NCBI RefSeq assembly: GCF_030273445.1
Contig: NZ_CP120678.1
Location: 1,217,501-1,281,500, forward strand
DNA: 64,000 nucleotides
Direction of reading: 5' to 3'
Source of the DNA: Selenobaculum gibii
GTDB taxonomy: Bacteria; Bacillota; Negativicutes; ICN-92133
Shown here: positions 1 to 64,000 of the stretch, one piece after another
Layout: each line of letters begins with the position of its first letter
Position numbering within the stretch: position 1 is the stretch's first letter
Translations under genes and position numbers: made by a program
Notes under the pieces: generated by a model
Database searches by the model: none
What the model saw: the letters and a program-made list of their open reading frames with translations, nothing else
What the model was told of the DNA's origin: nothing

Positions 1-777
1 ATGCAATTTGAACGAGGAACTTGTAAGGGAAAGCCTTGTTTAGCACCTAAACCATGTAAAAATCTTACGGCAAATCATGGAGATTATATAACATTATTGA
101 GGGCATTACGTAAGTTGCCGAAAGTAAAAAAAGTATTTATTCGATCAGGTATTAGATATGATTATCTAATAGAAGCAAAAGATGAATTTTTACAAGAATT
201 GTGTGAGCATCATGTTAGTGGACAACTGAAAGTTGCACCTGAACATATAGCGAAAAAGGTTACGGATTTAATGGGCAAATCAGGAAAAGAATCCTATGTT
301 AAGTTTGCTGATGCTTTTAGAAAAATGAATGAAAAAATCGGCAAGGAACAATATTTAGTTCCTTATTTTATGTCCAGTCATCCGGGTGCAACCTTAAAGG
401 AAGCTGTTGAGCTGGCTGAATTTATTCGAGATTTAAATTATCGACCTGAACAAGTTCAAGATTTTATTCCAACACCAGGGAGTTTATCAACCTGTATGTA
501 TTACACTGGAATAAATCCCTTAACGGGAGAGAATGTTTATGTTGCCAAAGATGCCCAAGAAAAAAAGATGCAAAGGGCATTATTGCAATATCGTGATGAA
601 AAAAATTATATGTTAGTGTATCAAGCATTACAAAAAGCGAATCGTACTGATTTAATTGGTTTTGGACCAAAGTGCCTAATTCGTCCGATGCGGCATCAAA
701 AACAATTAAATGAAAAGAGAACAGCAAAGAGCTCAGCACGATTTCAAAGGAAGAAAAAAACTGAGAAAAAGAAATAA
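1..777 (+). CDS. YgiQ-family radical SAM protein, C-terminal part
   Basis: The 5' end is cut by the window edge; 258 codons remain, against more than 600 residues in full-length family members. The visible part is the second half of the radical SAM barrel ([11 protein letters not shown], then a GQLKVAPEH motif typical of YgiQ) and a strongly basic C-terminal tail ending in lysines. The [4Fe-4S]-binding CxxxCxxC site would lie upstream of the window. The substrate of YgiQ-type enzymes is not established. A strong terminator follows directly, so this is the last gene of its transcription unit. Family assignment is by recognised sequence pattern; function beyond radical SAM chemistry is unknown. 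Confidence 0.85.
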
Positions 778-782
778 AAGGG

Positions 783-822
783 AAAAAACTCCATTATCTA
801 AGAAGATAATGGAGTTTTTTTG
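783..822 (+). terminator. Rho-independent terminator after the YgiQ-like gene
   Basis: An inverted repeat (ACTCCATTATCT and AGATAATGGAGT) with a 4-nt loop is followed by seven T residues. It separates the radical SAM gene from the sporulation cluster. Confidence 0.92.
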
Positions 823-842
823 TAGGAATAGAAACCTAAAAA

Positions 843-875
843 TTTACATATTTTGAAAAGTTTTTTTGCTATACT
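843..875 (+). promoter_or_regulatory. Candidate spoIIG-type (Spo0A-dependent) promoter
   Basis: TTTACA (843-848) and TATACT (870-875) are separated by 21 bases, about 35 bases before the spoIIGA start. The B. subtilis spoIIG promoter is known for the same abnormal long spacing and needs phosphorylated Spo0A to help sigma-A. No perfect 0A box (TGTCGAA) is present; a TTTTGAAAA stretch lies between the two hexamers. The assignment is inference from spacing and position. Confidence 0.45.
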
Positions 876-909
876 TAGGAAAGTGAATCAATAGAAAGAT
901 GATGAAAAA

Positions 910-1791
910 ATGTATATTTATCTTGATATTTTTATTGTTATTAACTTTATCTTAAATGGAATTATATTGTATTTAACTGCCTATTTAAATAATATACCCT
1001 GTAATTTTTATCGGTTAATTATAGCAAATATTTTTTCTGTTTTATATTTAATCATAGGACTAGTATTCAATAATCAGCTTTTTTTTCATCCTTTAATAAA
1101 GTTTATCATTTCTTTAGGTTTAATCTTCATTTTATTTGGCAAGAAAAAAGTGCGAAACTTTCTCATGTTAGTAGGTACTTTTTATTTTATTTCCTTTCTC
1201 TTAGGAGGTGCTATATTTGGATATTTATTTATGTTGGATTACCAGCCGATTGGATGGTTAGCGTCGAAAAATCAATTTTATTTATCTTTTACTCAATTGG
1301 TTTGTGGAGTAAGCATTGGTATTATTATCATTTTATTTATTTTTAGATCAATTGCTGTGGCAAGGAAAGAAAAAAATAATTTTCAAAAAATTACGGTGGT
1401 CTATCAAAACAAATCTATTTCTGTGATGACTTTAATTGATACGGGAAATCGTTTGTATACGATGCAGGGACATTATCCAGTAATATTAATTGAAAAAAAC
1501 GCGTTATTACCTTTGTTCCCAAAGTCTGTTATAGATTTTTTAAATAACAATTCGTCTTTAGAATGGATTAGTAGATTGGAACAAAATCTTGACGATGTAT
1601 GGTGTAAGCGCTTATTCTTTGTTCCTTATAAAAGCTTAGGAGGAAAGCATATTTTATTAGCGTTTCACCCAGATGCAATTATGATTGGCGATAATTTAAC
1701 GGCAATAAGTAAAGTTGCTATTGGAATACATGAAGAAGCATTCTCTGAGTTTGGACAATATCAAGGGTTATTGCATCCTGATATAAAGTAA
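910..1791 (+). CDS. spoIIGA: Sporulation sigma-E processing peptidase SpoIIGA
   Basis: A 293-residue membrane protease that removes the pro-sequence of sigma-E in the mother cell after the forespore signal SpoIIR. The first ~150 residues hold about five hydrophobic membrane segments. The C-terminal half is the aspartic protease domain, with the signature L-I-D-T-G-N (Asp177) and a later GGKHILLAFHPD region. Length and layout match the family. The ATG start lies just after a purine-rich stretch. As in other spore formers it sits directly before sigE, although here the two are separated by an unusually long 180-base gap that contains hairpins. Confidence 0.95.
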   Translation: MYIYLDIFIVINFILNGIILYLTAYLNNIPCNFYRLIIANIFSVLYLIIGLVFNNQLFFHPLIKFIISLGLIFILFGKKKVRNFLMLVGTFYFISFLLGGAIFGYLFMLDYQPIGWLASKNQFYLSFTQLVCGVSIGIIIILFIFRSIAVARKEKNNFQKITVVYQNKSISVMTLIDTGNRLYTMQGHYPVILIEKNALLPLFPKSVIDFLNNNSSLEWISRLEQNLDDVWCKRLFFVPYKSLGGKHILLAFHPDAIMIGDNLTAISKVAIGIHEEAFSEFGQYQGLLHPDIK

Positions 1792-1803
1792 GACTAAGAT
1801 TCA

Positions 1804-1863
1804 GGCACTTAGCCGCTTGCCTGTGCCCTGTAGGTATCACTCCTATTTATAGAAGTTAGGAGT
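1804..1863 (+). other. Two hairpins in the spoIIGA-sigE gap
   Basis: The 180-base spacer between spoIIGA and sigE contains GGCAC (1804-1808) pairing with GTGCC (1823-1827), and ACTCCTA (1839-1845) pairing with TAGGAGT (1857-1863). Neither is followed by a T-run, so they do not look like terminators. They may set the relative level of SigE or affect mRNA stability. I do not recognise a known RNA family. Confidence 0.4.
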
Positions 1864-1971
1864 CTTATAAGCAAAGAACCAAGATCTTTTATTTTGTGTG
1901 AATCGCTTATTTCGTTAGATGATTGGGTTAGTTATCGGATAAAAATACATTAGTTGAAAAGGGGTTAATGC

Positions 1972-2703
1972 ATGAATATCAACCTTAATATGTTAAATAT
2001 TAAATTACGATTTATCGCTTTATGTAAAATATTTGGATTTATAAAAGAATGTGAGATTTATTACATTGGAAGCAGCGAGGTATTGCCACCTCCTTTAAGC
2101 CCAGAGGAAGAAATAACTTTATTAAATTATTTAGAAACCGACCGTGAGGATGTTAAAAATATTTTTATTGAAAGAAATTTACGGCTGGTTGTTTATATTG
2201 CTCGAAAATTTGAAAATACAGGGATTGGAATAGAAGATTTAGTTAGTATTGGAACTATTGGATTAATTAAAGCAGTGAATACATTTAATCCTGTAAAGAA
2301 AATTAAGTTAGCTACATATGCATCAAGGTGTATTGAAAACGAAATTCTAATGTATCTTAGACGGAATAATAAGACTAGGTCTGAAGTGTCTTTTGATGAG
2401 CCCTTAAATATAGATTGGGATGGAAATGAGTTACTATTGTCTGATGTATTAGGAACAGAGAATGATGTTATTTATAAATCGATAGAGGAAGAAGTCGATC
2501 ATAATCTTTTATATTCGGCAATGGGTAAATTAACTCAAAGGGAAAAAAAGATCATGGAATTAAGATTTGGATTAAACGATAATTATAAAGAAAAAACACA
2601 AAAAGAGGTTGCTGATTTATTAGGGATTTCTCAATCGTATATATCAAGACTGGAAAAGAGAATTATCAGAAGACTTAGAAGAGAATTTAATAAAATGGAA
2701 TGA
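1972..2703 (+). CDS. sigE: RNA polymerase sporulation sigma factor SigE
   Basis: Early mother-cell sigma factor, made as an inactive membrane-associated precursor. Residues 1-30 form the pro-sequence, followed by the conserved [15 protein letters not shown] region where SpoIIGA cuts in known homologues. Sigma region 2 follows ([53 protein letters not shown]), then region 4 with the helix-turn-helix ([20 protein letters not shown]). The 243-residue length is normal. An AAAAGGGG ribosome site precedes the ATG. It forms a unit with spoIIGA and ends at a strong terminator. Confidence 0.97.
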
Positions 2704-2710
2704 GAACAAT

Positions 2711-2750
2711 AAAGCTTATCGGACATTTAATCCGATAAGCTTTATTTTTT
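2711..2750 (+). terminator. Terminator after sigE
   Basis: A 13-bp perfect stem (2711-2723 with 2731-2743, containing GCTTATCGGA) is followed by a T-rich tract. It isolates spoIIGA-sigE from sigG. Confidence 0.92.
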
Positions 2751-2882
2751 ACATTGAATGAAATGGAATTTATATGGTAATAATAACAAAAGCGATGAAG
2801 ATCTAGATGTTTATAAAAAGCATATAGACTTTATTTGAAATTCCTAAACTTTGTTTGAATGATAAGAGGGAGGAAAGACAAA

Positions 2883-3656
2883 ATGATGATAAATAAAGTT
2901 GAAATTTGCGGTGTAAATACAGCTAAACTTCCTGTAATTTCTGCTAGTAAAATGCGGGAGCTTTTTGTCATTTTACAAAGTGGTGAACTATCTGCAAGAG
3001 AGAAATTGATTCATGGAAACTTGCGATTAGTTTTAAGTGTGATTCAAAGATTTAATAACAGGGGAGAATATGTAGATGATTTATTTCAAGTTGGGTGTAT
3101 TGGTTTAATGAAAGCGATTGATAATTTTGACTTATCGCAAAATGTTAAATTTTCGACCTATGCTGTTCCTATGATTATTGGAGAAATTAGACGTTATTTA
3201 AGAGATAATAATCCAATTAGAGTCAGCAGATCGATGCGAGATGTTGCATATAAAGCTTTGCAGGTAAGAGACTCATTAATCAATCGCTATTCTAGGGAAC
3301 CTTCAATTAATGAAATCGCTTCTGAATTAAAGATTCAACGCGAGGAAGTTGTTTTTGCCTTAGATGCAATTCAAGAACCGATCTCGTTATTTGAGCCGAT
3401 TTATCATGATGGCGGAGATCCTATTTTTGTTATGGATCAAATTGGGGATGATAAAAATCTTGATATGAATTGGTTAGAAAGTGTGGCAATAAAAGATGCT
3501 TTGCATAAGCTAAGTCAAAGAGAAAAACATATATTGACATTAAGATTTTTTGAGGGAAAAACACAGATGGAAGTAGCTGAAGAAATTGGAATATCACAAG
3601 CACAAGTATCACGTTTGGAAAAGGCCGCTTTAGGACATATGCGTAAACACATTTAG
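2883..3656 (+). CDS. sigG: RNA polymerase sporulation sigma factor SigG
   Basis: Late forespore sigma factor. The protein begins M-M-I-N-K-V-E-I-C-G-V and carries the highly conserved blocks NLRLVLSVIQRFNNRGEY, DLFQVGCIGLMKAIDNFDL, the core-binding and -10 recognition segments, and a C-terminal helix-turn-helix (EVAEEIGISQAQVSRLEKAA). I place the start at 2883 because the reading frame open from 2859 has its GAGGGAGG ribosome site inside it, and homologues begin with the NKVEICGV motif. It is 10 bases from spoIIR, so the two are probably co-transcribed. The forespore sigma-F promoter expected for this pair could not be identified with confidence. Confidence 0.96.
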   Translation: MMINKVEICGVNTAKLPVISASKMRELFVILQSGELSAREKLIHGNLRLVLSVIQRFNNRGEYVDDLFQVGCIGLMKAIDNFDLSQNVKFSTYAVPMIIGEIRRYLRDNNPIRVSRSMRDVAYKALQVRDSLINRYSREPSINEIASELKIQREEVVFALDAIQEPISLFEPIYHDGGDPIFVMDQIGDDKNLDMNWLESVAIKDALHKLSQREKHILTLRFFEGKTQMEVAEEIGISQAQVSRLEKAALGHMRKHI

Positions 3657-3666
3657 GAGGAGTATA

Positions 3667-4254
3667 GTGAAGGTTTCCAGGAAAAAGATATTTATAGTTT
3701 TATTATTGTATATTTTTTGTGCAGTTGGATGGAGTTTTTTTTCTGAAGCAATTGCACGTAATGCACCCGATGAAAAGGAACTAGGCTTAATTCGCTTACA
3801 TGTTCTAGCTAATAGTGATAGTAATGAAGACCAAATACTAAAACAAAAGGTTAGAGATGGTATTTTAGCGTATTTAGAACCTAAAATGAAGTTGGCAGAA
3901 AAAAATTCAGATGCGAGACAGATTATTATTGATAATAAGAATGCATTGATTGAATTAGCTTATAAAGTAATTCATGAAAATGGTTATCATTATTCTGTGG
4001 ATTTAGAACTAGGTGTTTTTGAATTTCCTATCAAATCATATGGCGACTTAGTTTTACCAGCAGGTCAGTATGAAGCTGTTCGCATACTAATTGGAGAGGC
4101 AAAAGGGAGTAATTGGTGGTGTGTGTTGTATCCGCCTCTATGTTTCGTAGAAGAGAGTAAAGTAAATTCAGTTATGTTATCGGATTCTGAAGCAAAAGAT
4201 GAAGACATTCATTTCAAATTTAAGATTGTAGAATTATTGAAAGAATATATGTAA
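3667..4254 (+). CDS. spoIIR: Stage II sporulation protein R
   Basis: Secreted forespore signal protein that triggers SpoIIGA to activate pro-sigma-E in the mother cell. It has 195 residues, with an N-terminal signal or membrane anchor (about residues 7-28) followed by the family hallmark IRLHVLANSDSNEDQ-LK-KVRD. The central QYEAVRILIGEAKGSNWWCVLYPPLCF block is also diagnostic. The start is GTG behind an AGGAGGAG ribosome site. Grouping spoIIGA, sigE, sigG and spoIIR places sender, receiver and product of the sigma-E checkpoint side by side. Confidence 0.95.
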   Translation: MKVSRKKIFIVLLLYIFCAVGWSFFSEAIARNAPDEKELGLIRLHVLANSDSNEDQILKQKVRDGILAYLEPKMKLAEKNSDARQIIIDNKNALIELAYKVIHENGYHYSVDLELGVFEFPIKSYGDLVLPAGQYEAVRILIGEAKGSNWWCVLYPPLCFVEESKVNSVMLSDSEAKDEDIHFKFKIVELLKEYM

Positions 4255-4262
4255 TTTTACTA

Positions 4263-4290
4263 GCACATTTTTTTTACTTGTTCATATACT
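4263..4290 (+). promoter_or_regulatory. Candidate sigma-E promoter for ylmC/ymxH
   Basis: GCACATT (4263-4269) resembles the sigma-E -35 consensus KMATATT in 6 of 7 positions. CATATACT (4283-4290) resembles the -10 consensus CATACAMT. The spacer is 13 bases, slightly short. It lies about 35 bases before the sporulation gene at 4326. Inference only. Confidence 0.35.
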
Positions 4291-4325
4291 ATAGTAACCA
4301 AGCAGTAGTCAGGAGGATATGAACA

Positions 4326-4580
4326 ATGCTAAGAACATATGATTTACGAATGAAAGATGTGATTAGTATACATGACGGAAGAAAACTAGGAAGTGTTTCA
4401 GATATAGAGTTTGATTTAGAGTCGGGAAAAATGACAGCGTTAGTTGTTCCGGGAACGGGAAAATTTTTTGGGTTGTTTACTAGAGGGGAAGATATCGTAA
4501 TTCCTTGGCATAAAATTAATAAAATAGGTGCAGATGTTATTTTAGTTGAAACAAATGAAATATATACAGTAAAATCATGA
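4326..4580 (+). CDS. YlmC/YmxH-family sporulation protein (PRC-barrel)
   Basis: An 84-residue single PRC-barrel domain, with the pattern DVISIHDGRKLGSVSDIEFDLESGKM followed by ALVVPG and IPWHKINKIGADVILVE. Members (B. subtilis YlmC, YmxH) are small beta-barrel proteins found in spore formers; their molecular role is not firmly known. The start is ATG behind AGGAGG. It is monocistronic: a candidate sigma-E promoter lies upstream and a terminator downstream. Confidence 0.88.
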   Translation: MLRTYDLRMKDVISIHDGRKLGSVSDIEFDLESGKMTALVVPGTGKFFGLFTRGEDIVIPWHKINKIGADVILVETNEIYTVKS

Positions 4581-4586
4581 AATGCC

Positions 4587-4626
4587 AGATCGCTAAACCT
4601 TTTATAGGAATTTAGCGATTTTTTTG
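4587..4626 (+). terminator. Terminator after ylmC/ymxH
   Basis: ATCGCTAAA (4589-4597) pairs with TTTAGCGAT (4611-4619) and runs into seven T residues. Confidence 0.9.
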
Positions 4627-4644
4627 TTTTTAAAAGCAGGATTT

Positions 4645-4694
4645 GCACTATATATGACGTATTTAAAATAGGTCTAGTACAAGATATAGAGAGT
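4645..4694 (+). promoter_or_regulatory. Candidate pair of NrdR boxes
   Basis: Two 16-base sites at 4645-4660 (core CACTATATAT) and 4679-4694 (core ACAAGATATA) resemble the NrdR-box consensus ACACTATATATTGTGT in 12 and 11 positions. They lie upstream of nrdR, 34 bases start to start, roughly three helical turns. NrdR binds such paired sites to repress ribonucleotide reductase genes when dATP is high. Since nrdR and nrdD are contiguous, this would be autoregulation plus control of nrdD. Confidence 0.5.
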
Positions 4695-4744
4695 AATATA
4701 CTTTTATTTTAAATAAAGGTTTTGATAAATCTAGGAGGTCTATA

Positions 4745-5215
4745 ATGAATTGTCCATATTGTAGTATTGGAGATAGTAAAGTAGTAGATTCACGGGCTGC
4801 GGAGGAAGGAACAACGATAAGAAGAAGACGTGAATGTTCAAATTGTGGAAAACGCTTTACTACATATGAAGTTGTTGAAAAAATTCCGTTTATGGTGATT
4901 AAAAGGGATGAGAGGAGAGTTCCTTTTGATAGAGATAAATTATTTAATGGAATATTGAGATCATGTGAAAAAAGATCAATTCCAATAGACTCTATTAACG
5001 TATTGACAAATCAAATTGAAAAAGAGATTCGTAATACGATGGAAAGAGAAGTTTCAAGTCAAGTTATTGGCGAAGTTGTAATGAAATATCTTAAAGAGTT
5101 TGATCAAGTGGCGTATGTTCGATTTGCTTCTGTATATCGCAAGTTTGCTGATGTGCATGAATTCTTTCAAGAATTAGAAAATTTGATTGCGAACAGTGTT
5201 GGAAAGAAGGAATAG
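4745..5215 (+). CDS. nrdR: Transcriptional repressor NrdR
   Basis: A 156-residue nucleotide-sensing repressor of ribonucleotide reductase genes. The N-terminal zinc ribbon has CPYC (3-6) and CSNCGKRF, with the conserved VVDSR and IRRRREC basic stretch that contacts DNA. An ATP-cone follows ([20 protein letters not shown] onward). The ATG lies behind AGGAGGT. Only one base separates its stop from the nrdD start, so the regulator and its target are one operon. Confidence 0.97.
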
Positions 5216-5216
5216 A

Positions 5217-7229
5217 ATGTTTAACAAGATAAAAAAGCGTGATGGGCGGGAAGTTGATTTTGATGAACATAATATAACTGAAGCAATTTTTAAAGCTGCA
5301 AAGTCAGTTGGTGGAGCAGATCGGCAATTAGCAATGGAATTAACGTTAGAAGTATTAAAAATTTTAAAGGAAAAATATAGAGAAAAAATTTTTAGCGTTG
5401 AAGAAGTACAAGATACTGTAGAAAAAGTACTGATTGAAACTGGTCATGCTAAAACGGCAAAGGCATATATTTTATACAGGGATAGAAGAACGAAAATTAG
5501 AGATGCTAAATCTGATTTAATGGATACGGTTGCAGAAATTTTAATAGAAACAAGTAGAGAAAATGCGAATATATCAAATTCTCCATCTGCTAAAATGTTA
5601 CAAATTGCTAGTGCTGCAAGTAAAGTTTACTATTTAAATCGATTGATTCCGGAAAAAATTGCTAATGCACATATGTGTGGCGATATTCATATTCATGACT
5701 TGGATTATTATGGTAAGACATTGAATTGTGTACAAATTCCTTTAGGAAAGTTATTAAAAAATGGCTTTAATAATGGAAATGGTTACATTAGACCTCCTAA
5801 ACGCCCTAATGCGGCTACTGCATTGGCTGCAATTATTTTGCAGAGTTCGCAAAATGATATGCACGGAGGACAATCCTTTGCTTTCTTTGATCGTGATATG
5901 GCAGCATTTGTGGAAAAAGCATCAAATGATGAAGTTTACCAGGCGATGGAAGCCTTCATCTATAATTTAAATAGTTTGCATAGTAGAGCGGGAGCGCAGG
6001 TTCCTTTTTCAAGCATTAACTTAGGGACGGATATATCAGAAAGCGGTCGGAGGGTTACAAAAAATCTTTTACTTGCCTATGAAAAGGGGCTGGGACGTGG
6101 TGAAAACCCAATTTTCCCTAATATTATTTTCAAAGTAAAAGAGGGAATTAATTTTAATCCCGGGGATCCTAATTACGACTTGTTTAAATTGGCGATTCGA
6201 GTAGCAGCGCAAAGATTAAATCCTACCTTTAGTTTTCTTGATGCTTCATTTAATAAAATTTATGGAAATCAGATTGCCTATATGGGCTGTAGAACTCGCC
6301 TTATGGCAAATGTTTGCGGACCAGAGGTTACAGATGGAAGAGGAAATTTAAGCTTTACGACGATTAATTTGCCGCGAGTGGCAATACAGGCGAGAGGGGA
6401 TTTAATTGCTTTTTATCAACGACTTACAGAATTGATAGACCTAGTGGTTGAACAATTATTACATCGATTTAAAGTACAAGGAAATTTAAAAGTGAAAGAT
6501 ATGCCCTTTTTAATGGGACAAGGCGTATATTTAGATTCGGAAAAATTAAATTTTAATGATAGAATAGAAGATGTGATAAAGAATGGATCTTTATCGGTAG
6601 GGTTTATAGGTTTAGCAGAAGCCTTATATGCGTTAATGCGAAAGCATCATGGAGAAAGCAAGGAAGCGCAACTTTTAGGCGAAGAGATTATTGCTTTTAT
6701 GCATAATAAGATGAATAAAGCAACGGAGCGCTATGGTCTTAATTTTTCTTTAATTGCTACTCCTGCTGAGAGTTTAGCAGGGCGTTTTGTCAAACTTGAC
6801 CGAGCTCAATATGGCATAATAAATGGTGTGAATGATAAGGATTATTATACCAATTCGTTTCATATCCCAGTAAACTATAAAATTAATGCATATGAAAAAA
6901 TTCAGTTGGAAGGAATTTATCATAAATATACTTTAGCAGGGCATATTAGTTATGTTGAATTTGATGCACCGCCAATTAATAATCTTAGTGCGGTGGAAGA
7001 TATCATTCGTCATATGAAGGCTTCTGATATAGGTTATGCAGGAATCAATTTCCCGGTGGATTTTTGCGAAAATTGTGGGTATATTGGTGTAGTTCATTCA
7101 GATAGCTGTCCATTATGCAAGCAAAATAATATTAAGCGTATTCGCAGAATTACAGGATATTTAAGCACAATTAATCGTTTTAATGATGCAAAATATGATG
7201 AGTTAAATGATAGAATTGTTCATTTGTAG
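5217..7229 (+). CDS. nrdD: Anaerobic ribonucleoside-triphosphate reductase
   Basis: Class III, glycyl-radical ribonucleotide reductase (671 residues) making dNTPs without oxygen. Residues 1-95 are an ATP-cone allosteric domain (KIKKRDGREVDFDEHNI). Catalytic-barrel signatures include LNCVQIPLG and NDMHGGQSFAFFD. The C-terminal region has two CxxC pairs (CENC, CPLC) for structural zinc and the glycyl-radical motif R-R-I-T-G-Y-L-S (Gly647). I start at ATG 5217, just after the nrdR stop and an AAGGA site; the frame is open a further 30 bases upstream inside nrdR. The activating enzyme nrdG, normally adjacent, is not in this window. Confidence 0.96.
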   Translation: MFNKIKKRDGREVDFDEHNITEAIFKAAKSVGGADRQLAMELTLEVLKILKEKYREKIFSVEEVQDTVEKVLIETGHAKTAKAYILYRDRRTKIRDAKSDLMDTVAEILIETSRENANISNSPSAKMLQIASAASKVYYLNRLIPEKIANAHMCGDIHIHDLDYYGKTLNCVQIPLGKLLKNGFNNGNGYIRPPKRPNAATALAAIILQSSQNDMHGGQSFAFFDRDMAAFVEKASNDEVYQAMEAFIYNLNSLHSRAGAQVPFSSINLGTDISESGRRVTKNLLLAYEKGLGRGENPIFPNIIFKVKEGINFNPGDPNYDLFKLAIRVAAQRLNPTFSFLDASFNKIYGNQIAYMGCRTRLMANVCGPEVTDGRGNLSFTTINLPRVAIQARGDLIAFYQRLTELIDLVVEQLLHRFKVQGNLKVKDMPFLMGQGVYLDSEKLNFNDRIEDVIKNGSLSVGFIGLAEALYALMRKHHGESKEAQLLGEEIIAFMHNKMNKATERYGLNFSLIATPAESLAGRFVKLDRAQYGIINGVNDKDYYTNSFHIPVNYKINAYEKIQLEGIYHKYTLAGHISYVEFDAPPINNLSAVEDIIRHMKASDIGYAGINFPVDFCENCGYIGVVHSDSCPLCKQNNIKRIRRITGYLSTINRFNDAKYDELNDRIVHL

Positions 7230-7252
7230 TAATTTGCTATAAATAATTAAAC

Positions 7253-7280
7253 GCCCACATATTTGTGGGCAGTTTTTTAT
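7253..7280 (+). terminator. Terminator after nrdD
   Basis: GCCCACA (7253-7259) pairs with TGTGGGC (7264-7270) and is followed by a T-run. Confidence 0.9.
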
Positions 7281-7302
7281 TTAAGATTTGGAGGAGTTTT
7301 AT

Positions 7303-9039
7303 ATGTCGTGGGTAATAAAAGAAGCCCTAAATAAAATATTAGACCAGGAAGAAGGATATATTACTTTTCCGGCAGGTCAAAGAACACCATTTGCATTAGT
7401 ATATCCCAATTCATATCATGTAGGTATGTCGAATTTGGGGATTCATATTTTATATAAGTTATTAAATGCGCGCAAAGATATTGCATGTGAACGCTTCTTT
7501 TTGCCGGAGAAAAAATTTGAAGCAGAGTTTATCAAAACGAATACTCCTTTGCTAAGCTTAGAGACGCAGATGCCATTGTACAAATTTCCGCTCATCGGGA
7601 TTAGTATATCCTTTGAAATGGATTATTTTAATATCATCAAGATATTAGATATGGGAAAAGTGAAAATATTTGCAAAAGATAGAAGCGACATGGATCCGAT
7701 TGTTATCGCAGGGGGACCTTGCGCAACTTTTAATCCAGAACCATTAAGTGATTTTATTGATGTTTTTGTTATTGGTGAGGGAGAAAATACCGTTCAAGAG
7801 CTTATGGATGTATATTTTTCAGCAATTGATCAAGGGTTATCAAGAGATGAAGTCTTGCTTTCCTTTACGAAGATTCCAGGTGTTTATATTCCTAAATTTT
7901 ATCGGCACCAGCTTAATGAAAATAATCAATTAACTGTTATACATCTTACAAGTGTACCAGAGAAAGTAACTCGTCAATGGGTAGAAAATTTAGATGATTT
8001 TGATGCTCAGAGTGTCATTTTTACGGATAAAACTGAATTTGGTGGGTTATGTTTACTAGAAATAGCTCGTGGTTGTGGCAGACATTGTCGATTTTGTATG
8101 GCGGGATATTGTTTTAGAAAGCCTAGGACGCGTTCATTAGAAAAGCTAAAAGTAAATTTAGAAGAAATAAAAAAAGTTGGGAAAAAAGTCGGATTGATGG
8201 GAGCTGCCATTTCAGATTATCCTGAAGTTGATGCATTATGTAAAGATATATTGGGACTTGATATGAGTATGTCGGTTGCGTCATTAAGGGCTGATTCTTT
8301 TACGAATGATTTAGCCGATTCTTTAGCTAAAAGTGGATTGAAGACAATTACTTTAGCGCCTGAGGCTGGAAGTGAAAAATTACGTAATGTAATAAATAAA
8401 GGGATTAATGAAGAGGATTTATTTCGGGCAATAAATATCGCAGTCAACGCGGGAATAAAAAATTTAAAGCTCTACATTATGATTGGTTTGCCATTTGAAA
8501 CAGATGACGATATTGAAGAAATTATTAAAATGGCAAAGAAGATAAAAGACTATAGAGAAAAGTTAAACTGCCGAGGAACGATTACTTTGAGTATAAATCC
8601 TTTTATTCCTAAACCTTTTACCCCATTTCAATGGTTGCCAATGGACGATTTAAAAAATATCGATTATAAGTTAAAGCAGATAAAACAATCGTTAAAGGGA
8701 ATTAAAGGAATCGAAATTATTATGGAATCTCCTAAAGAAGCTTATGTGCAAGGAATACTCGCGCGCGGAGACCGAAGGGTTGGAAAGGCTATTTATGACG
8801 CTTATCAACTAGGTGGAAGTAAAAAGCTAAAAGTTTCCCTGGAACAAAATGGCTTAGAGGATTCTTTTTACTTATATCGAACCAGAGATAAAGATGAAGT
8901 ATTTCCATGGGAAACTTTAGATATGGGGTTTACGAAGCAATATCTTTATGATGAATTGCTAAAAGCTGCCGAACAGAAAAAAACAATAAAATGTTTTGAT
9001 GGCTGTAATCGATGTGGAGTTTGTAAACACAGTGAATAA
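7303..9039 (+). CDS. B12-binding-type radical SAM protein (YgiQ/TIGR03960-like)
   Basis: 578 residues. The N-terminal ~240 residues resemble a cobalamin-binding-like domain (YPNSYHVGMSNLGIHILY, GGPCATFNPEPLSDFIDVFVIGEGE). The radical SAM core has the cluster motif C-G-R-H-C-R-F-C, then LAPEAGSEKLRNVINKGI and MIGLPFETDDDI. The protein ends with a Cys-rich CFDGCNRCGVCKH segment that could bind another cluster. I start at ATG 7303, downstream of the GGAGGAG ribosome site that lies inside the longer open frame. In many Firmicutes this protein is encoded near rodA/mreBCD or ribosome-maturation genes. The reaction is unknown. Confidence 0.8.
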   Translation: MSWVIKEALNKILDQEEGYITFPAGQRTPFALVYPNSYHVGMSNLGIHILYKLLNARKDIACERFFLPEKKFEAEFIKTNTPLLSLETQMPLYKFPLIGISISFEMDYFNIIKILDMGKVKIFAKDRSDMDPIVIAGGPCATFNPEPLSDFIDVFVIGEGENTVQELMDVYFSAIDQGLSRDEVLLSFTKIPGVYIPKFYRHQLNENNQLTVIHLTSVPEKVTRQWVENLDDFDAQSVIFTDKTEFGGLCLLEIARGCGRHCRFCMAGYCFRKPRTRSLEKLKVNLEEIKKVGKKVGLMGAAISDYPEVDALCKDILGLDMSMSVASLRADSFTNDLADSLAKSGLKTITLAPEAGSEKLRNVINKGINEEDLFRAINIAVNAGIKNLKLYIMIGLPFETDDDIEEIIKMAKKIKDYREKLNCRGTITLSINPFIPKPFTPFQWLPMDDLKNIDYKLKQIKQSLKGIKGIEIIMESPKEAYVQGILARGDRRVGKAIYDAYQLGGSKKLKVSLEQNGLEDSFYLYRTRDKDEVFPWETLDMGFTKQYLYDELLKAAEQKKTIKCFDGCNRCGVCKHSE

Positions 9040-9051
9040 GGATGTGACAAG

Positions 9052-9864
9052 ATGTGTCGTTTTTATATAAAATGCAAAAATAATCTATGGTATGGATTTT
9101 TTAATCACTTTAATTCTAACTTAGTTACCCAAGCAATATCTACACGATTTCATGGTGTTAGTAAGGCTGAATTTTCCTCTTTGAATTTAGCTTTGCATAA
9201 TGGTGACAATTCGAAAGATGTATGGCAAAATCGCGAGGCTTTTTGCTTAGGATTAGGAATCGATGCAAAAAAAATAGTAACTGCGCAACAGGTTCACGGA
9301 ACGAATGTTCTTTGTGTCGATGAATCTTACTTGGGGCGGGGGGCCTTCGATTATGAGGAGGCAATTGAAAACACAGATGGACTGATTACCAATGTACCCG
9401 ATTTACCATTGATGATGTTTTTTGCAGACTGCGTTCCCATCTTAATTTTTGATCCAATAAAAAAAGCAATTGGAATTTGTCATGCTGGTTGGAAAGGAAC
9501 TGTACACGGAATTGCTCAAAAAACTGTACAAGCTATGGGAAGTTCATTTAATTCAAGGCCAGAAGATTGTTTAATTGGAATTGGACCATCTATAGGCCCA
9601 TGCTGTTTTGAAGTAGATGAACCTGTGTATACACAATTTAAGCAGGCGTTTCCTTCGCTTACTTACAAGCAAACTTCAAAAGAAAAATGGAAAATTAATC
9701 TATGGGAAGCAAATAGGCTTCAGCTAAAGAATATTGGTGTTCTTGATAAAAATATAATTTGTAGCAATGTTTGTACAAAATGCAATTCAGATGTATTTTT
9801 TTCCTATCGTGCTGATGAAGGAAAAACAGGACGAATTGCAGCGATAATTCAATTAAAAAGTTAA
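9052..9864 (+). CDS. pgeF: PgeF/YfiH-family peptidoglycan editing factor (purine nucleoside phosphorylase)
   Basis: A 270-residue multicopper-oxidase-fold protein of the YfiH/YlmD family. Members show purine nucleoside phosphorylase and adenosine deaminase activity and affect peptidoglycan precursor fidelity. Conserved blocks: STRFHGVSKAEFSSLNLALHNGD, TAQQVHGTNV, ADCVPILIFDP, GICHAGWKGTV and IGPSIGPCCFEV, which supply the metal-binding His and Cys residues. It opens the ylm-type division cluster (ylmD-ylmE-sepF-...-divIVA), the same order as in B. subtilis. Confidence 0.92.
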   Translation: MCRFYIKCKNNLWYGFFNHFNSNLVTQAISTRFHGVSKAEFSSLNLALHNGDNSKDVWQNREAFCLGLGIDAKKIVTAQQVHGTNVLCVDESYLGRGAFDYEEAIENTDGLITNVPDLPLMMFFADCVPILIFDPIKKAIGICHAGWKGTVHGIAQKTVQAMGSSFNSRPEDCLIGIGPSIGPCCFEVDEPVYTQFKQAFPSLTYKQTSKEKWKINLWEANRLQLKNIGVLDKNIICSNVCTKCNSDVFFSYRADEGKTGRIAAIIQLKS

Positions 9865-9944
9865 CAAATATTTGTTTTGATGATATTTTAGTAGAGGATA
9901 TTTATATTTCTTCTCGAATTATCCATATGATGGAGGGGTTATCG

Positions 9945-10634
9945 TTGATTGCAGAAAAATTAACCCAGGTTATGCGAAATATAGAAATAGCGAAAGGAAA
10001 TAGAAATCGCTATTTTGATGAAAATGTAAAATTAATTGCAGTAACAAAAAATCATGACGTAAATGCAATGCGCGAAGCGATAGACCATGGAGTAAAATTT
10101 GTGGGAGAAAATCGCATTCAAGAAGCAATGCAAAAGGTTGAAACATTAGATCGTTCAGTAGAATGGCACTTAATTGGACATCTACAGACAAACAAAGCAA
10201 AGTATGCAGTAGATTTATTTGATTTAATTCATTCGATTGATAGTGAAAGGTTAATGGCTGAAGTTAACCGTGTCGCTAACAAAATAAATAAGATACAAAA
10301 GGTATTACTTCAGGTAAATGTCTCAGAGGAAAAAAGTAAATTTGGTATTTCTACAAAAGAAATAGAACCATTTTTAGATTCTGTTGGACAATATGATCAT
10401 ATTCATTTATGCGGTTTAATGACAATTGCGCCACACTATAACAACGTTGAAGATGCCAGACCAATATTTAGAGAATTGTTCCAGATTTTTTGTAATTTGA
10501 AGCTGAAGAGTTTTAAAAATGTTTCTATGGACTGGTTATCTATGGGAATGACCAATGATTATATGGTAGCTATAGAAGAAGGTGCAAATTTAATTAGAGT
10601 TGGCACAGGGATTTTTGGCCAACGGCAATATTGA
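9945..10634 (+). CDS. YggS/YlmE-family PLP homeostasis protein
   Basis: A single-domain alanine-racemase-fold protein that binds pyridoxal phosphate and helps PLP and amino-acid homeostasis. Conserved motifs: LIAVTKNHDVNAMREAI (PLP lysine in AVTK), FVGENRIQEAMQK, WHLIGHLQTNKAK, LLQVNVSEEKSKFG, GLMTIAPHYN and SMGMTNDYMVAIEEGANLIRVG. I choose TTG at 9945 (229 residues) because a GGAGGGG ribosome site lies 7 bases upstream; an ATG at 9927 would put that site inside the gene. Confidence 0.92.
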   Translation: MIAEKLTQVMRNIEIAKGNRNRYFDENVKLIAVTKNHDVNAMREAIDHGVKFVGENRIQEAMQKVETLDRSVEWHLIGHLQTNKAKYAVDLFDLIHSIDSERLMAEVNRVANKINKIQKVLLQVNVSEEKSKFGISTKEIEPFLDSVGQYDHIHLCGLMTIAPHYNNVEDARPIFRELFQIFCNLKLKSFKNVSMDWLSMGMTNDYMVAIEEGANLIRVGTGIFGQRQY

Positions 10635-10647
10635 TGGAGGGGAAAAA

Positions 10648-11133
10648 ATGAGTTTTTTAGATAAAGTGTGTGGAAAATTAGGTCTTATGGATACGGTGGA
10701 TACTGATGAGGAATTTAAGGAATCTCCATTACCTACTGAAAATGTCAATGAGACGAAATCCAAAAAGGCAGCAGGAACTAGTTCAACCGCAACTTCCTTT
10801 AGCAATGTAATCAATATGCCAAAAGCTAATATCACTGCGGTGAAACCATCGGTAAAAGTAATTGTAGTAGAGCCGTTTTCCTTTGATGATGCACAACATA
10901 TTGCAGATCATTTAAAAAACCATAAACCGGTTGTGGTTAATTTTGAGAATACAGATCAAGAAGTAGCTAGGCGTATGATTGACTTTATTAGTGGAACAGT
11001 TTATGCGTTAGCAGGAACGATTAAAAAGGTTGGAAACAATATCTTTTTATGTACTCCAAGTAATGTTGATGTAGCTTATACCCCTAAGAATGAAGAAGAA
11101 TCTGAGTTAGTTATGCCTTGGTTAAATAAATAG
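10648..11133 (+). CDS. sepF: Cell division protein SepF
   Basis: A 161-residue FtsZ-bundling and membrane-anchoring division protein. The N-terminus (MSFLDKVCGKLG) is the short amphipathic membrane helix. Residues ~30-75 are a variable linker, and the C-terminal domain VIVVEPFSFDDAQHIADHLKNHKPVVVNF plus RRMIDFISGTVYALAGTIKKVGNNIFLCTPSNVDV is the conserved SepF fold. The start at 10648 follows a GGAGGGG site; an upstream in-frame ATG at 10600 overlaps yggS and lacks a ribosome site. The next gene is proC. Confidence 0.95.
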   Translation: MSFLDKVCGKLGLMDTVDTDEEFKESPLPTENVNETKSKKAAGTSSTATSFSNVINMPKANITAVKPSVKVIVVEPFSFDDAQHIADHLKNHKPVVVNFENTDQEVARRMIDFISGTVYALAGTIKKVGNNIFLCTPSNVDVAYTPKNEEESELVMPWLNK

Positions 11134-11144
11134 GAGGAAGCAAT

Positions 11145-11960
11145 TTGGATAATTTAAAGATTGGATTTATTGGTGGCGGGGCAATTGCTGAAGCTATTTT
11201 AAGTGGGATAATCAAAGCAGGATTAGTTCCTGCAAGAAATATTAATGTAGCTGAGATTATTGAATCACGTCGAGCATATTTACAAACTACATATAATATT
11301 GAAGCTCAAGGTGAAGGAAATATTGTTGGAAGTAGTGTAGATGTTTTATTTTTAACAGTGAAGCCACAAGTTGTTCATGGTATTTTAAAGTCTATTTATA
11401 AAAGTGTAAAAAAGGACACCTTAATTATCTCTGTTGTTGCTGGATTGACTTTAGAATCCTTACAAAGATATTTTTCAGAACAACCCGTAATTCGCGTCAT
11501 GCCTAATACGCCAGTAGCAGTAGGAGAAGGAATGGCGGCAATTGCAATGGGACAATATGCGACAGAAGACGATAAAAAAATTGCATTAGAAATCTTTGAT
11601 TCAGTTGGTAAGGCAGTTGTTTTAAGTGAGAGCGCCATGGACGCAGTAACGGGATTGTCAGGTAGTGGTCCGGGATATGCTTTTGTTATTATTGATGCTT
11701 TAGCTGATGCTGGAGTAAAGATGGGATTAACTCGAGATGTATCAATTACACTTGCTGCTCAAACGATGTTGGGGGCAGCGAAAATGGTTTTGGAGACAGG
11801 CAAACATCCGGCTGAGCTTCGTGATATGGTCACTTCTCCAGGAGGAACAACTATTGCAGGAATTTACGAATTAGAAAAAAGTGCTGTAAGAAGTGCTTTA
11901 ATTGATGCGGTTGAATCTGCAACGAATAAATCTAAATCAATGGGGAAAAAGAATGGCTGA
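11145..11960 (+). CDS. proC: Pyrroline-5-carboxylate reductase
   Basis: Last step of proline synthesis: NAD(P)H reduction of pyrroline-5-carboxylate. The Rossmann motif IGFIGGGAIAEAIL is at the N-terminus, followed by VLFLTVKPQVV, RVMPNTPVAVGEG and the C-terminal signature block ending LRDMVTSPGGTTIAGI. It has 271 residues, normal for the family. The start is TTG, 8 bases after GGAGG. Its last 8 bases overlap ylmH, so translation is probably coupled. ProC inside the sepF-ylmH interval is common in clostridia and Negativicutes. Confidence 0.95.
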   Translation: MDNLKIGFIGGGAIAEAILSGIIKAGLVPARNINVAEIIESRRAYLQTTYNIEAQGEGNIVGSSVDVLFLTVKPQVVHGILKSIYKSVKKDTLIISVVAGLTLESLQRYFSEQPVIRVMPNTPVAVGEGMAAIAMGQYATEDDKKIALEIFDSVGKAVVLSESAMDAVTGLSGSGPGYAFVIIDALADAGVKMGLTRDVSITLAAQTMLGAAKMVLETGKHPAELRDMVTSPGGTTIAGIYELEKSAVRSALIDAVESATNKSKSMGKKNG

Positions 11961-12738
11961 TCGTGAAAAAATATTGAGATATTATCGTGGAACTGAAGGG
12001 GCGGAAATTGCGGCTAGATTACTTGACATTGCAGAGCTTGTGTCTAAAAATCGCAAGTATAAGGTGAGTGAATTTTTAGACCCGTATGGCTATACAATTG
12101 CTGAGACGATTGCCGCGTCTTACGATAATATAGAAATTAATAGTTCTGGGGGGTACTATGGAGCTGAGCGGCAGCGGGTTTCCTTTAAACATAAAGATTT
12201 TCTTGGCAATGAGGATTTTGCGATAAAGGTAATCAAAGCGACTTGGAATGATAAGTATTATCATATTTCGCATAGGGATATCCTCGGCTCTTTAATTGGC
12301 CTTGGTATCGAAAGAAATGTCCTTGGTGATCTATTAGTGAAAAGTGATCATTGCAAAATATTAGTAGATAGCACCATTTATGAATATGTTATGCAGAATT
12401 TTATTCAAATTGGAGCGGCAAGTATTAGTGTAGAAGAATGTGATTTAAGTGAAATTGAACCTAAAGAAGAGCGGTGTAAAGAGATTAGGGCAACTGTAGC
12501 ATCGCTTCGACTTGATTCAGTTGCTGCAGCAGGTTTTAGTTCATCACGTAGTAAAATTGTTGCGGATATTGCAACAGAAAAAGTAAAACTAAATTGGCAA
12601 TCAATCAAAGGTGCTTCACAGACAATAAAAGTTGGGGATATTATCTCAATGCGTGGGCGAGGCAGAGTTGAAGTAGAGGAAATCCGTGGACAAACTAAAA
12701 AAGGTAGAATTAGTATTGTATTAAAAAGATACATATAA
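11953..12738 (+). CDS. ylmH: S4-domain RNA-binding protein YlmH
   Basis: 261 residues. The C-terminal S4 RNA-binding domain (about residues 180-250: LRLDSVAAAGFSSSRSKIVADIATEKVKLNWQ onward) follows an N-terminal YlmH-type domain. B. subtilis YlmH (RqcP2) has been linked to ribosome-associated quality control, acting with peptidyl-tRNA on stalled 50S subunits, and to division. The ATG at 11953 overlaps the proC stop and has GGGGAAAAA upstream. Confidence 0.9.
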   Translation: MADREKILRYYRGTEGAEIAARLLDIAELVSKNRKYKVSEFLDPYGYTIAETIAASYDNIEINSSGGYYGAERQRVSFKHKDFLGNEDFAIKVIKATWNDKYYHISHRDILGSLIGLGIERNVLGDLLVKSDHCKILVDSTIYEYVMQNFIQIGAASISVEECDLSEIEPKEERCKEIRATVASLRLDSVAAAGFSSSRSKIVADIATEKVKLNWQSIKGASQTIKVGDIISMRGRGRVEVEEIRGQTKKGRISIVLKRYI

Positions 12739-12762
12739 AGTGATATTTGAGGAGGAGTATGC

Positions 12763-13218
12763 ATGCTTACACCATTAGATATTCATAATAAAGAATTCAA
12801 AAGAAGTTTTCGCGGTTATAATGAAGATGAGATTGATGAGTTTTTAGATAGGGTTGTTAAAGATTATGAGCAACTATATCGTGAAAATGTTGACTTAAAG
12901 GATTCTATTGATAAACTTAAAACTAAAGTTGAACATTTTCAGCATTTGGAAAATACTTTACATAATACTTTAGTTGTAGCTCAGGAAACTGCAGAAGAAG
13001 TGAAATTAAATGCGAAAAAAGAAGCAGAGCTCATTATAAAAGAAGCAAAGGTTACAGGACAGCGTTTGCTTGATGAAGCAAATCTAAAAGTAAAAGAAAA
13101 AATGACTGAATATGAAGAAATAAACCAGAGATCACAGCTTTATCGAACAAGAATGCGTACATTGGTTTTGACTCAATTAGAGTTATTAAAAGATTCTGAT
13201 GAGGCAGAGGAAGAATAA
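12763..13218 (+). CDS. divIVA: DivIVA-family septum/pole protein
   Basis: 151 residues. The N-terminal lipid-binding DivIVA segment is clear: LTPLDIHNKEFKRSFRGYNEDEIDEFLDRVVKDYE. The rest is predicted coiled coil rich in Glu and Lys (about residues 30-130). DivIVA marks curved membrane and in spore formers helps anchor the chromosome origin at the pole. GGAGGAG precedes the ATG. It ends the sepF-proC-ylmH-divIVA unit. Confidence 0.95.
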   Translation: MLTPLDIHNKEFKRSFRGYNEDEIDEFLDRVVKDYEQLYRENVDLKDSIDKLKTKVEHFQHLENTLHNTLVVAQETAEEVKLNAKKEAELIIKEAKVTGQRLLDEANLKVKEKMTEYEEINQRSQLYRTRMRTLVLTQLELLKDSDEAEEE

Positions 13219-13230
13219 ATTATAAAGAAT

Positions 13231-13259
13231 TTGACTACGAGATATTAATTTTGTATAAT
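13231..13259 (+). promoter_or_regulatory. Sigma-A promoter of the T-box-ileS unit
   Basis: TTGACT (13231-13236) and TATAAT (13254-13259) with an ideal 17-base spacer, just upstream of the ileS T-box leader. Confidence 0.85.
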
Positions 13260-13269
13260 ATCTCGTAGT
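13234..13269. repeat. Perfect 14-bp inverted repeat overlapping the ileS promoter
   Basis: Bases 13234-13247 (ACTACGAGATATTA) are the exact reverse complement of 13256-13269, with an 8-base centre. The repeat covers the spacer and -10 of the promoter. No T-run follows on the + strand. It could be an operator for a dimeric regulator, or an inefficient divIVA mRNA end. See findings. Confidence 0.6.
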
Positions 13270-13295
13270 TAGCTGTTCATTATATGTTAAATAGT

Positions 13296-13527
13296 TATGA
13301 TAGAGAGAGTAATTAGCAATCATTTTTTCAGCGAGTCGGGAAATGGTGGGAGCTCGATAGAAGTTGTTAATGAAGATCACTCTTGAACTGCGGATTGAAC
13401 GTAAAGTAGATTGCGCCGAATGACGAACGTTATAACGTCAAAAGTGGCTTTTTATGAGATAAGTCATTAGGGTGGTACCACGGGAATAACCTCTCGTCCC
13501 TTTTTGGGGATGGAGAGGTTTTTTTAT
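13296..13527 (+). promoter_or_regulatory. T-box riboswitch, isoleucine-specific
   Basis: The stem I base with GAGAGAGTAA is at ~13302. A likely specifier codon ATC (Ile) lies at 13376-13378 in the context GAAGATCAC. The T-box sequence AGGGTGGTACCACG is at 13469-13482 and the terminator is CCTCTCGTCCC/GGGGATGGAGAGG plus T-run at 13488-13527. Uncharged tRNA-Ile would pair with the specifier and the T-box bulge to favour the antiterminator and allow ileS expression. Confidence 0.95.
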
Positions 13528-13553
13528 TTTACTTACTTTTGGAGGGAAATATT

Positions 13554-16349
13554 TTGGATTATAGTAAAACTTTAAATTTACCAGATACTGAATTTCCGAT
13601 GCGCGGTAATTTGCCACAAAGAGAACCGGAAATGTTAAAACATTGGGAAGAAATAAATATTTATCAAAAACGACGTGAGCAAGCATCAGGCAAGCCACAA
13701 TTTATTTTACATGATGGGCCTCCATATGCGAATGGAAATATTCATATGGGACATGCTTTAAATAAAGTATTAAAAGATATTATTATGAAGTATAAATCAT
13801 TGCGGGGCTTTGATACCCCGTATGTTCCAGGCTGGGATACACATGGATTGCCAATTGAACACGCAGCAATAAAAATCTTAGGGTTAAATCGACATGAATT
13901 AGATGCACTAGCTTTACGCAAAGAGTGTAAAGATTATGCGTTAAAATATGTTGATATTCAAAGAGAGGATTTTAAACGCTTAGGAGTTCAGGCCGATTGG
14001 GACCATCCTTATGTGACTTTGCAACCAGAATACGAAGCAAAGCAAATTGAAGTATTTGGTGAAATGGCGAAAAAAGGTCATATTTATAAAGGGCTTAAAA
14101 CTGTTTATTGGTGTACCTCTTGTGAAACGGCTTTAGCAGAGGCTGAAATTGAATATGCAGAGAAAAAATCTCATGCAATTTTTGTAAAATTCCCTTTAAT
14201 TGATGCGAAGAATAATTTACCGAGTGGCGTGGATGCAAGTAAGGTTTATGCTGTTATTTGGACAACGACACCTTGGACGTTACCTGCCAATGTTGCAATT
14301 GCAGTTAGTCCAGAATTTGAATATTCTTGGGTGCAAGTAAACGAAGAAGTTTATTTAATGGCTTCTGGCCTAATTGAAAGTGTAATGAAACAGTGCAAAA
14401 TTGAAGATGAATATAAGGTTTTAGCGAAGATAAAAGGTGCAGATTTAGCCGGAATGGTGTTTGCTCATCCATTCATTGACAGACAATCACCGGTTGTAAC
14501 TGCCGACTATGTAACATTAGAACAAGGTAGCGGATGTGTTCATACAGCACCGGGACATGGGCAAGATGACTTTGAAACGGGAATGAGATGTAAATTACCG
14601 ATTATCAGCCCTGTAGATGCTAGTGGTAAATTTACAAGTGAGGCTGGGAAATATGAAGGTATGCTTGTTCATGATGCAAATGTACCAATTATTAAGGATT
14701 TAGCTGCATCGGGAAAATTACTTGGCAATGGTTCCATTCGTCACCAATATGCACATTGTTGGCGTTGTAAAAATCCAATCATTTATCGTGCTACTGAACA
14801 ATGGTTTGCCTCTGTTGATGGGTTTAGGGACGCGGCTTTAAAAGCAATTGAAGATGTAAAATGGATTCCTGCCTGGGGTGAAAATCGAATTCATAATATG
14901 GTGGCAGATCGTCATGATTGGTGCATTTCACGTCAACGTGTTTGGGGGATGCCGATTCCAATTATGTATTGCAAAAAATGTAATGAACATATTATTAATG
15001 ATGATACAATTCATGCAATAAAAGACTTATTTAAAGAAGAAGGATCTAATGCATGGTGGGCGAAAACTGCAGAAGAAATTTTACCAGAGGGATTTGTTTG
15101 TCCGAAATGTGGTCATAACCATTTCCGTAAAGAAAGCGATATTATGGATGTGTGGTTTGATAGTGGTTCAAGTCATGCTTCTGTATTAGAACAGCGCGAA
15201 GGTTTGGCTTGGCCGGCCGATTTATATCTCGAAGGCAGTGACCAACATCGTGGTTGGTTCCAATCTTCCCTATTAACATCAGTTGCAACGCGTGGTAAAG
15301 CACCATATAAAGCTGTACTGACCCATGGCTTTGTCGTTGATGGTGATGGTCGTAAAATGTCTAAATCTATTGGAAATGTCGTGGCTCCAAAAGACATTAT
15401 TAGTAAATTTGGTGCGGATATTCTACGTTTATGGGTTGCATCAGCTGATTATCAAGCAGATATTCGCTTGTCGCAAGATATTTTAAAACAAATGTCAGAA
15501 GTTTATCGGAAAATTCGTAATACGTTCCGTTATATTCTTGGCAATACAAATGGGTTTGACCCTAACAAAGATAAAGTAGCTTATGCTGAATTAAAAGATC
15601 TGGATAAATGGGCGTTATTACGTTTGGAACAAGTTCGCGAGACGGTTACTGAGGCATATGAAAATTATGAATTCCATGTGGTTTATCATACGATTCATAA
15701 TTTCTGTACAGTTGATTTAAGTTCGATTTATTTGGATATTTTAAAGGATCGATTATATACATCTTTGCCAAATTCTCTGGAAAGACGTGCAGCTCAAACG
15801 ACGATGTATGAAATTTTAAAAACATTAGTCAAAATGATTTCGCCGATTCTTACCTTTACCTCTGAAGAGGTGTGGAAGTATATGCAAAAAGAAACCGGGA
15901 TGCCTGACAGCGTACAGCTTGCAGCATGGCCAAAAGCGCAGCCTGAATATTTGAATGCCGAGTTAGAACAAAAATGGAGTAATGTTTTAGCTATGCGTGG
16001 TGAATTAACAAAAGCATTAGAGATTGCTCGCCGCAATAAAGTGATTGGACATCCGTTAGATGCTAAATTAAACATTTATGCAGATGGAGTAACATATAGT
16101 GAATTAATGAATATCAAGGAAGCTTTACCTTCAATTTTGATTGTTTCTCAAGTAAATGTTATTGAAGGTACTGATAAAGCTTTAGGAGAAAGCGTATATA
16201 AAAATCCAGAAAAAGAAATTGCCGTTGAGGTAACATTAGCCGAAGGTGATAAATGTGAACGATGCTGGATTTATGATGATTCAGTAGGCGCTGATACTGA
16301 ACATCCAACTTTATGCAAACGTTGTGCTGAAGTTGTAAAACAACTTTAA
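13554..16349 (+). CDS. ileS: Isoleucine-tRNA ligase
   Basis: A 931-residue class I aminoacyl-tRNA synthetase charging tRNA-Ile, with editing of valine. The HIGH motif appears as H-M-G-H (64-67) in [16 protein letters not shown]. The KMSKS motif is exact (601-605). The editing domain is recognised by [14 protein letters not shown] and [15 protein letters not shown]-terminal zinc site has CERC and CKRC. I start at TTG 13554, 7 bases after GGAGGG; the frame opens slightly earlier, inside that ribosome site. Confidence 0.97.
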
Positions 16350-16350
16350 T

Positions 16351-16386
16351 ATAAGAAAAAACGGGCTTAGCCCGTTTTTTCTTATA
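16351..16386 (+). terminator. Terminator after ileS
   Basis: A 16-bp arm (AAAAAACGGGC and GCCCGTTTTTT core) with a 3-nt loop. It is symmetric, so it could act on both strands. Confidence 0.9.
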
Positions 16387-16419
16387 TTAAATGGCAATGC
16401 TATAAATGGAGGTTTTGTC

Positions 16420-16713
16420 ATGGAAAATGAGCGTATAAATAAGTTGGATAAACAAATAGATAAGTTAGCTGATCGATTAGAATCTATGAGAATTGCTGAG
16501 TATATTGATTTATTACAGAAACCATCTAAAATTATTTATTTGAATTTTTTGGCTGGGATCTCTAAAGGATTAGGAATAGCTGTAGGTGCTACAATTGTTT
16601 TTGCAATTCTTATTGATTTGTTAAGTCGATTGATTGTATTGAATTTACCTGTTATTGGAGATTTTATTGTCCAAATCCTTCATATCATTGAAGCAAAACA
16701 AGGTAACTTGTAA
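16420..16713 (+). CDS. DUF5665-family small membrane protein
   Basis: 97 residues: a charged N-terminal helix (residues 1-30, heptad-like), then AEYIDLLQKPSKIIYLNFLAGISKGLGIAVGATIVFAI with a long hydrophobic region (~45-90). The pattern fits DUF5665, which is found in spore-forming Bacillota and has no known function. GGAGG lies upstream of the ATG. Its place between ileS and lspA is seen in related genomes as far as I recall. Confidence 0.75.
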   Translation: MENERINKLDKQIDKLADRLESMRIAEYIDLLQKPSKIIYLNFLAGISKGLGIAVGATIVFAILIDLLSRLIVLNLPVIGDFIVQILHIIEAKQGNL

Positions 16714-16743
16714 TAGGTTTAATTAACTTAAAGAGGAGATACT

Positions 16744-17457
16744 GTGAAGAATAAAGAAGGCTTAACAATACGATTTTTATCCATCATTGGGATATTCTCT
16801 TTGTATTATTTAGTTCCGGAATTACAGAAATTTTGCAAAGATGTATTAGAAATATTGCGAAGTGCGAATATTGAAGAAATGAAGAACTTTTTAATTTCAT
16901 ATGGAATATGGATGCCTATCATGAGCATTCTTATTATGATTTTTCAGTCATTGTTTCCTTTTATTCCAGGAATGATTATTACTTTGGCAAATTCTTGGTT
17001 ATTTGGTTGGCAATTAGGGGCTTTATACTCCTGGATTGGAGCATTATTAGGTGCGATTATAGATTTTCTATTGTCAAGATTTTATGGGAAAGTTATCATA
17101 GAAAGGATTGTTCCCGAACATTACTTGACAATATTTAATAATTATATCCGGGAAAATGGTTTATTTGGTGTTTTAGCAGCACGTATTATTCCCATTGTAC
17201 CTTTTAAAGTGGTTAGTTATAGTTGCGGGCTATCCAAAATGCAAATTTTTTACTTTATTATTGTGACTGGAATTGGACAAATTCCAGGAATTTTAATTTA
17301 TTCAATCATAGGTGAGAATGTTTTCTGCTCCCCCCAATTCAGCATATTTGTTACTTTACTTCTTATTGTTTGTGGGCTTATTTTATATTTTCAAAGAAAA
17401 AGGATTACTGAATTTTCTTTTTGTAGATGGCTAAAATCTTTTTCGATAATTAAATAA
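16744..17457 (+). CDS. TVP38/TMEM64 (VTT-domain) membrane protein
   Basis: 237 residues with about five to six membrane segments. The VTT/SNARE-associated core is visible as FPFIPGMIITLANSWLFGWQLGALYSWIGALLGAIIDFLLSRFYG, followed by the conserved GLFGVLAARIIPIVPFKVVSYSCGLSKM. Family members are inner-membrane proteins related to DedA, with proposed lipid or polyprenyl-phosphate transport roles; the function here is inferred at family level only. The start is GTG behind AGAGGAG. Confidence 0.85.
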   Translation: MKNKEGLTIRFLSIIGIFSLYYLVPELQKFCKDVLEILRSANIEEMKNFLISYGIWMPIMSILIMIFQSLFPFIPGMIITLANSWLFGWQLGALYSWIGALLGAIIDFLLSRFYGKVIIERIVPEHYLTIFNNYIRENGLFGVLAARIIPIVPFKVVSYSCGLSKMQIFYFIIVTGIGQIPGILIYSIIGENVFCSPQFSIFVTLLLIVCGLILYFQRKRITEFSFCRWLKSFSIIK

Positions 17458-17571
17458 AGGGTTGTTTTTAGAAGATGCAGAATTGATTTAAGTAGTAAGT
17501 TTTAATAAATTAAGTAAGATGATATAATAAAGCAATGTAAGAATGAAAAAATTTGTGTTAGGAGAACGCGT

Positions 17572-18022
17572 GTGCCGATATATTTTTTAGCTATTGGGAT
17601 AATTTTGTTAGATCAAATTAGTAAATTTCTTATTGAAAATAGTATGGAATTAGGAGATTCCCTTCCTGTGATAGAAGGGATATTCCATATTACCTATATA
17701 TTAAATCCAGGAGCGGCTTTTGGAATATTAGAAAATCAGCGACTGTTTTTTATTTTAATTGCTACAATTATGATTCTAATGACGGGATATATATATCCAC
17801 TCATCCCTCAAAAATCTAAAATGCTTAGACTTGGTGTGGGGATGCTTTTTGGCGGAGCTGTAGGGAATTTGATAGATAGGATAAGGACTGGATTAGTTGT
17901 AGATTTTTTTGACTTTAAAATTTGGCCTATTTTTAATATTGCAGATATTTTTATTGTTGTTGGCGTAGGTATGATTATTATTACAATGTTTTATGCAGAT
18001 TGTAAGATGAAGGGAGAAAAAA

Positions 18023-18030
<8 letters not shown>
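17572..18030 (+). CDS. lspA: Lipoprotein signal peptidase II
   Basis: A 152-residue aspartic protease of the inner membrane with four hydrophobic segments, cleaving prolipoprotein signal peptides after lipid attachment. Family motifs: LDQISKFLIE, ILNPGAAFGIL, GGAVGNLIDRI and DFFDFKIWPIFNIADIFI, giving the two catalytic aspartates. The start is GTG 7 bases after GGAG. It overlaps rluD by 8 bases. Confidence 0.95.
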
Positions 18031-19556
<1,526 letters not shown>

Positions 19557-19626
19557 TTGATAAAGGGATTTATTATTATTAACCGAATATTAAATGTTAA
19601 AAATATTTTTGGAGATTAGTAGGAAA

Positions 19627-20400
19627 ATGGAGAAAATAACGTCAGCTCAATTAGCTGAATTAATAAACTTAGATAAACTTACAAGTGATCAAATAGATGA
19701 ACTGCGTAATGATCCTCGTAGTACAATAAGTAAACTGATTAAAAAGTGGGATAAATTACAGTTGGAAAAGGCTCGTGTACAAACGTTATATCATTATGAG
19801 TTTCAATTAAAGAAAAAAGGAATAAATTTTATCGCTGGTGTTGATGAAGCTGGGCGAGGGCCATTGGCTGGTCCCGTCGTCGTTGCTTCGGTGATATTGC
19901 CGCTAGGAATACATATTCCCTATATTAATGATTCTAAAAAACTTTCACAAAATAGACGGGAAACTATTTATCAGTTTATTTTAGATCATGCAATCAAGAT
20001 AAAAAGAGCGGTTATTTCTGAAAAGGTTATTGATGAAATCAATATTTATCAGGCGACAATTCAGGGGATGTATCAGGTCATAGATGAATTACAGCCACAG
20101 GTGGAGGCTGTATTAATTGATGCAGTTAAGTTGGATAAATTAGCTGTTCCATCCATCTCAATTATTAAAGGAGATGCATTAAGTGCATCAATTGCAGCAG
20201 CTTCTATTGTAGCAAAAGTTGAACGAGATAGGCTAATGGATGAAATTGACAAAAAATATCCGATGTATGGTTTTGCTAAAAATAAAGGGTATGGTACAGC
20301 AGAGCATATCCAAGCGATTCAAACTTATGGAGCGTGCGAATTTCATCGCAGAACCTTTGAACCAATTAAATCTTTGGAGGTGAGCAATCAATGTCGATGA
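19627..20400 (+). CDS. rnhB: Ribonuclease HII
   Basis: A 257-residue enzyme cutting RNA in RNA-DNA hybrids, including single ribonucleotides. The N-terminal ~70 residues form the extension typical of Firmicutes RNase HII. The catalytic block GVDEAGRGPLAGPVV has the Asp-Glu pair, with further motifs INDSKKLSQNRRE, DGDALSAS-like KGDALSASIAAASIVAKVERDR and YGTAEHIQAI. I prefer ATG 19627 with AGG just upstream; the frame is open from 19594 without a ribosome site. It overlaps ylqG by 10 bases. Confidence 0.95.
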   Translation: MEKITSAQLAELINLDKLTSDQIDELRNDPRSTISKLIKKWDKLQLEKARVQTLYHYEFQLKKKGINFIAGVDEAGRGPLAGPVVVASVILPLGIHIPYINDSKKLSQNRRETIYQFILDHAIKIKRAVISEKVIDEINIYQATIQGMYQVIDELQPQVEAVLIDAVKLDKLAVPSISIIKGDALSASIAAASIVAKVERDRLMDEIDKKYPMYGFAKNKGYGTAEHIQAIQTYGACEFHRRTFEPIKSLEVSNQCR

Positions 20401-22136
20401 ATAATGTAAATACAAATGTGAGCAGCGTTGACCGTCCAAGTCAAGTGTCTAGTACGCAGAGTAAGCCTAATGTTAGCAGTGCTTCGTCATTTCAACCGAA
20501 AACTGAAGTCAATATCGAAAACTCCGTACAAAGCACATTAAATGTATTAACGAAGACTATTTTAGATAAGATGGACGTAAAGCAAGAACTTCCTCCAGAG
20601 TTACAAAAAATGATGAATGAAATATTGCAAAGCTCTTTTTCCTTAGAATCCTCTGTAAGCCAAGGCTTATCAGATACAATTCAAAGTCAGAAAGCTTGTT
20701 TGGAGCAGTTAACTATTTTAGCGAAATTTCTTGAACAATTAGGGGTTGAGTTTACACAAAGTTCAATAGAGAAACTTCCTGAAATCTTTAAAACATTGTT
20801 CGCAAATTTAAATTTGAATGGAAAAGAAAATGGGATAGAGATTAATGCAACGAATTTAAATAAAATTGCTTTGCAATTGTTAGAAGGAAAAGAGTTTAAT
20901 CAGCTTCCCCAAGAAATACAGTTATTATTGCTGAATAATTTTTCGCTTGTTCAAGCGCCAATACAAAAATCACCAGAGACAGATATTTTACAACAGCTGA
21001 TTAAGTTTTTTATCCCTTCAGCTAAAAGTGAGAATTCTGGAGCAGAAGTTGCAGAAAAACCTATTGCGAATGAGCAGGACCCGACTAAGCAAGGACAGGC
21101 GCAGGATAAAGCTTTATCTAAAAATGAAGTGAAAGAAAAAAATAATAGTGAAGTTCTTGATGCAAAGAAAAATGCAAATGAAACTGTACCGAATTCTTCC
21201 AAAGATACACCGATTGTAAAACAAGAGAATTTAGCAAATTCAGCTAAAGGACAAGTTCTAACTGAAAAGAATCTGGGCGAAGGATTGGAAAAAGGGACGA
21301 AGAATACAGAGCAACTTGGAAAGCAAAATATAAATGAAAACTTAGAAACTGGACAGAAAAATTCTCAAAATGCGAATGCTGTAAATGCTAATTTGGCAAA
21401 TCAGATAAATAGCAAGGATATACAGACGCTATTGAAAAATTTATCAATGCAATTGTTGAATAGTAACAAAGAGCTGTCGGAAGAAGATGTAACTTTACTA
21501 AAGAATTTTATCAATGATAAACAAAGTGTGTTATCAGAAAAAGATGTTGCCACTCTTAAAACATTATTAACTATGGCCGAAGAAAACATTCCGTTTTCAA
21601 TCCGGCAAGCGGCGGTGAAAGAAAATTTGCCGGAGTTGCCAAAGCTTTGGGCGTTTGTCCAACTTACGAATTTGACAAAACTCTTAGATTTAAATCAAAA
21701 TAAATTGCAAAATGCAGGTAAAAATATCTTGGACTTTTGTAATGGGTTAAAAAAGGCTTTAGAATCTGAGGTAGAGGTAAGTGGCAATCAAAAATCTATG
21801 TCATTTATGTCACCTATCTATCTTGGCGATAATGAACATCAATATCCTGCCTATATTCACATTTATCATCAGGAGGCTGAAGAAAAGAACAATAAAAAAC
21901 AAGAAGCTGAAACATGGTTAAGAATATGTTTAATTACAGAAAATATTGGTGCAGTAGAAGTAATCTTTCGTTTATATGAAGGTGATAAGCTAAATCTCCG
22001 TTTAGCGTTTTCAAATGAAGAAAGTGTAAATTCTTTTAGTGAATTTATCCCTGAGCTGGAGACTGCCTTTGAAAAATTACCATTTACCTTAACAGATGTA
22101 AAAGTAAATGAAATAGGTGAAAAACAATATGGATAA
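20391..22136 (+). CDS. YlqG-like protein with FliK-type C-terminal region
   Basis: 581 residues. The N-terminus is Ser/Asn/Gln-rich. Residues ~215-340 form a low-complexity Lys/Glu/Asn linker. The C-terminal ~150 residues (MSFMSPIYLGDNEHQYPAYIHIY, TWLRICLITENIGAVEVIFRLYEGDKLNLRLAFSNEE) resemble the folded domain of flagellar hook-length protein FliK. Order rnhB-ylqG-ylqH is the same as B. subtilis, where the pair resembles FliK and the FlhB switch domain but lies outside the flagellar operon. The role is unknown; assignment rests on context and C-terminal pattern. Confidence 0.7.
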   Translation: MSMNNVNTNVSSVDRPSQVSSTQSKPNVSSASSFQPKTEVNIENSVQSTLNVLTKTILDKMDVKQELPPELQKMMNEILQSSFSLESSVSQGLSDTIQSQKACLEQLTILAKFLEQLGVEFTQSSIEKLPEIFKTLFANLNLNGKENGIEINATNLNKIALQLLEGKEFNQLPQEIQLLLLNNFSLVQAPIQKSPETDILQQLIKFFIPSAKSENSGAEVAEKPIANEQDPTKQGQAQDKALSKNEVKEKNNSEVLDAKKNANETVPNSSKDTPIVKQENLANSAKGQVLTEKNLGEGLEKGTKNTEQLGKQNINENLETGQKNSQNANAVNANLANQINSKDIQTLLKNLSMQLLNSNKELSEEDVTLLKNFINDKQSVLSEKDVATLKTLLTMAEENIPFSIRQAAVKENLPELPKLWAFVQLTNLTKLLDLNQNKLQNAGKNILDFCNGLKKALESEVEVSGNQKSMSFMSPIYLGDNEHQYPAYIHIYHQEAEEKNNKKQEAETWLRICLITENIGAVEVIFRLYEGDKLNLRLAFSNEESVNSFSEFIPELETAFEKLPFTLTDVKVNEIGEKQYG

Positions 22137-22416
22137 AGAAAATATTAGTGGGAAGCAAGCGATTGCGTTAAGCTATGATGAAGAAAAATTTACTGCACCA
22201 AAAGTTGTAGCAAAGGGGAAAGGGTATGTCGCGGAAAATATTATTCAAGCGGCAAAGCAAAATGCAGTTCCGATTTATCAAAATAAAACGTTGTCAGCTA
22301 TGCTGATGGCAGTTGATTTAGATAGGGAAATTCCCCCTGAATTATATAAAGCGATTGCTGAAGTGTTAGCTTATGTATATCGAATGGATCAGAAAGCGAA
22401 GCCTAAACTTTTTTAG
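22129..22416 (+). CDS. FlhB C-terminal-like export switch protein (YlqH/FlhX)
   Basis: A 95-residue stand-alone copy of the cytoplasmic switch domain of FlhB/EscU: AIALSYDEEKFTAPKVVAKGKGYVAENIIQAAKQNAVPIYQN, then LDREIPPELYKAIAEVLAYVYR. Full FlhB has a membrane part and autocleaves at N-P-T-H; that motif is replaced here by K-F-T-A, so self-cleavage is not expected. The start at 22129 overlaps the preceding gene by 8 bases, implying translational coupling with the FliK-like partner. Confidence 0.88.
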   Translation: MDKENISGKQAIALSYDEEKFTAPKVVAKGKGYVAENIIQAAKQNAVPIYQNKTLSAMLMAVDLDREIPPELYKAIAEVLAYVYRMDQKAKPKLF

Positions 22417-22433
22417 CTAAAGAAGGTTTAAAA

Positions 22434-22793
22434 ATGAATAATCGTGAGTTTGGAATCCAAGGGGAAAAAATTGCAGCAGATTATTTATTAGCGAAAAATT
22501 ATAAGATATTAAAATGTAATTATAAAATAAAGCTTGGGGAAATTGATCTTATCGCGAAAAAGGGATCGCTTATCACATTTGTTGAAGTAAAAACAAGAAA
22601 AAGTTTAAATTATGGCGTACCATCACAAGCTGTGAATTGGAAAAAGCAACGTAAAATTATCCAAGTGGCACAAGTATATATCTCTACGATAGAAGAGGAA
22701 AATTATCATTTTAGCTTTGATATTATTGAGGTGGTATGGAAAAATAATCATTCATGGGATGTAAATCATATTATCAATGGGTTTGAAATTTAG
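22434..22793 (+). CDS. YraN-family (UPF0102) endonuclease-like protein
   Basis: A 119-residue PD-(D/E)XK-fold protein. The family pattern is clear: G-x-x-GEKIAADYLLAKNYKILKCNYKIKLGEIDLIAKKGSLITFVEVKTRKSLNYG, containing the E-I-D and V-E-V-K residues of the nuclease core. The function in cells is not established; RNase HII and YraN are frequent neighbours. AGAAGG precedes the ATG. Confidence 0.92.
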   Translation: MNNREFGIQGEKIAADYLLAKNYKILKCNYKIKLGEIDLIAKKGSLITFVEVKTRKSLNYGVPSQAVNWKKQRKIIQVAQVYISTIEEENYHFSFDIIEVVWKNNHSWDVNHIINGFEI

Positions 22794-22805
22794 ATAGGAG
22801 TAAAT

Positions 22806-23369
22806 ATGCGTATAATAATAGGAATTACAGGTGCAAGTGGATCTGTATATGCATTAAAATTAATAGATGTATTAAGAAAGCAGCGTTGTGAAGTTCATGC
22901 AGTTGTTAGTAACAGTGGTTGGGAGGTGCTTGACTATGAAATGAATATTACAAGAGAAGTACTGCGTCAAAAAGTAGATGTGTTACATGAAGTAAATAAT
23001 ATAGGGGCGAGTATCGCAAGTGGTTCATTTAAAAATGATGCAATGATTGTTGTTCCTTGCTCTATGAAAACGTTGGCCTGTATAGCAAATGGTATTTCCG
23101 ATAATTTGTTAACTCGTGCTGCTGATGTTACCTTAAAAGAAGGGCGATCTTTAATTATCGTACCTAGAGAAACACCGATAAATGCGATTCATTTAGAAAA
23201 TATGTTAAAACTAGCAAAGCTAGGCGTTAAAATTCTCCCAGCGTGTCCAGCTTTTTATCATAAACCAGATACAATAGAAGATTTAGTTGATATGCTTGTC
23301 GGAAAAATATGCGATTTAATATCTGTTGAACACGATTTATTTAAGCGTTGGGAGGGGAATGGTCGATAG
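22806..23369 (+). CDS. ubiX: UbiX-family flavin prenyltransferase
   Basis: 187 residues. It makes prenylated FMN, the cofactor of UbiD-type decarboxylases, by joining dimethylallyl phosphate to FMN. Signature blocks: GITGASGSVYALKLIDVLR at the start, GSFKNDAMIVVPCSMKTLACIANGISDNLLTRAADVTLKEGR and the CPAFYHKPDTIEDLVD region. No ubiD partner is in the window. AGGAG lies upstream of the ATG. Confidence 0.93.
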   Translation: MRIIIGITGASGSVYALKLIDVLRKQRCEVHAVVSNSGWEVLDYEMNITREVLRQKVDVLHEVNNIGASIASGSFKNDAMIVVPCSMKTLACIANGISDNLLTRAADVTLKEGRSLIIVPRETPINAIHLENMLKLAKLGVKILPACPAFYHKPDTIEDLVDMLVGKICDLISVEHDLFKRWEGNGR

Positions 23370-23381
23370 GGAGGCACATAG

Positions 23382-24902
23382 ATGTTTGCACAAACTTTAG
23401 GTTCTACAACACTTGGAGTAAATGGCATATTAATTAATGTTGAAGTTGATATGGGAAATGGTTTGCCGAGTTTTGATATTGTTGGCTTAGCGGATGCTGC
23501 GGTAAGAGAATCAAGAGAACGGGTTCGGGCTGCAATTAAAAATTCTGGATTTAGACTGCCAGCAAGAAAAACTACGATTAATTTAGCTCCAGCAGATATT
23601 CGAAAAGATAGTTCTGGCCTTGACCTACCGATTGCTATAGGTTTATTAGTCGCGGCTGGATTTATCTCTCAAGATTCGATTGCAGATACAATGTTTGCCG
23701 GTGAGTTATCACTTGATGGAAAATTACGAGGGATTGCAGGTCTTTTGCCAATGGCAATTCATTGTCAAAAGCAAGGACTTCAAAAGCTTGTTGTATCTCC
23801 AGAAAATTTGAATGAAGCTCTGTTGGTAGAAGGATTAACGGTATATGCACCACAGTACTTATCAGAGCTTATTCGTTATATTAATGGTGATGAAAATTTA
23901 AAGCCTTGCAATAAGAACAGTACTACGGCGATTGTTGATTCATTATCAGATGACTTTTCTGATGTTCAGGGACAATTTGCCGCAAAAAGAGCATTAGAAA
24001 TCGCAGCTGCTGGCGGGCATAATGTACTTATGGTCGGACCGCCAGGTAGTGGTAAATCGATGTTAGCGAAACGAGTAAGTACAATTTTGCCGACAATGTC
24101 AGGTCAAGAGGCGCTAGAAGTTACAAAAATATATAGTGTTGCGGGTTTATTAAAAGATAACGCTGGTTTAATAAGAAGCCGCCCATTTCGTAGCCCCCAT
24201 CATACCATATCAGATGCAGGTATGATTGGAGGTGGACGTATACCAAAGCCAGGAGAAGTAACATTAAGTCATAATGGTGTACTTTTCTTAGATGAGCTAC
24301 CGGAGTTTAGCAAAGTTGCTTTAGAGGTGTTGCGGCAGCCTTTAGAAGATGGACAAGTAACAATTGCAAGAGCCAATGCATCTATTACGTACCCATCAAA
24401 GATCATGCTTATTGCAGCGATGAATCCCTGTCCGTGCGGATTTCTAAGTGATACAAAGCAAGTATGTATTTGTACACCAGCGGAAATTAAACGCTATACT
24501 AGAAAGATTTCAGGCCCATTATTAGATAGAATAGATATTCATATTCATGTTCCTAGATTAGAGTATTCGGAGTTCACAGATTTAAAAGTAGCAGAGTCTT
24601 CGTCAGTTATTAGAGCAAGAGTGGATAAAGCCCGTACGATTCAAAAGAAACGTTTAGAAAACTATCATCTTTTTTGTAATGCGCAGATGGGTCATAGACA
24701 CTTAAAGAAAACTTGCTTAATAAACTCGAAAGGAAAGATTTTACTAGAACAGGCATTTACGCGGATGAATTTATCTGCACGAAGTTATGATCGCATTATA
24801 AAAGTTGCAAGGACTATTGCGGATTTAGCGGACTGTGAAGAAATTGTGGAGCAGCATATTGCAGAAGCAATTCAACTGCGTGGAAATTACTCTACAATTT
24901 AA
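23382..24902 (+). CDS. comM: YifB/ComM-family Mg-chelatase-like AAA+ ATPase
   Basis: 506 residues. The N-terminal ChlI-like domain (DMGNGLPSFDIVGLADAAVRESRERVRAAI) is followed by a central AAA+ module with Walker A GPPGSGKSMLAKR, then SPHHTISDAGMIGGG, Walker B FLDELPEF and the AMNPCPCG motif. The C-terminal helical domain begins near LSARSYDRIIKVARTIADL. ComM is a branch-migration helicase aiding natural transformation in Gram-negative bacteria; its presence near pilus genes and comFB is suggestive. The symbol follows family usage. Confidence 0.92.
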   Translation: MFAQTLGSTTLGVNGILINVEVDMGNGLPSFDIVGLADAAVRESRERVRAAIKNSGFRLPARKTTINLAPADIRKDSSGLDLPIAIGLLVAAGFISQDSIADTMFAGELSLDGKLRGIAGLLPMAIHCQKQGLQKLVVSPENLNEALLVEGLTVYAPQYLSELIRYINGDENLKPCNKNSTTAIVDSLSDDFSDVQGQFAAKRALEIAAAGGHNVLMVGPPGSGKSMLAKRVSTILPTMSGQEALEVTKIYSVAGLLKDNAGLIRSRPFRSPHHTISDAGMIGGGRIPKPGEVTLSHNGVLFLDELPEFSKVALEVLRQPLEDGQVTIARANASITYPSKIMLIAAMNPCPCGFLSDTKQVCICTPAEIKRYTRKISGPLLDRIDIHIHVPRLEYSEFTDLKVAESSSVIRARVDKARTIQKKRLENYHLFCNAQMGHRHLKKTCLINSKGKILLEQAFTRMNLSARSYDRIIKVARTIADLADCEEIVEQHIAEAIQLRGNYSTI

Positions 24903-24908
24903 TTTTAT

Positions 24909-25412
24909 TTGGAGGTAATTCATATCAAAAAATTCTTAATGCCTGATTTAGTACGAAAGTCTGTTTTTGAAATTGATTTAGAGGAATTGAGAAGACAAGG
25001 AATTCGTGGGCTGATTTTAGATTTAGATAATACGGTTATTCATTGGAATCGTGATGTGTTAGAAAGTAAAATGTACGATTGGTTTTATCTAGTCCATGTT
25101 CATCAGTTCGAAATATGTTTTTTATCTAATAATTTTTCTACGCGTGTATCGCGAATAGCAAAAGAAGTAAATGCTTATTATGTTGCCAGGGCTTGGAAGC
25201 CTTTTGGAAAAGGATTTAAAAGTTGTATAAAAAAAATGAATTTGCCATCAAATTCTGTTGCAGTTATCGGGGATCAATTATTTACTGATATACTAGGTGG
25301 AAATTGTGCAGGTTTATTTACGATTTTAGTGAATCCGCTAAGTAAGGATGAATTTGTGACAACGAAAATCATGCGCATTTTTGAAAAAAAGATTTTACAA
25401 AAGTATAAATAA
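24909..25412 (+). CDS. YqeG-family HAD phosphatase
   Basis: About 165 residues, HAD subfamily IIIA. Motif I is L-D-L-D-N-T, the SNN motif (motif II) is FLSNNFSTRVSR, and motif III/IV is AVIGDQLFTDILGGN. B. subtilis YqeG is the comparable protein, in the same yqeG-yqeH-aroE neighbourhood; here it directly precedes aroE. The start is problematic: homologous sequence begins at KKFLMPD, and the ideal GGAGGT site is spaced for an ATC codon at 24924, while the nearest usual codon is TTG at 24909 within the ribosome site. Coordinates use the TTG. Confidence 0.87.
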   Translation: MEVIHIKKFLMPDLVRKSVFEIDLEELRRQGIRGLILDLDNTVIHWNRDVLESKMYDWFYLVHVHQFEICFLSNNFSTRVSRIAKEVNAYYVARAWKPFGKGFKSCIKKMNLPSNSVAVIGDQLFTDILGGNCAGLFTILVNPLSKDEFVTTKIMRIFEKKILQKYK

Positions 25413-25427
25413 TGATTGGGGATTTTT

Positions 25428-26261
25428 ATGTTAACAGGAAAAACAAAAAATATTGGAGTAATTGGATGTCCAATTGAACATTCTTTGTCACCTTTAATGC
25501 AAAATATCGCAATAACAGATTCTGGACTTGACTATGCATATACGGCAATGCTGGTTCATCCGCATAAGTTAAAAGAGGCAATTAAAGGATTGCAGGCATT
25601 AAATTATCGAGGGGTTAATGTGACGATTCCTCATAAAATTGAGGTTATTCCATTACTAGATGAAATAGATGAGAATGCAAAGATGATCGGTGCAGTCAAT
25701 ACAATTCTTTTTGAAGATAACTTGATAAAAGGTTTTAATACAGATGCCAGCGGTTTTATTAATTCACTCTATAATCATAAGGTGAAAATAAAAGATGAAC
25801 AGGCTGTTTTGCTTGGTGCTGGTGGTGCTGCTAGGGCTGTAATTTGGGGCTTAATTAAAGCTGGAATAAAATCTATTGTGATTGGCGTTAGAAATCCATT
25901 GAAAGCGCAACCGTTAGTAGATGCTTTCAAAGATTATTTAGCTATTGAGGCTCAGGATTGGACAACGGACGCGTTTCAAAGTAAATTAACTGATATGTCG
26001 CTGTTAATTAATGCAACACCATTAGGAATGCATCCCAATTTGGAAGAAAAGCCACCTATTCAATGGAATAAAATTAAAAATAGGATTGTTGTTTATGATT
26101 TGATTTATAATCCCTCAATTACAAAATTTTTAAGCGAAGCTCAGCAAAACGGACATAAAATTATGAATGGGGCGGAAATGTTAGTTGAGCAAGGTGCTGA
26201 ATCATTTAAAATCTGGACGGGTATTATGCCAAATACTAAAAAAATGCTACAAGTTTTGTGA
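25428..26261 (+). CDS. aroE: Shikimate dehydrogenase
   Basis: 277 residues, catalysing NADPH-dependent reduction of 3-dehydroshikimate. The N-terminal substrate motif GVIGCPIEHSLSPLMQN is exact. Then come NVTIPHKIEVIPLLDEID (catalytic Lys), GAVNTILFED, a Rossmann motif AVLLGAGGAARAVIWGL, and NATPLGMHPN. It starts at ATG 25428 with GGGG upstream. With aroC, aroK and aroB at 36-39 kb, several shikimate steps are in this region. Confidence 0.96.
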   Translation: MLTGKTKNIGVIGCPIEHSLSPLMQNIAITDSGLDYAYTAMLVHPHKLKEAIKGLQALNYRGVNVTIPHKIEVIPLLDEIDENAKMIGAVNTILFEDNLIKGFNTDASGFINSLYNHKVKIKDEQAVLLGAGGAARAVIWGLIKAGIKSIVIGVRNPLKAQPLVDAFKDYLAIEAQDWTTDAFQSKLTDMSLLINATPLGMHPNLEEKPPIQWNKIKNRIVVYDLIYNPSITKFLSEAQQNGHKIMNGAEMLVEQGAESFKIWTGIMPNTKKMLQVL

Positions 26262-26386
26262 AAAAGTATAATTTTTCTTACTTTTTTTTCTTTTTTGGCA
26301 GGATTTATATATTAAAAGAAGAATATTGAAAATATGTTCTAGAGCTAAAGTACTAGGAACTGTAGTGAGAACATGAGGAGTTTATT

Positions 26387-28063
26387 ATGGCAATTGTGAA
26401 AAAAAGACTAGGAGACCTTTTAATTGACGCAGATGTAATTTCGCAAGAGCAATTGGATAAGGCGTTAACTGTACAAAAAACAACAAAGGAGCGATTAGGA
26501 AAAGCTTTAATTAGTTTGGGATATGTGACTGAAAAATCCTTAATTAAAGCATTGGAAATACAGTTAGGTGTTCCTCATGTAGTATTAACCGGTTTAAATA
26601 TAAACCCGGAAGTTATTGCATTGGTACCACAAGCGATTGCTGAAAGGTATAGTATTCTTCCAATTGATAAAAATGGCAAAAAATTAACCATTGCAATGGT
26701 GGATCCGACAAACTTTTATGCAATTGATGATGTTCGGACGATTAGTGGCCTGGATATCGTTCCTGTGATTGCTACTGAAAAGGATATCTTGCGTGCAATT
26801 AATGAGTTTTATGGTGTTCAAGCACTTGTAAACAAAGCATCTAGTATTATTAAGCCTGAGGATGTAGCAAGTATATCGGAGGTTCAGACGGCGAATGATG
26901 CTCCTGTAATTAGTATAGTAAATACGATTATTAGCCAAGCCATAAAAGAACGTGCGAGTGATATCCACATTGAGCCGACGGATACAGAGCTTAGAGTTCG
27001 TTATCGAATAGATGGTGCGCTAAGAGAATTTTTTTCTTTTCCCTATAAAACGCATGCTTTATTAGTGTCAAGAATAAAGATAATGAGTGATTTAGATATA
27101 GCGGAACGACGAATCCCTCAAGATGGACGAATTAAATATGTTGAAAACAACAAAGATTACGATTTGCGTGTATCGACATTACCGACAGTTATAGGTGAGA
27201 AAATTGTAATGCGAATCTTAGATAGAAGTTCTGTAATTGTTGATATTAAGAGTTTAGGTTTTTCTGAATACAATCTTAATCGATATAGTAAATTATATAA
27301 TCAGGCATATGGAATGATTTTAGTTACTGGTCCTACGGGATCGGGAAAAACAACTACATTATATTCTACTTTAACGGGATTAAATAAGTCGACGGAGAAT
27401 ATTATTACAGTAGAAGATCCTGTTGAATATCGTTTAGACGGGATTAATCAAGTACAGATTAATCCTAAAGCTGGATTAACTTTTGCAGCTGGTTTGCGTT
27501 CTATTTTACGGCAAGATCCTAATATTGTTATGTTAGGAGAAATTCGTGACGGAGAGACTGCTGACATTGCAATTCGAGCAGCACTAACAGGACATTTAGT
27601 TTTAAGTACTTTACATACCAATGACTCGGCTGGGGCTATTTCTCGTTTAGTTGATATGGGAGTTGCACCATTTCTTGTTTCATCCTCTGTACTAGGGATT
27701 ATTGCCCAACGGTTAGTTCGTGTAATTTGTTCTGAATGTAAAGAATCTTATCAACTAGAAAAAGATTCTTTGGAATATGAGTTTATGGAAGATATGTGTG
27801 ACGGTGATACTGTTTTATATCGTGGTAGAGGGTGCCCAAGCTGTGGTGGAACTGGTTATAAAGGGCGTTTAGCAATTCATGAGGTATTGCCGATTTCAAA
27901 GAATATTCGAGAATTAATTACGAATCATGCATCAGTAGACTTAATAAAGAATGCAGCTTTTTCTGAAGGAATGATTAGTATGAGACAAGATGGCATACAA
28001 AAAGTTTTAGAAGGAAAAACAACGGTGAAAGAGGTAATGAAAGTTGCTTACGCAGACTTATAA
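26387..28063 (+). CDS. pilB: Type IV pilus assembly ATPase PilB
   Basis: A 558-residue hexameric cytoplasmic motor for pilus extension. The N-terminal GspE/MshE domain (LGDLLIDADVISQEQLDKAL and a second repeat) is followed by the core: Walker A GPTGSGKTTTLYSTL, the Asp box (DIHIEP), Walker B MLGEIRDGETADIAIRAALTGHLVLSTLHTNDS, and a tetracysteine zinc site (CSECKE and CPSCGGTGYKGR). First gene of a 13-gene pilus operon. GAGGAG precedes the ATG. It overlaps pilT by 20 bases. Confidence 0.96.
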   Translation: MAIVKKRLGDLLIDADVISQEQLDKALTVQKTTKERLGKALISLGYVTEKSLIKALEIQLGVPHVVLTGLNINPEVIALVPQAIAERYSILPIDKNGKKLTIAMVDPTNFYAIDDVRTISGLDIVPVIATEKDILRAINEFYGVQALVNKASSIIKPEDVASISEVQTANDAPVISIVNTIISQAIKERASDIHIEPTDTELRVRYRIDGALREFFSFPYKTHALLVSRIKIMSDLDIAERRIPQDGRIKYVENNKDYDLRVSTLPTVIGEKIVMRILDRSSVIVDIKSLGFSEYNLNRYSKLYNQAYGMILVTGPTGSGKTTTLYSTLTGLNKSTENIITVEDPVEYRLDGINQVQINPKAGLTFAAGLRSILRQDPNIVMLGEIRDGETADIAIRAALTGHLVLSTLHTNDSAGAISRLVDMGVAPFLVSSSVLGIIAQRLVRVICSECKESYQLEKDSLEYEFMEDMCDGDTVLYRGRGCPSCGGTGYKGRLAIHEVLPISKNIRELITNHASVDLIKNAAFSEGMISMRQDGIQKVLEGKTTVKEVMKVAYADL

Positions 28064-29144
28064 AAATGAACAATTTAGCAAAATTGATGAACTATTAAAA
28101 GAGGCCGCAAGAAAAAAAGCCTCTGACTTGCATTTGACAGTTGGAATTCAACCGGCATTTAGAATTAATGGAAAACTTGTTTTTTCAGAGCACAATCGAT
28201 TATTACCGAATGACACAAGAGAGATGTTTGAATCCATTACAAATGATAACCAAAAGGCGCATTTTTTGGAGTATGGAGAAGTTGACTTTTCCTATTCTTT
28301 ATCTGGATATGGAAGATTTCGTGTGAATGCATTTAGACAACGAGGAACTATTGCGATTGTCCTTCGCTTAGTTGCTGATAGAATACCGACGCTTGAAGAT
28401 TTAGGACATCCTGATATTTTAAAAACGTTAGCACTAAAGCCGCGTGGTCTAGTTCTCGTTACAGGGCCTACAGGCTCGGGGAAATCGACAACGCTTGCTG
28501 CAATGATTAATTTGATTAATCAAACACAGTATTCTCATATTATTACAATGGAAGATCCAGTGGAGTATTTGCATAGACATAATAAGAGTATTGTAAATCA
28601 AAGAGAAGTAAACACAGATTCATTATCGTTTGGTAATGCATTACGTGCTGCGTTGCGTGAAGACCCAGATGTTATTTTAGTAGGAGAAATGCGCGATGCA
28701 GAAACCGTCTCTACCGCGATTACCGCAGCGGAAACTGGACATTTAGTTTTTGCTACTTTACATACTTGTGATGCTGCACAAACCGTGGATAGAATTATTG
28801 ATACATTCCCGCCATATCAACAACAACAAGTAAAAGTTCAGCTATCTATGACCTTGCAAGGAATTATTGCACAACAGCTCCTACCTAGAAAAGATGGCGA
28901 TGGACGGATTGCAGCGTTAGAAATTATGATTGCTACACCAGCAATCCGTAATCTAATTCGCGAGGGGAAAACGCATCACATCATTTCAAGTATTCAAACT
29001 GGTGCAAAGATGGGGATGCAAACGATGGACATGGCGCTGAAAAATCTTGTACAACAAAACTTAATTAAAATGGAAGATGCTTTGGCATGTGCAAATGATC
29101 CAGATATCTTACTTAGAAACTCTCCCGTCAATCGATTAGTTTAA
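28044..29144 (+). CDS. pilT: Type IV pilus retraction ATPase PilT
   Basis: A 366-residue retraction motor giving twitching and DNA-uptake pulling. Motifs: SDLHLTVGIQPAFRINGKL at the start, Walker A GPTGSGKSTTLAAMI, Asp/His boxes, ALREDPDVILVGEMRDAETVSTAITAAETGHLVFATLHT, and the PilT-specific AIRNLIREGKTHHIISSIQTGAKMGMQTMD (AIRNLIRE being the retraction signature). The start is TTG inside the end of pilB, behind GAGGT. Confidence 0.96.
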   Translation: MLTQTYKNEQFSKIDELLKEAARKKASDLHLTVGIQPAFRINGKLVFSEHNRLLPNDTREMFESITNDNQKAHFLEYGEVDFSYSLSGYGRFRVNAFRQRGTIAIVLRLVADRIPTLEDLGHPDILKTLALKPRGLVLVTGPTGSGKSTTLAAMINLINQTQYSHIITMEDPVEYLHRHNKSIVNQREVNTDSLSFGNALRAALREDPDVILVGEMRDAETVSTAITAAETGHLVFATLHTCDAAQTVDRIIDTFPPYQQQQVKVQLSMTLQGIIAQQLLPRKDGDGRIAALEIMIATPAIRNLIREGKTHHIISSIQTGAKMGMQTMDMALKNLVQQNLIKMEDALACANDPDILLRNSPVNRLV

Positions 29145-29170
29145 TCCATTGATTTAATAGGAGTATAAAT

Positions 29171-30388
29171 ATGGCGAAAACTTTTACATATAAAGCGAGA
29201 GATCGCGGAGGTGCTTTAATTTCCGGGAAAATTGTTGCAGATTCTCAAAATGCAGTTGCTTCATTTATTCGAGAAAAAGGTTACTTTGTAACACAAATAA
29301 AAGAGGCAAAAGATGCGAATAATCTCAATGAGTTTTTTAGTAAGTTACGTGGCGTAAAACCAAAAGAGATTGCAATATTCTGTAGGCAGATGTCCATTAT
29401 GATTAATGCAGGGTTACCTTTAGTAACCGCAGTAAGTATCCTCATTGAACAGACGCACAATCCGATATTAAAGAATGCCTTAAAAGATGTTTATCAACAA
29501 ATTCAAGGTGGGGATACCTTTAGTTCAGCAATAAAAAAATATGACCACATTTTCCCACCAATTATGATACATATGATTACTGCCGGTGAAGTCGGTGGTG
29601 TAATGGACGATGTAATGGATCGTCTAGCTGTGCATTTAGAAAAAGACTACAAAATGCGCGAAAAAATTAAATCGGCAATGACATATCCAGTCGTAGTAAT
29701 TTGTTTAGCCGTTTTAGTTGTGATTTTTATTTTGACGTTTGTTATGCCGACCTTTAAGAGTATGTTTGATAACATGCACTCTGAATTACCGTTACCAACA
29801 CAGTTTTTATTAGGTGTAAGCGGATTTTTTCAAGAGTATTGGTGGCTGGTTATTATCGGACTTGTTGCAATGGCATTTGGTGCAACTCAGATTTATAAGA
29901 TTCCACGCTATCAACTGTATGTTGATGCAATGATTCTGCGCATGCCTGTATTTGGGATGCTGGTTAGAAAAATTTCGATTGCTCGATTTAGTCGTACCTT
30001 GGGAACTTTGTTGCATGGTGGTGTGCCAATTATCACAGCACTTGATGTCGTGAAAAATGTGACGGGTAATATGCAATTAGTCAATGCATTGACCGATGCA
30101 CAAACTGATGTTAGAGATGGATTTACGCTCTCTGATACGCTAAGCTCCAGCAAAGTTTTTACACCGATGGTAGTACAAATGATTGCTGTTGGAGAAGAAA
30201 CAGGGCAAATGGATACAATGCTTGGAAAAATTGCCGATTTCTACGAAGATGATGTTGACGATGTTGTGTCAAGACTAAGTAGTCTATTAGAGCCTATGAT
30301 GATTGTCATCCTTGGCTTAATTATTGGATCTATTGTTATTTCTATTGCATTACCAATGTTTGATGTAGTAAACAACGTTGGTGGCTAA
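29171..30388 (+). CDS. pilC: Type IV pilus inner-membrane platform protein PilC
   Basis: A 405-residue GspF-family protein with two homologous cytoplasmic domains (e.g. IAIFCRQMSIMINAGLPLVTAVSIL and IARFSRTLGTLLHGGVPIITALDVV) and three membrane segments, one near the middle (VVVICLAVLVVIFILTFVMP), one near residue 220 and one at the C-terminus. It holds the extension and retraction ATPases and transfers rotation to pilin assembly. Confidence 0.96.
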   Translation: MAKTFTYKARDRGGALISGKIVADSQNAVASFIREKGYFVTQIKEAKDANNLNEFFSKLRGVKPKEIAIFCRQMSIMINAGLPLVTAVSILIEQTHNPILKNALKDVYQQIQGGDTFSSAIKKYDHIFPPIMIHMITAGEVGGVMDDVMDRLAVHLEKDYKMREKIKSAMTYPVVVICLAVLVVIFILTFVMPTFKSMFDNMHSELPLPTQFLLGVSGFFQEYWWLVIIGLVAMAFGATQIYKIPRYQLYVDAMILRMPVFGMLVRKISIARFSRTLGTLLHGGVPIITALDVVKNVTGNMQLVNALTDAQTDVRDGFTLSDTLSSSKVFTPMVVQMIAVGEETGQMDTMLGKIADFYEDDVDDVVSRLSSLLEPMMIVILGLIIGSIVISIALPMFDVVNNVGG

Positions 30389-30437
30389 TTTGCAATAGAG
30401 GAATGCTATAGAAAATTAATGAGAGGAGGTGAAACAA

Positions 30438-30866
30438 ATGATACAAGCAATTCGTAAACGAATGAACCAAAAAGGTTTCACTTTAGTTGAATTAATGGTA
30501 GTTATTGCGATTTTAGGTGTATTGGCAGCTATTGCGATTCCTAGATTTAATGAATCTACAGCAAAGGCGAATACAGCTAGAGTTCAAGCAGATTTGCGAA
30601 CGATTGATTCTGCATCCGTTCAATATCAAGCAGACAATGGTAAAATGCCTGCTACTATAACAGATTTACAAAATTATTTAACTACTGAAGTTTCTAAATT
30701 AAAATCACCTAAAGGTGGTTTGTATTTAAAGGCAAATTCAACTACAACATTGGATGCGGAAACTGCATATGGAGTTAATACTACAACTGGTCGTGGTACA
30801 TTAACTGTTGGAGGTACTGCAAAAGTAGCGGAAGACTTTGGTTATGTTGCATCATCAGGAACGTGA
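30438..30866 (+). CDS. pilA: Major type IV pilin
   Basis: A 142-residue prepilin. A short basic leader ends in K-G, the prepilin peptidase cleaves before F-T-L-V-E-L, and the conserved Glu5 and 20-residue hydrophobic helix VVIAILGVLAAIAIP follow. The soluble part resembles small Gram-positive or Geobacter-type major pilins and lacks cysteines. The start is ATG 30438, 9 bases after GGAGG; a GTG at 30429 is too close to that site. A strong hairpin follows the gene, which would give pilA more transcript than downstream genes. Confidence 0.95.
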   Translation: MIQAIRKRMNQKGFTLVELMVVIAILGVLAAIAIPRFNESTAKANTARVQADLRTIDSASVQYQADNGKMPATITDLQNYLTTEVSKLKSPKGGLYLKANSTTTLDAETAYGVNTTTGRGTLTVGGTAKVAEDFGYVASSGT

Positions 30867-30884
30867 TGAGGTTTTAATCTCTAC

Positions 30885-30920
30885 AAATAAGCAACTAAGC
30901 TTTTGCTTAGTTGCTTATTT
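30885..30920 (+). terminator. Strong hairpin after pilA (attenuator or mRNA stabiliser)
   Basis: A perfect 16-bp stem (30885-30900 with 30905-30920, core AGCAACTAAGC) with a TTTT loop. The trailing T-run is short, so partial termination or 3'-end protection of pilA mRNA is likely, while pilD onward is still expressed. Confidence 0.8.
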
Positions 30921-30952
30921 ACTATCCGAATCTATCTAAAGGAGGTACAACA

Positions 30953-31750
30953 TTGGATTTTGCATTTATTTTTATTTTAGGCTTATTAATCGGTAGTTTT
31001 CTCAATGTATGTATCTACCGATTGCCGCAGAATGAATCGATTGTTTTTCCGCCGTCACATTGCATGTCGTGTGGAAATGAACTAAAAGTATTAGATTTAG
31101 TGCCGGTACTTAGCTATTTTGTATTACAGGGAAAATGTCGTTTTTGCAAAACATCTATATCGCCTCGTTATGCAGGGATGGAGCTATTAACTGGTTTTTT
31201 ATTTTTGTTTACTTATTCCCAGATTGGCTTAGGTCTACAATTATTAAAAGCACTTATTTTTATTTCATTTTTAGTTGTGATTACGTTTATTGACTATGAC
31301 CATCAATTGATTTTGGACAAGGTTTTATTACCGATGGGAATCGTTGGTGTTTTGATAAATTTATTATTTGAATATAGTGATTTCATCGTTACATTAGGTT
31401 CGTTATCTTTTTCTCTGCTGGTGAATCCTTTAGATTGGCTGAGTATGGGGATTGGGTTCTTTGTCGGTGGGGGATTGTTATTTATTATTGCTATGGTAAG
31501 TGGAGGGGGAATGGGAGGAGGAGATATCAAATTTGCCGCTGTGTTAGGCTTGTGGCTGGGCTGGCAAATGAATTTGCTCGTATTAATGTTAGCGTTTATC
31601 TTAGGTGGGATTGTTGGTGTCTTATTAATAGCAACACGAATCAAAAGCCGTAAGGATTATATACCGTTTGGCCCATTTATTGCGATTTCTGCTTGGATCG
31701 TCTATATCTATGGAATTGAAATTTTGCAATGGTATTTTTCTTTAACGTGA
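30953..31750 (+). CDS. pilD: Prepilin peptidase PilD
   Basis: A 265-residue membrane aspartic protease and N-methylase. Motifs: LLIGSFLNVCIYRLP, a four-cysteine domain (CMSCGNELKVLDLVPVLSY, CRFC) and the catalytic aspartates in FIDYDHQLI and GGGMGGGDIKFAAVLGLW. Around eight hydrophobic segments. I start at TTG 30953, 5 bases after AAAGGAGGT; the frame opens earlier inside the pilA hairpin. It processes PilA and the following minor prepilins. Confidence 0.95.
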   Translation: MDFAFIFILGLLIGSFLNVCIYRLPQNESIVFPPSHCMSCGNELKVLDLVPVLSYFVLQGKCRFCKTSISPRYAGMELLTGFLFLFTYSQIGLGLQLLKALIFISFLVVITFIDYDHQLILDKVLLPMGIVGVLINLLFEYSDFIVTLGSLSFSLLVNPLDWLSMGIGFFVGGGLLFIIAMVSGGGMGGGDIKFAAVLGLWLGWQMNLLVLMLAFILGGIVGVLLIATRIKSRKDYIPFGPFIAISAWIVYIYGIEILQWYFSLT

Positions 31751-31757
31751 ATCGCTG

Positions 31758-32210
31758 ATGCGTGGAGTGACTTTAATTGAGCTTTTGATTTGTGTTGCTA
31801 TTTTAGGGATTATTTGCTTAATTGGACTGCCAAAACAAAATATTGCGGAGAAGCATCAATTAAATTTTGCAACGGATGAGCTTGTGATGAATTTGCGTTG
31901 GATGCAGCAAATGTCGTTAAATTCATTGCGAGGAAATACAAGTCAGCCCCAAATAATGCCAGATTTAGTACTTACGTTGAATCTTTTGCAGGGAAATAAT
32001 TCAGGGTATATGATTTGTTGTGGCACAAAAATTTTAAAAAAGGTAGATTTTCCAGGTGGAATAAAAATTGTTTCAAACAATCAACAGAATTTTATCAGTT
32101 TTAATTACAAGGGGCAAATCAATCAGCCATGTACGATTTCTTTGCAAGATAAAGATGGGAAAAATCGATTGATTATTATTGACCGCGTAGGGCGAATCCG
32201 AACGCAATAG
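31758..32210 (+). CDS. Minor prepilin / GspH-FimT-type pseudopilin
   Basis: 150 residues with an extremely short leader (M-R-G), cleavage before V-T-L-I-E-L-L, and a hydrophobic helix VAILGIICLIGLP. The soluble domain (DELVMNLRWMQQMSLNS...) follows the GspH/FimT pattern. Likely part of the tip complex that starts pilus assembly or, in competence pili, binds DNA; this role is inferred. Confidence 0.85.
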   Translation: MRGVTLIELLICVAILGIICLIGLPKQNIAEKHQLNFATDELVMNLRWMQQMSLNSLRGNTSQPQIMPDLVLTLNLLQGNNSGYMICCGTKILKKVDFPGGIKIVSNNQQNFISFNYKGQINQPCTISLQDKDGKNRLIIIDRVGRIRTQ

Positions 32211-32226
32211 ATAGTGGAGATTGTTT

Positions 32227-32601
32227 ATGATGAATGAAAAAGGGTTTTCATTAATTGGAGTTCTGATTTCATGTATTCTTTTGACAGCAATTACTTCTCT
32301 TTTATTTACTCAGCAAATGATAATAAAACAAAACATGAATGCGCAAAATCGTATGAATGCAGCGAATATTGCACAAGTAGCAATTGAGAGTTTAACCAGG
32401 GCCGATTTAATGGCAATAGATTATACGAGTTCAGTAAAGCAGGTAATCGAAAATCATACGACTTTTGAAGTAACAACAACAATTACACATGAAGAGTTTT
32501 TTCACATGGACAAAGTTAAAGTAATTGTAGCTTGGCAAGAATGGGGCGTTTTATATAATGTCACGTTTGAAACATTATTGTCTAAAGATATTTTATTTTA
32601 A
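32227..32601 (+). CDS. Minor prepilin-like protein (PilV/GspI-type)
   Basis: 124 residues. The leader M-M-N-E-K-G precedes the cleavage site and F-S-L-I-G-V-L-I-S. The usual Glu5 is replaced by Gly, as in some minor pilins. The soluble part is short and divergent. Start ATG 32227 behind GGAG; its 3' end overlaps the next gene by 44 bases. It is one of a run of four small prepilin-like genes, typical of pilus-tip initiator sets. Confidence 0.75.
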   Translation: MMNEKGFSLIGVLISCILLTAITSLLFTQQMIIKQNMNAQNRMNAANIAQVAIESLTRADLMAIDYTSSVKQVIENHTTFEVTTTITHEEFFHMDKVKVIVAWQEWGVLYNVTFETLLSKDILF

Positions 32602-33112
32602 AATTGTTTTTAGAGAAAACGGCTATTCTTTAGTTGCTTTATTAATTTCATTGACTTTGCATGTTATGATAGCTTCATGTGTTGTTCCTATAGCAGATAT
32701 AGCGATAAAACAAAATACGCTCTTAGTTACACGAATTGCTTTGCAATCAGAAATGCGTTATGCACTAGAGCGTATAGTGCAAGATTTTACTTTTGCAAAA
32801 AAATTTGATATAACAGATGATACTTTAACTATTATTACTGATCTATATATAGATAAAGATAGGAAAGAAGAGAAAAAAACGATTTATAGGATAGATAATA
32901 CGAAAGGTATTTGTAGATTGACTTGTGATTTTCAACCGATGACTGGTGAAAGTAAAATGTGTAATAGTACAATTACTGGGTTAACTTTTAAAAGAATTTC
33001 AGCAAAATCAATTTTTATTGAGATTTGCGCAAGTGATAAGGACAAAAAAGTTTTTTTAAAATTACATACCGTTGCTACTGCCTTAAATATTTTTAATGAA
33101 AATTCTTTGTAG
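32558..33112 (+). CDS. Minor prepilin-like protein (PilW/GspJ-type)
   Basis: Up to 184 residues. The N-terminus has an R-E-N-G / Y-S-L-V-A-L-L prepilin-like cleavage site followed by a hydrophobic stretch; Glu5 is absent (Ala). The soluble domain has ALERIVQDFTFAKKFDI and ICRLTCDFQPM, reminiscent of GspJ/PilW. The start is uncertain: ATG 32558 overlaps the upstream gene by 44 bases and its ribosome site (GGGG) is a little far; TTG 32567 is an alternative. No frameshift is evident. Confidence 0.65.
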   Translation: MSRLKHYCLKIFYFKIVFRENGYSLVALLISLTLHVMIASCVVPIADIAIKQNTLLVTRIALQSEMRYALERIVQDFTFAKKFDITDDTLTIITDLYIDKDRKEEKKTIYRIDNTKGICRLTCDFQPMTGESKMCNSTITGLTFKRISAKSIFIEICASDKDKKVFLKLHTVATALNIFNENSL

Positions 33113-33120
33113 GTGAGAAA

Positions 33121-33516
33121 TTGAAAAATCAATATGGGTTTAGTACAATTATAAATTTAATTCTTCTCACATTATTAACGACAATCATTATGTCTTGTAT
33201 GAATTTGGTAAATGTAAATTTTGCTACTGAGGAGCTGTATTTATCTAATATTCAAGCGCAATATTTAGCAAAAGCGGGAGCAAATTATGCAATTGTAAAA
33301 TTAATACATAATAAGGAATATGCAAAAGAAAATAATTCTGGTATTATAGAAACGATAGAGTTTTCAACTGGTAAATGTGAAATTCGAGTTTATAATACTG
33401 GAGGTAAAGCAAGCATTTTAGCTGTTGGAATTAGTCAAAAAGCAAGAAGTCAGTATATTGTGGAAATGCAAGTAGGCGCTGAAGAAAAAATGCATGTTGT
33501 TAATTGGAGACCTTAG
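33121..33516 (+). CDS. Minor prepilin-like protein (PilX/GspK-type)
   Basis: 131 residues. N-terminus M-K-N-Q-Y-G then F-S-T-I-I-N-L-I-L-L, a possible prepilin cleavage site with a hydrophobic helix. The region AQYLAKAGANYAIVKLI resembles the PilX/GspK motif that follows the helix. The start is TTG 33121 with TAGGTGAG upstream. It completes the four-gene minor-pilin set. Confidence 0.65.
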   Translation: MKNQYGFSTIINLILLTLLTTIIMSCMNLVNVNFATEELYLSNIQAQYLAKAGANYAIVKLIHNKEYAKENNSGIIETIEFSTGKCEIRVYNTGGKASILAVGISQKARSQYIVEMQVGAEEKMHVVNWRP

Positions 33517-33543
33517 ATAAATAAAAATGCTAGAGGTGCTTTT

Positions 33544-33816
33544 ATGAAGATTAAAAATTGTATGGAGGATTTTGTTTTTCAACATTTGGACGGTTTTTTA
33601 GAGCAAAATCAGAATATTTGTAAATGCGAGCAATGTAAAACTGATATCGCAGTATTAGCACTTAATCGTTTAAAACCATGCTATGTAACGACTGAAAAAG
33701 GAGATTTATATACACGGCTTGATTTGTATGAAACAGAAAATGAAGTTGATATTTTCATTGCGTTAGGTAAAGCAATTGATATTGTGGAGGCAAATCCTAG
33801 ACATGTTAAAAGATAA
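33544..33816 (+). CDS. comFB: ComFB-family late competence protein
   Basis: 90 residues matching the ComFB family: CMEDFVFQHLDGFLEQ, the Cys cluster C-K-C-E-Q-C likely binding zinc, DIAVLALNRLKPCYVTTEKGDLYTRLDL. In B. subtilis comFB lies between comFA and comFC but is not essential for uptake; in cyanobacteria and other diderms ComFB proteins have been tied to cyclic-dinucleotide signalling controlling pili. Its place inside the pilus operon supports a pilus-control role. It overlaps pilM. Confidence 0.88.
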   Translation: MKIKNCMEDFVFQHLDGFLEQNQNICKCEQCKTDIAVLALNRLKPCYVTTEKGDLYTRLDLYETENEVDIFIALGKAIDIVEANPRHVKR

Positions 33817-34900
33817 AAAGAAAATTCTAAATTGGATAGAAAATAAACTTTTTTCAAAGCCTAATTCTATTTTGGGGATTAATATAGGAAATTCTTATGT
33901 GAAAATGATTGAATTAAAAATGGAATCTGATGAGTTTATTCTGAAAAATATTGCTTATGCACCTTTATTTGGTGAGAAATATAATGATGATATGAGTAGA
34001 TATGAACGTATTTTTTCGGCGATAACACATTTAATAGAACTTCATGGGATTCAATCTAAGGATGTTATTTTGTCTATAGGAGGTCGCGATATATTTGAAC
34101 GTCGAGTAGAATTTCCTAAAATGACAGATACAGAATTGACAGAGGCTGTAAAATGGGATATTGAAAAATATGTGCCTTATGAAGCTGATACTTACTATTA
34201 TGATTTTGCCATTCTAGAAAGTAATATGGATAATGAAACAGAAATATTGCCAGTTATGCTTGTAGCAGCACCAATGAGCGTGGTTGATGAGAATGTTAAA
34301 ATGATGCAAGAATTGAATTTACATATTGTTGCAATTGAGGGAGAATCGTTTGCCTTAACAAGAACAATACGAACGGCAGAAAATTATATTGTAGTTGATA
34401 TTGGTAAGGAAAATGGACAAGTTTTAATTTTTCAAAATAATATTCCAATTGCGGCAAGAAATATTCCCATTTTCGGGGATAGCTTTACGGAAATTATTCA
34501 ATCGAGTTTATCTGTAGATAGTGCAGAGGCGGAAATGTTAAAGCAAAGTCAGCAAAATTTAATTCAAGCAGATGATACTGCAAATGAATTATTGATAACT
34601 TTAGCAAAAGAATTACAGGGTATTGTCCAAGAACTGTCAGATGAAATTTTGCGTACGATTGAATATTATCGTGTACAAAACAAAGATGCTGTTGTCGATA
34701 ATATTTTTCTTACTGGTGGGGGTACGAGAATTAATGGTCTAGAACAGCAGCTGGAGCAATTAATTTCTATTCCGGTTGTTCGGCATAATCCTTTTGCTTG
34801 CTTAACGATTAATGATTCCTTTGATTCTAATTATATTAAAAAAGTTTCACCACAATTTTCAATTGCAGTTGGATTGGCAATGAGAGGTAATGTTGTATGA
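33803..34900 (+). CDS. pilM: Type IV pilus assembly protein PilM
   Basis: A 365-residue actin-like ATPase on the cytoplasmic side of the inner membrane that binds the N-terminus of PilN. The ATPase phosphate loops are visible as GINIGNSYVKMIEL and VVDIGKENGQVLIF, with the adenosine loop FLTGGGTRINGLEQ. I use ATG 33803, whose GGAGG site is somewhat distant (14 bases). It overlaps comFB by 14 bases and pilN by 4. Confidence 0.93.
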   Translation: MLKDKKKILNWIENKLFSKPNSILGINIGNSYVKMIELKMESDEFILKNIAYAPLFGEKYNDDMSRYERIFSAITHLIELHGIQSKDVILSIGGRDIFERRVEFPKMTDTELTEAVKWDIEKYVPYEADTYYYDFAILESNMDNETEILPVMLVAAPMSVVDENVKMMQELNLHIVAIEGESFALTRTIRTAENYIVVDIGKENGQVLIFQNNIPIAARNIPIFGDSFTEIIQSSLSVDSAEAEMLKQSQQNLIQADDTANELLITLAKELQGIVQELSDEILRTIEYYRVQNKDAVVDNIFLTGGGTRINGLEQQLEQLISIPVVRHNPFACLTINDSFDSNYIKKVSPQFSIAVGLAMRGNVV

Positions 34901-35433
34901 TTAAAATTAATTTATTACCACCTGAAAAACGGCGAAAACAAATTCCATTGAAACGATTCATTACGATAGTTATGAGTTCTTTTGTTATTGTTTGGGTTGG
35001 AATTTATTTTTTCATGCTTTTTCAAGCTGCTATATTGCAAGATACTATTCTTTCAGCCAAAGAAAGTTATCAGCTTATGACCAAAAGTATTGAAAAAAAA
35101 GAAATTACTGAAAAAAAACAACAGGTTATTAATAAAAAAAATGCAGTAGTGACAGGAATCTCTAAGAACATAAATGCAGAATATGCAGTTTTATCAAATA
35201 TAAGTGAGCTGGTCACAGCTAGTGTTTGGTTGACTGAATTTCATATGGATGAAAAAAAAGTTGTTAGAATTAAAGGCAATGCCTCTAGTTATCCTCAATT
35301 AGCAACTTTTTTAAATCGTTTTGAAAATAATAAGGCATTTACTGAGGTATCTTTGACCAGTGCAAATGTTACCAAAGTATCGAATCAGGAGATTACTCAA
35401 TTTGAAGTTACTGCAAAATTCAAGGAGTTATAG
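34897..35433 (+). CDS. pilN: Type IV pilus assembly protein PilN
   Basis: 178 residues. The hallmark N-terminal motif IKINLLPPEKRR binds PilM; one membrane segment follows (~residues 22-45), then a coiled stretch and a ferredoxin-like periplasmic domain (WLTEFHMDEKKVVRIKGNASSYPQLATFLNRFE). The start ATGA overlaps the pilM stop, showing translational coupling. Confidence 0.92.
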   Translation: MIKINLLPPEKRRKQIPLKRFITIVMSSFVIVWVGIYFFMLFQAAILQDTILSAKESYQLMTKSIEKKEITEKKQQVINKKNAVVTGISKNINAEYAVLSNISELVTASVWLTEFHMDEKKVVRIKGNASSYPQLATFLNRFENNKAFTEVSLTSANVTKVSNQEITQFEVTAKFKEL

Positions 35434-35435
35434 AA

Positions 35436-36038
35436 ATGAATTTATCATTGACAAAACTTGAGTTAAAATATAAACTGACATTATTCTCACTTATTTTAAT
35501 CATTTTAAATATAATTTTCTACTTTTTCATCTATAGTCCGCAGAGCGAGGAAATTTGTACATTAAATAATCAATTGGAATTAGAACAGCAACAAATTAAA
35601 GTAATAGAAGATTTTATTAATAACCATCCTGATATTAACGCTTATGATAATGAACTAAATAGTAAATTAGATAAAATAAATAAGATGATTCCTGAAAATC
35701 CTGATGTCAGCCTTTTTATTGATGAGATTTCAAAAATTGCTATACAGTCATCTATTCAAATTAACAATATTACTCCTGGTGAACTAGTTGATAAAAATAA
35801 TTATCGTGAGTTTAGGATAGCCTTAAAAATAAGCGGTGATTATTTCGATTTCTTGAAATTTTTGCAAGCTTTAAATAGACTAGATCGATTGACAAGTATT
35901 TCTACGATTCAAACATCGGCAAAAGGAAATATTGTGGAAAGTGATTTAGCATTAGTTGTTTACTGTTATGGAAGTTCAAAGGATTCATCTGGAGAAAATG
36001 CAAAAGCAACAAAATCATCTGCGTCTAAAACCAATTAG
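35436..36038 (+). CDS. pilO: Type IV pilus assembly protein PilO
   Basis: 200 residues: a membrane segment at residues ~13-32, a coiled coil (CTLNNQLELEQQQIKVIEDFINNH) and a ferredoxin-like periplasmic fold with SIQINNITPGE and YFDFLKFLQALNRLDRLTSISTI. Forms a heterodimer with PilN. Secretin (pilQ) and pilotin genes, needed by a diderm, are not in this operon. A terminator overlaps its 3' end. Confidence 0.9.
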   Translation: MNLSLTKLELKYKLTLFSLILIILNIIFYFFIYSPQSEEICTLNNQLELEQQQIKVIEDFINNHPDINAYDNELNSKLDKINKMIPENPDVSLFIDEISKIAIQSSIQINNITPGELVDKNNYREFRIALKISGDYFDFLKFLQALNRLDRLTSISTIQTSAKGNIVESDLALVVYCYGSSKDSSGENAKATKSSASKTN

Positions 36039-36056
36039 GTTAGACGCAGTTTTTTA
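36019..36056 (+). terminator. Terminator at the end of the pilus operon
   Basis: CTGCGTCTAA (36019-36028) pairs with TTAGACGCAG (36040-36049), followed by six T. The 5' arm is inside pilO and the stop codon is in the loop. Confidence 0.9.
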
Positions 36057-36086
36057 ATAGAAATAAAATGAAAAAGGAGATATAAT

Positions 36087-37238
36087 ATGTTTCGTTTTTT
36101 AACTGCAGGAGAATCTCATGGGCAATGCTTAGCTACGATTATAGAAGGATTACCTTCGGGTATTAAAATTGATATTAATAAAATTAATACCGATTTAGCG
36201 AGGCGCCAACAGGGCTATGGTCGTGGAGGTAGAATGAAAATAGAAACGGATAAAGCTGATATTTTATCAGGTGTTCGTTTTGGTGAAACTATTGGAGATC
36301 CAATTACAATTAGAATTAATAATAAAGATTGGTCTAATTGGGAAGAAAGAATGTCCGTATTTGGTAACGTTGCAGGAGCAAAAGTGACAGCAGCCCGTCC
36401 AGGTCACGCTGATTTAATTGGCAGCCAAAAATATAATCGTGAAGATATTCGTGATATTTTAGAACGAGCAAGTGCTAGGGAAACAGCGACAAGAGTTGCT
36501 GTAGGAGCTATAGCCAAATGTTTGCTATCAGCTTGTGGAATCGAAATTAGATCTCATGTTACTAATATTGGTGGTGTTAAAGTTAATCCTAAGAATATAG
36601 ATTATACAATATTGAAAGGATCTAGAGTAGAATCAGAATTAAATTGTTGTGATAAAATTGCTGAAGCGAAAATGAAAGATGCAATTGATCAAGCGAAGAA
36701 AAATGGCGATACTTTAGGTGGAGTCTTTGAAATAGTTGTATTTAATACGATTCCTGGTTTGGGGAGTCACATTCAGTGGGATAGAAGACTTGATGCAAAA
36801 TTGGCGAGTGCGCTAATGTCTATACAAGCAATTAAAGGGGTAGAAGTGGGTGAAGGTTTTGAATTTGCCAATTTACCAGGAAGTCAATCCCATGATGAAA
36901 TGTTTTATAATGCGAATAGAAACGTCTATCGAAAAACAAATCATGCAGGTGGAATTGAGGGTGGCATGAGCAATGGAGAACCTATTGTAATTAAAGCTGT
37001 AATGAAACCAATCCCTACCTTGATGCGTCCATTAGCTTCGGTTGATATAAACTCTAAGGAAGAAGTAAAAGCGAATACAGAGCGAAGCGATGTTTGTGCA
37101 GTCTCTGCAGCCTCAGTAGTAGGCGAAGCAATGACGGCAATTGTGCTTGCGGAACTGTTAATTGAAAAGTTTGGTGGAGACAATATTTGTGACTTAAAGG
37201 CAGCAATAGATCATTACATAGCAAGAATAAATAGGTGA
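36087..37238 (+). CDS. aroC: Chorismate synthase
   Basis: A 383-residue FMN-dependent enzyme converting EPSP to chorismate, the last common aromatic step. Signatures: GESHG-CLATIIEGLPSG at the N-terminus, RPGHADL-GS-KYN, RASARETATRVAVGA and the C-terminal GIEGGMSNGEPI plus RSDVCAVSAASVVGEAM. It begins the aroC-aroK-aroB unit, with AAGGAGAT upstream of ATG. Confidence 0.97.
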   Translation: MFRFLTAGESHGQCLATIIEGLPSGIKIDINKINTDLARRQQGYGRGGRMKIETDKADILSGVRFGETIGDPITIRINNKDWSNWEERMSVFGNVAGAKVTAARPGHADLIGSQKYNREDIRDILERASARETATRVAVGAIAKCLLSACGIEIRSHVTNIGGVKVNPKNIDYTILKGSRVESELNCCDKIAEAKMKDAIDQAKKNGDTLGGVFEIVVFNTIPGLGSHIQWDRRLDAKLASALMSIQAIKGVEVGEGFEFANLPGSQSHDEMFYNANRNVYRKTNHAGGIEGGMSNGEPIVIKAVMKPIPTLMRPLASVDINSKEEVKANTERSDVCAVSAASVVGEAMTAIVLAELLIEKFGGDNICDLKAAIDHYIARINR

Positions 37239-37239
37239 T

Positions 37240-37770
37240 ATGATGAAAAATGTTATATTAATTGGCTTTATGGGCACAGGAAAAACGAGTACTGGACGAT
37301 TATTGGCTAATAGAGTAGGGTATTCTTTTATCGACACTGATAATAAGATTGAAGCTGTAAATAAGATGAGTATTCCGGAAATGTTTCAAAAATATGGAGA
37401 AAAATATTTTCGCGAAAGAGAAACAGAAGTTATCGAAACTATTGCCAAATATCATCATGCAGTTATCTCAACTGGCGGAGGTGTGGTTCTTAATCCACAT
37501 AATATGAATTTGCTAAGCCAAAATGGAGTTGTTGTCTCACTAACTGCTTCAATTGATTCTATTTTAGAGAGAACTAGCAGAAGAAATTCACGTCCTTTAT
37601 TAGAAACGGTTGATCGACGTAAGGTAATTGAAGAGTTGCTAAAAGCTCGTATAGAATTTTATCATAAAGCGGATTGTGTGATTGATACAAGCAATATTTC
37701 GCCGTTACAAGTAACAGATAAAATCATTGATTTTATGAGAAAAGGGGGGATTTTACGTGCAAGAGGTTAG
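37240..37770 (+). CDS. aroK: Shikimate kinase
   Basis: 176 residues. Phosphorylates shikimate with ATP. Walker A GFMGTGKTSTGR, shikimate-binding DTDNKIE, F-R-E-R-E-T-E-V (Arg), STGGGVVL and lid residues RRNSRPLLE. One base separates it from aroC; ATG 37243 is an equally good start. It overlaps aroB by 14 bases. Confidence 0.96.
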   Translation: MMKNVILIGFMGTGKTSTGRLLANRVGYSFIDTDNKIEAVNKMSIPEMFQKYGEKYFRERETEVIETIAKYHHAVISTGGGVVLNPHNMNLLSQNGVVVSLTASIDSILERTSRRNSRPLLETVDRRKVIEELLKARIEFYHKADCVIDTSNISPLQVTDKIIDFMRKGGILRARG

Positions 37771-38863
37771 CGTTGTGCTTGGTAGTCAGAGTTACGATAT
37801 TCATATTGGTGAAGGCTTTTTGGACCAATTAGAAGTACTGATGCAATCCTTTTCTTTTTCAAAGCGAGGCTTGTTAATTTCAGATAGTAATGTAGCGCTT
37901 TTATATGGGGATAAACTATTAAATATCCTGAATCAAAATGGGTTTGCATTCGATTTGTTTGTTGTTCATGCAGGTGAGCAGGCAAAATCATTTAATATCG
38001 CACAAAAAATTTATACGAAAGTAATTGAATTGGGGTTAGATAGAAAATCTCCGATAATCGCATTAGGCGGGGGCGTGGTTGGAGATTTAACAGGCTTTAT
38101 TGCTGCTACTTATTTGCGTGGTGTACCATTTATACAGATTCCAACCAGCCTATTAGCGCAAGTAGATTCAAGTGTAGGTGGAAAGGTTGCAATTAATCAC
38201 GGGTTAGGTAAAAATTTGATTGGTGCTTTTTATCAACCTAAATTTGTTCTGATTGATTTAGAGATATTAGAAACACTTCCGCAACGTGAAATTTATTCAG
38301 GATTAGCGGAAATTATTAAATATGGGATTATTGCTGACGATAAGTTTTTTGATTATTTAGATACAAATAGTCAAAAAATATTGGAACTTGATAAAAATAC
38401 ATTATCTCATATAATTCGGCGTTCATGTGAGATAAAGGCAGATGTGGTGAGTAAAGATGAAAAGGAAGCTGGACTGCGGATTATTTTGAATTTTGGGCAT
38501 ACAATTGCGCATGCGGTTGAAAGTGATACTGGTTATAAAAAATATAATCATGGTGAAGCAGTTGGGATAGGAATGCATGGAGCCGCCTTATTAAGTCTCT
38601 ATTTAGGGCTTATTGATGAAACGGTTTTAAATAGAGTCATTCAGATTATACAAAAATTTCAGTTGCCTTTATATGCTTTTGATTGTACGGTTGAAAACTT
38701 ATTTGAATTTATTGGTCGGGATAAAAAAGTGACGAGTGGTAAAGTAAAGTGGGTATTGATGAACTCGATTGGGCAGGTAATTATTCGTAATGATATTTCA
38801 GATGACTTAGTAAAAAGAGTTTTATCTGAAATTGTAAAATCTTCCGATAGTAAGAATCTATGA
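37757..38863 (+). CDS. aroB: 3-dehydroquinate synthase
   Basis: A 368-residue NAD- and metal-dependent enzyme converting DAHP to 3-dehydroquinate. Motifs: ALGGGVVGDLTGFIAATYLRGVPFIQIPTSLLAQVDSSVGGK, the metal ligands in EIIKYG, HTIAHAVE and HGEAVGIGM. The start is GTG behind GGGGGG, inside aroK, so translation is coupled. The promoter for the rib leader follows. Confidence 0.96.
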   Translation: MQEVSVVLGSQSYDIHIGEGFLDQLEVLMQSFSFSKRGLLISDSNVALLYGDKLLNILNQNGFAFDLFVVHAGEQAKSFNIAQKIYTKVIELGLDRKSPIIALGGGVVGDLTGFIAATYLRGVPFIQIPTSLLAQVDSSVGGKVAINHGLGKNLIGAFYQPKFVLIDLEILETLPQREIYSGLAEIIKYGIIADDKFFDYLDTNSQKILELDKNTLSHIIRRSCEIKADVVSKDEKEAGLRIILNFGHTIAHAVESDTGYKKYNHGEAVGIGMHGAALLSLYLGLIDETVLNRVIQIIQKFQLPLYAFDCTVENLFEFIGRDKKVTSGKVKWVLMNSIGQVIIRNDISDDLVKRVLSEIVKSSDSKNL

Positions 38864-38872
38864 TAAATTTAC

Positions 38873-38901
38873 TTGATTATTTTGGTGCACGATGTTAGAA
38901 T
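38873..38901 (+). promoter_or_regulatory. Sigma-A promoter of the rib operon
   Basis: TTGATT (38873-38878), 17-base spacer, TAGAAT (38896-38901), about 25 bases before the FMN aptamer. Confidence 0.7.
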
Positions 38902-38924
38902 CTAATTATTATTTATATATAATT

Positions 38925-39043
38925 TAAGCAGTCTTTGGGGAAGGTGAAACTCCTTACCGGCGGTAAAGCCCGCGAGCCTTTTGGCAGATTCGGTGAAATT
39001 CCGAGGCCGACAGTATAGTCTGGATGAAAAAAGACTTAGCTTA
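38925..39043 (+). promoter_or_regulatory. FMN riboswitch (RFN element)
   Basis: Conserved aptamer segments are present in order: TCTTTGGGG-AAGGTGAAACTCC, ACCGGCGGT, AGCCCGCGAGC, CAGATTCGGTGAAATTCCGAGGCCGACAG and GTCTGGATG. The P1 helix is formed by AGTCTT (38930-38935) and AAGACT (39031-39036), extended by TAAGC/GCTTA. FMN binding would favour the downstream terminator and turn off ribDEBAH. Confidence 0.97.
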
Positions 39044-39077
39044 TAGGAATTTTTATTTACTATAGGTATGTCTGTCT

Positions 39078-39125
39078 GAGGCTGTTAAAAGGGATGAATC
39101 TCTTTTTAATAGTCTCTTTATTTTT
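39078..39125 (+). terminator. Riboswitch expression-platform terminator
   Basis: Imperfect long stem, GAG (39078) to CTC (39116) with G-U pairs, then TTTATTTTT. It lies between the FMN aptamer and ribD. Confidence 0.82.
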
Positions 39126-39139
39126 AGGGAGATGATTTA

Positions 39140-40225
39140 ATGGATGAAATTTATATGCGTGAAGCATTAAGAATCGCTGCCTATGCATCAGGGCGAACAA
39201 CGCCAAATCCATTAGTTGGTGCCGTTATTGTAAAAGATAATCGAATTGTGGGACAAGGCTGGCATAGAAAAGCTGGAACAGAGCATGCTGAAATTCATGC
39301 GCTACACCAAGCAGGAGAGTTAGCAAAAGGTGCAGATATTTATGTTACGTTAGAACCGTGTTCGCATTATGGAAAAACACCACCTTGCTGCCAAGCGATA
39401 ATAAAAGCAGGGATAAAAAGAGTCATTGTAGCGATGACTGATCCGAACCCACTGGTTGCAGGAAATGGATTAAAAGAATTAAAAGCAGCAGGAATTGAAG
39501 TGGTTGAGGGTGTATGTCGCGATGAGGCAGAGAAACTAAATGAAGTTTTTCTAAAGTGGATTGTACATAAAATGCCCTTTATTGTCGTAAAAACGGCGAT
39601 GACTTTAGATGGAAAAATTGCAACTGTTTCTGGGGATTCAAAATGGATAACAAATGAAAAATCACGTAAATTCGTACATCAATTACGTGATTTATATGAT
39701 GGAATTTTAGTTGGAATTGGGACTGTTTTAGCTGATAATCCTACGTTAACAACAAGACTAGACCACTTGGGAAAAAATCCAGTTCGCATCATTGTCGATA
39801 GCAAGGCACGAATTCCCTTAGATTCTATTGTTATAACGAATAAAAGTGCACATACTATTCTTGCGGTTACAGAAAGAGCATCTCAAGAAAAAATCGCGGC
39901 TTTACTTCAAGTAGGAATTGAAGTGATTGTGACGAAGGAAAAAGCTGATCAAGTTGATTTAAGTGATCTACTTAAAATTTTAGCTGAAAAAAATATTTGT
40001 AGTATCTTGGTTGAGGGTGGTTCAAGAATAAATTATTCATTTTTTGTTGAACATTTAGTGGATAAGGTGCATTGCTTTATTGCACCTAAAATTATTGGCG
40101 GAACAGATGCAGCTTCTCCGATAGGCGGAAAAGGAACTTTTTATATGAAAGATGCCTATCAGTTAAATGATATTACTACGGAGCGCTTTGATGAAGATAT
40201 TTTAATTACCGGCTATGTAAGATAA
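39140..40225 (+). CDS. ribD: Bifunctional riboflavin deaminase/reductase RibD
   Basis: 361 residues. The N-terminal deaminase domain (1-~145) has the zinc site H-A-E in AGTEHAEIHAL and PCSHYGKTPPCC. The C-terminal reductase domain begins at FIVVKTAMTLDGKIAT and includes ILVEGGSRINYSF. Together they convert the pyrimidinone after GTP cyclohydrolase II into the ribitylaminouracil. First gene of the rib operon. Confidence 0.97.
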   Translation: MDEIYMREALRIAAYASGRTTPNPLVGAVIVKDNRIVGQGWHRKAGTEHAEIHALHQAGELAKGADIYVTLEPCSHYGKTPPCCQAIIKAGIKRVIVAMTDPNPLVAGNGLKELKAAGIEVVEGVCRDEAEKLNEVFLKWIVHKMPFIVVKTAMTLDGKIATVSGDSKWITNEKSRKFVHQLRDLYDGILVGIGTVLADNPTLTTRLDHLGKNPVRIIVDSKARIPLDSIVITNKSAHTILAVTERASQEKIAALLQVGIEVIVTKEKADQVDLSDLLKILAEKNICSILVEGGSRINYSFFVEHLVDKVHCFIAPKIIGGTDAASPIGGKGTFYMKDAYQLNDITTERFDEDILITGYVR

Positions 40226-40239
40226 GGAGGCATAGGTTA

Positions 40240-40887
40240 TTGTTTACAGGGCTTATTGAAGAATTAGGAATCGTAAAGGCAATTCAATCTGGTGCTAAAT
40301 CAATTCAACTTACAATTACGGCAAAAAAAGTGCTTGAAGATGTAAAAATAGGAGACAGTATTGCAGTCAATGGAACTTGCCTTACGGTTGTTCGTTATAA
40401 TCAACATGACTTTACAGCGGATGTTATGCCAGAGACAGTAAAAAGAACTGTTTTATCACAGCTCAAGATTGGTGATGTTGTAAATTTAGAAAGAACTTTA
40501 GCATTAGGTGATCGATTTGGGGGGCATATCGTTAGTGGTCATATTGACGGAATTGGAACAATTCTAAGTATGACAAAGGATGATAATGCAATTGTTGTAA
40601 AAATAAAAGTTGCAGACCATTTATTACGTTATATCATTGAAAAAGGGTCTGTAGCGATTGATGGCATCAGTTTAACGGTTGTTGAGGTGGCAGATTCGTA
40701 TTTTTCAGTATCTCTGATTCCACATAGTGCGCAAATGACGACTTTAGGAAAGAAAGCTGTTGGAGATATTGTTAATATTGAAAATGATATTATCGGAAAA
40801 TACGTAGAACGTTTGCTGAATTTATCGGTAAAAGAAGAGAAAAAAACAAGTATATCTATGGATTTCTTGCGAGAAAATGGATTTTAA
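40240..40887 (+). CDS. ribE: Riboflavin synthase alpha chain
   Basis: 215 residues, two homologous lumazine-binding barrels: FTGLIEELG...[13 protein letters not shown] and [14 protein letters not shown]...[12 protein letters not shown]. It dismutates two lumazines to riboflavin and a pyrimidine. The start is TTG, 10 bases after AAGGAGG, directly giving M-F-T-G as in homologues. Confidence 0.96.
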
Positions 40888-40900
40888 TGGAGGGAATATA

Positions 40901-42121
40901 ATGAGTTTTAGTTCGATTGAATCGGCAATAGAAGATATAAAATTAGGTAAAATGATTATTGTTGTTGATGATGAAGAACGCGAAAATGAGGGCGACCTTC
41001 TTATGGCTGCGGAAATGGTTACTCCAGAAGCGATTAATTTTATGGCTACATATGGTAGAGGGCTAATTTGTATGCCTGTGCATGGAAAAAGATTAGATGA
41101 ATTAGAATTAGATGCAATGGTAATGCACAATACAGATGCGAATGGAACTGCTTTTACTGTTTCAGTAGATGCATATGATACAACAACTGGGATATCCGCA
41201 TATGAACGTGCTTATACAGTAAAGGCAATTTTAGATCCGAAGACTACTTCCGATAAATTACGTCGTCCTGGGCATGTTTTCCCTTTGAGGGCAGTAGATG
41301 GCGGGGTTTTGAGGCGTGCAGGACATACTGAAGCTGCTGTAGATCTTGCTAAATTAGCAGGATTTACTCCCGCAGGAGTCATTTGTGAAATTATGAATGA
41401 TGATGGAAAAATGGCACGTGTACCTGATTTATTGAAGTTTGCTCAAAAGCATGACTTGAAAATTATTACGATAGCCGATTTAATTAAATATCGTAAATCA
41501 ACAGAAAATTTTATCAAATGCGTTGCTACAACTTCTCTCCCGTCCAAATTTGGTCAATTTAAATTGGCTGCATATGAAGATAGACTAACAGGCAAATGTC
41601 ATGTAGCGATGATAAAGGGAGATGTAGAAAATAAAGAAAATGTATTGGTTCGTGTACATTCTGAATGTTTAACAGGAGATGTATTTGGATCTTTACGTTG
41701 TGATTGTGGAGACCAGTTAGCAAGGGCTATGGAACGAATAGAAGAAGAAGGTCAAGGCGTTTTATTATATATGCGTCAAGAGGGGCGTGGCATTGGCTTA
41801 GCAAATAAAATTCGGGCTTACGAATTACAAGATCAAGGAAAAGATACAGTTGAAGCAAACTTATTATTAGGGTTTGCACCAGATTTACGAGATTATGGAA
41901 TTGGGGCGCAAATTCTTTCTGATTTAGGGTTAACGAGCATTCGACTGCTAACAAATAATCCTGAAAAACGTGCTGGGCTTGAAGGTTATGGATTGAAAAT
42001 TGTAGAGAGAGTACCATTAGAAATCAAAGCGAATAAGTTTAATAAAAAATATTTATCTATAAAAAAAGTAAAAATGGGACATATGTTGAAAGGTTATGAG
42101 GGGGATGTAAAGAATGGCTAA
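40901..42121 (+). CDS. ribBA: Bifunctional DHBP synthase / GTP cyclohydrolase II
   Basis: 406 residues. The N-terminal RibB half (1-~200) has the acidic active-site run [10 protein letters not shown] and [14 protein letters not shown]. The C-terminal RibA half has the zinc site C-G-D-Q and the signature [20 protein letters not shown] plus [20 protein letters not shown] 40901 follows GGAGGG; the open frame extends upstream over ribE without support. It overlaps ribH by 8 bases. Confidence 0.97.
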
Positions 42122-42578
42122 TATTATTGAAGGTAAATTAACAGCAGAAGGATTAAAAGTAGGAATTGTAGTAGCAAGGTTTAATGAATTTATTACAAGC
42201 AAACTATTGGGAGGTGCATTAGATGGATTAAAGCGTCATGGGGCAGATGATGCAGATATTGATGTTGTATGGGTTCCAGGTGCTTATGAAATTCCAATGC
42301 TTGCTCAAAAAATGGCGACAAGTAAAAAATATGATGCAGTTATTTGCTTAGGCGCAGTGATTCGTGGATCAACTACACATTATGATTATGTTTGTAATGA
42401 AGTTGCTAAAGGCGTTGCTCAAGTTGGTTTAGCTAGCGGAGTTCCAACAATTTTTGGTGTAGTGACAACAGAAAATATTGAACAAGCAATTGAGCGTGCT
42501 GGCACAAAGGCTGGAAATAAAGGCTATGACGGCGCTATGGCAGCGATTGAAATGGCTAATTTATTAAAATCCATGTAA
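42114..42578 (+). CDS. ribH: 6,7-dimethyl-8-ribityllumazine synthase
   Basis: 154 residues, forming icosahedral or smaller shells. Motifs: [52 protein letters not shown] and [20 protein letters not shown]. Last of the ribD-E-BA-H set, overlapping ribBA with GGGGGAT upstream. Confidence 0.97.
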
Positions 42579-42612
42579 TATATTTCCAGGAAAATGGAAG
42601 GTGGTATCTATC

Positions 42613-43167
42613 ATGAAAATTGGTGTTATTAGTGATACACATGGTTCAGTGGAAATATGGAAAAAAGTTTATCAAAGTTTTTTTTCTGATGCGGATTTCA
42701 TCATTCATGCAGGCGATGTTTTATACCATGGCCCGCGAAATCCGATTTTAGATGACTATAATCCAGCATCATTGGTTGAAGCTTTAAATGAATGTCCGAT
42801 TCCACTTCATATCGCAAAGGGCAATTGTGATTCCGAGGTAGATGCAATGGTGCTTAACATGCCTTTACAAGCACCTTATGCTTATCTTGTGATTGAAGGA
42901 AAAAGGATTTTAGTTACGCATGGTCACTTGTTTAGTGAGAAAGAAAAAATTGCGTTAGCAAAACACCTGAAAGTAGATCTTTTTATTACTGGACATATTC
43001 ATACAAATGTCTTGGAAAAAATAAATGAGACAATCTTTTTAAATCCAGGTTCACCCTCTATGTCAAAGCGAGCTGATAAGAAATCTACCATTGCGATAAT
43101 TGAGGCTGATAGGATAAGCATTAAAGATATCGATACAAAAGATACCTTGATGGAGCTTACTTTTTAA
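42613..43167 (+). CDS. YfcE/MJ0936-family metallophosphodiesterase
   Basis: 184 residues, calcineurin-like phosphoesterase. The metal-ligand motifs are all present: SDTHG, HAGDV, GNCD, VTHGH and GHIHT. Enterobacterial YfcE hydrolyses phosphodiesters in vitro; a natural substrate is not certain. I start at ATG 42613 after GGAAGGTGG; the frame is open from 42601. It follows rib genes by 35 bases and may be co-transcribed. Confidence 0.9.
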   Translation: MKIGVISDTHGSVEIWKKVYQSFFSDADFIIHAGDVLYHGPRNPILDDYNPASLVEALNECPIPLHIAKGNCDSEVDAMVLNMPLQAPYAYLVIEGKRILVTHGHLFSEKEKIALAKHLKVDLFITGHIHTNVLEKINETIFLNPGSPSMSKRADKKSTIAIIEADRISIKDIDTKDTLMELTF

Positions 43168-43175
43168 ATTTTTTT

Positions 43176-43212
43176 GCTGGGTCGGTATAAAAGTCGGCTC
43201 AGCATTTACTTT
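43176..43212 (+). terminator. Possible terminator after the phosphodiesterase gene
   Basis: TGCTGGGTCGG pairs with CGGCTCAGCA, including G-U pairs; the trailing T-run is weak. Confidence 0.5.
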
Positions 43213-43229
43213 ATAAATGAGGTGGATGA

Positions 43230-44099
43230 ATGAAAAATCATTTAGTGAAAGCTACTGCAAATGGAATTCGTATATTTGCTGCAGTTACGACACAACTAGT
43301 TGATGAAGCTAGCAAAAGGCACGAGTGTTATCCTTTAGCAGCAGCAGCTTTAGGAAGAACGATGACGGGGGCTTTGCTCTTAGCAGCAAATTTAAAAACA
43401 GAAGAATGTATAACGTTAAAAATACAAGGCGATGGACCACTTGGTAAAATTGTTGCTGATGCAAATGCCGATGGTTTTGTCCGTGGCTACGTGGATTATC
43501 CTCAGGTTAACTTACCACTGAAAAATGGCAAGCTTGATGTAGGAGCGGGTGTAGGGCAAGGAACTATCTCTGTGACAAGATTTACGGGATTAAAGCAGCC
43601 GTTTACGGGGAGTGCGGAATTAATTACAGGTGAAATTGCTGAAGATATTACACAATATTTAATGGTATCAGAGCAAACTCCTTCTAGTGTTGGATTAGGG
43701 GTTTTAGTTAGCCCAGAATTAGACGTACTAGCTGCCGGTGGATTTTTTATTCAGGCTTTGCCTAATATTGAGCCAGAATCTATTGATAAGCTAGAAATGA
43801 ATTTAAAGAACCTTGACCCCGTATCAAAAATGATAAAAGATGGAATGAACGCAAAAGATATCATTCGTGCTGTTTTTAAAGGAATGGAAGTTACGTTCCA
43901 CACGGAAAGTGAATTACAATTTGTCTGTCAATGTTCGGGAGAGAAAATTGAAGAGGTTTTAATCAGTTTAGGCGAAAGTGAATTAAAAAGTCTCATTGAA
44001 GAAGAAAAAGCAGAAATTATATGCCACTTTTGTGGAGAAAAATATGAGTTCTCCAAAGATGATTTAGAAAAAATTCTTTTAAAAATGAAAAAAGTATAA
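43230..44099 (+). CDS. hslO: Redox-regulated chaperone Hsp33
   Basis: 289 residues. The N-terminal chaperone domain contains ECITLKIQGDGPLGKIVADANADGFVRGYVDYP and a GVGQGTISVTR stretch. The C-terminal redox switch keeps the four zinc-binding cysteines C-Q-C and C-H-F-C, ~28 residues apart. Oxidation releases zinc and activates holdase function, protective in an anaerobe exposed to oxidants. GAGGTGG precedes the ATG. Confidence 0.96.
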   Translation: MKNHLVKATANGIRIFAAVTTQLVDEASKRHECYPLAAAALGRTMTGALLLAANLKTEECITLKIQGDGPLGKIVADANADGFVRGYVDYPQVNLPLKNGKLDVGAGVGQGTISVTRFTGLKQPFTGSAELITGEIAEDITQYLMVSEQTPSSVGLGVLVSPELDVLAAGGFFIQALPNIEPESIDKLEMNLKNLDPVSKMIKDGMNAKDIIRAVFKGMEVTFHTESELQFVCQCSGEKIEEVLISLGESELKSLIEEEKAEIICHFCGEKYEFSKDDLEKILLKMKKV

Positions 44100-44137
44100 A
44101 AATAAGAGGGCTGATTATATCAGTCCTCTTATTTTTA
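44098..44137. terminator. Bidirectional terminator between hslO and rpmB
   Basis: AATAAGAGGGCTGAT pairs with ATCAGTCCTCTTATT, with A-rich and T-rich flanks on the two sides. It serves the converging hslO (+) and rpmB (-) genes. Confidence 0.88.
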
Positions 44138-44147
44138 TACTAGCTAA

Positions 44148-44339
44148 TTAGATAGCACGTTGAACTTTACCGGAACGTAGGCAACGAGTACAAACATTCA
44201 CTCTTTTTACCTCACCATTCATTACAGCGCGTACACGTTGAATGTTTGGTTTCCATGTACGTTTAGTTTTTAAATGGGAATGGCTGACGTTAAAACCGCT
44301 AGCTTCACCTTTTGCACAAATTTCACAAACACTTGCCAT
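44148..44339 (-). CDS. rpmB: 50S ribosomal protein L28
   Basis: 63 residues, basic, matching bacterial L28: MASVCEICAKGEASGFNVSHSHLKTKRTWKPNIQRVRA and a C-terminal VCTRCLRSGKV. It keeps two CxxC pairs, i.e. the zinc-binding form. The start (44339) follows an AGGAGGTGG site on the minus strand. It is single and divergent from recG, as in many Firmicutes. Confidence 0.96.
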   Translation of the reverse strand: MASVCEICAKGEASGFNVSHSHLKTKRTWKPNIQRVRAVMNGEVKRVNVCTRCLRSGKVQRAI

Positions 44340-44393
44340 GTATTCCACCTCCTTTTACGAAGGACAAGATCATCCTTATACAATAATATAACT

Positions 44394-44423
44394 ATTCTAT
44401 CATATCTTTAAAAGGTTTTGCAA
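44394..44423 (-). promoter_or_regulatory. Sigma-A promoter of rpmB
   Basis: On the minus strand, TTGCAA (44423-44418), 18-base spacer, TAGAAT (44399-44394), ~55 bases before the rpmB start. Confidence 0.65.
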
Positions 44424-44515
44424 TCATTTTTTAGAGAAAAAGAGGATTTTCTCTTATTCTGATGAATTCATTGGGATAATGAAGAAACGGTATTTTAAAA
44501 TAGGTGGGATTTGTT

Positions 44516-46564
44516 TTGCGATATAATGATTCAATACAAACAATAAAAGGGATAGGGGCCGTTAAAGCTAAATATTTTAAAGCACTTGGAATAAATAATA
44601 TCGAAGATATTTTAACTTATTATCCTAAGCGATATGAAGATCGAACGGTAATAAAACCAATTAGTCAACTTACTATAGAAAATTTAGAGACAATTATCGG
44701 TACGATTACAAATGTGCAAGAAACGATGCCAAGACGTGGACTCAGCATATTGAAGGTTTTAGTGAAAGACTCTTCTGGTGTTATTGAATTGGATTGGTTT
44801 AACCAAAAGTTTTTAAAAAGTAAAATGAGTATTGGTTCTAAAATAATTGCAACAGGTAAAATAAGGGCTAGTTACTATCGATTATCGATGAATAATCCAG
44901 AGTTTGAAATCTTAGATCAAGTAGCTAAGGATTTTGTACCAAATGCAATTTTACCAGTTTATTCCGCAAATGAACGTATTACGCAAAAAATTTTACGCAA
45001 TACAATGCAGGAAATTTTAAAAGGGATAAAGGAAGTCCCTGAAAATTTGCCAGTTGAAGTAATAAAAAAATTTTCTTTAGTAGATAAAATAACATCATTG
45101 CAAGAAATTCATTTTCCTAAAAATAAAGAGTCTTTATTAATTGCACGTCATCGACTTGTTTTTGAAGAGTTATTTCTTATTCAATGTTTTTTAGTTTATG
45201 TAAAAAAAATCAATAGTACCCGTCATAAGGGGATAAAACATTTATTAGATAGCAAATTAAGCCAAGCTGTATACAAGATGTTACCATTTTCTTTAACAAA
45301 AGATCAGAAAAAAGCTTGGTGTGAAATAAAAGCCGATATGGAAAGAGACATTCCTATGCAACGTTTATTGCAAGGGGATGTTGGATCAGGAAAAACCATT
45401 ATTGCTATTTTATCATTGGTAAAGACAGTTGAAAATGGGTATCAGGGGGCTTTTATGGTACCAACGGAAATTTTAGCAATGCAGCATTATCAAGTATTAA
45501 TAGGATTATTATCTCAACATAAGATTAAGGTTGGAATGTTAGTAGGAAGTTTAAAAAAAAATGAAAAGGAAGCTATAGTGTTGGCTTTAGCAAATGGGAA
45601 CATTGATATTATCGTTGGTACCCATGCCTTAATTCAAGAGAATATTCAATTTAATAATCTTGGCTTGGTAGTGACGGATGAACAGCATAGGTTTGGTGTA
45701 AGACAAAGAGCTTTATTACAGGAAAAGGGAATATCTCCTGATATCTTAGTGATGACTGCAACGCCAATTCCTAGGACGATGACATTAACGGTGTATGGGG
45801 ATTTGGATGTATCCTTAATAAAGGAATTACCTCCAGGCCGAAAACCTATAAAAAGTTTTTTGCGAACTCCCGATAAAAGAAGTTTAATTTATCAATTTGT
45901 TTTGCGTGAAATAGAAAAAGGGCGTCAAGCTTATATTGTTTGTCCATTAATTGAATCATCTGAAAAGATAGATACCGTCTCAGTGACAGATATTTTTGAT
46001 GAATTGTCATCTAATATATTTAAAGAAGTTAAGTGTGCGCTTTTACATGGTAAATTATCTAAAGATGAGAAAGATACGGTCATGAAAGAGTTTTATTGTG
46101 GAAATATTAAAGTTTTAGTATCTACTACCGTCATTGAAGTAGGAGTTAATGTACCGAATGCAAGTGTTATGGTGATTGAAGGTGCAGAAAGATTTGGGTT
46201 GTCTCAACTTCATCAGCTGCGTGGCAGAATTGGTAGAGGGGAATATCAATCGTATTGTATCTTAATTTCACATAGCAATTCAAAAGATACTTTTGAAAGA
46301 TTATCTGTTATGGAATCCGTAAGTGATGGTTTTATCTTAGCTGAGGAGGATTTAAAACTTAGAGGTCCTGGGCAATTTTTTGGCATGAGGCAACATGGAT
46401 TAAATGATTTAAAAATTGCAGACATTTTTTTGGATACGGATACATTATTACAGGCTCGATTAGCGGCTGCTGAGGTCATTAATGATACGCTTTTATTTAA
46501 TAAATTTGAACCTATATTGAAATCCCATTATAAAGAATATTGGGAGAATATAAATTTTTGCTAA
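44516..46564 (+). CDS. recG: ATP-dependent DNA helicase RecG
   Basis: 682 residues. Reverses stalled forks and migrates Holliday junctions. The N-terminal wedge/OB domain is followed by helicase motifs: Walker A GDVGSGKT, DEQH box, TATPIPRTMTLTVYGDLDVS, and the C-terminal ATTVIEVGVNVPNASVMVIEGAERFGLSQLHQLRGRIGRG. The start chosen is TTG 44516, 7 bases after TAGGTGGG; GTG 44504 lies in that site. It ends at the left edge of an accessory region. Confidence 0.95.
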   Translation: MRYNDSIQTIKGIGAVKAKYFKALGINNIEDILTYYPKRYEDRTVIKPISQLTIENLETIIGTITNVQETMPRRGLSILKVLVKDSSGVIELDWFNQKFLKSKMSIGSKIIATGKIRASYYRLSMNNPEFEILDQVAKDFVPNAILPVYSANERITQKILRNTMQEILKGIKEVPENLPVEVIKKFSLVDKITSLQEIHFPKNKESLLIARHRLVFEELFLIQCFLVYVKKINSTRHKGIKHLLDSKLSQAVYKMLPFSLTKDQKKAWCEIKADMERDIPMQRLLQGDVGSGKTIIAILSLVKTVENGYQGAFMVPTEILAMQHYQVLIGLLSQHKIKVGMLVGSLKKNEKEAIVLALANGNIDIIVGTHALIQENIQFNNLGLVVTDEQHRFGVRQRALLQEKGISPDILVMTATPIPRTMTLTVYGDLDVSLIKELPPGRKPIKSFLRTPDKRSLIYQFVLREIEKGRQAYIVCPLIESSEKIDTVSVTDIFDELSSNIFKEVKCALLHGKLSKDEKDTVMKEFYCGNIKVLVSTTVIEVGVNVPNASVMVIEGAERFGLSQLHQLRGRIGRGEYQSYCILISHSNSKDTFERLSVMESVSDGFILAEEDLKLRGPGQFFGMRQHGLNDLKIADIFLDTDTLLQARLAAAEVINDTLLFNKFEPILKSHYKEYWENINFC

Positions 46565-46590
46565 AAAAAGAGGCGGCATGAAAGCCGCCC
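46563..46590 (-). terminator. Minus-strand terminator at the end of the integrase remnant
   Basis: GGCGGC (46572-46577) and GCCGCC (46584-46589) with an A-run on the recG side, i.e. a T-run when read on the minus strand. It appears to belong to the decayed integrase gene on the minus strand. Confidence 0.75.
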
Positions 46591-46678
46591 AATATGGGAG
46601 AGGAGAAAATTTACACTACTATTATAACCATTCCGGTACATATAATACCTCACAAGTAATTATTTTTTTTATTTGTAA

Positions 46679-47190
46679 TTATTTTGAACCATTCATTAAA
46701 TTTGCAAATTTTTTAGCCGCATCATTTTGCAATTTCTTGGCTATATGTAAACAAATTTCTTTCGTTAAGGAATCATCTGAATAACCAAGTCTATCTTGAA
46801 TAACTTCAAGTGGAACACCTGCTTCAGCAAGTAGGGAAGTATGGGTATAGAGAAATGAATGTGGATGAATATTTTTGGACTTTAATTTTTTAGCTAAATT
46901 TATCGGATACTATAATTGTTCTTATGGATTTTTTAGTTTTTGGTTCTGTAATTTCATATGACTTATCTTTTTGTTGATATAAATTTTTAGTTGCTGATTT
47001 GCTTTTTTGAAAGGAAAATATTCGGACACTTGACGGACCTTTGTTTTATAGCGTATGGCTGTTGACTCGTAGATAAAAGGGGTATGTTCTGTCAACCACA
47101 TATCAGCTAGTTTAGAAAATGGAATATTTCAGTCAATATAATTTTCTCCATCATTTAATGCTACTTCTAATTTATGCGCAGCGTCCTATC
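46679..47190 (-). pseudogene. Decayed phage-type tyrosine integrase
   Basis: Minus-strand translation gives integrase pieces in order: HKLEVALNDGENYID then a TGA stop; LADMWLTEHTPFIYESTAIRYK (core-binding domain); ITEPKTKKSIRTIIVSDKF; then, after a frame change, HPHSFLYTHTSLLAEAGVPL and LEVIQDRLGYSDDS, ending at TAA (46679). The family HxLRHTH box reads HSFLYTHT, losing the catalytic Arg, and the nucleophile Tyr region is altered. A large internal part of the catalytic domain is missing. It is clearly non-functional, a trace of a past integration next to recG. Confidence 0.85.
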
Positions 47191-47719
47191 TGGGATTAGA
47201 GAAATGACTACAAAATCTCCAGATGCTTTTTACCCGAGGTTAAAGCAAATATTTAGTGAGTGCGGAGTGGCATTTGTGGCATTACCTTATTTGAAAAGCT
47301 CAGGAATAAATGGAGCTGTTAAATGGCTCAATCCTGATAAAGCGTTGTTGTTAATCAATGATAGAAATAAACATGCGGATGTTTTTGGGTTTGCTTTATT
47401 TCATGAAATTAAGCATATATTACAGCAAAAAATTAAAACTATATATTTATCTTTTGATAAGAAAAATTCAGCCGCATCATTAGGAAGTAATAATGAATTA
47501 AATGAAAAGGAAGCGGATGAATTTGCAAGGCAGCGACTTATTCCTGATGAAGAATACCAAGCATTTATATATGAAGAGAATTACAGTAAAAAATCTATAC
47601 AACATTTTGCGGAAAAAATAGATATCCATCCATGCATAGTTTTAGGACGATTAAAATATGATAAAAAATTAGAGTGGAATGTGTATTCTGATTTACGTAT
47701 ACAATATCAAATTATATAA
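47174..47719 (+). pseudogene. 5'-truncated HigA-type ImmA/IrrE zinc peptidase gene
   Basis: The open frame encodes up to 181 residues: SGIREMTTKSPDAFYPRLKQIFSECGVAFVALP, NGAVKWLNPDKALLLINDRNK, and an HEIKH zinc-peptidase motif followed by NEKEADEFARQRLIP. This is the C-terminal part of antitoxins that normally begin with an XRE helix-turn-helix (HigA/ImmA-IrrE fusion). The DNA-binding N-terminus is missing because the sequence abuts the integrase remnant at about 47180. The remaining peptidase domain looks intact. No ribosome site is evident and no toxin gene is adjacent, so I treat it as a relic. Confidence 0.7.
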
Positions 47720-47770
47720 TCTAAAGCATCCTTTGGGGTACTTTTTTCATGCGTAAACAAAACAAACGAA

Positions 47771-47792
47771 GCCGTCAGCATTAGCTGGCGGC
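47771..47792. terminator. Hairpin between two converging genes
   Basis: GCCGTCAGC (47771-47779) pairs with GCTGGCGGC (47784-47792). T-rich sequence follows on the minus strand and weaker T-richness on the plus strand. It serves the peptidase fragment and the small minus-strand gene. Confidence 0.65.
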
Positions 47793-47999
47793 TTATTCTT
47801 GAATTGATTTTAAATTCTTGATTTCATTTTTTAATTCTTCGATAGCGTCTTTCATCTCTTGGATTTCAGTATTGCTTTCTTTTTCAGCAATTTTATCACA
47901 ACGTTGTCTTCTAATTTCTGCGTAAAGAACTAGACCATCAGCGATGACTAATAAGGCTAGGGTCCATATGATAAAGCCATTTAGGCGATCACAATCCAT
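47793..47999 (-). CDS. Small membrane protein with C-terminal coiled coil
   Basis: 68 residues. One membrane segment near the N-terminus (GFIIWTLALLVIADGLVLYAE), then a charged helix likely to form a coiled coil (EIQEMKDAIEELKNEIKNLKSIQ). The start at 47999 follows an AGAAGGT site 7 bases upstream on the minus strand; the longer frame upstream lacks one. It resembles small phage or mobile-element membrane proteins in layout, but I do not recognise the family. It could be a real gene in a decayed island. Confidence 0.6.
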   Translation of the reverse strand: MDCDRLNGFIIWTLALLVIADGLVLYAEIRRQRCDKIAEKESNTEIQEMKDAIEELKNEIKNLKSIQE

Positions 48000-48297
48000 A
48001 ATTAGTACCTTCTTGCTTTTTGATAGTATATACAAAAATAGTAGAGGTTGTGATGGTCTAATAATTAAAAAACAAGTGGTACTGTATAGCCTGTTCACGT
48101 GCTGGACGGCTTTTTCTTATGGAAGATCAGGAATATGTTTTCTTTTGTTGAAGATAGTATTATTTTGGTAAAGGGAGTTGTGGGATTAGTGAGTTATACA
48201 AGAAAAATTAGGAGGGAATACTTTGAAGTGGCTTGTCGATGTATCAATGACAAAGCTAATACGCCTAATGTAGCATTTGATTTAAATTTATGGATAG

Positions 48298-48555
48298 CGA
48301 AACACAAATAAAATAGTAAGCCTTGTAGATGAGGCAATTCACAGGGCAAGGCAGATTGCTGCCCCAATAGACGCATTGCGACTGCAAAAAGACACCCCCT
48401 GCACAAAACTGGGTAAATGTATTGACTGCCAGCATAAAAACAAAATTTGCAATGATTTTGTTCTTATCACAGTACAATTTACAGCAGGAAGAATAAAGGT
48501 CATCATCGTACAGGGGTTGACTGTCATCAAGGTACTTATCACCTTGACGATATAA
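48298..48555 (+). pseudogene. Remnant of a LUD-domain (lactate utilisation type) gene
   Basis: Frame at 48298-48555 reads NKIVSLVDEAIHRARQIAAP then I-D-A-L-R-L, then DTPCTKLGKCIDCQHKNKIC and a segment ending VKVIIV-like RIKVIIVQGL. This matches the C-terminus of DUF162/LUD-domain proteins, whose members carry K-T-P-C-x-x-T-G-K-C-x-D-C and V-I-I-V-G-E near the end. There is no start codon and the N-terminal two thirds are gone. The final G-E-x-L-G-Y of the family is altered. Only the last ~80 residues remain. Confidence 0.75.
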
Positions 48556-48580
48556 AAACAATTAAGCAAGGAGGTGCCCT

Positions 48581-48809
48581 ATGGGATTTTGGAATAAACT
48601 CTTGTATCAAAAAATAAAGGAAAACCCACATGAAATTGTGCTAATCGGAATTAGCAATATGACAATATTACCATGCTGTTCTGTAATTATCTGGACCCTG
48701 CCGGACTGCTGAAAGGTCTGTATGTGATGACGGGGACTTTGGGAATGAACCACTGCCGGAGCCTTACTATAACTGGAACTCATGGGCAATCAAGGCGGGA
48801 AAGCTCTAA
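48581..48809 (+). pseudogene. Unidentified gene fragment broken by two frameshifts
   Basis: A strong AAGGAGGTG site precedes ATG 48581 and codes MGFWNKLLYQKIKENPHEI; shifting frame near 48661 gives YDNITMLFCNYLDPAGLLKG, and shifting again near 48720 gives VCDDGDFGNEPLPEPYYNWN ending in a stop at 48807. The three pieces look like one protein with two single-base changes. The composition is richer in G+C than the flanks, hinting at foreign origin. I do not recognise the family. Confidence 0.45.
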
Positions 48810-48933
48810 AACGGCTTTCCCACCCATTTCGATTTTGAGAGAAGAAACACCCCAAAATAGAGTGAACAGAGGCCAAGCACTTTGACGGTTGCTCGCTGTC
48901 CTGCTATTTTTCTGGGGGTATAGTCACAAGTTC

Positions 48934-48948
48934 GGGACATTTTGTCCC
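48934..48948. repeat. GGGACA-TTT-TGTCCC inverted repeat in a GC-rich patch
   Basis: A perfect 6-bp inverted repeat with a 3-base centre inside a 48820-48990 stretch that is noticeably G+C-rich compared with the rest. No open reading frame is convincing here. It could be a binding site or transfer/recombination site of a mobile element; this is inference. Confidence 0.4.
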
Positions 48949-48992
48949 AAAGTCCGGCGGAGGACGATGGACGGGAGTTTTCATAATGATGG

Positions 48993-49042
48993 AAAGCTCT
49001 AGACAGTAGTACAAATGAGTATTACTGTCTAGAGCTTTTTAT
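48993..49042. terminator. Bidirectional terminator at the end of the HipA-like operon
   Basis: A 16-bp perfect stem (48993-49008 with 49023-49038; core AGCTCTAGACAGTA) followed by TTTTTATTTTA on the plus strand; on the minus strand it sits immediately after the kinase stop codon, with a short T-run. Confidence 0.8.
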
Positions 49043-49043
49043 T

Positions 49044-49793
49044 TTATATAAGTTGTTCCTCTTTAGTTTTTGGCAAAATAGCTTCTGCTATTTTTTCGAT
49101 ATTATCAAATCTTGTTATAATAAAATCTATTAAATAGTTTAAATCAAAGTCCCCTTTTTCCCATTCATCTGGAATTTGTGAGATAATAGATAAAATTTCA
49201 TTTTTGCTAATCGTTTTTATACGGTTTATATATGGATAAAAATCTTCTTTTGTTAAGAAGTTTCTTAATAGTACCCCGTATAAATGATTTTGATATACAG
49301 ATACTTGCTTAGTAAGTTTTTTTAAAACTTCGTTATTCCAATGGCTACATTTAAATAGATGAGAATTATCGATTGCATAAATGCGATGACCTAAATGCGA
49401 AAATAAAAGATTTTTTCTATTCATTATTCTGTCTGGATTGTGAAAGATATGATCAAATAGTATTACTCCAGCCATTTCCTTAATATTTATAGCCTTTTTA
49501 AAATGATCATGATTAAGATATTCTACATAAGGAATATATTGGGAAGCAAATTGTAAAGAAAAAAAAGATTCATTCATTTTTAATTGGCTTATATCAATTA
49601 AATCGCTATGGGGAAAAATTAATTCTAATCTTTCTCCAATAAATTTTCCTAGAAATTCACTAATTAGTATTTGTGCTGGTATGTTTTTCTTATTGGTTTT
49701 TACAATATATATATTCCCATCATTGGCCTCACAAAAGAATGGGCAGGTAACGCCAACTCCTACATTACCAAGAACCTTTTTCCCTCTTAACAT
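49044..49793 (-). CDS. HipA-like kinase (HipA_2 type)
   Basis: 249 residues. The N-terminal GNVGVGVTCPFFCEANDGNIYIVKTNKKN matches the nucleotide-binding part of HipA-like kinases (Lys32 the likely ATP lysine). The catalytic loop appears as HNPDRIMNRKNLL (Asp121, Asn125/Asn128) and the metal-binding Asp as IDNSHLF (Asp142). The standard HipB antitoxin is absent. It lies 6 bases behind the repeat protein gene on the minus strand and has no obvious ribosome site, so translation may be coupled. It likely phosphorylates a partner or an unknown target; function is not established for this subfamily. Confidence 0.75.
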   Translation of the reverse strand: MLRGKKVLGNVGVGVTCPFFCEANDGNIYIVKTNKKNIPAQILISEFLGKFIGERLELIFPHSDLIDISQLKMNESFFSLQFASQYIPYVEYLNHDHFKKAINIKEMAGVILFDHIFHNPDRIMNRKNLLFSHLGHRIYAIDNSHLFKCSHWNNEVLKKLTKQVSVYQNHLYGVLLRNFLTKEDFYPYINRIKTISKNEILSIISQIPDEWEKGDFDLNYLIDFIITRFDNIEKIAEAILPKTKEEQLI

Positions 49794-49799
49794 AGTCGT

Positions 49800-50396
49800 T
49801 TATCTACAACAGCAATGACATTTTGTATCTCCACCAGAAACAGACGTAATTGCTTCTAAATTTACCACTACGGAGCGAATATTTCTATCAGATATAAATT
49901 TATTACAGCCAGGAATGAAAATTTCATCAACAGTAAGAATTGCTAGATCTCTACAAACTTCACTAGGTACGCCTTCAAATAAAAATCCACCTGTGGTAGT
50001 AATAGCCACATTGTTTCCGATTAAGCGTTTTAAACTTCTAACTAAACAATCATATTCACGGTCTTGACCTTCTCTTATAATTGGTGTGTCATCATCACAA
50101 GATAAAGTACTATAAACAGGATCGCATACAATACCACTACCTTTAGCAATAATACTCCATAAGTCTATTCTAGCAAAATTGACAGTAACTAAACACCCGC
50201 CTGGAGTAATAATTTCTACATCAGAAGTTACGGCTGTAATTGCTGGAGTTAAAACAGCCATACGACAATCTTCTATTGCTTGTAAACGACCGAAATAAGT
50301 AAAGCCATCAGCACCTAATAACAATATATCACTGTTTACTTCCCGTTTTAGGTCGCAAATTAATTCTTCATTTTTTATTCTACAGTAAAAACTCAT
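49800..50396 (-). CDS. Tandem-repeat protein with Cys-rich C-terminus (possible spore-surface protein)
   Basis: 198 residues made of two homologous units: residues ~14-50 (LKREVNSDILLLGADG, FGRLQAIEDCRMAVLTP) and ~121-157 (LKRLIGNNVAITTTGG, FEGVPSEVCRDLAILTV). Shared positions include LKR, a G-F pair, a G-x-x-x-x-x-x-C-R run and A-x-L-T. The glycine/strand pattern suggests small beta barrels, as in DUF2642-type coat proteins. The tail is C-H-C-C-C-R. GGGAGGG lies before the start. A sigma-K-like promoter upstream suggests expression in the late mother cell. I do not recognise a named family. Confidence 0.6.
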   Translation of the reverse strand: MSFYCRIKNEELICDLKREVNSDILLLGADGFTYFGRLQAIEDCRMAVLTPAITAVTSDVEIITPGGCLVTVNFARIDLWSIIAKGSGIVCDPVYSTLSCDDDTPIIREGQDREYDCLVRSLKRLIGNNVAITTTGGFLFEGVPSEVCRDLAILTVDEIFIPGCNKFISDRNIRSVVVNLEAITSVSGGDTKCHCCCR

Positions 50397-50435
50397 AATA
50401 AAACCCTCCCAAATAGATTTAGCATGATTTTACTG

Positions 50436-50464
50436 TACAATATGCAATAACAAGAAATGATGTG
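50436..50464 (-). promoter_or_regulatory. Candidate sigma-K promoter
   Basis: Read on the minus strand: CACA (50464-50461), 16 bases, CATATTGTA (50444-50436). This fits the B. subtilis sigma-K consensus mACm-N16-CATAnnnTA at every defined position. The predicted start of transcription is ~30 bases before the repeat-protein start codon. Confidence 0.6.
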
Positions 50465-50532
50465 CATGATATAAAAATGTTTTTTCAACGTGAATATTTG
50501 TATAATTAATTTAATCGTTTTATAACTTTAGG

Positions 50533-50560
50533 TTGACACTATTGGAACAATTAGTATAAA
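50533..50560 (+). promoter_or_regulatory. Sigma-A promoter of the dapB operon
   Basis: TTGACA (50533-50538), 16-base spacer, TATAAA (50555-50560), just before the lysine riboswitch. Confidence 0.8.
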
Positions 50561-50592
50561 ATGTACATAAATTAAATAGAAGTCCTGCATAG

Positions 50593-50763
50593 GATGTAGT
50601 AGAGGTGCGATTAAATAAGAGTATTTCCATGGAGAAGGGGTTTGATGATGTGGATTGAAAGGATTTGTCGCCGAAGTTTCAATATTTCCCAAAATGTTGA
50701 TTCTGGTTTAACATTGAAAAAATGTTAGATTGTCACCAGATATTGGTGGAGAGCTATCTCATC
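50593..50763 (+). promoter_or_regulatory. Lysine riboswitch (L box)
   Basis: Diagnostic segments in order: GTAGAGGTGCGA, AAGAGTAT, GGAGAAGG-GG, GAAAGGATTTGTCGCCGAAG, TTCTGG and TGTCACCAGA...TGGTGGAGAGCTATCTC. The outer helix is GATG (50593-50596) with CATC (50760-50763) plus TAG/CTA. Lysine binding would promote the terminator at 50806 and shut off dapB-asd-dapG, giving end-product control of lysine and diaminopimelate synthesis. Confidence 0.93.
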
Positions 50764-50805
50764 TAGAATAGGGTCTTGAACCCTAGGAGCTGCCTTATAT
50801 AGAAA

Positions 50806-50836
50806 GCTGGTGAGAATGGTCTTATCAGTTTTTTTT
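50806..50836 (+). terminator. Lysine riboswitch terminator
   Basis: CTGGTGAGA (50807-50815) pairs with TCTTATCAG (50820-50828), with eight T following. Confidence 0.88.
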
Positions 50837-50878
50837 GTATATAGTTGACTTTTATTATTAGTTTTAGGAGGGATAAGG

Positions 50879-51673
50879 TTGATAAAAGTAGTAGTTTGTG
50901 GTGCATATGGGAAAATGGGTCGTGCTGTTTTAAATGCAGTACATAATGATAGTGATCTTATGCTTGTAGGTGCAGTAGATGTCATGTCCAAAGGTGATGA
51001 TATTGGTTCATTGATTGGAATTGATAAAATTGGAATTAATGTAAGAAAAGACTTGCAAGAGGTGCTGACTGAAACCAGCGCAGATGTCGTTGTTGATTTT
51101 ACGAATCCTAATGTAGTAATGAATAATATTAGAATTATACTTAAAAATAGAGTTTATCCGGTTGTTGGGACTACTGGATTGACAGATGAAAATAAAAAAG
51201 AAATAGAGCAACTGTGTAAAGAAAATAATGTGGGGGCATTCATAGCGCCAAACTTTGCAATTGGTGCTGTTTTGATGATGAAGTTATCACAGGAAGTCGC
51301 AAAATACATGCCTGATATTGAAATTATAGAGTTGCATCATGATCAAAAATTAGATGCACCATCAGGCACGGCGCTACGTACTGCTGAACTTATTAGTGAA
51401 GTTCGCGGCGTGAGAGCACAAGGGCATCCGGATGAAGTAGAAAAAATAAAAGGTGCACGTGGATCTGATTTTAATGGAATACATATTCACAGTGTTCGTT
51501 TACCTGGATATGTAGCGCATCAAGAAGTGATTTTCGGGGGATTAGGTCAAACTCTAACGATTAGACATGACTCTATTAATCGAGATTCATTTATGCCAGG
51601 TGTTGTCATTGCCTGCAAAAAAGTTGTCAGTTTAGATACACTAGTATGTGGACTAGAAAATATATTAAATTAA
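50879..51673 (+). CDS. dapB: 4-hydroxy-tetrahydrodipicolinate reductase
   Basis: 264 residues, NAD(P)H-dependent step towards diaminopimelate and dipicolinate. Rossmann motif VVCGAYGKMGRAVLNAV, VVDFTNP, VGTTGLTDE, APNFAIGAVLMMKL, and the signature IIELHHDQKLDAPSGTALRTAE. The start is TTG behind GGAGGG. In a spore former it also feeds dipicolinic acid and cortex synthesis. Confidence 0.96.
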   Translation: MIKVVVCGAYGKMGRAVLNAVHNDSDLMLVGAVDVMSKGDDIGSLIGIDKIGINVRKDLQEVLTETSADVVVDFTNPNVVMNNIRIILKNRVYPVVGTTGLTDENKKEIEQLCKENNVGAFIAPNFAIGAVLMMKLSQEVAKYMPDIEIIELHHDQKLDAPSGTALRTAELISEVRGVRAQGHPDEVEKIKGARGSDFNGIHIHSVRLPGYVAHQEVIFGGLGQTLTIRHDSINRDSFMPGVVIACKKVVSLDTLVCGLENILN

Positions 51674-51697
51674 TTGATTATTAGGAGTGCAGAATAA

Positions 51698-52729
51698 ATG
51701 AAAAAATATAATGTTGCTATTTTAGGTGCTACTGGTGCAGTTGGGCAAGAATTTTTAAGTTTAATTGAAGAACGTAATTTCCCTTTTGCTAATTTAAAAT
51801 TGTTAGCCTCAAAGCGTTCAGCAGGAAAAGTAATAAAGTTTATGGGCAAAGATTATGTAGTAGAAGAAGCAACAAATGAATCATTTAAGGATGTACAAAT
51901 TGCTTTATTTGCAGGTGGCTCAGCAAGCACGGTCTTTGCTCCAGCTGCTGTAAAAAGTGGTGCTGTAGTTATTGATAATTCAAGCGCATTTCGAATGGAT
52001 CCTGAAGTACCATTAGTAGTGCCAGAAGTAAATCCAGAAGCGATAAAGAATCATAAAGGAATTATCGCGAATCCAAATTGTTCGACGATTATTATGACAA
52101 TGGCATTAAAACCAATTTATGATAAAGTAAAGATTAAAAGAGTTGTTGTATCGACTTATCAGGCTGTGTCTGGTGGTGGCAAAGAAGCAATTGATGAATT
52201 AGAACAACAAGTAAAGGCTATTGCTGAAAATCGTCCTGTTGAGGCAAAAATTCTACCTGGAGCAAGTTTAGCGAAACATTATCAGATCGCATTTAATTTA
52301 ATTCCTCAAATTGATGTCTTTAAAGATAACGGATATACTAAAGAAGAAATGAAAATGATTGATGAAACACACAAGATTTTAGATGATTATGGAATGGGAA
52401 TTACTGCTACTACAATTAGGGTTCCAGTATACCGTAGTCACGCAGAATCTATTAATTTAGAATTGGAAGATGATCTTAGTATAGATGAAGTTAAGTCAGC
52501 TTTATCAAATTTTGAAGGTGTGATTGTGAAAGACAATCCAGATGAAATGGAGTATCCTATGCCTCTTTATACATCAAATCAAGACGAAGTTTTCATCGGA
52601 CGTATAAGAAAAGATTATTCAATAAAAAATGGTTTAAACTTATGGGTAGTTGGTGATCAAATTCGTAAAGGTGCGGCATTAAATGCTTTGCAAATTGCGG
52701 AATATATGATCAAACATAACATGTTTTGA
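51698..52729 (+). CDS. asd: Aspartate-semialdehyde dehydrogenase
   Basis: 343 residues. NADP motif ILGATGAVGQEFL, DNSSAFRMDPEVPLVVPEVN, the catalytic Cys in IANPNCSTI, and the substrate motif AVSGGGKEAIDEL. Supplies aspartate semialdehyde to DapA, which is not in this window. Located between dapB and dapG, 25 bases after dapB. Confidence 0.96.
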   Translation: MKKYNVAILGATGAVGQEFLSLIEERNFPFANLKLLASKRSAGKVIKFMGKDYVVEEATNESFKDVQIALFAGGSASTVFAPAAVKSGAVVIDNSSAFRMDPEVPLVVPEVNPEAIKNHKGIIANPNCSTIIMTMALKPIYDKVKIKRVVVSTYQAVSGGGKEAIDELEQQVKAIAENRPVEAKILPGASLAKHYQIAFNLIPQIDVFKDNGYTKEEMKMIDETHKILDDYGMGITATTIRVPVYRSHAESINLELEDDLSIDEVKSALSNFEGVIVKDNPDEMEYPMPLYTSNQDEVFIGRIRKDYSIKNGLNLWVVGDQIRKGAALNALQIAEYMIKHNMF

Positions 52730-52740
52730 GGTGTGTAGGT

Positions 52741-53937
52741 ATGCGTATTGTTGTGCAAAAATTTGGAGGAACTTCAGTTGCAACTGAAGAAAGCCGAAGT
52801 TTTGTATTGGCAAAAGTACTAAAATTGAAGCTAGAGGGCTTCTTTCCCGTAGTTGTTGTTTCGGCGATGGGACGTAGTGGAGAAAGTTATGCAACAGATA
52901 CGCTGATTCATTTATTAAAAGAAGTAAATGATTGTGTAAATGCACGTGAACTGGATCAAATTATGTGCTGTGGTGAAATGATTTCAGCAGCTGTTATGAC
53001 AGCGACACTACAAAAGGCTGGTTTAAACACAGTAATGCTAAATGGAAGTCAAGCAGGAATAATAACAGATTCACAGTTTTCTAAAGCTAGAATTCAGAGA
53101 ATTGATACAACACGTATTTTCCAACTGATTAACAAAGGTAAAATACCTGTGGTGTGTGGATTTCAAGGAGTAAATGAATTTAATGATTTTACAACTTTAG
53201 GTCGTGGTGGCAGTGATACAACTGCTGCGGCATTAGGGGTAGCATTACAAGCGGAGCGAATTGAAATTTATACAGATGTAGAGGGGATTATGACTGCAGA
53301 TCCAAGATTGGTTGATAATACTAAGATTTTAGATAAGGTGAGTTATGATGAAGTTTGTCAGTTAGCATATCAGGGTGCCAAAGTGATTCATCCTCGTGCT
53401 GTCGAAATTGCAATGCAAAAGCATATTCCACTTTTAATTAAATCTACTTTTTCTGATGTAGAGGGAACTCTGATTGGTGATTTTATTGATGATGATATTC
53501 ATGATCGGATTGTAACAGGTATTGCTTATTTAGATGGTTTATCTCAGGTAAAAGTAAGTAATATTATTCAAAGTGAGCAAATGAATTTATTTAGGTTATT
53601 AGGTAATGGTGGAATCAGTATTGATTTAATTAATATTTATCCTGATTATATTGTGTTTACGATAAATTCAGGGGCAACCTCACAACTTTTAGAAATTTTA
53701 GAGATGTATTCGACAAATATTGAAATAATAAGTTATTGTGCAAAGGTTTCTATCGTTGGTGGTGGGATGCGCGAGGCTTCAGGTGTTATTGCTAGCTTTG
53801 TAGAATCTTTGTCTAAGAATAACATTAAAATTCTTCAAACGGTTGATTCACATACGTCTATTTCAGCGCTAATTGCAACATCTGACCTAAAAAATGCAAT
53901 AACTTTCTTGCATGATAGGTTTATTTTAGAAAAATAA
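52741..53937 (+). CDS. dapG: Aspartate kinase (DapG type)
   Basis: 398 residues. The kinase domain starts VVQKFGGTSVATEESR and includes TLGRGGSDTTAAALGVALQAE and EIYTDVEGIMTADPR. Two ACT domains occupy the C-terminal 150 residues (IAYLDGLSQVKV and IVGGGMREASGVIASFVESL). The dapB-asd-dapG context and the lysine riboswitch suggest the DapG isoform, which feeds diaminopimelate. ATG 52741 follows AGGTGTG; the frame opens upstream within asd. Confidence 0.94.
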   Translation: MRIVVQKFGGTSVATEESRSFVLAKVLKLKLEGFFPVVVVSAMGRSGESYATDTLIHLLKEVNDCVNARELDQIMCCGEMISAAVMTATLQKAGLNTVMLNGSQAGIITDSQFSKARIQRIDTTRIFQLINKGKIPVVCGFQGVNEFNDFTTLGRGGSDTTAAALGVALQAERIEIYTDVEGIMTADPRLVDNTKILDKVSYDEVCQLAYQGAKVIHPRAVEIAMQKHIPLLIKSTFSDVEGTLIGDFIDDDIHDRIVTGIAYLDGLSQVKVSNIIQSEQMNLFRLLGNGGISIDLINIYPDYIVFTINSGATSQLLEILEMYSTNIEIISYCAKVSIVGGGMREASGVIASFVESLSKNNIKILQTVDSHTSISALIATSDLKNAITFLHDRFILEK

Positions 53938-53940
53938 TAA

Positions 53941-53978
53941 AAAGCGAACTATTACAATTTAAATAGTTCGCTTTTTTA
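53941..53978 (+). terminator. Terminator after dapG
   Basis: AAAGCGAACTATT (53941-53953) pairs with AATAGTTCGCTTT (53962-53974), followed by T residues. Confidence 0.9.
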
Positions 53979-54051
53979 TATCTAATTGTATTTTATAGAT
54001 AAAATTGAACATACTACCACCATAGATTTTAGTTAGGAGGTAGTTGACTGA

Positions 54052-54792
54052 GTGGAAAATCATGATAAAAATAATCAAAAAAACGCTTCAGATAAAAATA
54101 TAGCAAAAGGTATTGCAAAAAATCCAGCATTAGATAATATAAAAGAATTAGGAACACCTGAGATTGCAATTGCAAAATCTAATATTCATGTTATGACAAT
54201 CATTGGTCAGATTGAAGGGCATATGATCTTATCACCAAATAACAAAACGACTAAATATGAACATATTATGCCTCAGTTAGTGGCGATTGAACAAAATAAA
54301 GATATTGAAGGCTTAATGATTTTATTAAATACAGTTGGTGGAGATGTAGAAGCGGGGTTAGCTATTGCTGAAATGATTGCAAGTTTATCCAAGCCCTCTG
54401 TTTCAGTTGTTTTAGGAGGAGGCCATAGTATAGGCGTGCCAGTTGCTGTATCGGCTAATTATTCTTATATTGTAGAAAGTGCGACTATGACAATTCATCC
54501 TATTCGGTTAAACGGAATGGTGATTGGGGCGCAAAGCTCATTTGACTACCTTGAAAAAATGCAAGAACGTGTTAATAATTTTGTTGTAGCTCATTCAAAG
54601 ATTAAAAGTAATTGTTGGAAGGATTTGCTTTATAAAACAGGCGAATTATCAAGAGATATTGGAACTTCAGTAGGAGGAAAAGATGCAGTTAAATATGGAT
54701 TAATTAATGAAATTGGCGGAGTATCACAAGCAATGAATAAGTTGCAAGAAATGATTCAATTAAATAAAAGCAGCAAGGTGATGAAGCAGTAA
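54052..54792 (+). CDS. tepA: ClpP-family translocation-enhancing protein TepA
   Basis: 246 residues, ClpP/crotonase-like serine protease fold. Conserved pattern: [83 protein letters not shown], with the nucleophile Ser in GGHSIG and His in TIHP. B. subtilis TepA (YmfB) sits next to dapA and ylzJ-spoIIIE; the order is similar here. The start is GTG 9 bases after TAGGAGGTAG. Its stop and the ylzJ start share one base. Confidence 0.9.
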
Positions 54793-55016
54793 TGGTTATG
54801 TGGACAATAGTTCCAGACATGTTTTTATTCTCTAAGGATGATCCGAAATTTCTAGAAAATCAATATGACGAAATTGAATTTTCAAATAAAATTCTAGTAA
54901 CAAGAAAATTAAATGAAAAGCAATATGAAATTGTTAGAATAATTACAACTGATCCTAGGGATTATCTAAATGAAAAAATACAACCAGGATCAATTATCAA
55001 TAGCAATCTATTTTAA
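54792..55016 (+). CDS. YlzJ-like protein
   Basis: 74 residues: MWTIVPDMFLFSKDD, then a beta-rich segment IVRIITTDPRDYLNEKIQPGSII that matches YlzJ-like proteins encoded between tepA and spoIIIE/ftsK in Firmicutes. No function known. The start overlaps the tepA stop (TAATG). Its 3' end overlaps the converging recombinase by 4 bases, and the usual spoIIIE gene is missing downstream. Confidence 0.8.
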   Translation: MVMWTIVPDMFLFSKDDPKFLENQYDEIEFSNKILVTRKLNEKQYEIVRIITTDPRDYLNEKIQPGSIINSNLF

Positions 55017-55984
55017 AACATTTTGCGCAAAGCATTATTTTTGAATAGATTTCCTTGCTCAATGTACCGGCGTACCATTTTTTCAGATTTATGTCTAGTT
55101 TGTTGCATAATAGTCCGTTCATCTACATTATGTTGGGCGGCACTACTCGCAAAACCCCGTCGTAAGCTATGCCCCGCAAAATCCCTGGAGTCAAATCCGA
55201 GTAATTCCATATATTTTTTTACTAATAATGCTACAGATTTATCTGAAAGATGAGTGTTTTTTAGCTGGTGTTTTTTTGTGAAAGGGCGAAAAATAGGCCC
55301 TGTATGGATATGGCTTTTCTCTATCCATTTTTGCAAAGCTGTGACAGCACAGATATTTCTATCAGAAGCATACGGAATTGCTAAATATTCGCCTTCGCCA
55401 AGCTGATCAGCTTTGGAATTTTTTAATAAAATAATTAAACCTTCTCTGGTGAAAGTCAAATCTTCATATTGAATGTTTACTAGTTCTGAGCGACGAAAAG
55501 CACCGGAAAACCCTAATAAAATTAATGCTTTATCTCTACATTGAATAATATCTTCGGTGTTAAATAACATGGATAATTCAATAATATCTTCAACTAAAAT
55601 AGGAGCTTTGCCTTGCTGCATAGTTCCTTTTTCTCTTTTTATTGCTTGTAGTGCATTTTTAACTAAATTAGATTTTACAGGATTATTTTCAATGAAGCCG
55701 GCAGCTTTATGGTTTTCAGAAATGGCAGTTAATCGACGAGATATAGTATTGGATTTTGCATGATCGGCTAAATCATTAATATAATTTACAATAGTCTCTT
55801 CTGTAGCACCTAATGCATCTACATTATGATATTTACACCATTGATAAAAGTCCCGCCAATCACTTTCATATGCTGATAAAGTGTTTTTTGCTAAAACACT
55901 TTGCATACGTTTTTTACTTTTTTGAGATAAGTTTTTATTGTTTAAAATGCTAGAATTATCTTTTAGAAAAAAATTGTCATTCAT
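55013..55984 (-). CDS. Tyrosine-type site-specific recombinase
   Basis: 323 residues, intact. SAM-like core-binding domain at ~30-120 (KNTLSAYESDWRDFYQWC), catalytic domain after ~128. The active-site set is complete: Arg164 in F-R-R-S-E-L, a Lys near 188-191, H-S-L-R-R (His272, Arg275), His298 and nucleophile Tyr307 in V-R-R-Y-I-E-Q. It is a XerC/D-like integrase of the stand-alone type found in many bacteria. It lies on the minus strand at the break of the tepA-ylzJ-spoIIIE order, suggesting it entered here. A GAGG site precedes the start. Confidence 0.92.
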   Translation of the reverse strand: MNDNFFLKDNSSILNNKNLSQKSKKRMQSVLAKNTLSAYESDWRDFYQWCKYHNVDALGATEETIVNYINDLADHAKSNTISRRLTAISENHKAAGFIENNPVKSNLVKNALQAIKREKGTMQQGKAPILVEDIIELSMLFNTEDIIQCRDKALILLGFSGAFRRSELVNIQYEDLTFTREGLIILLKNSKADQLGEGEYLAIPYASDRNICAVTALQKWIEKSHIHTGPIFRPFTKKHQLKNTHLSDKSVALLVKKYMELLGFDSRDFAGHSLRRGFASSAAQHNVDERTIMQQTRHKSEKMVRRYIEQGNLFKNNALRKMF

Positions 55985-56200
55985 TAAATAGCCTCATTTA
56001 TATAAAATAATATAAAAAAATATATATTTCTATTTGATTTTTATATAATCCATATTGTGGATAAATGTATAATTGATTGAACAAAGAGATTATTTATATT
56101 CAATAAAAAATCTTTTTGTTATAAAATAGTATAGCATAATTTAATATATTTTTTAATATTATAATTTAATAAACTTTCTAGAGATAAAGGGGGGCGAGTT
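55985..56200. other. AT-rich intergenic region with one DnaA box
   Basis: 216 bases, almost only A and T. Bases 56056-56064 (TGTGGATAA) are a perfect DnaA box (TTATCCACA) on the minus strand; a single copy does not make an origin. Promoters for the divergent recombinase and deacetylase genes must lie here but I could not choose them. A CATAATTTA at ~56133 matches a sigma-K -10 but lacks its -35. Confidence 0.4.
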
Positions 56201-56902
56201 TTGATAATAAGTTTGCGTATTTCTAAAATCAAAAAGATTGTATTAGCTTTAAGTGTGCTATTTTTCTTATCTGCATTACCTTTTTCTCATAAATTCTTAG
56301 TTGAAAATAGTAGTAATAAGGAGCCAATTTTCCACGGTGATACAACAAAACAAAGGGTGGCCTTTGGGTGTAATGTTTTTTGGGGAGAAGAATATATACC
56401 AAAAATGTTAGAAGTCTTAGAATCTCATAATGTACATATTACTTTTTTTATTGGCGGAACTTGGGCGAAGAAAAATCCGGATATGCTTAAATTGATTGCA
56501 TCTAAAGGACATGAAATTGCGAATCATTCGTATAGTCATCCGCATCCTAATAATTTAAATAAAGAAAAAAATAAAGAAGAAATTCAAAAGGCTGAAGATA
56601 TTATCAATGAAATAACACAAGTAAAAACCAAATTATATGCACCACCATATGGAGAATATAACAATACAGTAATTAATGCAGCGGAAGAACTTGGTTATCC
56701 GCTAATGATGTGGACAGTAGATACCGTAGATTGGAAGAGACCTCCTCCTTCGGTTATAAAGAATCGTGTAATGAAAAAACTCTCAAATGGCGCATTAATT
56801 TTAATGCATCCTACAGAACCAACTGTCCAGGCGTTGCCGGAGCTTATTGAAGAAATACTAGCCCAAGGATACAATATAGAGCCAATATCAGATATCTTAT
56901 AA
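56201..56902 (+). CDS. Polysaccharide deacetylase-like protein (PdaB/YlxY type)
   Basis: 233 residues with an N-terminal membrane anchor (~12-30) and a NodB domain. The first catalytic motif, normally F-D-V-N-W-G-E-E or TFDDG, reads C-N-V-F-W-G-E-E, with Asn58 where the Asp should be. Metal-binding His109 and His113 in N-H-S-Y-S-H-P-H are present, as are YAPPYGEYN, WTVDTVDW and LILMHPT. Possible spore-cortex or wall-associated enzyme with altered or lost activity. TTG start behind AAAGGGGGG. The next gene is a wall amidase. Confidence 0.85.
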   Translation: MIISLRISKIKKIVLALSVLFFLSALPFSHKFLVENSSNKEPIFHGDTTKQRVAFGCNVFWGEEYIPKMLEVLESHNVHITFFIGGTWAKKNPDMLKLIASKGHEIANHSYSHPHPNNLNKEKNKEEIQKAEDIINEITQVKTKLYAPPYGEYNNTVINAAEELGYPLMMWTVDTVDWKRPPPSVIKNRVMKKLSNGALILMHPTEPTVQALPELIEEILAQGYNIEPISDIL

Positions 56903-56936
56903 GAAATAAAAGTGCTTAATTTACATAATATTCTTA

Positions 56937-56965
56937 TTGAAAAAAAACACTAATTAAGATATACT
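56937..56965 (+). promoter_or_regulatory. Sigma-A-like promoter of the amidase gene
   Basis: TTGAAA (56937-56942), 17 bases, TATACT (56960-56965), 42 bases before the amidase ATG. Confidence 0.65.
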
Positions 56966-57006
56966 TTCTAATGTCTTTAAAAATAAAAAATTAGAAAGTT
57001 AGAGAA

Positions 57007-57780
57007 ATGAAAAAAATATATTATATCTTAATTGTTTGTTTTATTGCATCGAATTTTGGATTAAATGATGCATATGCTTCTTCTCTAAATAATGAAAATA
57101 TAAATCAAGCTAAAGTACAAATATCAAGTTTTTTAGAGAAAGTAGCAAAAACGTTTTTGGAAAATTTAAAGAAAGAATATTTAAATAGTGATGTTAAATT
57201 AAATGAAAAAAATGAGAGCTTAGCTGGTAAGAAAATACTAATTGATCCTGGACATGGAGGAACAAATCCCGGTGCTGTATCTTATGGCTTTCGAGAAGTT
57301 GATAATAACTTAGCAGTCTCATTAAAGTTGAAAACTTTATTAGAAAAACAAGGAGCAAATGTTCTCTTAACTAGGTATGAAGATGAGAATATAGCAGAGC
57401 GAGGAAGCTCTTTGCGTGAAGAATTACAAGCTAGAGTAGATATTAGTCGTGAGTACCAACCAGATATTTTTGTAAGTATTCATACGAATTCAAATGAAAA
57501 TCCAAATATTCAAGGGGCAATGACTTTTTACTATGATGAAGAGTCAAAAAAATTAGCTAATTCTATTCAAACTGGCTTGATTAATTCTATCAAAGCTACA
57601 GACAAAGGAATTGCTAAAGAGAATTTTTATGTTTTACGAAACTCAGAAATTCCTGCTGTTTTAGTAGAAATGGGCTTTATTACAAATAAAAATGAGGCAG
57701 AAAAGCTAAACTCAGATAATTATCGTGACTTAATCGCGCAAGGTATTAGTAAAGGCATCTCGGAGTATTTCTCAAAATAA
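57007..57780 (+). CDS. N-acetylmuramoyl-L-alanine amidase (CwlD-like, Amidase_3)
   Basis: 257 residues with a signal peptide ending near AYASS (~residue 25). After a helical linker (30-75) comes the zinc amidase: ILIDPGHGGTNPGAVSYGFREVDNNLAVSLKLKTLLEKQGANVLLTR, DIFVSIHTNSNENPNIQGAMTFYY and the C-terminal catalytic Glu in VLVEMGFITN. CwlD in spore formers makes muramic lactam for the cortex together with PdaA; pairing with the deacetylase-like gene upstream fits that, but it is inference. Ends at a strong terminator. Confidence 0.92.
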   Translation: MKKIYYILIVCFIASNFGLNDAYASSLNNENINQAKVQISSFLEKVAKTFLENLKKEYLNSDVKLNEKNESLAGKKILIDPGHGGTNPGAVSYGFREVDNNLAVSLKLKTLLEKQGANVLLTRYEDENIAERGSSLREELQARVDISREYQPDIFVSIHTNSNENPNIQGAMTFYYDEESKKLANSIQTGLINSIKATDKGIAKENFYVLRNSEIPAVLVEMGFITNKNEAEKLNSDNYRDLIAQGISKGISEYFSK

Positions 57781-57829
57781 AATGTGCTTGTAAAGGACGT
57801 CGATCCTTTACAAGCACATTTTTTTTTAT
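57781..57829. terminator. Bidirectional terminator
   Basis: A perfect 17-bp stem (57781-57797 with 57804-57820; core GTGCTTGTAAAGGA) with nine T after it and A-rich sequence before it. It serves the amidase (+) and the converging zinc-ribbon gene (-). Confidence 0.93.
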
Positions 57830-57833
57830 ATGT

Positions 57834-58505
57834 TTATATCATATCATTTTTATTTGAAACAGAAAAAATAAATCCAAGATTTTCTTTATATTTAAATCCA
57901 TACTTTATATTTCCACGAATAGTTTCTGCATTTATGCTTTTTAAATCTTTTACAGTTTCATTAAAGCCTAAATCACGTAAAATTTCCTTTCGGTCATTGA
58001 TAGATAAATCGGAACTAAATGTATCAATAATAATTCCCATTGCCCCTATCAGTTTTACGTTATCTTCTTGTATTGAGCTTGGCTGCCCTATTAATGTTAT
58101 TTGGCGTAAATGATTGCTTTGTGAATTTACTTTTTCAATCAATAAAAGCTTATCTGAAAGTGCATAATGATAGGTATCTTCACTGCCAGTCTTTTTTTCA
58201 ACAGTTCCAATAGACAAATTAATTTTTTCTGCATAATCGTTATCATTAAACTGATTTTTAAACTGTATGTATGATATACCAAGATCGTTTGAAGGGTGAG
58301 TGGAATGATTGCCATTCATAGAGCTTTGAAAATTCATTGCTAGCATCCCGCAGATAAAGATTACAGCAACAGCAATTATGATAAAAATAATATAACTACG
58401 TTTTTTTACGGGCTTTTTTTCTTTCTTTTCTGCTAGTATTCGACCACAATTTGCACACAGGTGCGCATTTTCTGGTACTTGGTAATCGCAATATTTACAT
58501 TTCAT
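57834..58505 (-). CDS. Zinc-ribbon, single-pass membrane protein
   Basis: 223 residues. N-terminal zinc ribbon CKYCDYQVPENAHLCANCG, a basic Lys-rich stretch, one membrane segment (SYIIFIIIAVAVIFICGMLAM) and an extracytoplasmic domain of ~150 residues without a recognised family. I use the start at 58505 because AAGGATG precedes it; two ATGs upstream lie in the ribosome site. Such zinc-ribbon membrane proteins are common in Firmicutes and mostly uncharacterised. Confidence 0.8.
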   Translation of the reverse strand: MKCKYCDYQVPENAHLCANCGRILAEKKEKKPVKKRSYIIFIIIAVAVIFICGMLAMNFQSSMNGNHSTHPSNDLGISYIQFKNQFNDNDYAEKINLSIGTVEKKTGSEDTYHYALSDKLLLIEKVNSQSNHLRQITLIGQPSSIQEDNVKLIGAMGIIIDTFSSDLSINDRKEILRDLGFNETVKDLKSINAETIRGNIKYGFKYKENLGFIFSVSNKNDMI

Positions 58506-58603
58506 TTTTAACATCATCCTTATTTATAATATTTTAATCATTATTATAACAAATTCTTTATTATTTTGCTTTAGTTATATAGTATATATTCTTTATAACT
58601 TTG

Positions 58604-58659
58604 TGATATAATAATAGATAACTTTGGTGAGGGAACAGAGGCTATTAGCAGCCTCTGTT
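58604..58659 (+). promoter_or_regulatory. Extended -10 promoter and leader hairpin of hflX
   Basis: TGATATAAT (58604-58612) is an extended -10 (TGnTATAAT) without a good -35. Then AACAGAGGCT (58634-58643) pairs with AGCCTCTGTT (58650-58659), followed by ATTTCTTC, a possible weak attenuator in the leader. Confidence 0.45.
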
Positions 58660-58685
58660 ATTTCTTCATAATGGAGGCGATACTT

Positions 58686-60473
58686 ATGGACGATATATAT
58701 GGAGATACTGATGGAATAAAAAAGAGTATTTTAGATAATTTAAAAACTCTTTATCAAATGACAATTCCTTCTTATCAAATTATTACTGCTGATTTGGCAA
58801 GAAGTTTATTAGATTTTACAAGGCAATTAAATAAAGAAATTGCCATTTATGTGAACAGACGTGGCAACATTATTAAAATTGCAATTGGTGGCATAAAAAA
58901 TGTAAGTTTACCTGAAATCCGTGTTTCGAATCGCAAATTAAGTGGAGTTAGATGTATCCACACGCACCCTAATGGTGAATCTGATTTAAGTAGTCATGAT
59001 ATATCTGCTTTAAAACATTTGAAATTTGATGTTATGGCAGCTATAGCGGATGATTCACAGAATAATATTATAGTTTCTATTGCATTTTTGACGGGAGAAT
59101 GTGAAGAAAGAGATTCTTTTATAGTAGAAGAAATAAAAAGTTTGTCGATTTCAGCTATTGAACGATTAGACTTAAAGTATTTAACTACAATTATTGATAA
59201 TCGCCTTCTAAATCAATCTAATTTAATCGACTTAAATTTTTCGGAACGAGCAATTTTAGTTGGATTAGAGACAAAAAATAAAAAGATGCATTGGAGTATT
59301 AATGATTCCTTACATGAACTAAGTCAGTTAGCTGAGACTGCTGGTGCAGACGTTATATCTCAAATTCAGCAGAAGAGAGATTTGCCGGATAGCGCATTGT
59401 TTTTAGGAAAAGGGAAAATAGAGGAGTTGCTATTATTAATTCAAGATATACGAGCAACTCTTGTTATTTTTGACGATGAGTTATCACCATCACAACAAAG
59501 AAATATTGAAAATATATTAAATATAAAGGTTTTAGATCGGACAGCGTTAATTTTGGACATATTTGCACAAAGAGCACGTTCCTTTGAAGGAAAGTTGCAA
59601 GTTGAGTTAGCACAAATGCAATACCGCTTACCTAGAATAGGGGGGCAGGGACTCATTTTGTCCAGACTTGGCGGGGGAATAGGAACTAGAGGCCCCGGGG
59701 AGACGAAACTTGAAGTTGATAAAAGAAAAATTCGCAGTCGGATTACAGAGATTGAGCGGCAAATTAGCTTAATAAAAAAACAGCGTTCGTTACAAAGAGA
59801 AAATCGTTCCAAGAGCAATACGCCTACAGTTGCCTTAGTGGGGTATACAAACGCAGGAAAATCAACTCTTTTAAATTTGTTAACGAATGCTAATGTATTT
59901 GCAGAAAATAAACTTTTTGCGACGTTAGATCCTACTACTAGAAAATTGAATTTAGCGAATGCGAAAACAGTACTTTTAACAGATACGGTAGGATTTATTC
60001 AAAAGCTACCACATCAATTGATTTCTGCTTTTAGGGCCACATTAGAAGAGGTTCAAGAGGCTGATTTATTGTTACATGTTGTTGATTGTAGTCATCCTAA
60101 TTATTTAGAGCAAATAAATTCGGTTATGTCCGTTTTAAGTGAATTAAATGTTGATGATAAGCCCATGATTTTGGTATACAATAAATGTGATAAATTGTCG
60201 AGTATACCAACTTATCCAAAAGAAAATGAATTATATATTTCGGCTAAAAATCGTATTGGAATAGATTCTTTATTAAAGCAAATTGAAGAGTTTTTTCTAC
60301 AACAACATCTTGAACTTGAGTTGTTAATTCCATATAATGAAAGCGCATTAATTTCACAATTACATGAAATAGCAGTTGTACAAAAAATTGAATATGTTGA
60401 ATTAGGAAACTTAGTACAAGTTTCTATTCCTAGTGAGTATTTAGCAAAGTATGAGAAGTATAAAAACATATAG
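58686..60473 (+). CDS. hflX: GTPase HflX with N-terminal JAMM-like domain
   Basis: 595 residues, ~170 longer than E. coli HflX. Residues 1-~180 hold a motif His92-x-His94-Pro95 ... Ser102-x-x-Asp105 (HTHPNGESDLSSHD), the same spacing as RadC/JAMM metallo-domains. Then the HflX N-terminal subdomain (ETAGADVISQIQQKRDLPDSALFLGKGKI), the glycine-rich linker (LSRLGGGIGTRGPGETKLE) and the GTPase with P-loop GYTNAGKS (386-393), DTVGF and NKCD. HflX splits stalled or hibernating 70S ribosomes. I start at 58686 after GGAGG. Next is ynbB as in B. subtilis ynbA-ynbB. Confidence 0.93.
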   Translation: MDDIYGDTDGIKKSILDNLKTLYQMTIPSYQIITADLARSLLDFTRQLNKEIAIYVNRRGNIIKIAIGGIKNVSLPEIRVSNRKLSGVRCIHTHPNGESDLSSHDISALKHLKFDVMAAIADDSQNNIIVSIAFLTGECEERDSFIVEEIKSLSISAIERLDLKYLTTIIDNRLLNQSNLIDLNFSERAILVGLETKNKKMHWSINDSLHELSQLAETAGADVISQIQQKRDLPDSALFLGKGKIEELLLLIQDIRATLVIFDDELSPSQQRNIENILNIKVLDRTALILDIFAQRARSFEGKLQVELAQMQYRLPRIGGQGLILSRLGGGIGTRGPGETKLEVDKRKIRSRITEIERQISLIKKQRSLQRENRSKSNTPTVALVGYTNAGKSTLLNLLTNANVFAENKLFATLDPTTRKLNLANAKTVLLTDTVGFIQKLPHQLISAFRATLEEVQEADLLLHVVDCSHPNYLEQINSVMSVLSELNVDDKPMILVYNKCDKLSSIPTYPKENELYISAKNRIGIDSLLKQIEEFFLQQHLELELLIPYNESALISQLHEIAVVQKIEYVELGNLVQVSIPSEYLAKYEKYKNI

Positions 60474-60499
60474 TATAGTAAGTGAGGTCTAAATAATTT

Positions 60500-61750
60500 A
60501 TGTATCCATTTTCAGAAAAAATTTTATTAACGAAACAACAATCCCTAATAGCATGTCGATCTTATTTTGAACGCGTTGAAGAAATTGCAGAAAAAAATAC
60601 ATTGAAAGTTCTAAATACATTACGTAAGCACAAAATTGCTGAGCATCATTTTCACACTACATCAGGCTATGCTTATAGTGATGCTGGAAGAGAAAAATTA
60701 GAACTTGTATGGGCTGATATATGCGGCGCAGAAAAGGCATTAGTTAGAACTCAATTTGTATCCGGAACTCATGCATTAGCATCTGTTTTATTTGGAATAT
60801 TGCGTCCAGGAGATGAGTTGCTATCCATAACGGGAACTCCATATGATACTATGCAAACGGTTATTGGATATCATGAGGAATCGGCAGGATCATTAAAAGA
60901 ATTTGGAATTTCATATAATGAAGTTCCAATGAAAAATGATAAAGTGGATTTAGAGGCTGTAAAAAAAGCAATTCATTCGAATACAAAGATGGTATTAATT
61001 CAAAGATCAAGAGGATATAGTTTACGAGCACCACTAACAATTGATGATATTGAAAAAATATGTACGTTTGTAAAATCAATTAAACATGATTGCATATGTT
61101 TTGTTGATAATTGTTATGGCGAGTTTGTTGATATAAGTGAACCAACCGCAGTTGGAGCAGATATTATGGCAGGGTCACTAATTAAAAATCCTGGTGGTGG
61201 TATTGCACCAACAGGAGGATATGTTGCGGGAAAAGCTGAATTAGTAGATTTAGTGTCTTATCGTTTAACTGCACCAGGAATCGGTAGTGAGTTAGGTGCA
61301 TCATTAGTAGATAATAGATTACTTTTCCAAGGTCTATTTTTGGCTCCGCATGTTGTTGCCCAGGCAATAAAAGGCGCAATTTTTGCTGCTGAATTTTTTA
61401 CTAAGTTAGGATATTATACATTGCCAGAAACAAGTGCGATTCGTAGCGATATTATTCAAGCAATTCAATTAAATAATAAAGAAAAAATGATAGCGTTCTG
61501 TCAAGGTTTGCAGAGATTTTCACCAGTAGATGCACATGTGAGTCCGGAACCTTGGGATATGCCAGGCTATTCTGATCAAGTAATTATGGCTGCTGGGACT
61601 TTTGTGCAAGGTGCGTCTATCGAATTAAGTGCTGATGGACCGATGCGAGCTCCGTATATTGTATATTTGCAAGGTGGTCTTACATTTGAGCACAGTATTA
61701 TTGGAATAATGGGTGCTGCTCAAGCAATAGAAGATATACATAATAGTTGA
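60500..61750 (+). CDS. Methionine gamma-lyase family PLP protein (YnbB, aluminium-resistance type)
   Basis: 416 residues, PLP fold type I, matching the Firmicutes YnbB family annotated as aluminium-resistance or methionine gamma-lyase-like. Blocks: HHFHTTSGYAYSDAGREKLELVWADICGAEKALVRTQFVSGTHALASVLFGILRPGDEL, FVDNCYGEFVD, and the PLP lysine in MAGSLIKNPGGGIAPTGGYVAG. Enzymatic reaction not known for certain. Placed right after hflX, as in Bacillus. Confidence 0.92.
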   Translation: MYPFSEKILLTKQQSLIACRSYFERVEEIAEKNTLKVLNTLRKHKIAEHHFHTTSGYAYSDAGREKLELVWADICGAEKALVRTQFVSGTHALASVLFGILRPGDELLSITGTPYDTMQTVIGYHEESAGSLKEFGISYNEVPMKNDKVDLEAVKKAIHSNTKMVLIQRSRGYSLRAPLTIDDIEKICTFVKSIKHDCICFVDNCYGEFVDISEPTAVGADIMAGSLIKNPGGGIAPTGGYVAGKAELVDLVSYRLTAPGIGSELGASLVDNRLLFQGLFLAPHVVAQAIKGAIFAAEFFTKLGYYTLPETSAIRSDIIQAIQLNNKEKMIAFCQGLQRFSPVDAHVSPEPWDMPGYSDQVIMAAGTFVQGASIELSADGPMRAPYIVYLQGGLTFEHSIIGIMGAAQAIEDIHNS

Positions 61751-61778
61751 AAAATTACATAGATTTAGATAAATTTTT

Positions 61779-61820
61779 ACATTAGTTCCGATAATGATAA
61801 ATTATCGGAACTAATGTTTT
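61779..61820 (+). terminator. Hairpin terminator after ynbB
   Basis: A perfect 17-bp stem (61779-61795 with 61801-61817; core TTAGTTCCGATAAT), followed by TTTT. Confidence 0.85.
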
Positions 61821-62073
61821 GTGGATTTTTAAAGCCATATATAACCATATAAGATCTGCTTAAAATCTATATTTATAAGGAACTTCTTTCTTTTTAAGCT
61901 TTTATTTGGTTTCGCGGGCAAAATGAGGGCAAATAAAAAAGCCGACACTGCATATTTTTACTTGTAGTGTCGGCTTTTTACATTTACGCCGTGATCAGAG
62001 CGATTAAAATCGCTACTTATCCCTATATCTCTTTAAGATATAGTTAAAAAATGCGAAAACGATATGATTTTTA
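61821..62073. other. Intergenic region with a bidirectional terminator and possible integrase tail
   Basis: Bases 61935-61949 pair with 61966-61980 (core AAAAGCCGACACT), T-rich on both sides. Just before it, the minus strand reads F-I-C-P-H-F-A-R-E-T-K-stop, reminiscent of the end of phage integrases (F-A-P-x-F-A-P), but too short to be sure. Small palindromes AGCGAT-TAAA-ATCGCT at ~62000 and CTATATCT/AGATATAG at ~62022 are also present. I see no gene. Confidence 0.45.
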
Positions 62074-62265
62074 TTAAGTAACGTTTTCTCTGCCAAATAA
62101 TTTTAGACACCAAATACCTGAGATCCCAACTAAAACATAAATTATTCTGCTTAATAATGAACTTTGCCCACCAAACAAAGTAGCAACTACATCAAACTGA
62201 AATATACCAATTAAAAACCAGTTTATAGCACCTATTATAACTAAAACTAAGGCTAATCTATCCAT
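62074..62265 (-). CDS. DUF378-family membrane protein
   Basis: 63 residues: MDRLALVLVIIGAINWFLIG, then F-D-V-V-A-T-L-F-G-G and a second membrane helix (RIIYVLVGISGIWCLKLF). This is the two-helix DUF378 (YuzA) pattern, with the typical G-A-I-N-W motif. No known function. TAAGGAG on the minus strand precedes the ATG. Confidence 0.92.
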   Translation of the reverse strand: MDRLALVLVIIGAINWFLIGIFQFDVVATLFGGQSSLLSRIIYVLVGISGIWCLKLFGRENVT

Positions 62266-62772
62266 GAGAATTCAACTCCTTAAATTTATACTAAAAATAA
62301 TATGTTCAAAAAAATAAATATAAATTCAAAAACATTTTATTTAAGTAACATTTCATTGATAAATCATATTAAAATATTCTTATACTACTCTTTTTAATTT
62401 TAATTATTAAAAAAAATATTCCTACCTTATTTAAGCTTTCTCCAGCGTATATCTCAACTGTATGGAAGCAAAAAAGCCTGTATTGCGTAAAGTTTGTTCA
62501 CTCCATATCTGCGACTCTATATAAATCTAGGCATTGATACTAATTTGTTAATGTAACAATAACAAAAAAGGCTCTAGCAAAATGCTAGAACCTCAATATT
62601 CAGTTGTACGCCTTGTACGATTTAGATATACACACACGACTAAAGAATTCAAATTAAACTATATTTACAGTAAAATCAATTTCGTATTATTATTGACGAT
62701 TGCCTTTTTATTGTTTATGTAGAATAGAAAAAGATACCAAACATAAATTAATTTGTGTTTGGTATCCTTTTT
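62266..62772. other. Gene-poor region with terminators and short coding remnants
   Basis: About 500 bases with no complete gene. Minus-strand remnants include a ~30-residue open piece at 62430-62525 (...NTGFFASIQLRYTLEKA-stop) and a piece ending at 62593 (VYLNRTRRTTEY-stop) directly before a terminator. Both lack starts and I cannot identify them. The rest is A/T-rich and unstructured by eye. Confidence 0.4.
62565..62593 (-). terminator. Minus-strand terminator
   Basis: GGCTCTAGC and GCTAGAACC (one mismatch) with an A-run at 62565-62570, i.e. T-run on the minus strand. It ends a short coding remnant. Confidence 0.7.
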
Positions 62773-62776
62773 TTAA
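62731..62776. terminator. Bidirectional terminator
   Basis: GATACCAAAC (62733-62742) pairs with GTTTGGTATC (62757-62766), with seven T after it and an A-rich stretch before it. On the minus strand it lies just after the small gene at 62773. Confidence 0.75.
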
Positions 62777-63033
62777 TTCCAAGTATTAAATTTTATTTTT
62801 TCTTTTAGGCCTAAATCAAGTACAGTCACGAAACGTCTTCGTGGAACTTCTATTACAATACTACGTTCTACCCTAACTGATAATATATACTGATTTGAAT
62901 TAACCTCACCTATAACGAATTGTATTAATGGGTTATAACTCAAAATTAAAACAATAAACATCATACTCTCTGAAAAAAAGGAATAAAATTTCGACTTGTT
63001 TTCATATTTTATATTTTTAACAAAACCCTCCAA
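62773..63033 (-). CDS. Hypothetical small protein, uncertain
   Basis: Open frame of 86 codons. One hydrophobic stretch (MMFIVLILSYNPLIQFVIG), then a beta-like segment rich in Arg and Val (YILSVRVERSIVIEVPRRRFVTVL). The TTG start lies inside its own GGAGGG, and the first ATG downstream is 21 codons in, so the start is unclear. A terminator directly follows the stop. No family recognised; may be a fragment. Confidence 0.35.
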   Translation of the reverse strand: MEGFVKNIKYENKSKFYSFFSESMMFIVLILSYNPLIQFVIGEVNSNQYILSVRVERSIVIEVPRRRFVTVLDLGLKEKIKFNTWN

Positions 63034-63120
63034 TGAGCTTATATACTATAACATTAAACAATCATTATAGCAAGTAAATAAATTCCATTCATATTTTCGA
63101 TATTAATAAAATAACAGATA

Positions 63121-63147
63121 AATAAAAATCCACCAGCTTAGCTGGTG
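63121..63147 (-). terminator. Minus-strand terminator after the phage-like gene
   Basis: CACCAGC (63131-63137) and GCTGGTG (63141-63147), with AATAAAAATC on the left, which reads GATTTTTATT downstream of the stem on the minus strand. Confidence 0.75.
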
Positions 63148-63213
63148 ATATTCAGGCTACTTTACCAGCAACGCCAGCAATGACGTCCTACAGCCGCATA
63201 AGTTTATTACTTG

Positions 63214-63759
63214 CTACCCGGTGGCTATCGAACTTAATTGGTCATATATTTTATCTTCATGAGCGCTTTGAATCTCTTCGTCAAGATTGCTAAACCCTTT
63301 ACTTTTACCTATGGATGTTGCTGGCATATTCTCAGCGTAACCTTTTTCCCTTTTACACGCCGCTAAAATAGTATCGCGATCTTTTTTCATCCATGCAGGA
63401 GCATTTTCTTTAGCACCTTCAATAAGTAATTCTTCCATAAAAAAATGCCCTACTAATTCATGCACAATAGTAGAAGCATCTGGTTTTTCAAATAATGTAA
63501 TTACTGCGCGTCCTTCCTCATTCCATTGAATTGCGCCACGTGGATTATTTTCATTTTGATAATATTTTGTATCATCAACTAGCTTAAAAATATCCTTACT
63601 ATGATTTTCAATGAGTTTTACTTGTTCTTCCGTAAGTCCTGTATTAGCTTTATTTACTTCGTATTTGATTTCAGTAAACATCCGCTTAATAGCTGCAATA
63701 AAACGTTCAAAAACATTACCCTCTATTTGTTGCAAGGGTTTCAAATAAATCTTGAGCAT
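63214..63759 (-). CDS. Phage/mobile-element polyvalent-type metallopeptidase-like fragment
   Basis: 181 codons. Central block R-G-A-I-Q-W then AVITLFEKPDASTIVHELVG and HFFMEEL resembles the zinc-peptidase-like domain found in large polyvalent phage and conjugative-element proteins (S-T-x-x-H-E-x-x-G-H-x-F). The motif is His100-Glu101 with the next His at 105, one residue longer than the classical HExxH. The N-terminus overlaps another minus-strand open frame in a different phase, so the gene may have been cut out of a longer one. Probable prophage relic. Confidence 0.5.
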   Translation of the reverse strand: MLKIYLKPLQQIEGNVFERFIAAIKRMFTEIKYEVNKANTGLTEEQVKLIENHSKDIFKLVDDTKYYQNENNPRGAIQWNEEGRAVITLFEKPDASTIVHELVGHFFMEELLIEGAKENAPAWMKKDRDTILAACKREKGYAENMPATSIGKSKGFSNLDEEIQSAHEDKIYDQLSSIATG

Positions 63760-63930
63760 TTGTCACTTTTATCGCCTCTTTTAATTTATATTTCGCGTGT
63801 TCTTCCAACGCTTTTGGGATTATACCAATATAAAAAGACAAATCAATAGAGTTGATACAAATTTCTTTTATTTTTTTGACCACACTTTTCTTCTTTTGAA
63901 TTAAATGCGATGGATTAACATAGATGGAAA
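63716..63930 (-). pseudogene. Minus-strand open frame, tail of an unidentified mobile-element gene
   Basis: The minus strand is open from about 63930 to a stop at 63716 and reads ...FYIGIIPKALEEHAKYKLKEA then IKVTNAQDLFETLATNRG. No convincing start; GTG at 63883 lacks a clear ribosome site. It overlaps the start of the following minus-strand gene in another frame. Layout is like the last part of a phage structural or polyvalent protein, but I cannot name it. Confidence 0.35.
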
Positions 63931-63938
63931 TAAAAAAA

Positions 63939-63992
63939 CAAGAGCCGCCCCGTTGGAATCCTCTTCACTCCAACAGGGCGGCTCTTGTTTGC
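63939..63992. terminator. Strong bidirectional terminator near the window end
   Basis: CAAGAGCCGCCC (63939-63950) pairs with GGGCGGCTCTTG (63976-63987), with an inner GTTGGA/TCCAAC helix, an A-run before and TTTG after. It isolates the mobile-element fragments from what lies beyond. Confidence 0.88.
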
Positions 63993-64000
63993 ACCCAAAA

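Follow-up and report, generated by a model that had tools for sequence, protein, structure and literature searches.

Within a 64,000-nucleotide stretch of contig NZ_CP120678.1 of Selenobaculum gibii (positions 1,217,501 to 1,281,500; hereafter the window), two adjacent minus-strand genes encode a small protein with an internal repeat, P1, and a HipA-related kinase, K, and we asked what such a pair might do in a spore-forming lineage. To our knowledge, spore-coat assembly has been worked out almost solely in Bacillus and Clostridioides. Sporulating Negativicutes possess an outer membrane. A first-pass annotation of the window, made from sequence alone, had taken the pair for a sigma-K-driven module of a cross-linked coat repeat protein and a HipA-like kinase; no description of the pair was found among the open-access papers searched.

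P1 and K form a compact two-gene unit

Both reading frames lie where the first-pass annotation had placed them, and they are intact, co-directional and 6 bp apart, with a sigma-K-type promoter before them and a perfect hairpin after them (Table 1). As read from the sequence, the promoter, a strong ribosome-binding site, P1, K and inverted repeat form a compact two-gene transcription unit, in which the repeat is a likely terminator by virtue of its sequence rather than of a terminator score. Divergent from the pair lie a lysine riboswitch (50592-50764, +) and, after it, dapB. Upstream of this riboswitch and of the dapB-asd-aspartokinase genes we noted a second sigma-K-like match, AACA-N16-CATAAATTA (window 50546-50574, +), which could be fortuitous (expected number in the window, 0.8) or could link the aspartate pathway with dipicolinate provision during sporulation. 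Other RNA elements of the window are a T-box leader (13288-13504, +) and an FMN riboswitch (38927-39039, +).

Table 1. Features of the P1-K unit, in window coordinates
Feature	Position	Strand	Basis
Sigma-K-type promoter CACA-N16-CATATTGTA, 3' end 39 bp from the P1 start codon	50436..50464	(-)	Pattern match
P1 ribosome-binding site, GGGAGGG	50404..50410	(-)	Read from sequence
P1, predicted tandem Sm/LSm-fold protein, 198 aa	49800..50396	(-)	ORF and predicted fold
P1 domain 1, residues 10-89, helix plus strands, Sm-like	50130..50369	(-)	Model, profile
P1 linker, residues 94-113, mostly low confidence	50058..50117	(-)	Model, relatives
P1 domain 2, residues 115-188, second Sm-like domain	49833..50054	(-)	Model, profile
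P1 C-terminal tail, GGDTKCHCCCR	49803..49832	(-)	Sequence, relatives
K, HipA_2-family (PF20613) kinase, 249 aa	49044..49793	(-)	ORF and Pfam
K catalytic residues	Lys32 49698-49700; Asp121 49431-49433; Asn128 49410-49412; Asp142 49368-49370	(-)	Homologue alignment
Perfect 16-bp inverted repeat AAAGCTCTAGACAGTA...TACTGTCTAGAGCTTT, directly 3' of K	48993..49038	(-)	Read from sequence

A sigma-K-type promoter is conserved upstream of P1

The promoter claim was based on a strict sigma-K pattern, mACm-N16-CATAnnnTA. As this pattern occurs four times in the 64-kb window against 0.8 expected, the match upstream of P1 is weak on its own, and its weight comes from conservation. The strict pattern was present upstream of P1 in 24 of 31 relatives, a set that includes close relatives, and absent from the remaining seven, whereas only 0.36% of random 120-bp stretches contained it. 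The upstream consensus reads GTAACAcT, spacer, TCATAcAGTATAGTA. Control by sigma-E instead of sigma-K was rejected: its pattern was found in 0/31 P1 upstream regions compared with 8/20 for spoIVA, where the sigma-K pattern was found in 0/20; several of the spoIVA start codons had been placed automatically, some of them clearly wrongly.

When the 932 ORFs in the fetched loci were clustered by similarity, three of the clusters with at least five members were enriched for the sigma-K pattern: a His/Cys/Tyr-rich coat-like protein (9/15), P1 (18/32, a count that takes in remote members) and a YkuD protein (10/23). It therefore appears to be a general late-sporulation promoter and not a signal specific to P1. 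Across whole genomes, a stringent form of the motif was rare and close in number to its reversed-pattern control, and in the window's own genome a similar stringent motif matched no obvious coat genes. Sequence conservation makes predicted sigma-K control of P1-K well supported. In this genome sigK is itself split (G000:C1:819434-858202, outside the window; L128 and L129): about 38 kb separate its two parts and a large serine recombinase immediately precedes the second, the layout of a skin-type intervening element, so that sigma-K presumably needs excision in the mother cell. Many relatives have sigK splits of differing length.

P1 is predicted to be a tandem of Sm-like domains

No Pfam or NCBIfam family matched P1 above cut-off. 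Members of the P1 alignment matched Pfam LSM and SM-ATX weakly (9/19 each; best E = 0.0076 and 0.0012, respectively), below the LSM cut-off. The AlphaFold2 model of P1 (mean pLDDT 83, pTM 0.81) has two helix-plus-strand domains with a mostly low-confidence linker between them, and a search of the PDB with this model returned spliceosomal and archaeal Sm/LSm proteins as the best matches (E = 1.3e-4, probability 1.00). According to the model, then, P1 is composed of two diverged Sm/LSm-fold domains, each a helix plus a five-strand barrel, which replaces the earlier reading of a generic cross-linked coat repeat. The internal duplication proposed at first pass held up well: profiles of the N- and C-terminal halves matched each other (probability 94%, P = 1e-7), and the model shows one fold twice. 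In one genome (G019) each half has an ORF of its own (100 and 85 aa), and shorter relatives in other genomes are probably single-domain.

The Cys-rich tail, likened at first pass to those of coat proteins, is present in P1 and common among its relatives, but not universal. Linker length in the relatives ranges from 13 to 69 residues, and one linker carries a long S-run and NTNSH repeats. Ser and Thr are moderately enriched in the linkers (22% versus 14%), and we consider the linker a candidate phosphorylation region. A Ser/Lys/Arg repeat region is absent from P1 and its relatives, and inspection of P1 by eye revealed no obvious Sm2 RNA-binding motif.

K is a HipA_2-family protein with a complete active site

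K matches Pfam HipA_2 (PF20613) with 78.9 bits against a curated cut-off of 27 (E = 4.7e-22). This was the sole Pfam match above cut-off, with no canonical HipA domain, and the CotH family was not matched at E up to 1. Used alone as a query, K gave no match in a first scan of genome contigs. The four key residues highlighted at first pass (Lys32, Asp121, Asn128 and Asp142), together with Glu46, do not vary among 35 homologues, the window's K included, so the active site is complete and K is predicted to be an active kinase. As also claimed, no HipB-like helix-turn-helix gene is adjacent to K; the partner upstream is P1 with its predicted Sm fold. For K, structure prediction gave a model of moderate quality (pLDDT 75) in which the N-lobe is poor; the model's best matches, all weak, were the HipA-like kinase CtkA, PI4-kinase and HipA. 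In a maximum-likelihood tree, P1-linked kinases grouped (97/98) with one stand-alone kinase of genome G036, and the remaining Negativicutes HipA_2 kinases fell outside. The window's own K sits on a long end branch (1.2 changes per column).

The pair follows sporulation genes across Negativicutes

We surveyed 60 Negativicutes genomes, drafts among them, in which sporulation was inferred from marker genes. HipA_2 and spoIVA were each present in 29, both in 28 and neither in 30, giving concordance in 58/60 (Fisher P = 1e-14). Relatives are non-independent samples, but the family-level count remains strong, with HipA_2 in 14/15 families with spoIVA versus 0/11 without (P = 1.6e-6). One exception, G036, has HipA_2 and an intact sigK without a spoIVA match in a draft of 200 contigs; the other, G018, has spoIVA and sigK and lacks HipA_2 in a genome that is 87% complete. 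Clear P1 genes were present in 20 genomes, each of which has a spoIVA match (partial in G029), and adjoined K in 18; K was not adjacent in G019 and G041, nor at one Lucifera locus of a separate scan. That scan found K just downstream of P1 in 17/18 loci, with carriers including Sporomusa ovata, S. silvacetica, Pelosinus fermentans, P. propionicus, Propionispora and Lucifera. Lucifera butyrica has two copies of P1, one with K downstream and one without (L103 and L109). The first-pass annotation had anticipated this adjacency in spore-formers and a sporulation-linked HipA-like kinase, and the outcome that it had named as refuting its reading did not arise: homologues were not common in the non-sporulating genomes of the sample. 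Outside Negativicutes, P1 was found neither in about 290 genomes of the phylum searched with a single sequence nor in about 195 searched with a profile. HipA_2 occurred outside the class in three genomes of the phylum, two of them with spoIVA, and the short flanks read there contained no coat-type neighbours. By these sequence comparisons, a tie of P1-K to sporulation is well supported.

In several other families, too, the pair adjoins recG, and the debris at about 46.6-49.0 kb therefore sits between recG and an older, conserved pair. This ancestral place rules out the pair as cargo of a decayed island: the genes are intact, as the first-pass annotation had observed, but they are not part of the island in which it had set them. 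The debris separating recG from the pair includes an IrrE-type (Peptidase_M78) ORF at window 47174-47719 (+).

A sister kinase clade lies beside SipL-domain proteins

For most HipA_2 kinases outside the P1-linked group, synteny is conserved: the kinase gene immediately follows those of two SipL/SPOCS-domain proteins, of which the second also has an SH3 domain. In Clostridioides difficile, SipL takes part in morphogenesis of the coat. The cluster, seen at L041 and syntenic loci (G000:C1:233000-246000) in spore-forming Negativicutes, also contains genes for a YkuD transpeptidase, a cyanophycinase-like Peptidase_S51 protein and a cyanophycin-synthetase-like protein. Ser-rich linkers were noted by eye in the SH3-containing SipL proteins. 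Both kinds of HipA_2 kinase are present once in the window's genome, where a 707-aa gene lies between the second kinase and the SipL genes. HipA-type kinases may have been co-opted for spore assembly across spore-forming Negativicutes, with one clade serving coat morphogenesis at the level of SipL and the other, driven by sigma-K, acting on an Sm-fold coat layer, a wider picture that we propose tentatively and at slightly less than even odds.

Upstream of the SipL genes we also observed a family of small His/Cys/Tyr-rich proteins (L062:10018-10326 and relatives), the cluster with the sigma-K-type promoter in 9/15 members, which is likely to be an undescribed coat protein.

Possible roles of P1 and K

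We favour, with a probability of roughly 55%, the reading that P1-K is a late mother-cell sporulation operon and coat module of spore-forming Negativicutes, in which P1 would be a scaffold of the coat and K its kinase, the pair matching CotH with CotB and CotG in function. Sigma-K RNA polymerase would read P1 and then K in the mother cell. Since Sm folds assemble into rings and arrays, and cysteines allow cross-linking, P1 would most likely be a self-assembling building block of the spore coat, made of two Sm-fold domains, a flexible linker and, in many species, a Cys-rich tail. K would most likely phosphorylate coat proteins in the mother cell, the variable, Ser/Thr-enriched linker of P1 being the first candidate substrate, and would thereby tune assembly of an outer layer, in the way that CotH acts with CotB and CotG in Bacillus. 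We infer that K may act on coat proteins, and on P1 especially, because the two genes are adjacent, the active site is intact and CotH with CotB/CotG offers a parallel (PMC7821199). The favoured reading draws on the structure and conserved adjacency of the genes, the fold predicted for P1, the conservation of the K active site, the co-occurrence with sporulation genes, the conserved sigma-K promoter and the paralogous kinase clade by SipL-domain proteins; expression timing, coat location, kinase activity and the use of P1 as a substrate are its predictions.

The late-sporulation setting would also suit a kinase whose main substrate is another coat protein, a lipid or a small molecule, with P1 anchoring K at the spore surface. 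The sister clade manages without P1, P1 and K are separable in the genomes and the Lucifera locus named above, and PI4-kinases are among the weak structural matches of K, all consistent with this possible but less probable arrangement; however, P1-K adjacency has been kept over many families, and no second gene is comparably linked to the P1-type kinase clade. Sm and LSm proteins usually bind RNA, and the predicted fold would allow P1 to be a mother-cell RNA-binding protein of the Hfq kind, regulated by K, the pair controlling late gene expression and not the coat. We consider this improbable, since P1 has no obvious Sm2 motif, its Cys tails and variable linkers suit a structural protein better, and other sigma-K promoters in these loci mark coat-like genes.

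A shade less probable still is that K has lost phosphorylation and keeps its kinase fold as a scaffold, as a structural or regulatory coat protein: the long end branch of the window's K would fit such a loss, but the invariance of the key catalytic residues in all homologues, the window's K among them, argues against it. The order of the genes, a small one directly upstream of a HipA-related kinase, is that of hipB-hipA, and P1 could on that ground be an antitoxin in a HipBA-type pair. This is very improbable, and we rejected it on partner fold, promoter and distribution: P1 is modelled as an Sm fold rather than a helix-turn-helix, K matches HipA_2 without a canonical HipA domain, co-occurrence with sporulation genes is strict and accompanied by a sigma-K promoter, and the pair has a fixed chromosomal place rather than a patchy spread. 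For the favoured coat module, P1-K offers a ready gene pair for testing in cultivable Sporomusa or Pelosinus.

Comparison with known systems

HipA-type kinases are best known as persistence toxins. K shares their superfamily and catalytic residues and has weak structural matches to HipA and CtkA; unlike HipBA, P1-K has neither HipB nor a canonical HipA domain, has a sigma-K promoter and, in the Negativicutes sample, is confined to sporulating genomes. A coat role of K, if true, would give HipA-type kinases a function outside toxin-antitoxin systems. With Sm/LSm proteins P1 shares a predicted N-terminal helix plus strand barrel, but it differs from them in having two domains per chain, a link to sporulation, scores below Pfam cut-offs and no obvious Sm2 motif. 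SipL/SPOCS-domain coat morphogenesis proteins (PF12673) are connected to the pair through the paralogous kinases encoded directly downstream of two of them, whereas a SipL domain is missing from P1 and the pair maps elsewhere in the genome.

The N-terminal part of CotB, like P1, is made of repeats. In the outer coat of Bacillus subtilis, CotH phosphorylates Ser/Lys/Arg repeats of CotB and CotG, and the N-terminal part of CotB self-interacts (PMC7821199). P1-K is like this system (PMC7821199) in that the gene of an atypical kinase is clustered with one for a structural coat protein, as P1 is predicted to be, and in its late mother-cell expression, which for P1-K the promoter suggests; it is unlike it in that K is a HipA_2 protein without a CotH match and P1 has no Ser/Lys/Arg repeats. 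Comparison of P1 with a provisional CotB query sequence gave no significant relation (P = 0.25 for the whole alignment and P = 0.02 for the C-terminal half against the CotB repeats). P1-K resembles the CotH module in outline without belonging to it. In Negativicutes, a conserved sigma-K operon that includes a kinase gene of its own would suggest that coat phosphorylation arose with different kinase families, and our analysis suggests that spore-forming Negativicutes use a kinase of their own for building the spore coat, where Bacillus uses CotH.

Follow-up and report, generated by a model that had tools for sequence, protein, structure and literature searches.

The HflX protein encoded in the analysed stretch of Selenobaculum gibii DNA (64,000 nucleotides, referred to as the window) carries an extra N-terminal region that is almost certainly a JAMM (JAB/MPN+) domain. 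The best explanation overall, to which we would give an even chance, is a JAMM metallopeptidase that is fused to a normal HflX and cuts a ribosome-associated polypeptide. HflX rescues stalled ribosomes and provides antibiotic and heat tolerance, and JAMM zinc proteases remove ubiquitin in human cells. To our knowledge, HflX has been studied almost only in its short forms. While HflX and JAMM proteins are each known, their combination appears to be undescribed: the open-access literature (subscription papers lay outside the search) contained nothing relevant linking HflX with JAMM, JAB, MPN or RadC. If the proposal is true, ribosome rescue in much of the Bacillota would include a hydrolytic step, i. 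e. a regulated cleavage on the ribosome of a kind not described before, and whole phyla would harbor naturally inactivated versions.

Architecture of the long HflX

The gene and the conserved part of its product comprise the following features, with residues numbered from the start of the longest open reading frame.

58671..60473, + strand: hflX, longest open reading frame, 600 aa; likely start at ATG 58686 (595 aa)
58671..59240, + strand: extra N-terminal region, residues 1-190, about 185 extra aa, upstream of PF13167 and TIGR03156
59304..59567, + strand: HflX N-terminal GTP-bdg_N domain (PF13167), residues 212-299, E=3.5e-33
59571..59807, + strand: HflX middle helical region, GTP-bdg_M (PF16360), residues 301-379, E=1.5e-29
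59826..60185, + strand: HflX GTPase domain (PF01926), residues 386-505, E=2.2e-24

An ordinary, complete HflX core stands behind the extra N-terminal region. PF13167, PF16360 and PF01926 all lie above their Pfam cut-offs, and the NCBIfam equivalog TIGR03156 (GTP_HflX) is matched from residue 193 onward with 483.6 bits against a cut-off of 216.75. Ribosome-bound HflX chains from cryo-EM are the best structural matches of the full-length model, which (pTM 0.54) was left out for placing the N-terminal domain on HflX or the ribosome. The long protein is the only HflX above the family cut-off in the window's genome. E. coli HflX, Listeria HflXr and mycobacterial HflX (5ady, 8uua, 8vki) have the HflX core and the hflX neighbourhood in common with it, but lack the 185-residue JAMM domain. 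Since a Shine–Dalgarno sequence GGAGG (58673-58677) stands 8 nt 5' of the second ATG, translation probably starts at 58686 (M6). The original prediction had been counted from this position, and its His92, His94 and Asp105 hence correspond to H97, H99 and D110 in the 600-aa numbering used here (+5).

Evidence for a JAMM domain

Within the extra N-terminal region, the predicted domain and its putative catalytic residues are located as follows.

58761..59177, + strand: predicted JAMM/JAB-fold domain proper, residues 31-169, from the AlphaFold2 model and its structural matches
58836..58838, + strand: E56 (E51 from the second start), predicted catalytic Glu, aligned with the Glu of the RadC E-x-F segment (hhalign)
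58959..58967, + strand: H97-T98-H99, with H97 and H99 as predicted metal ligands, aligned with RadC HNH and AMSH/Sst2 HTH
58989..59000, + strand: S107, predicted oxyanion-stabilising Ser of JAMM, and D110, predicted third metal ligand; roles by the motif definition in PMC300881

The site reads E56-x40-H97-T-H99-x7-S107-x2-D110, an exact match to EXnHS/THX7SXXD, the published JAMM motif of AfJAMM, Csn5 and Rpn11 (PMC300881). The H-T-H-P-(6)-S-x-x-D signature first noticed in the extension is indeed present (HTHPNGESDLSSHD) and constitutes the sole match of H.HP.{6}S..D in the six frames of the whole window. Its spacing was rightly equated with that of RadC, HNHP-x6-S-x2-D, of which the copies in the same genome read HNHPSGDPTPSKED and similar, and the upstream glutamate that was expected along with it is found in E56, 41 residues before H97. 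The single-sequence Pfam JAB matches of the window protein are weak (E 0.02-0.03; no JAB model reaches its cut-off), as would be expected if a chance motif sat on an unrelated extension. Yet, the pattern turns up in 2 of 200,000 shuffles of the window HflX, its conservation in dozens of diverged homologues refutes a chance origin, and fold and profile matches agree with JAMM, which leaves this explanation with a negligible probability.

The AlphaFold2 model of the N-terminal domain, built with 12 sequences (pLDDT 81.4, pTM 0.79), found its best Foldseek match in RadC (2qlc, probability 0.94, E 3.8e-3). Upon realignment with VIA-align, RadC (Z 7.3) was followed by PfJAMM1 (Z 6.8), then by COP9 CSN5, Rpn11, AMSH, BRCC36 and other MPN proteins, with the matches spanning model residues 34-169 (from 31 for RadC). 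JAMM/MPN proteins account for 48 of the best 50 rows (Z 5.0-7.3); the predicted fold is JAMM-like and thus does not refute the original reading. The other two rows are the deaminases 9k3e (Z 5.5) and 5jfy (Z 5.1). Deaminases of the cytidine deaminase superfamily and JAMM proteins have a core fold in common, and these two rows could point toward a deaminase-like fold that acts on RNA bases. This already disfavoured option is very improbable in view of the 48 JAMM/MPN rows and of the conserved H-x-H..S..D with its Glu, which occurs without the H/C-x-E and C-x-x-C zinc motif of deaminases. Taken alone, the structural support is moderate (Z below 8, Foldseek E-values above 1e-3). With such middling Z scores, it is the concordance of fold, profile and motif that carries the assignment as a JAMM domain.

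Pfam and NCBIfam scans placed no family above cut-off on the approximately 185 N-terminal residues, and the window protein alone gave only chance Cas12i matches among PDB sequences. When 51 homologous N-terminal domains were scanned singly against Pfam, Prok-JAB (39 of 51, best E 5.1e-5) and RadC (25 of 51, best E 4.2e-4) were by far the commonest matches. A single-sequence genome search with the N-terminal domain even reached a true RadC in genome G100 (E=5.4e-4). Moreover, hhalign of the N-terminal domains with a RadC alignment yielded P 4.6e-5 for all sequences and, once the degenerate lineages were excluded, 4.8e-6; the catalytic Glu, HxH, Ser and Asp were all in register. In an hmmsearch of the N-terminal profile against PDB sequences, the top 12 matches were all AMSH/Sst2 deubiquitinases (best E=0.009), in which HTHP..S..D was in register and the alignable part comprised the catalytic motif region only.

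RadC (PF04002, 2qlc), the best structural match, shares with the HflX domain the JAMM core, HxHP-x6-S-x2-D and the upstream Glu. It differs in being unfused to HflX, in reading HNHP (all 34 RadC sequences used, which were, however, collected by that motif) instead of HTHP, and in a Glu-to-His spacing of 50 residues, compared with mostly 43 in homologues of the HflX domain and 41 in the window. Among these homologues, the HxH segment takes the form HTHP or HSHP. Membership of the RadC family was rejected because the isolated N-terminal region scores 14.7 bits on PF04002 and thus stays below the cut-off of 22.1; full RadC copies in the window's genome score 135-163. This genome encodes five full RadC domains and a partial one outside the window (G000:C1, positions 767626, 836233, 903823, 1689254, 2179728 and 2580737), and most sampled genomes of the phylum carry one or two.

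AMSH/Sst2, Rpn11, CSN5, BRCC36 and PfJAMM1 likewise have the canonical EXnHS/THX7SXXD motif and the JAMM fold in common with the HflX domain, and the AMSH motif HTHPTQTCFMSSVD aligns directly with that of the HflX N-terminus. The JAMM deubiquitinases and PfJAMM1 cut ubiquitin, Nedd8 or SAMP conjugates, whereas no ubiquitin system is implied for the HflX domain, and their sequence identity to it is mostly below 17%. That AMSH-type deubiquitinases are the closest characterised sequence matches and PfJAMM1 the second structural match would also suit a peptidase that deconjugates or processes small proteins of the ubiquitin-like or sulfur-carrier kind (ThiS/MoaD/CysO type) and is tethered to HflX by chance. 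We consider this improbable: the fusion partner is constant and a ribosome factor, and the conserved neighbours, which were read by eye and in part scanned, included no gene recognisable as ubiquitin-like or E1-like.

Distribution and fate of the catalytic site

The N-terminal JAMM domain was detected in 33 of 40 class relatives of the window's genome, and nearly all full-length hflX genes found in these relatives are of the long form. Across the phylum Bacillota, 55 of 299 genomes gave a match with a single-sequence query, which can miss diverged members and whose few weakest matches are RadC or doubtful. Further occurrences were found in 111 of the 148 Desulfobacterota sampled (the phylum of Desulfocicer) and in 50 of 117 sampled Cyanobacteria, while none of the 101 sampled Chloroflexota genomes had the domain. 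Long HflX proteins are thus not confined to clostridia, where they had been supposed to exist, but extend to Desulfobacterota and Cyanobacteria. Judging from these homologues, the HflX-linked JAMM domain is old and widespread, occurring in at least three phyla. A 2025 review lists N-terminal HflX extensions in several Clostridium and Paenibacilli, with JAMM, RadC and metalloprotease unmentioned (PMC12493154). One genome (G302) contains two HflX copies, L294 and L295, both of which match the JAMM domain query.

The state of the site was tallied from loci that had been fetched without a motif filter; conservation counts from motif-selected sets were put aside as main evidence, since most of their sequences had been chosen by the motif. 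In the window's phylum, 75 of 79 loci have the full E-HH-S-D set, one of the 75 being the true RadC of G100. In Desulfobacterota, the catalytic Glu is replaced by Gln in 52 of 56 loci with H, H and D kept, and 32 of 34 cyanobacterial loci have lost several site residues, with two divergent members retaining E-HH-D. R63, G65, G73 and R94 are kept in all lineages, including the degenerate ones. Within the window's own phylum, the expected conservation of the site residues thus holds among long HflX proteins. The original JAMM reading stands in fold and site, with the refinements that the domain is no RadC family member and that outside the Bacillota the Glu or the whole site is changed. In a tree of the HflX core, the Gln form (QHHD) is a single clade with full support, and the degenerate cyanobacterial forms cluster with one exception. 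A single gain of the JAMM domain followed by losses is likely, with backbone and root of the tree unresolved. Four loci of the window's own phylum (L281, L282, L283 and L285) match the N-terminal domain with a degenerate JAMM site and possibly represent independent losses.

Because the domain is kept without a working site in Desulfobacterota and Cyanobacteria, it must also bind or serve structurally. The pattern fits selection on the site in Bacillota together with a second, metal-independent role in all lineages. Probably, therefore, Bacillota possess an active zinc peptidase in this N-terminal domain, and the other lineages a pseudo-enzyme. Catalytically dead MPN subunits occur in the proteasome lid, eIF3 and EMC. 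The main rival takes the domain in all lineages as a metal-binding, but non-catalytic JAMM module, i. e. a structural or ribosome-binding extension that aids HflX docking or pushes H69 aside. It would account for the persistence of the domain with Gln in Desulfobacterota and without a site in Cyanobacteria, and for the four residues kept even in site-degenerate lineages. It also has a precedent in the mycobacterial N-terminal extension of 39-58 residues, which acts on rRNA helices by disordering them and without catalysis (PMC12493154). Left unexplained, however, is the joint retention of E, H, H, S and D in nearly all loci of the window's phylum, although E56 had served as a selection criterion at no stage of the analysis, and we regard this alternative as rather unlikely. 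That the domain is an active hydrolase in the window's lineage is fairly likely. E56 offers a clear one-residue test of catalysis, while the Gln-for-Glu forms of Desulfobacterota and the eroded forms of Cyanobacteria provide natural catalytic-dead variants for comparison.

Possible role on the ribosome and genomic context

In the preferred mechanism of an active JAMM metallopeptidase, H97, H99 and D110 would bind zinc, E56 would activate a water molecule and S107 would stabilise the intermediate, such that a peptide or isopeptide bond could be hydrolysed. Docked to an idle or stalled 70S ribosome at its 50S face, HflX-GTP would bring the JAMM domain, which is joined to ND1, near uL16/H38/H69. 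This placement is drawn by likeness to the short, unrelated mycobacterial extension: H69 is displaced by ND1, and the mycobacterial extension, attached at this end of HflX too, contacts uL16 and H38 and extends toward H69-H71 (PMC12493154). A domain tethered in this manner would face the intersubunit surface, which makes ribosomal protein tails, hibernation factors and nascent chains candidate substrates. The JAMM domain may then cut a ribosome-associated polypeptide, our best guess for the substrate, during splitting or rescue. With Glu exchanged for Gln (Desulfobacterota) or the site gone (most Cyanobacteria), the domain would remain as a non-catalytic part. The chance that the substrate resides on the ribosome is slightly short of even. 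Still more tentative is the full proposal that HflX splitting in much of the Bacillota is coupled to JAMM clipping of a ribosome-bound protein at the intersubunit face.

The gene downstream of the long hflX is the following.

60500..61750, + strand: methionine gamma-lyase family gene, downstream neighbour of the long hflX (PF06838, E=9.7e-187)

A homologue of this lyase occurs in 17 of 21 hflX neighbourhoods, and a mutL-miaA-hfq context lies beside hflX in several genomes (gene names read by eye; the lyase was tested with Pfam). The neighbourhood was considered as a pointer to the substrate and rejected, as mutL-miaA-hfq-hflX-Met-gamma-lyase is an ordinary hflX context.

A hairpin with 10 perfectly paired bp and a weak T-run, AACAGAGGCT-ATTAGC-AGCCTCTGTT, is located in the hflX leader (58634-58659, + strand) just 5' of the Shine–Dalgarno sequence, and TGaTATAAT lies ahead of it at 58604-58612. 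The hairpin had no Rfam match. Hairpins of the type GAGGCT..AGCCTC stand just 5' of hflX in five other loci (L114, L119, L121, L126 and L134), where they may be terminators of upstream genes; the rest of the 348 kb of neighbourhoods has none. In the window, the upstream gene is divergent, so the leader hairpin does not terminate a + strand gene; a role as transcription attenuator of hflX is possible.
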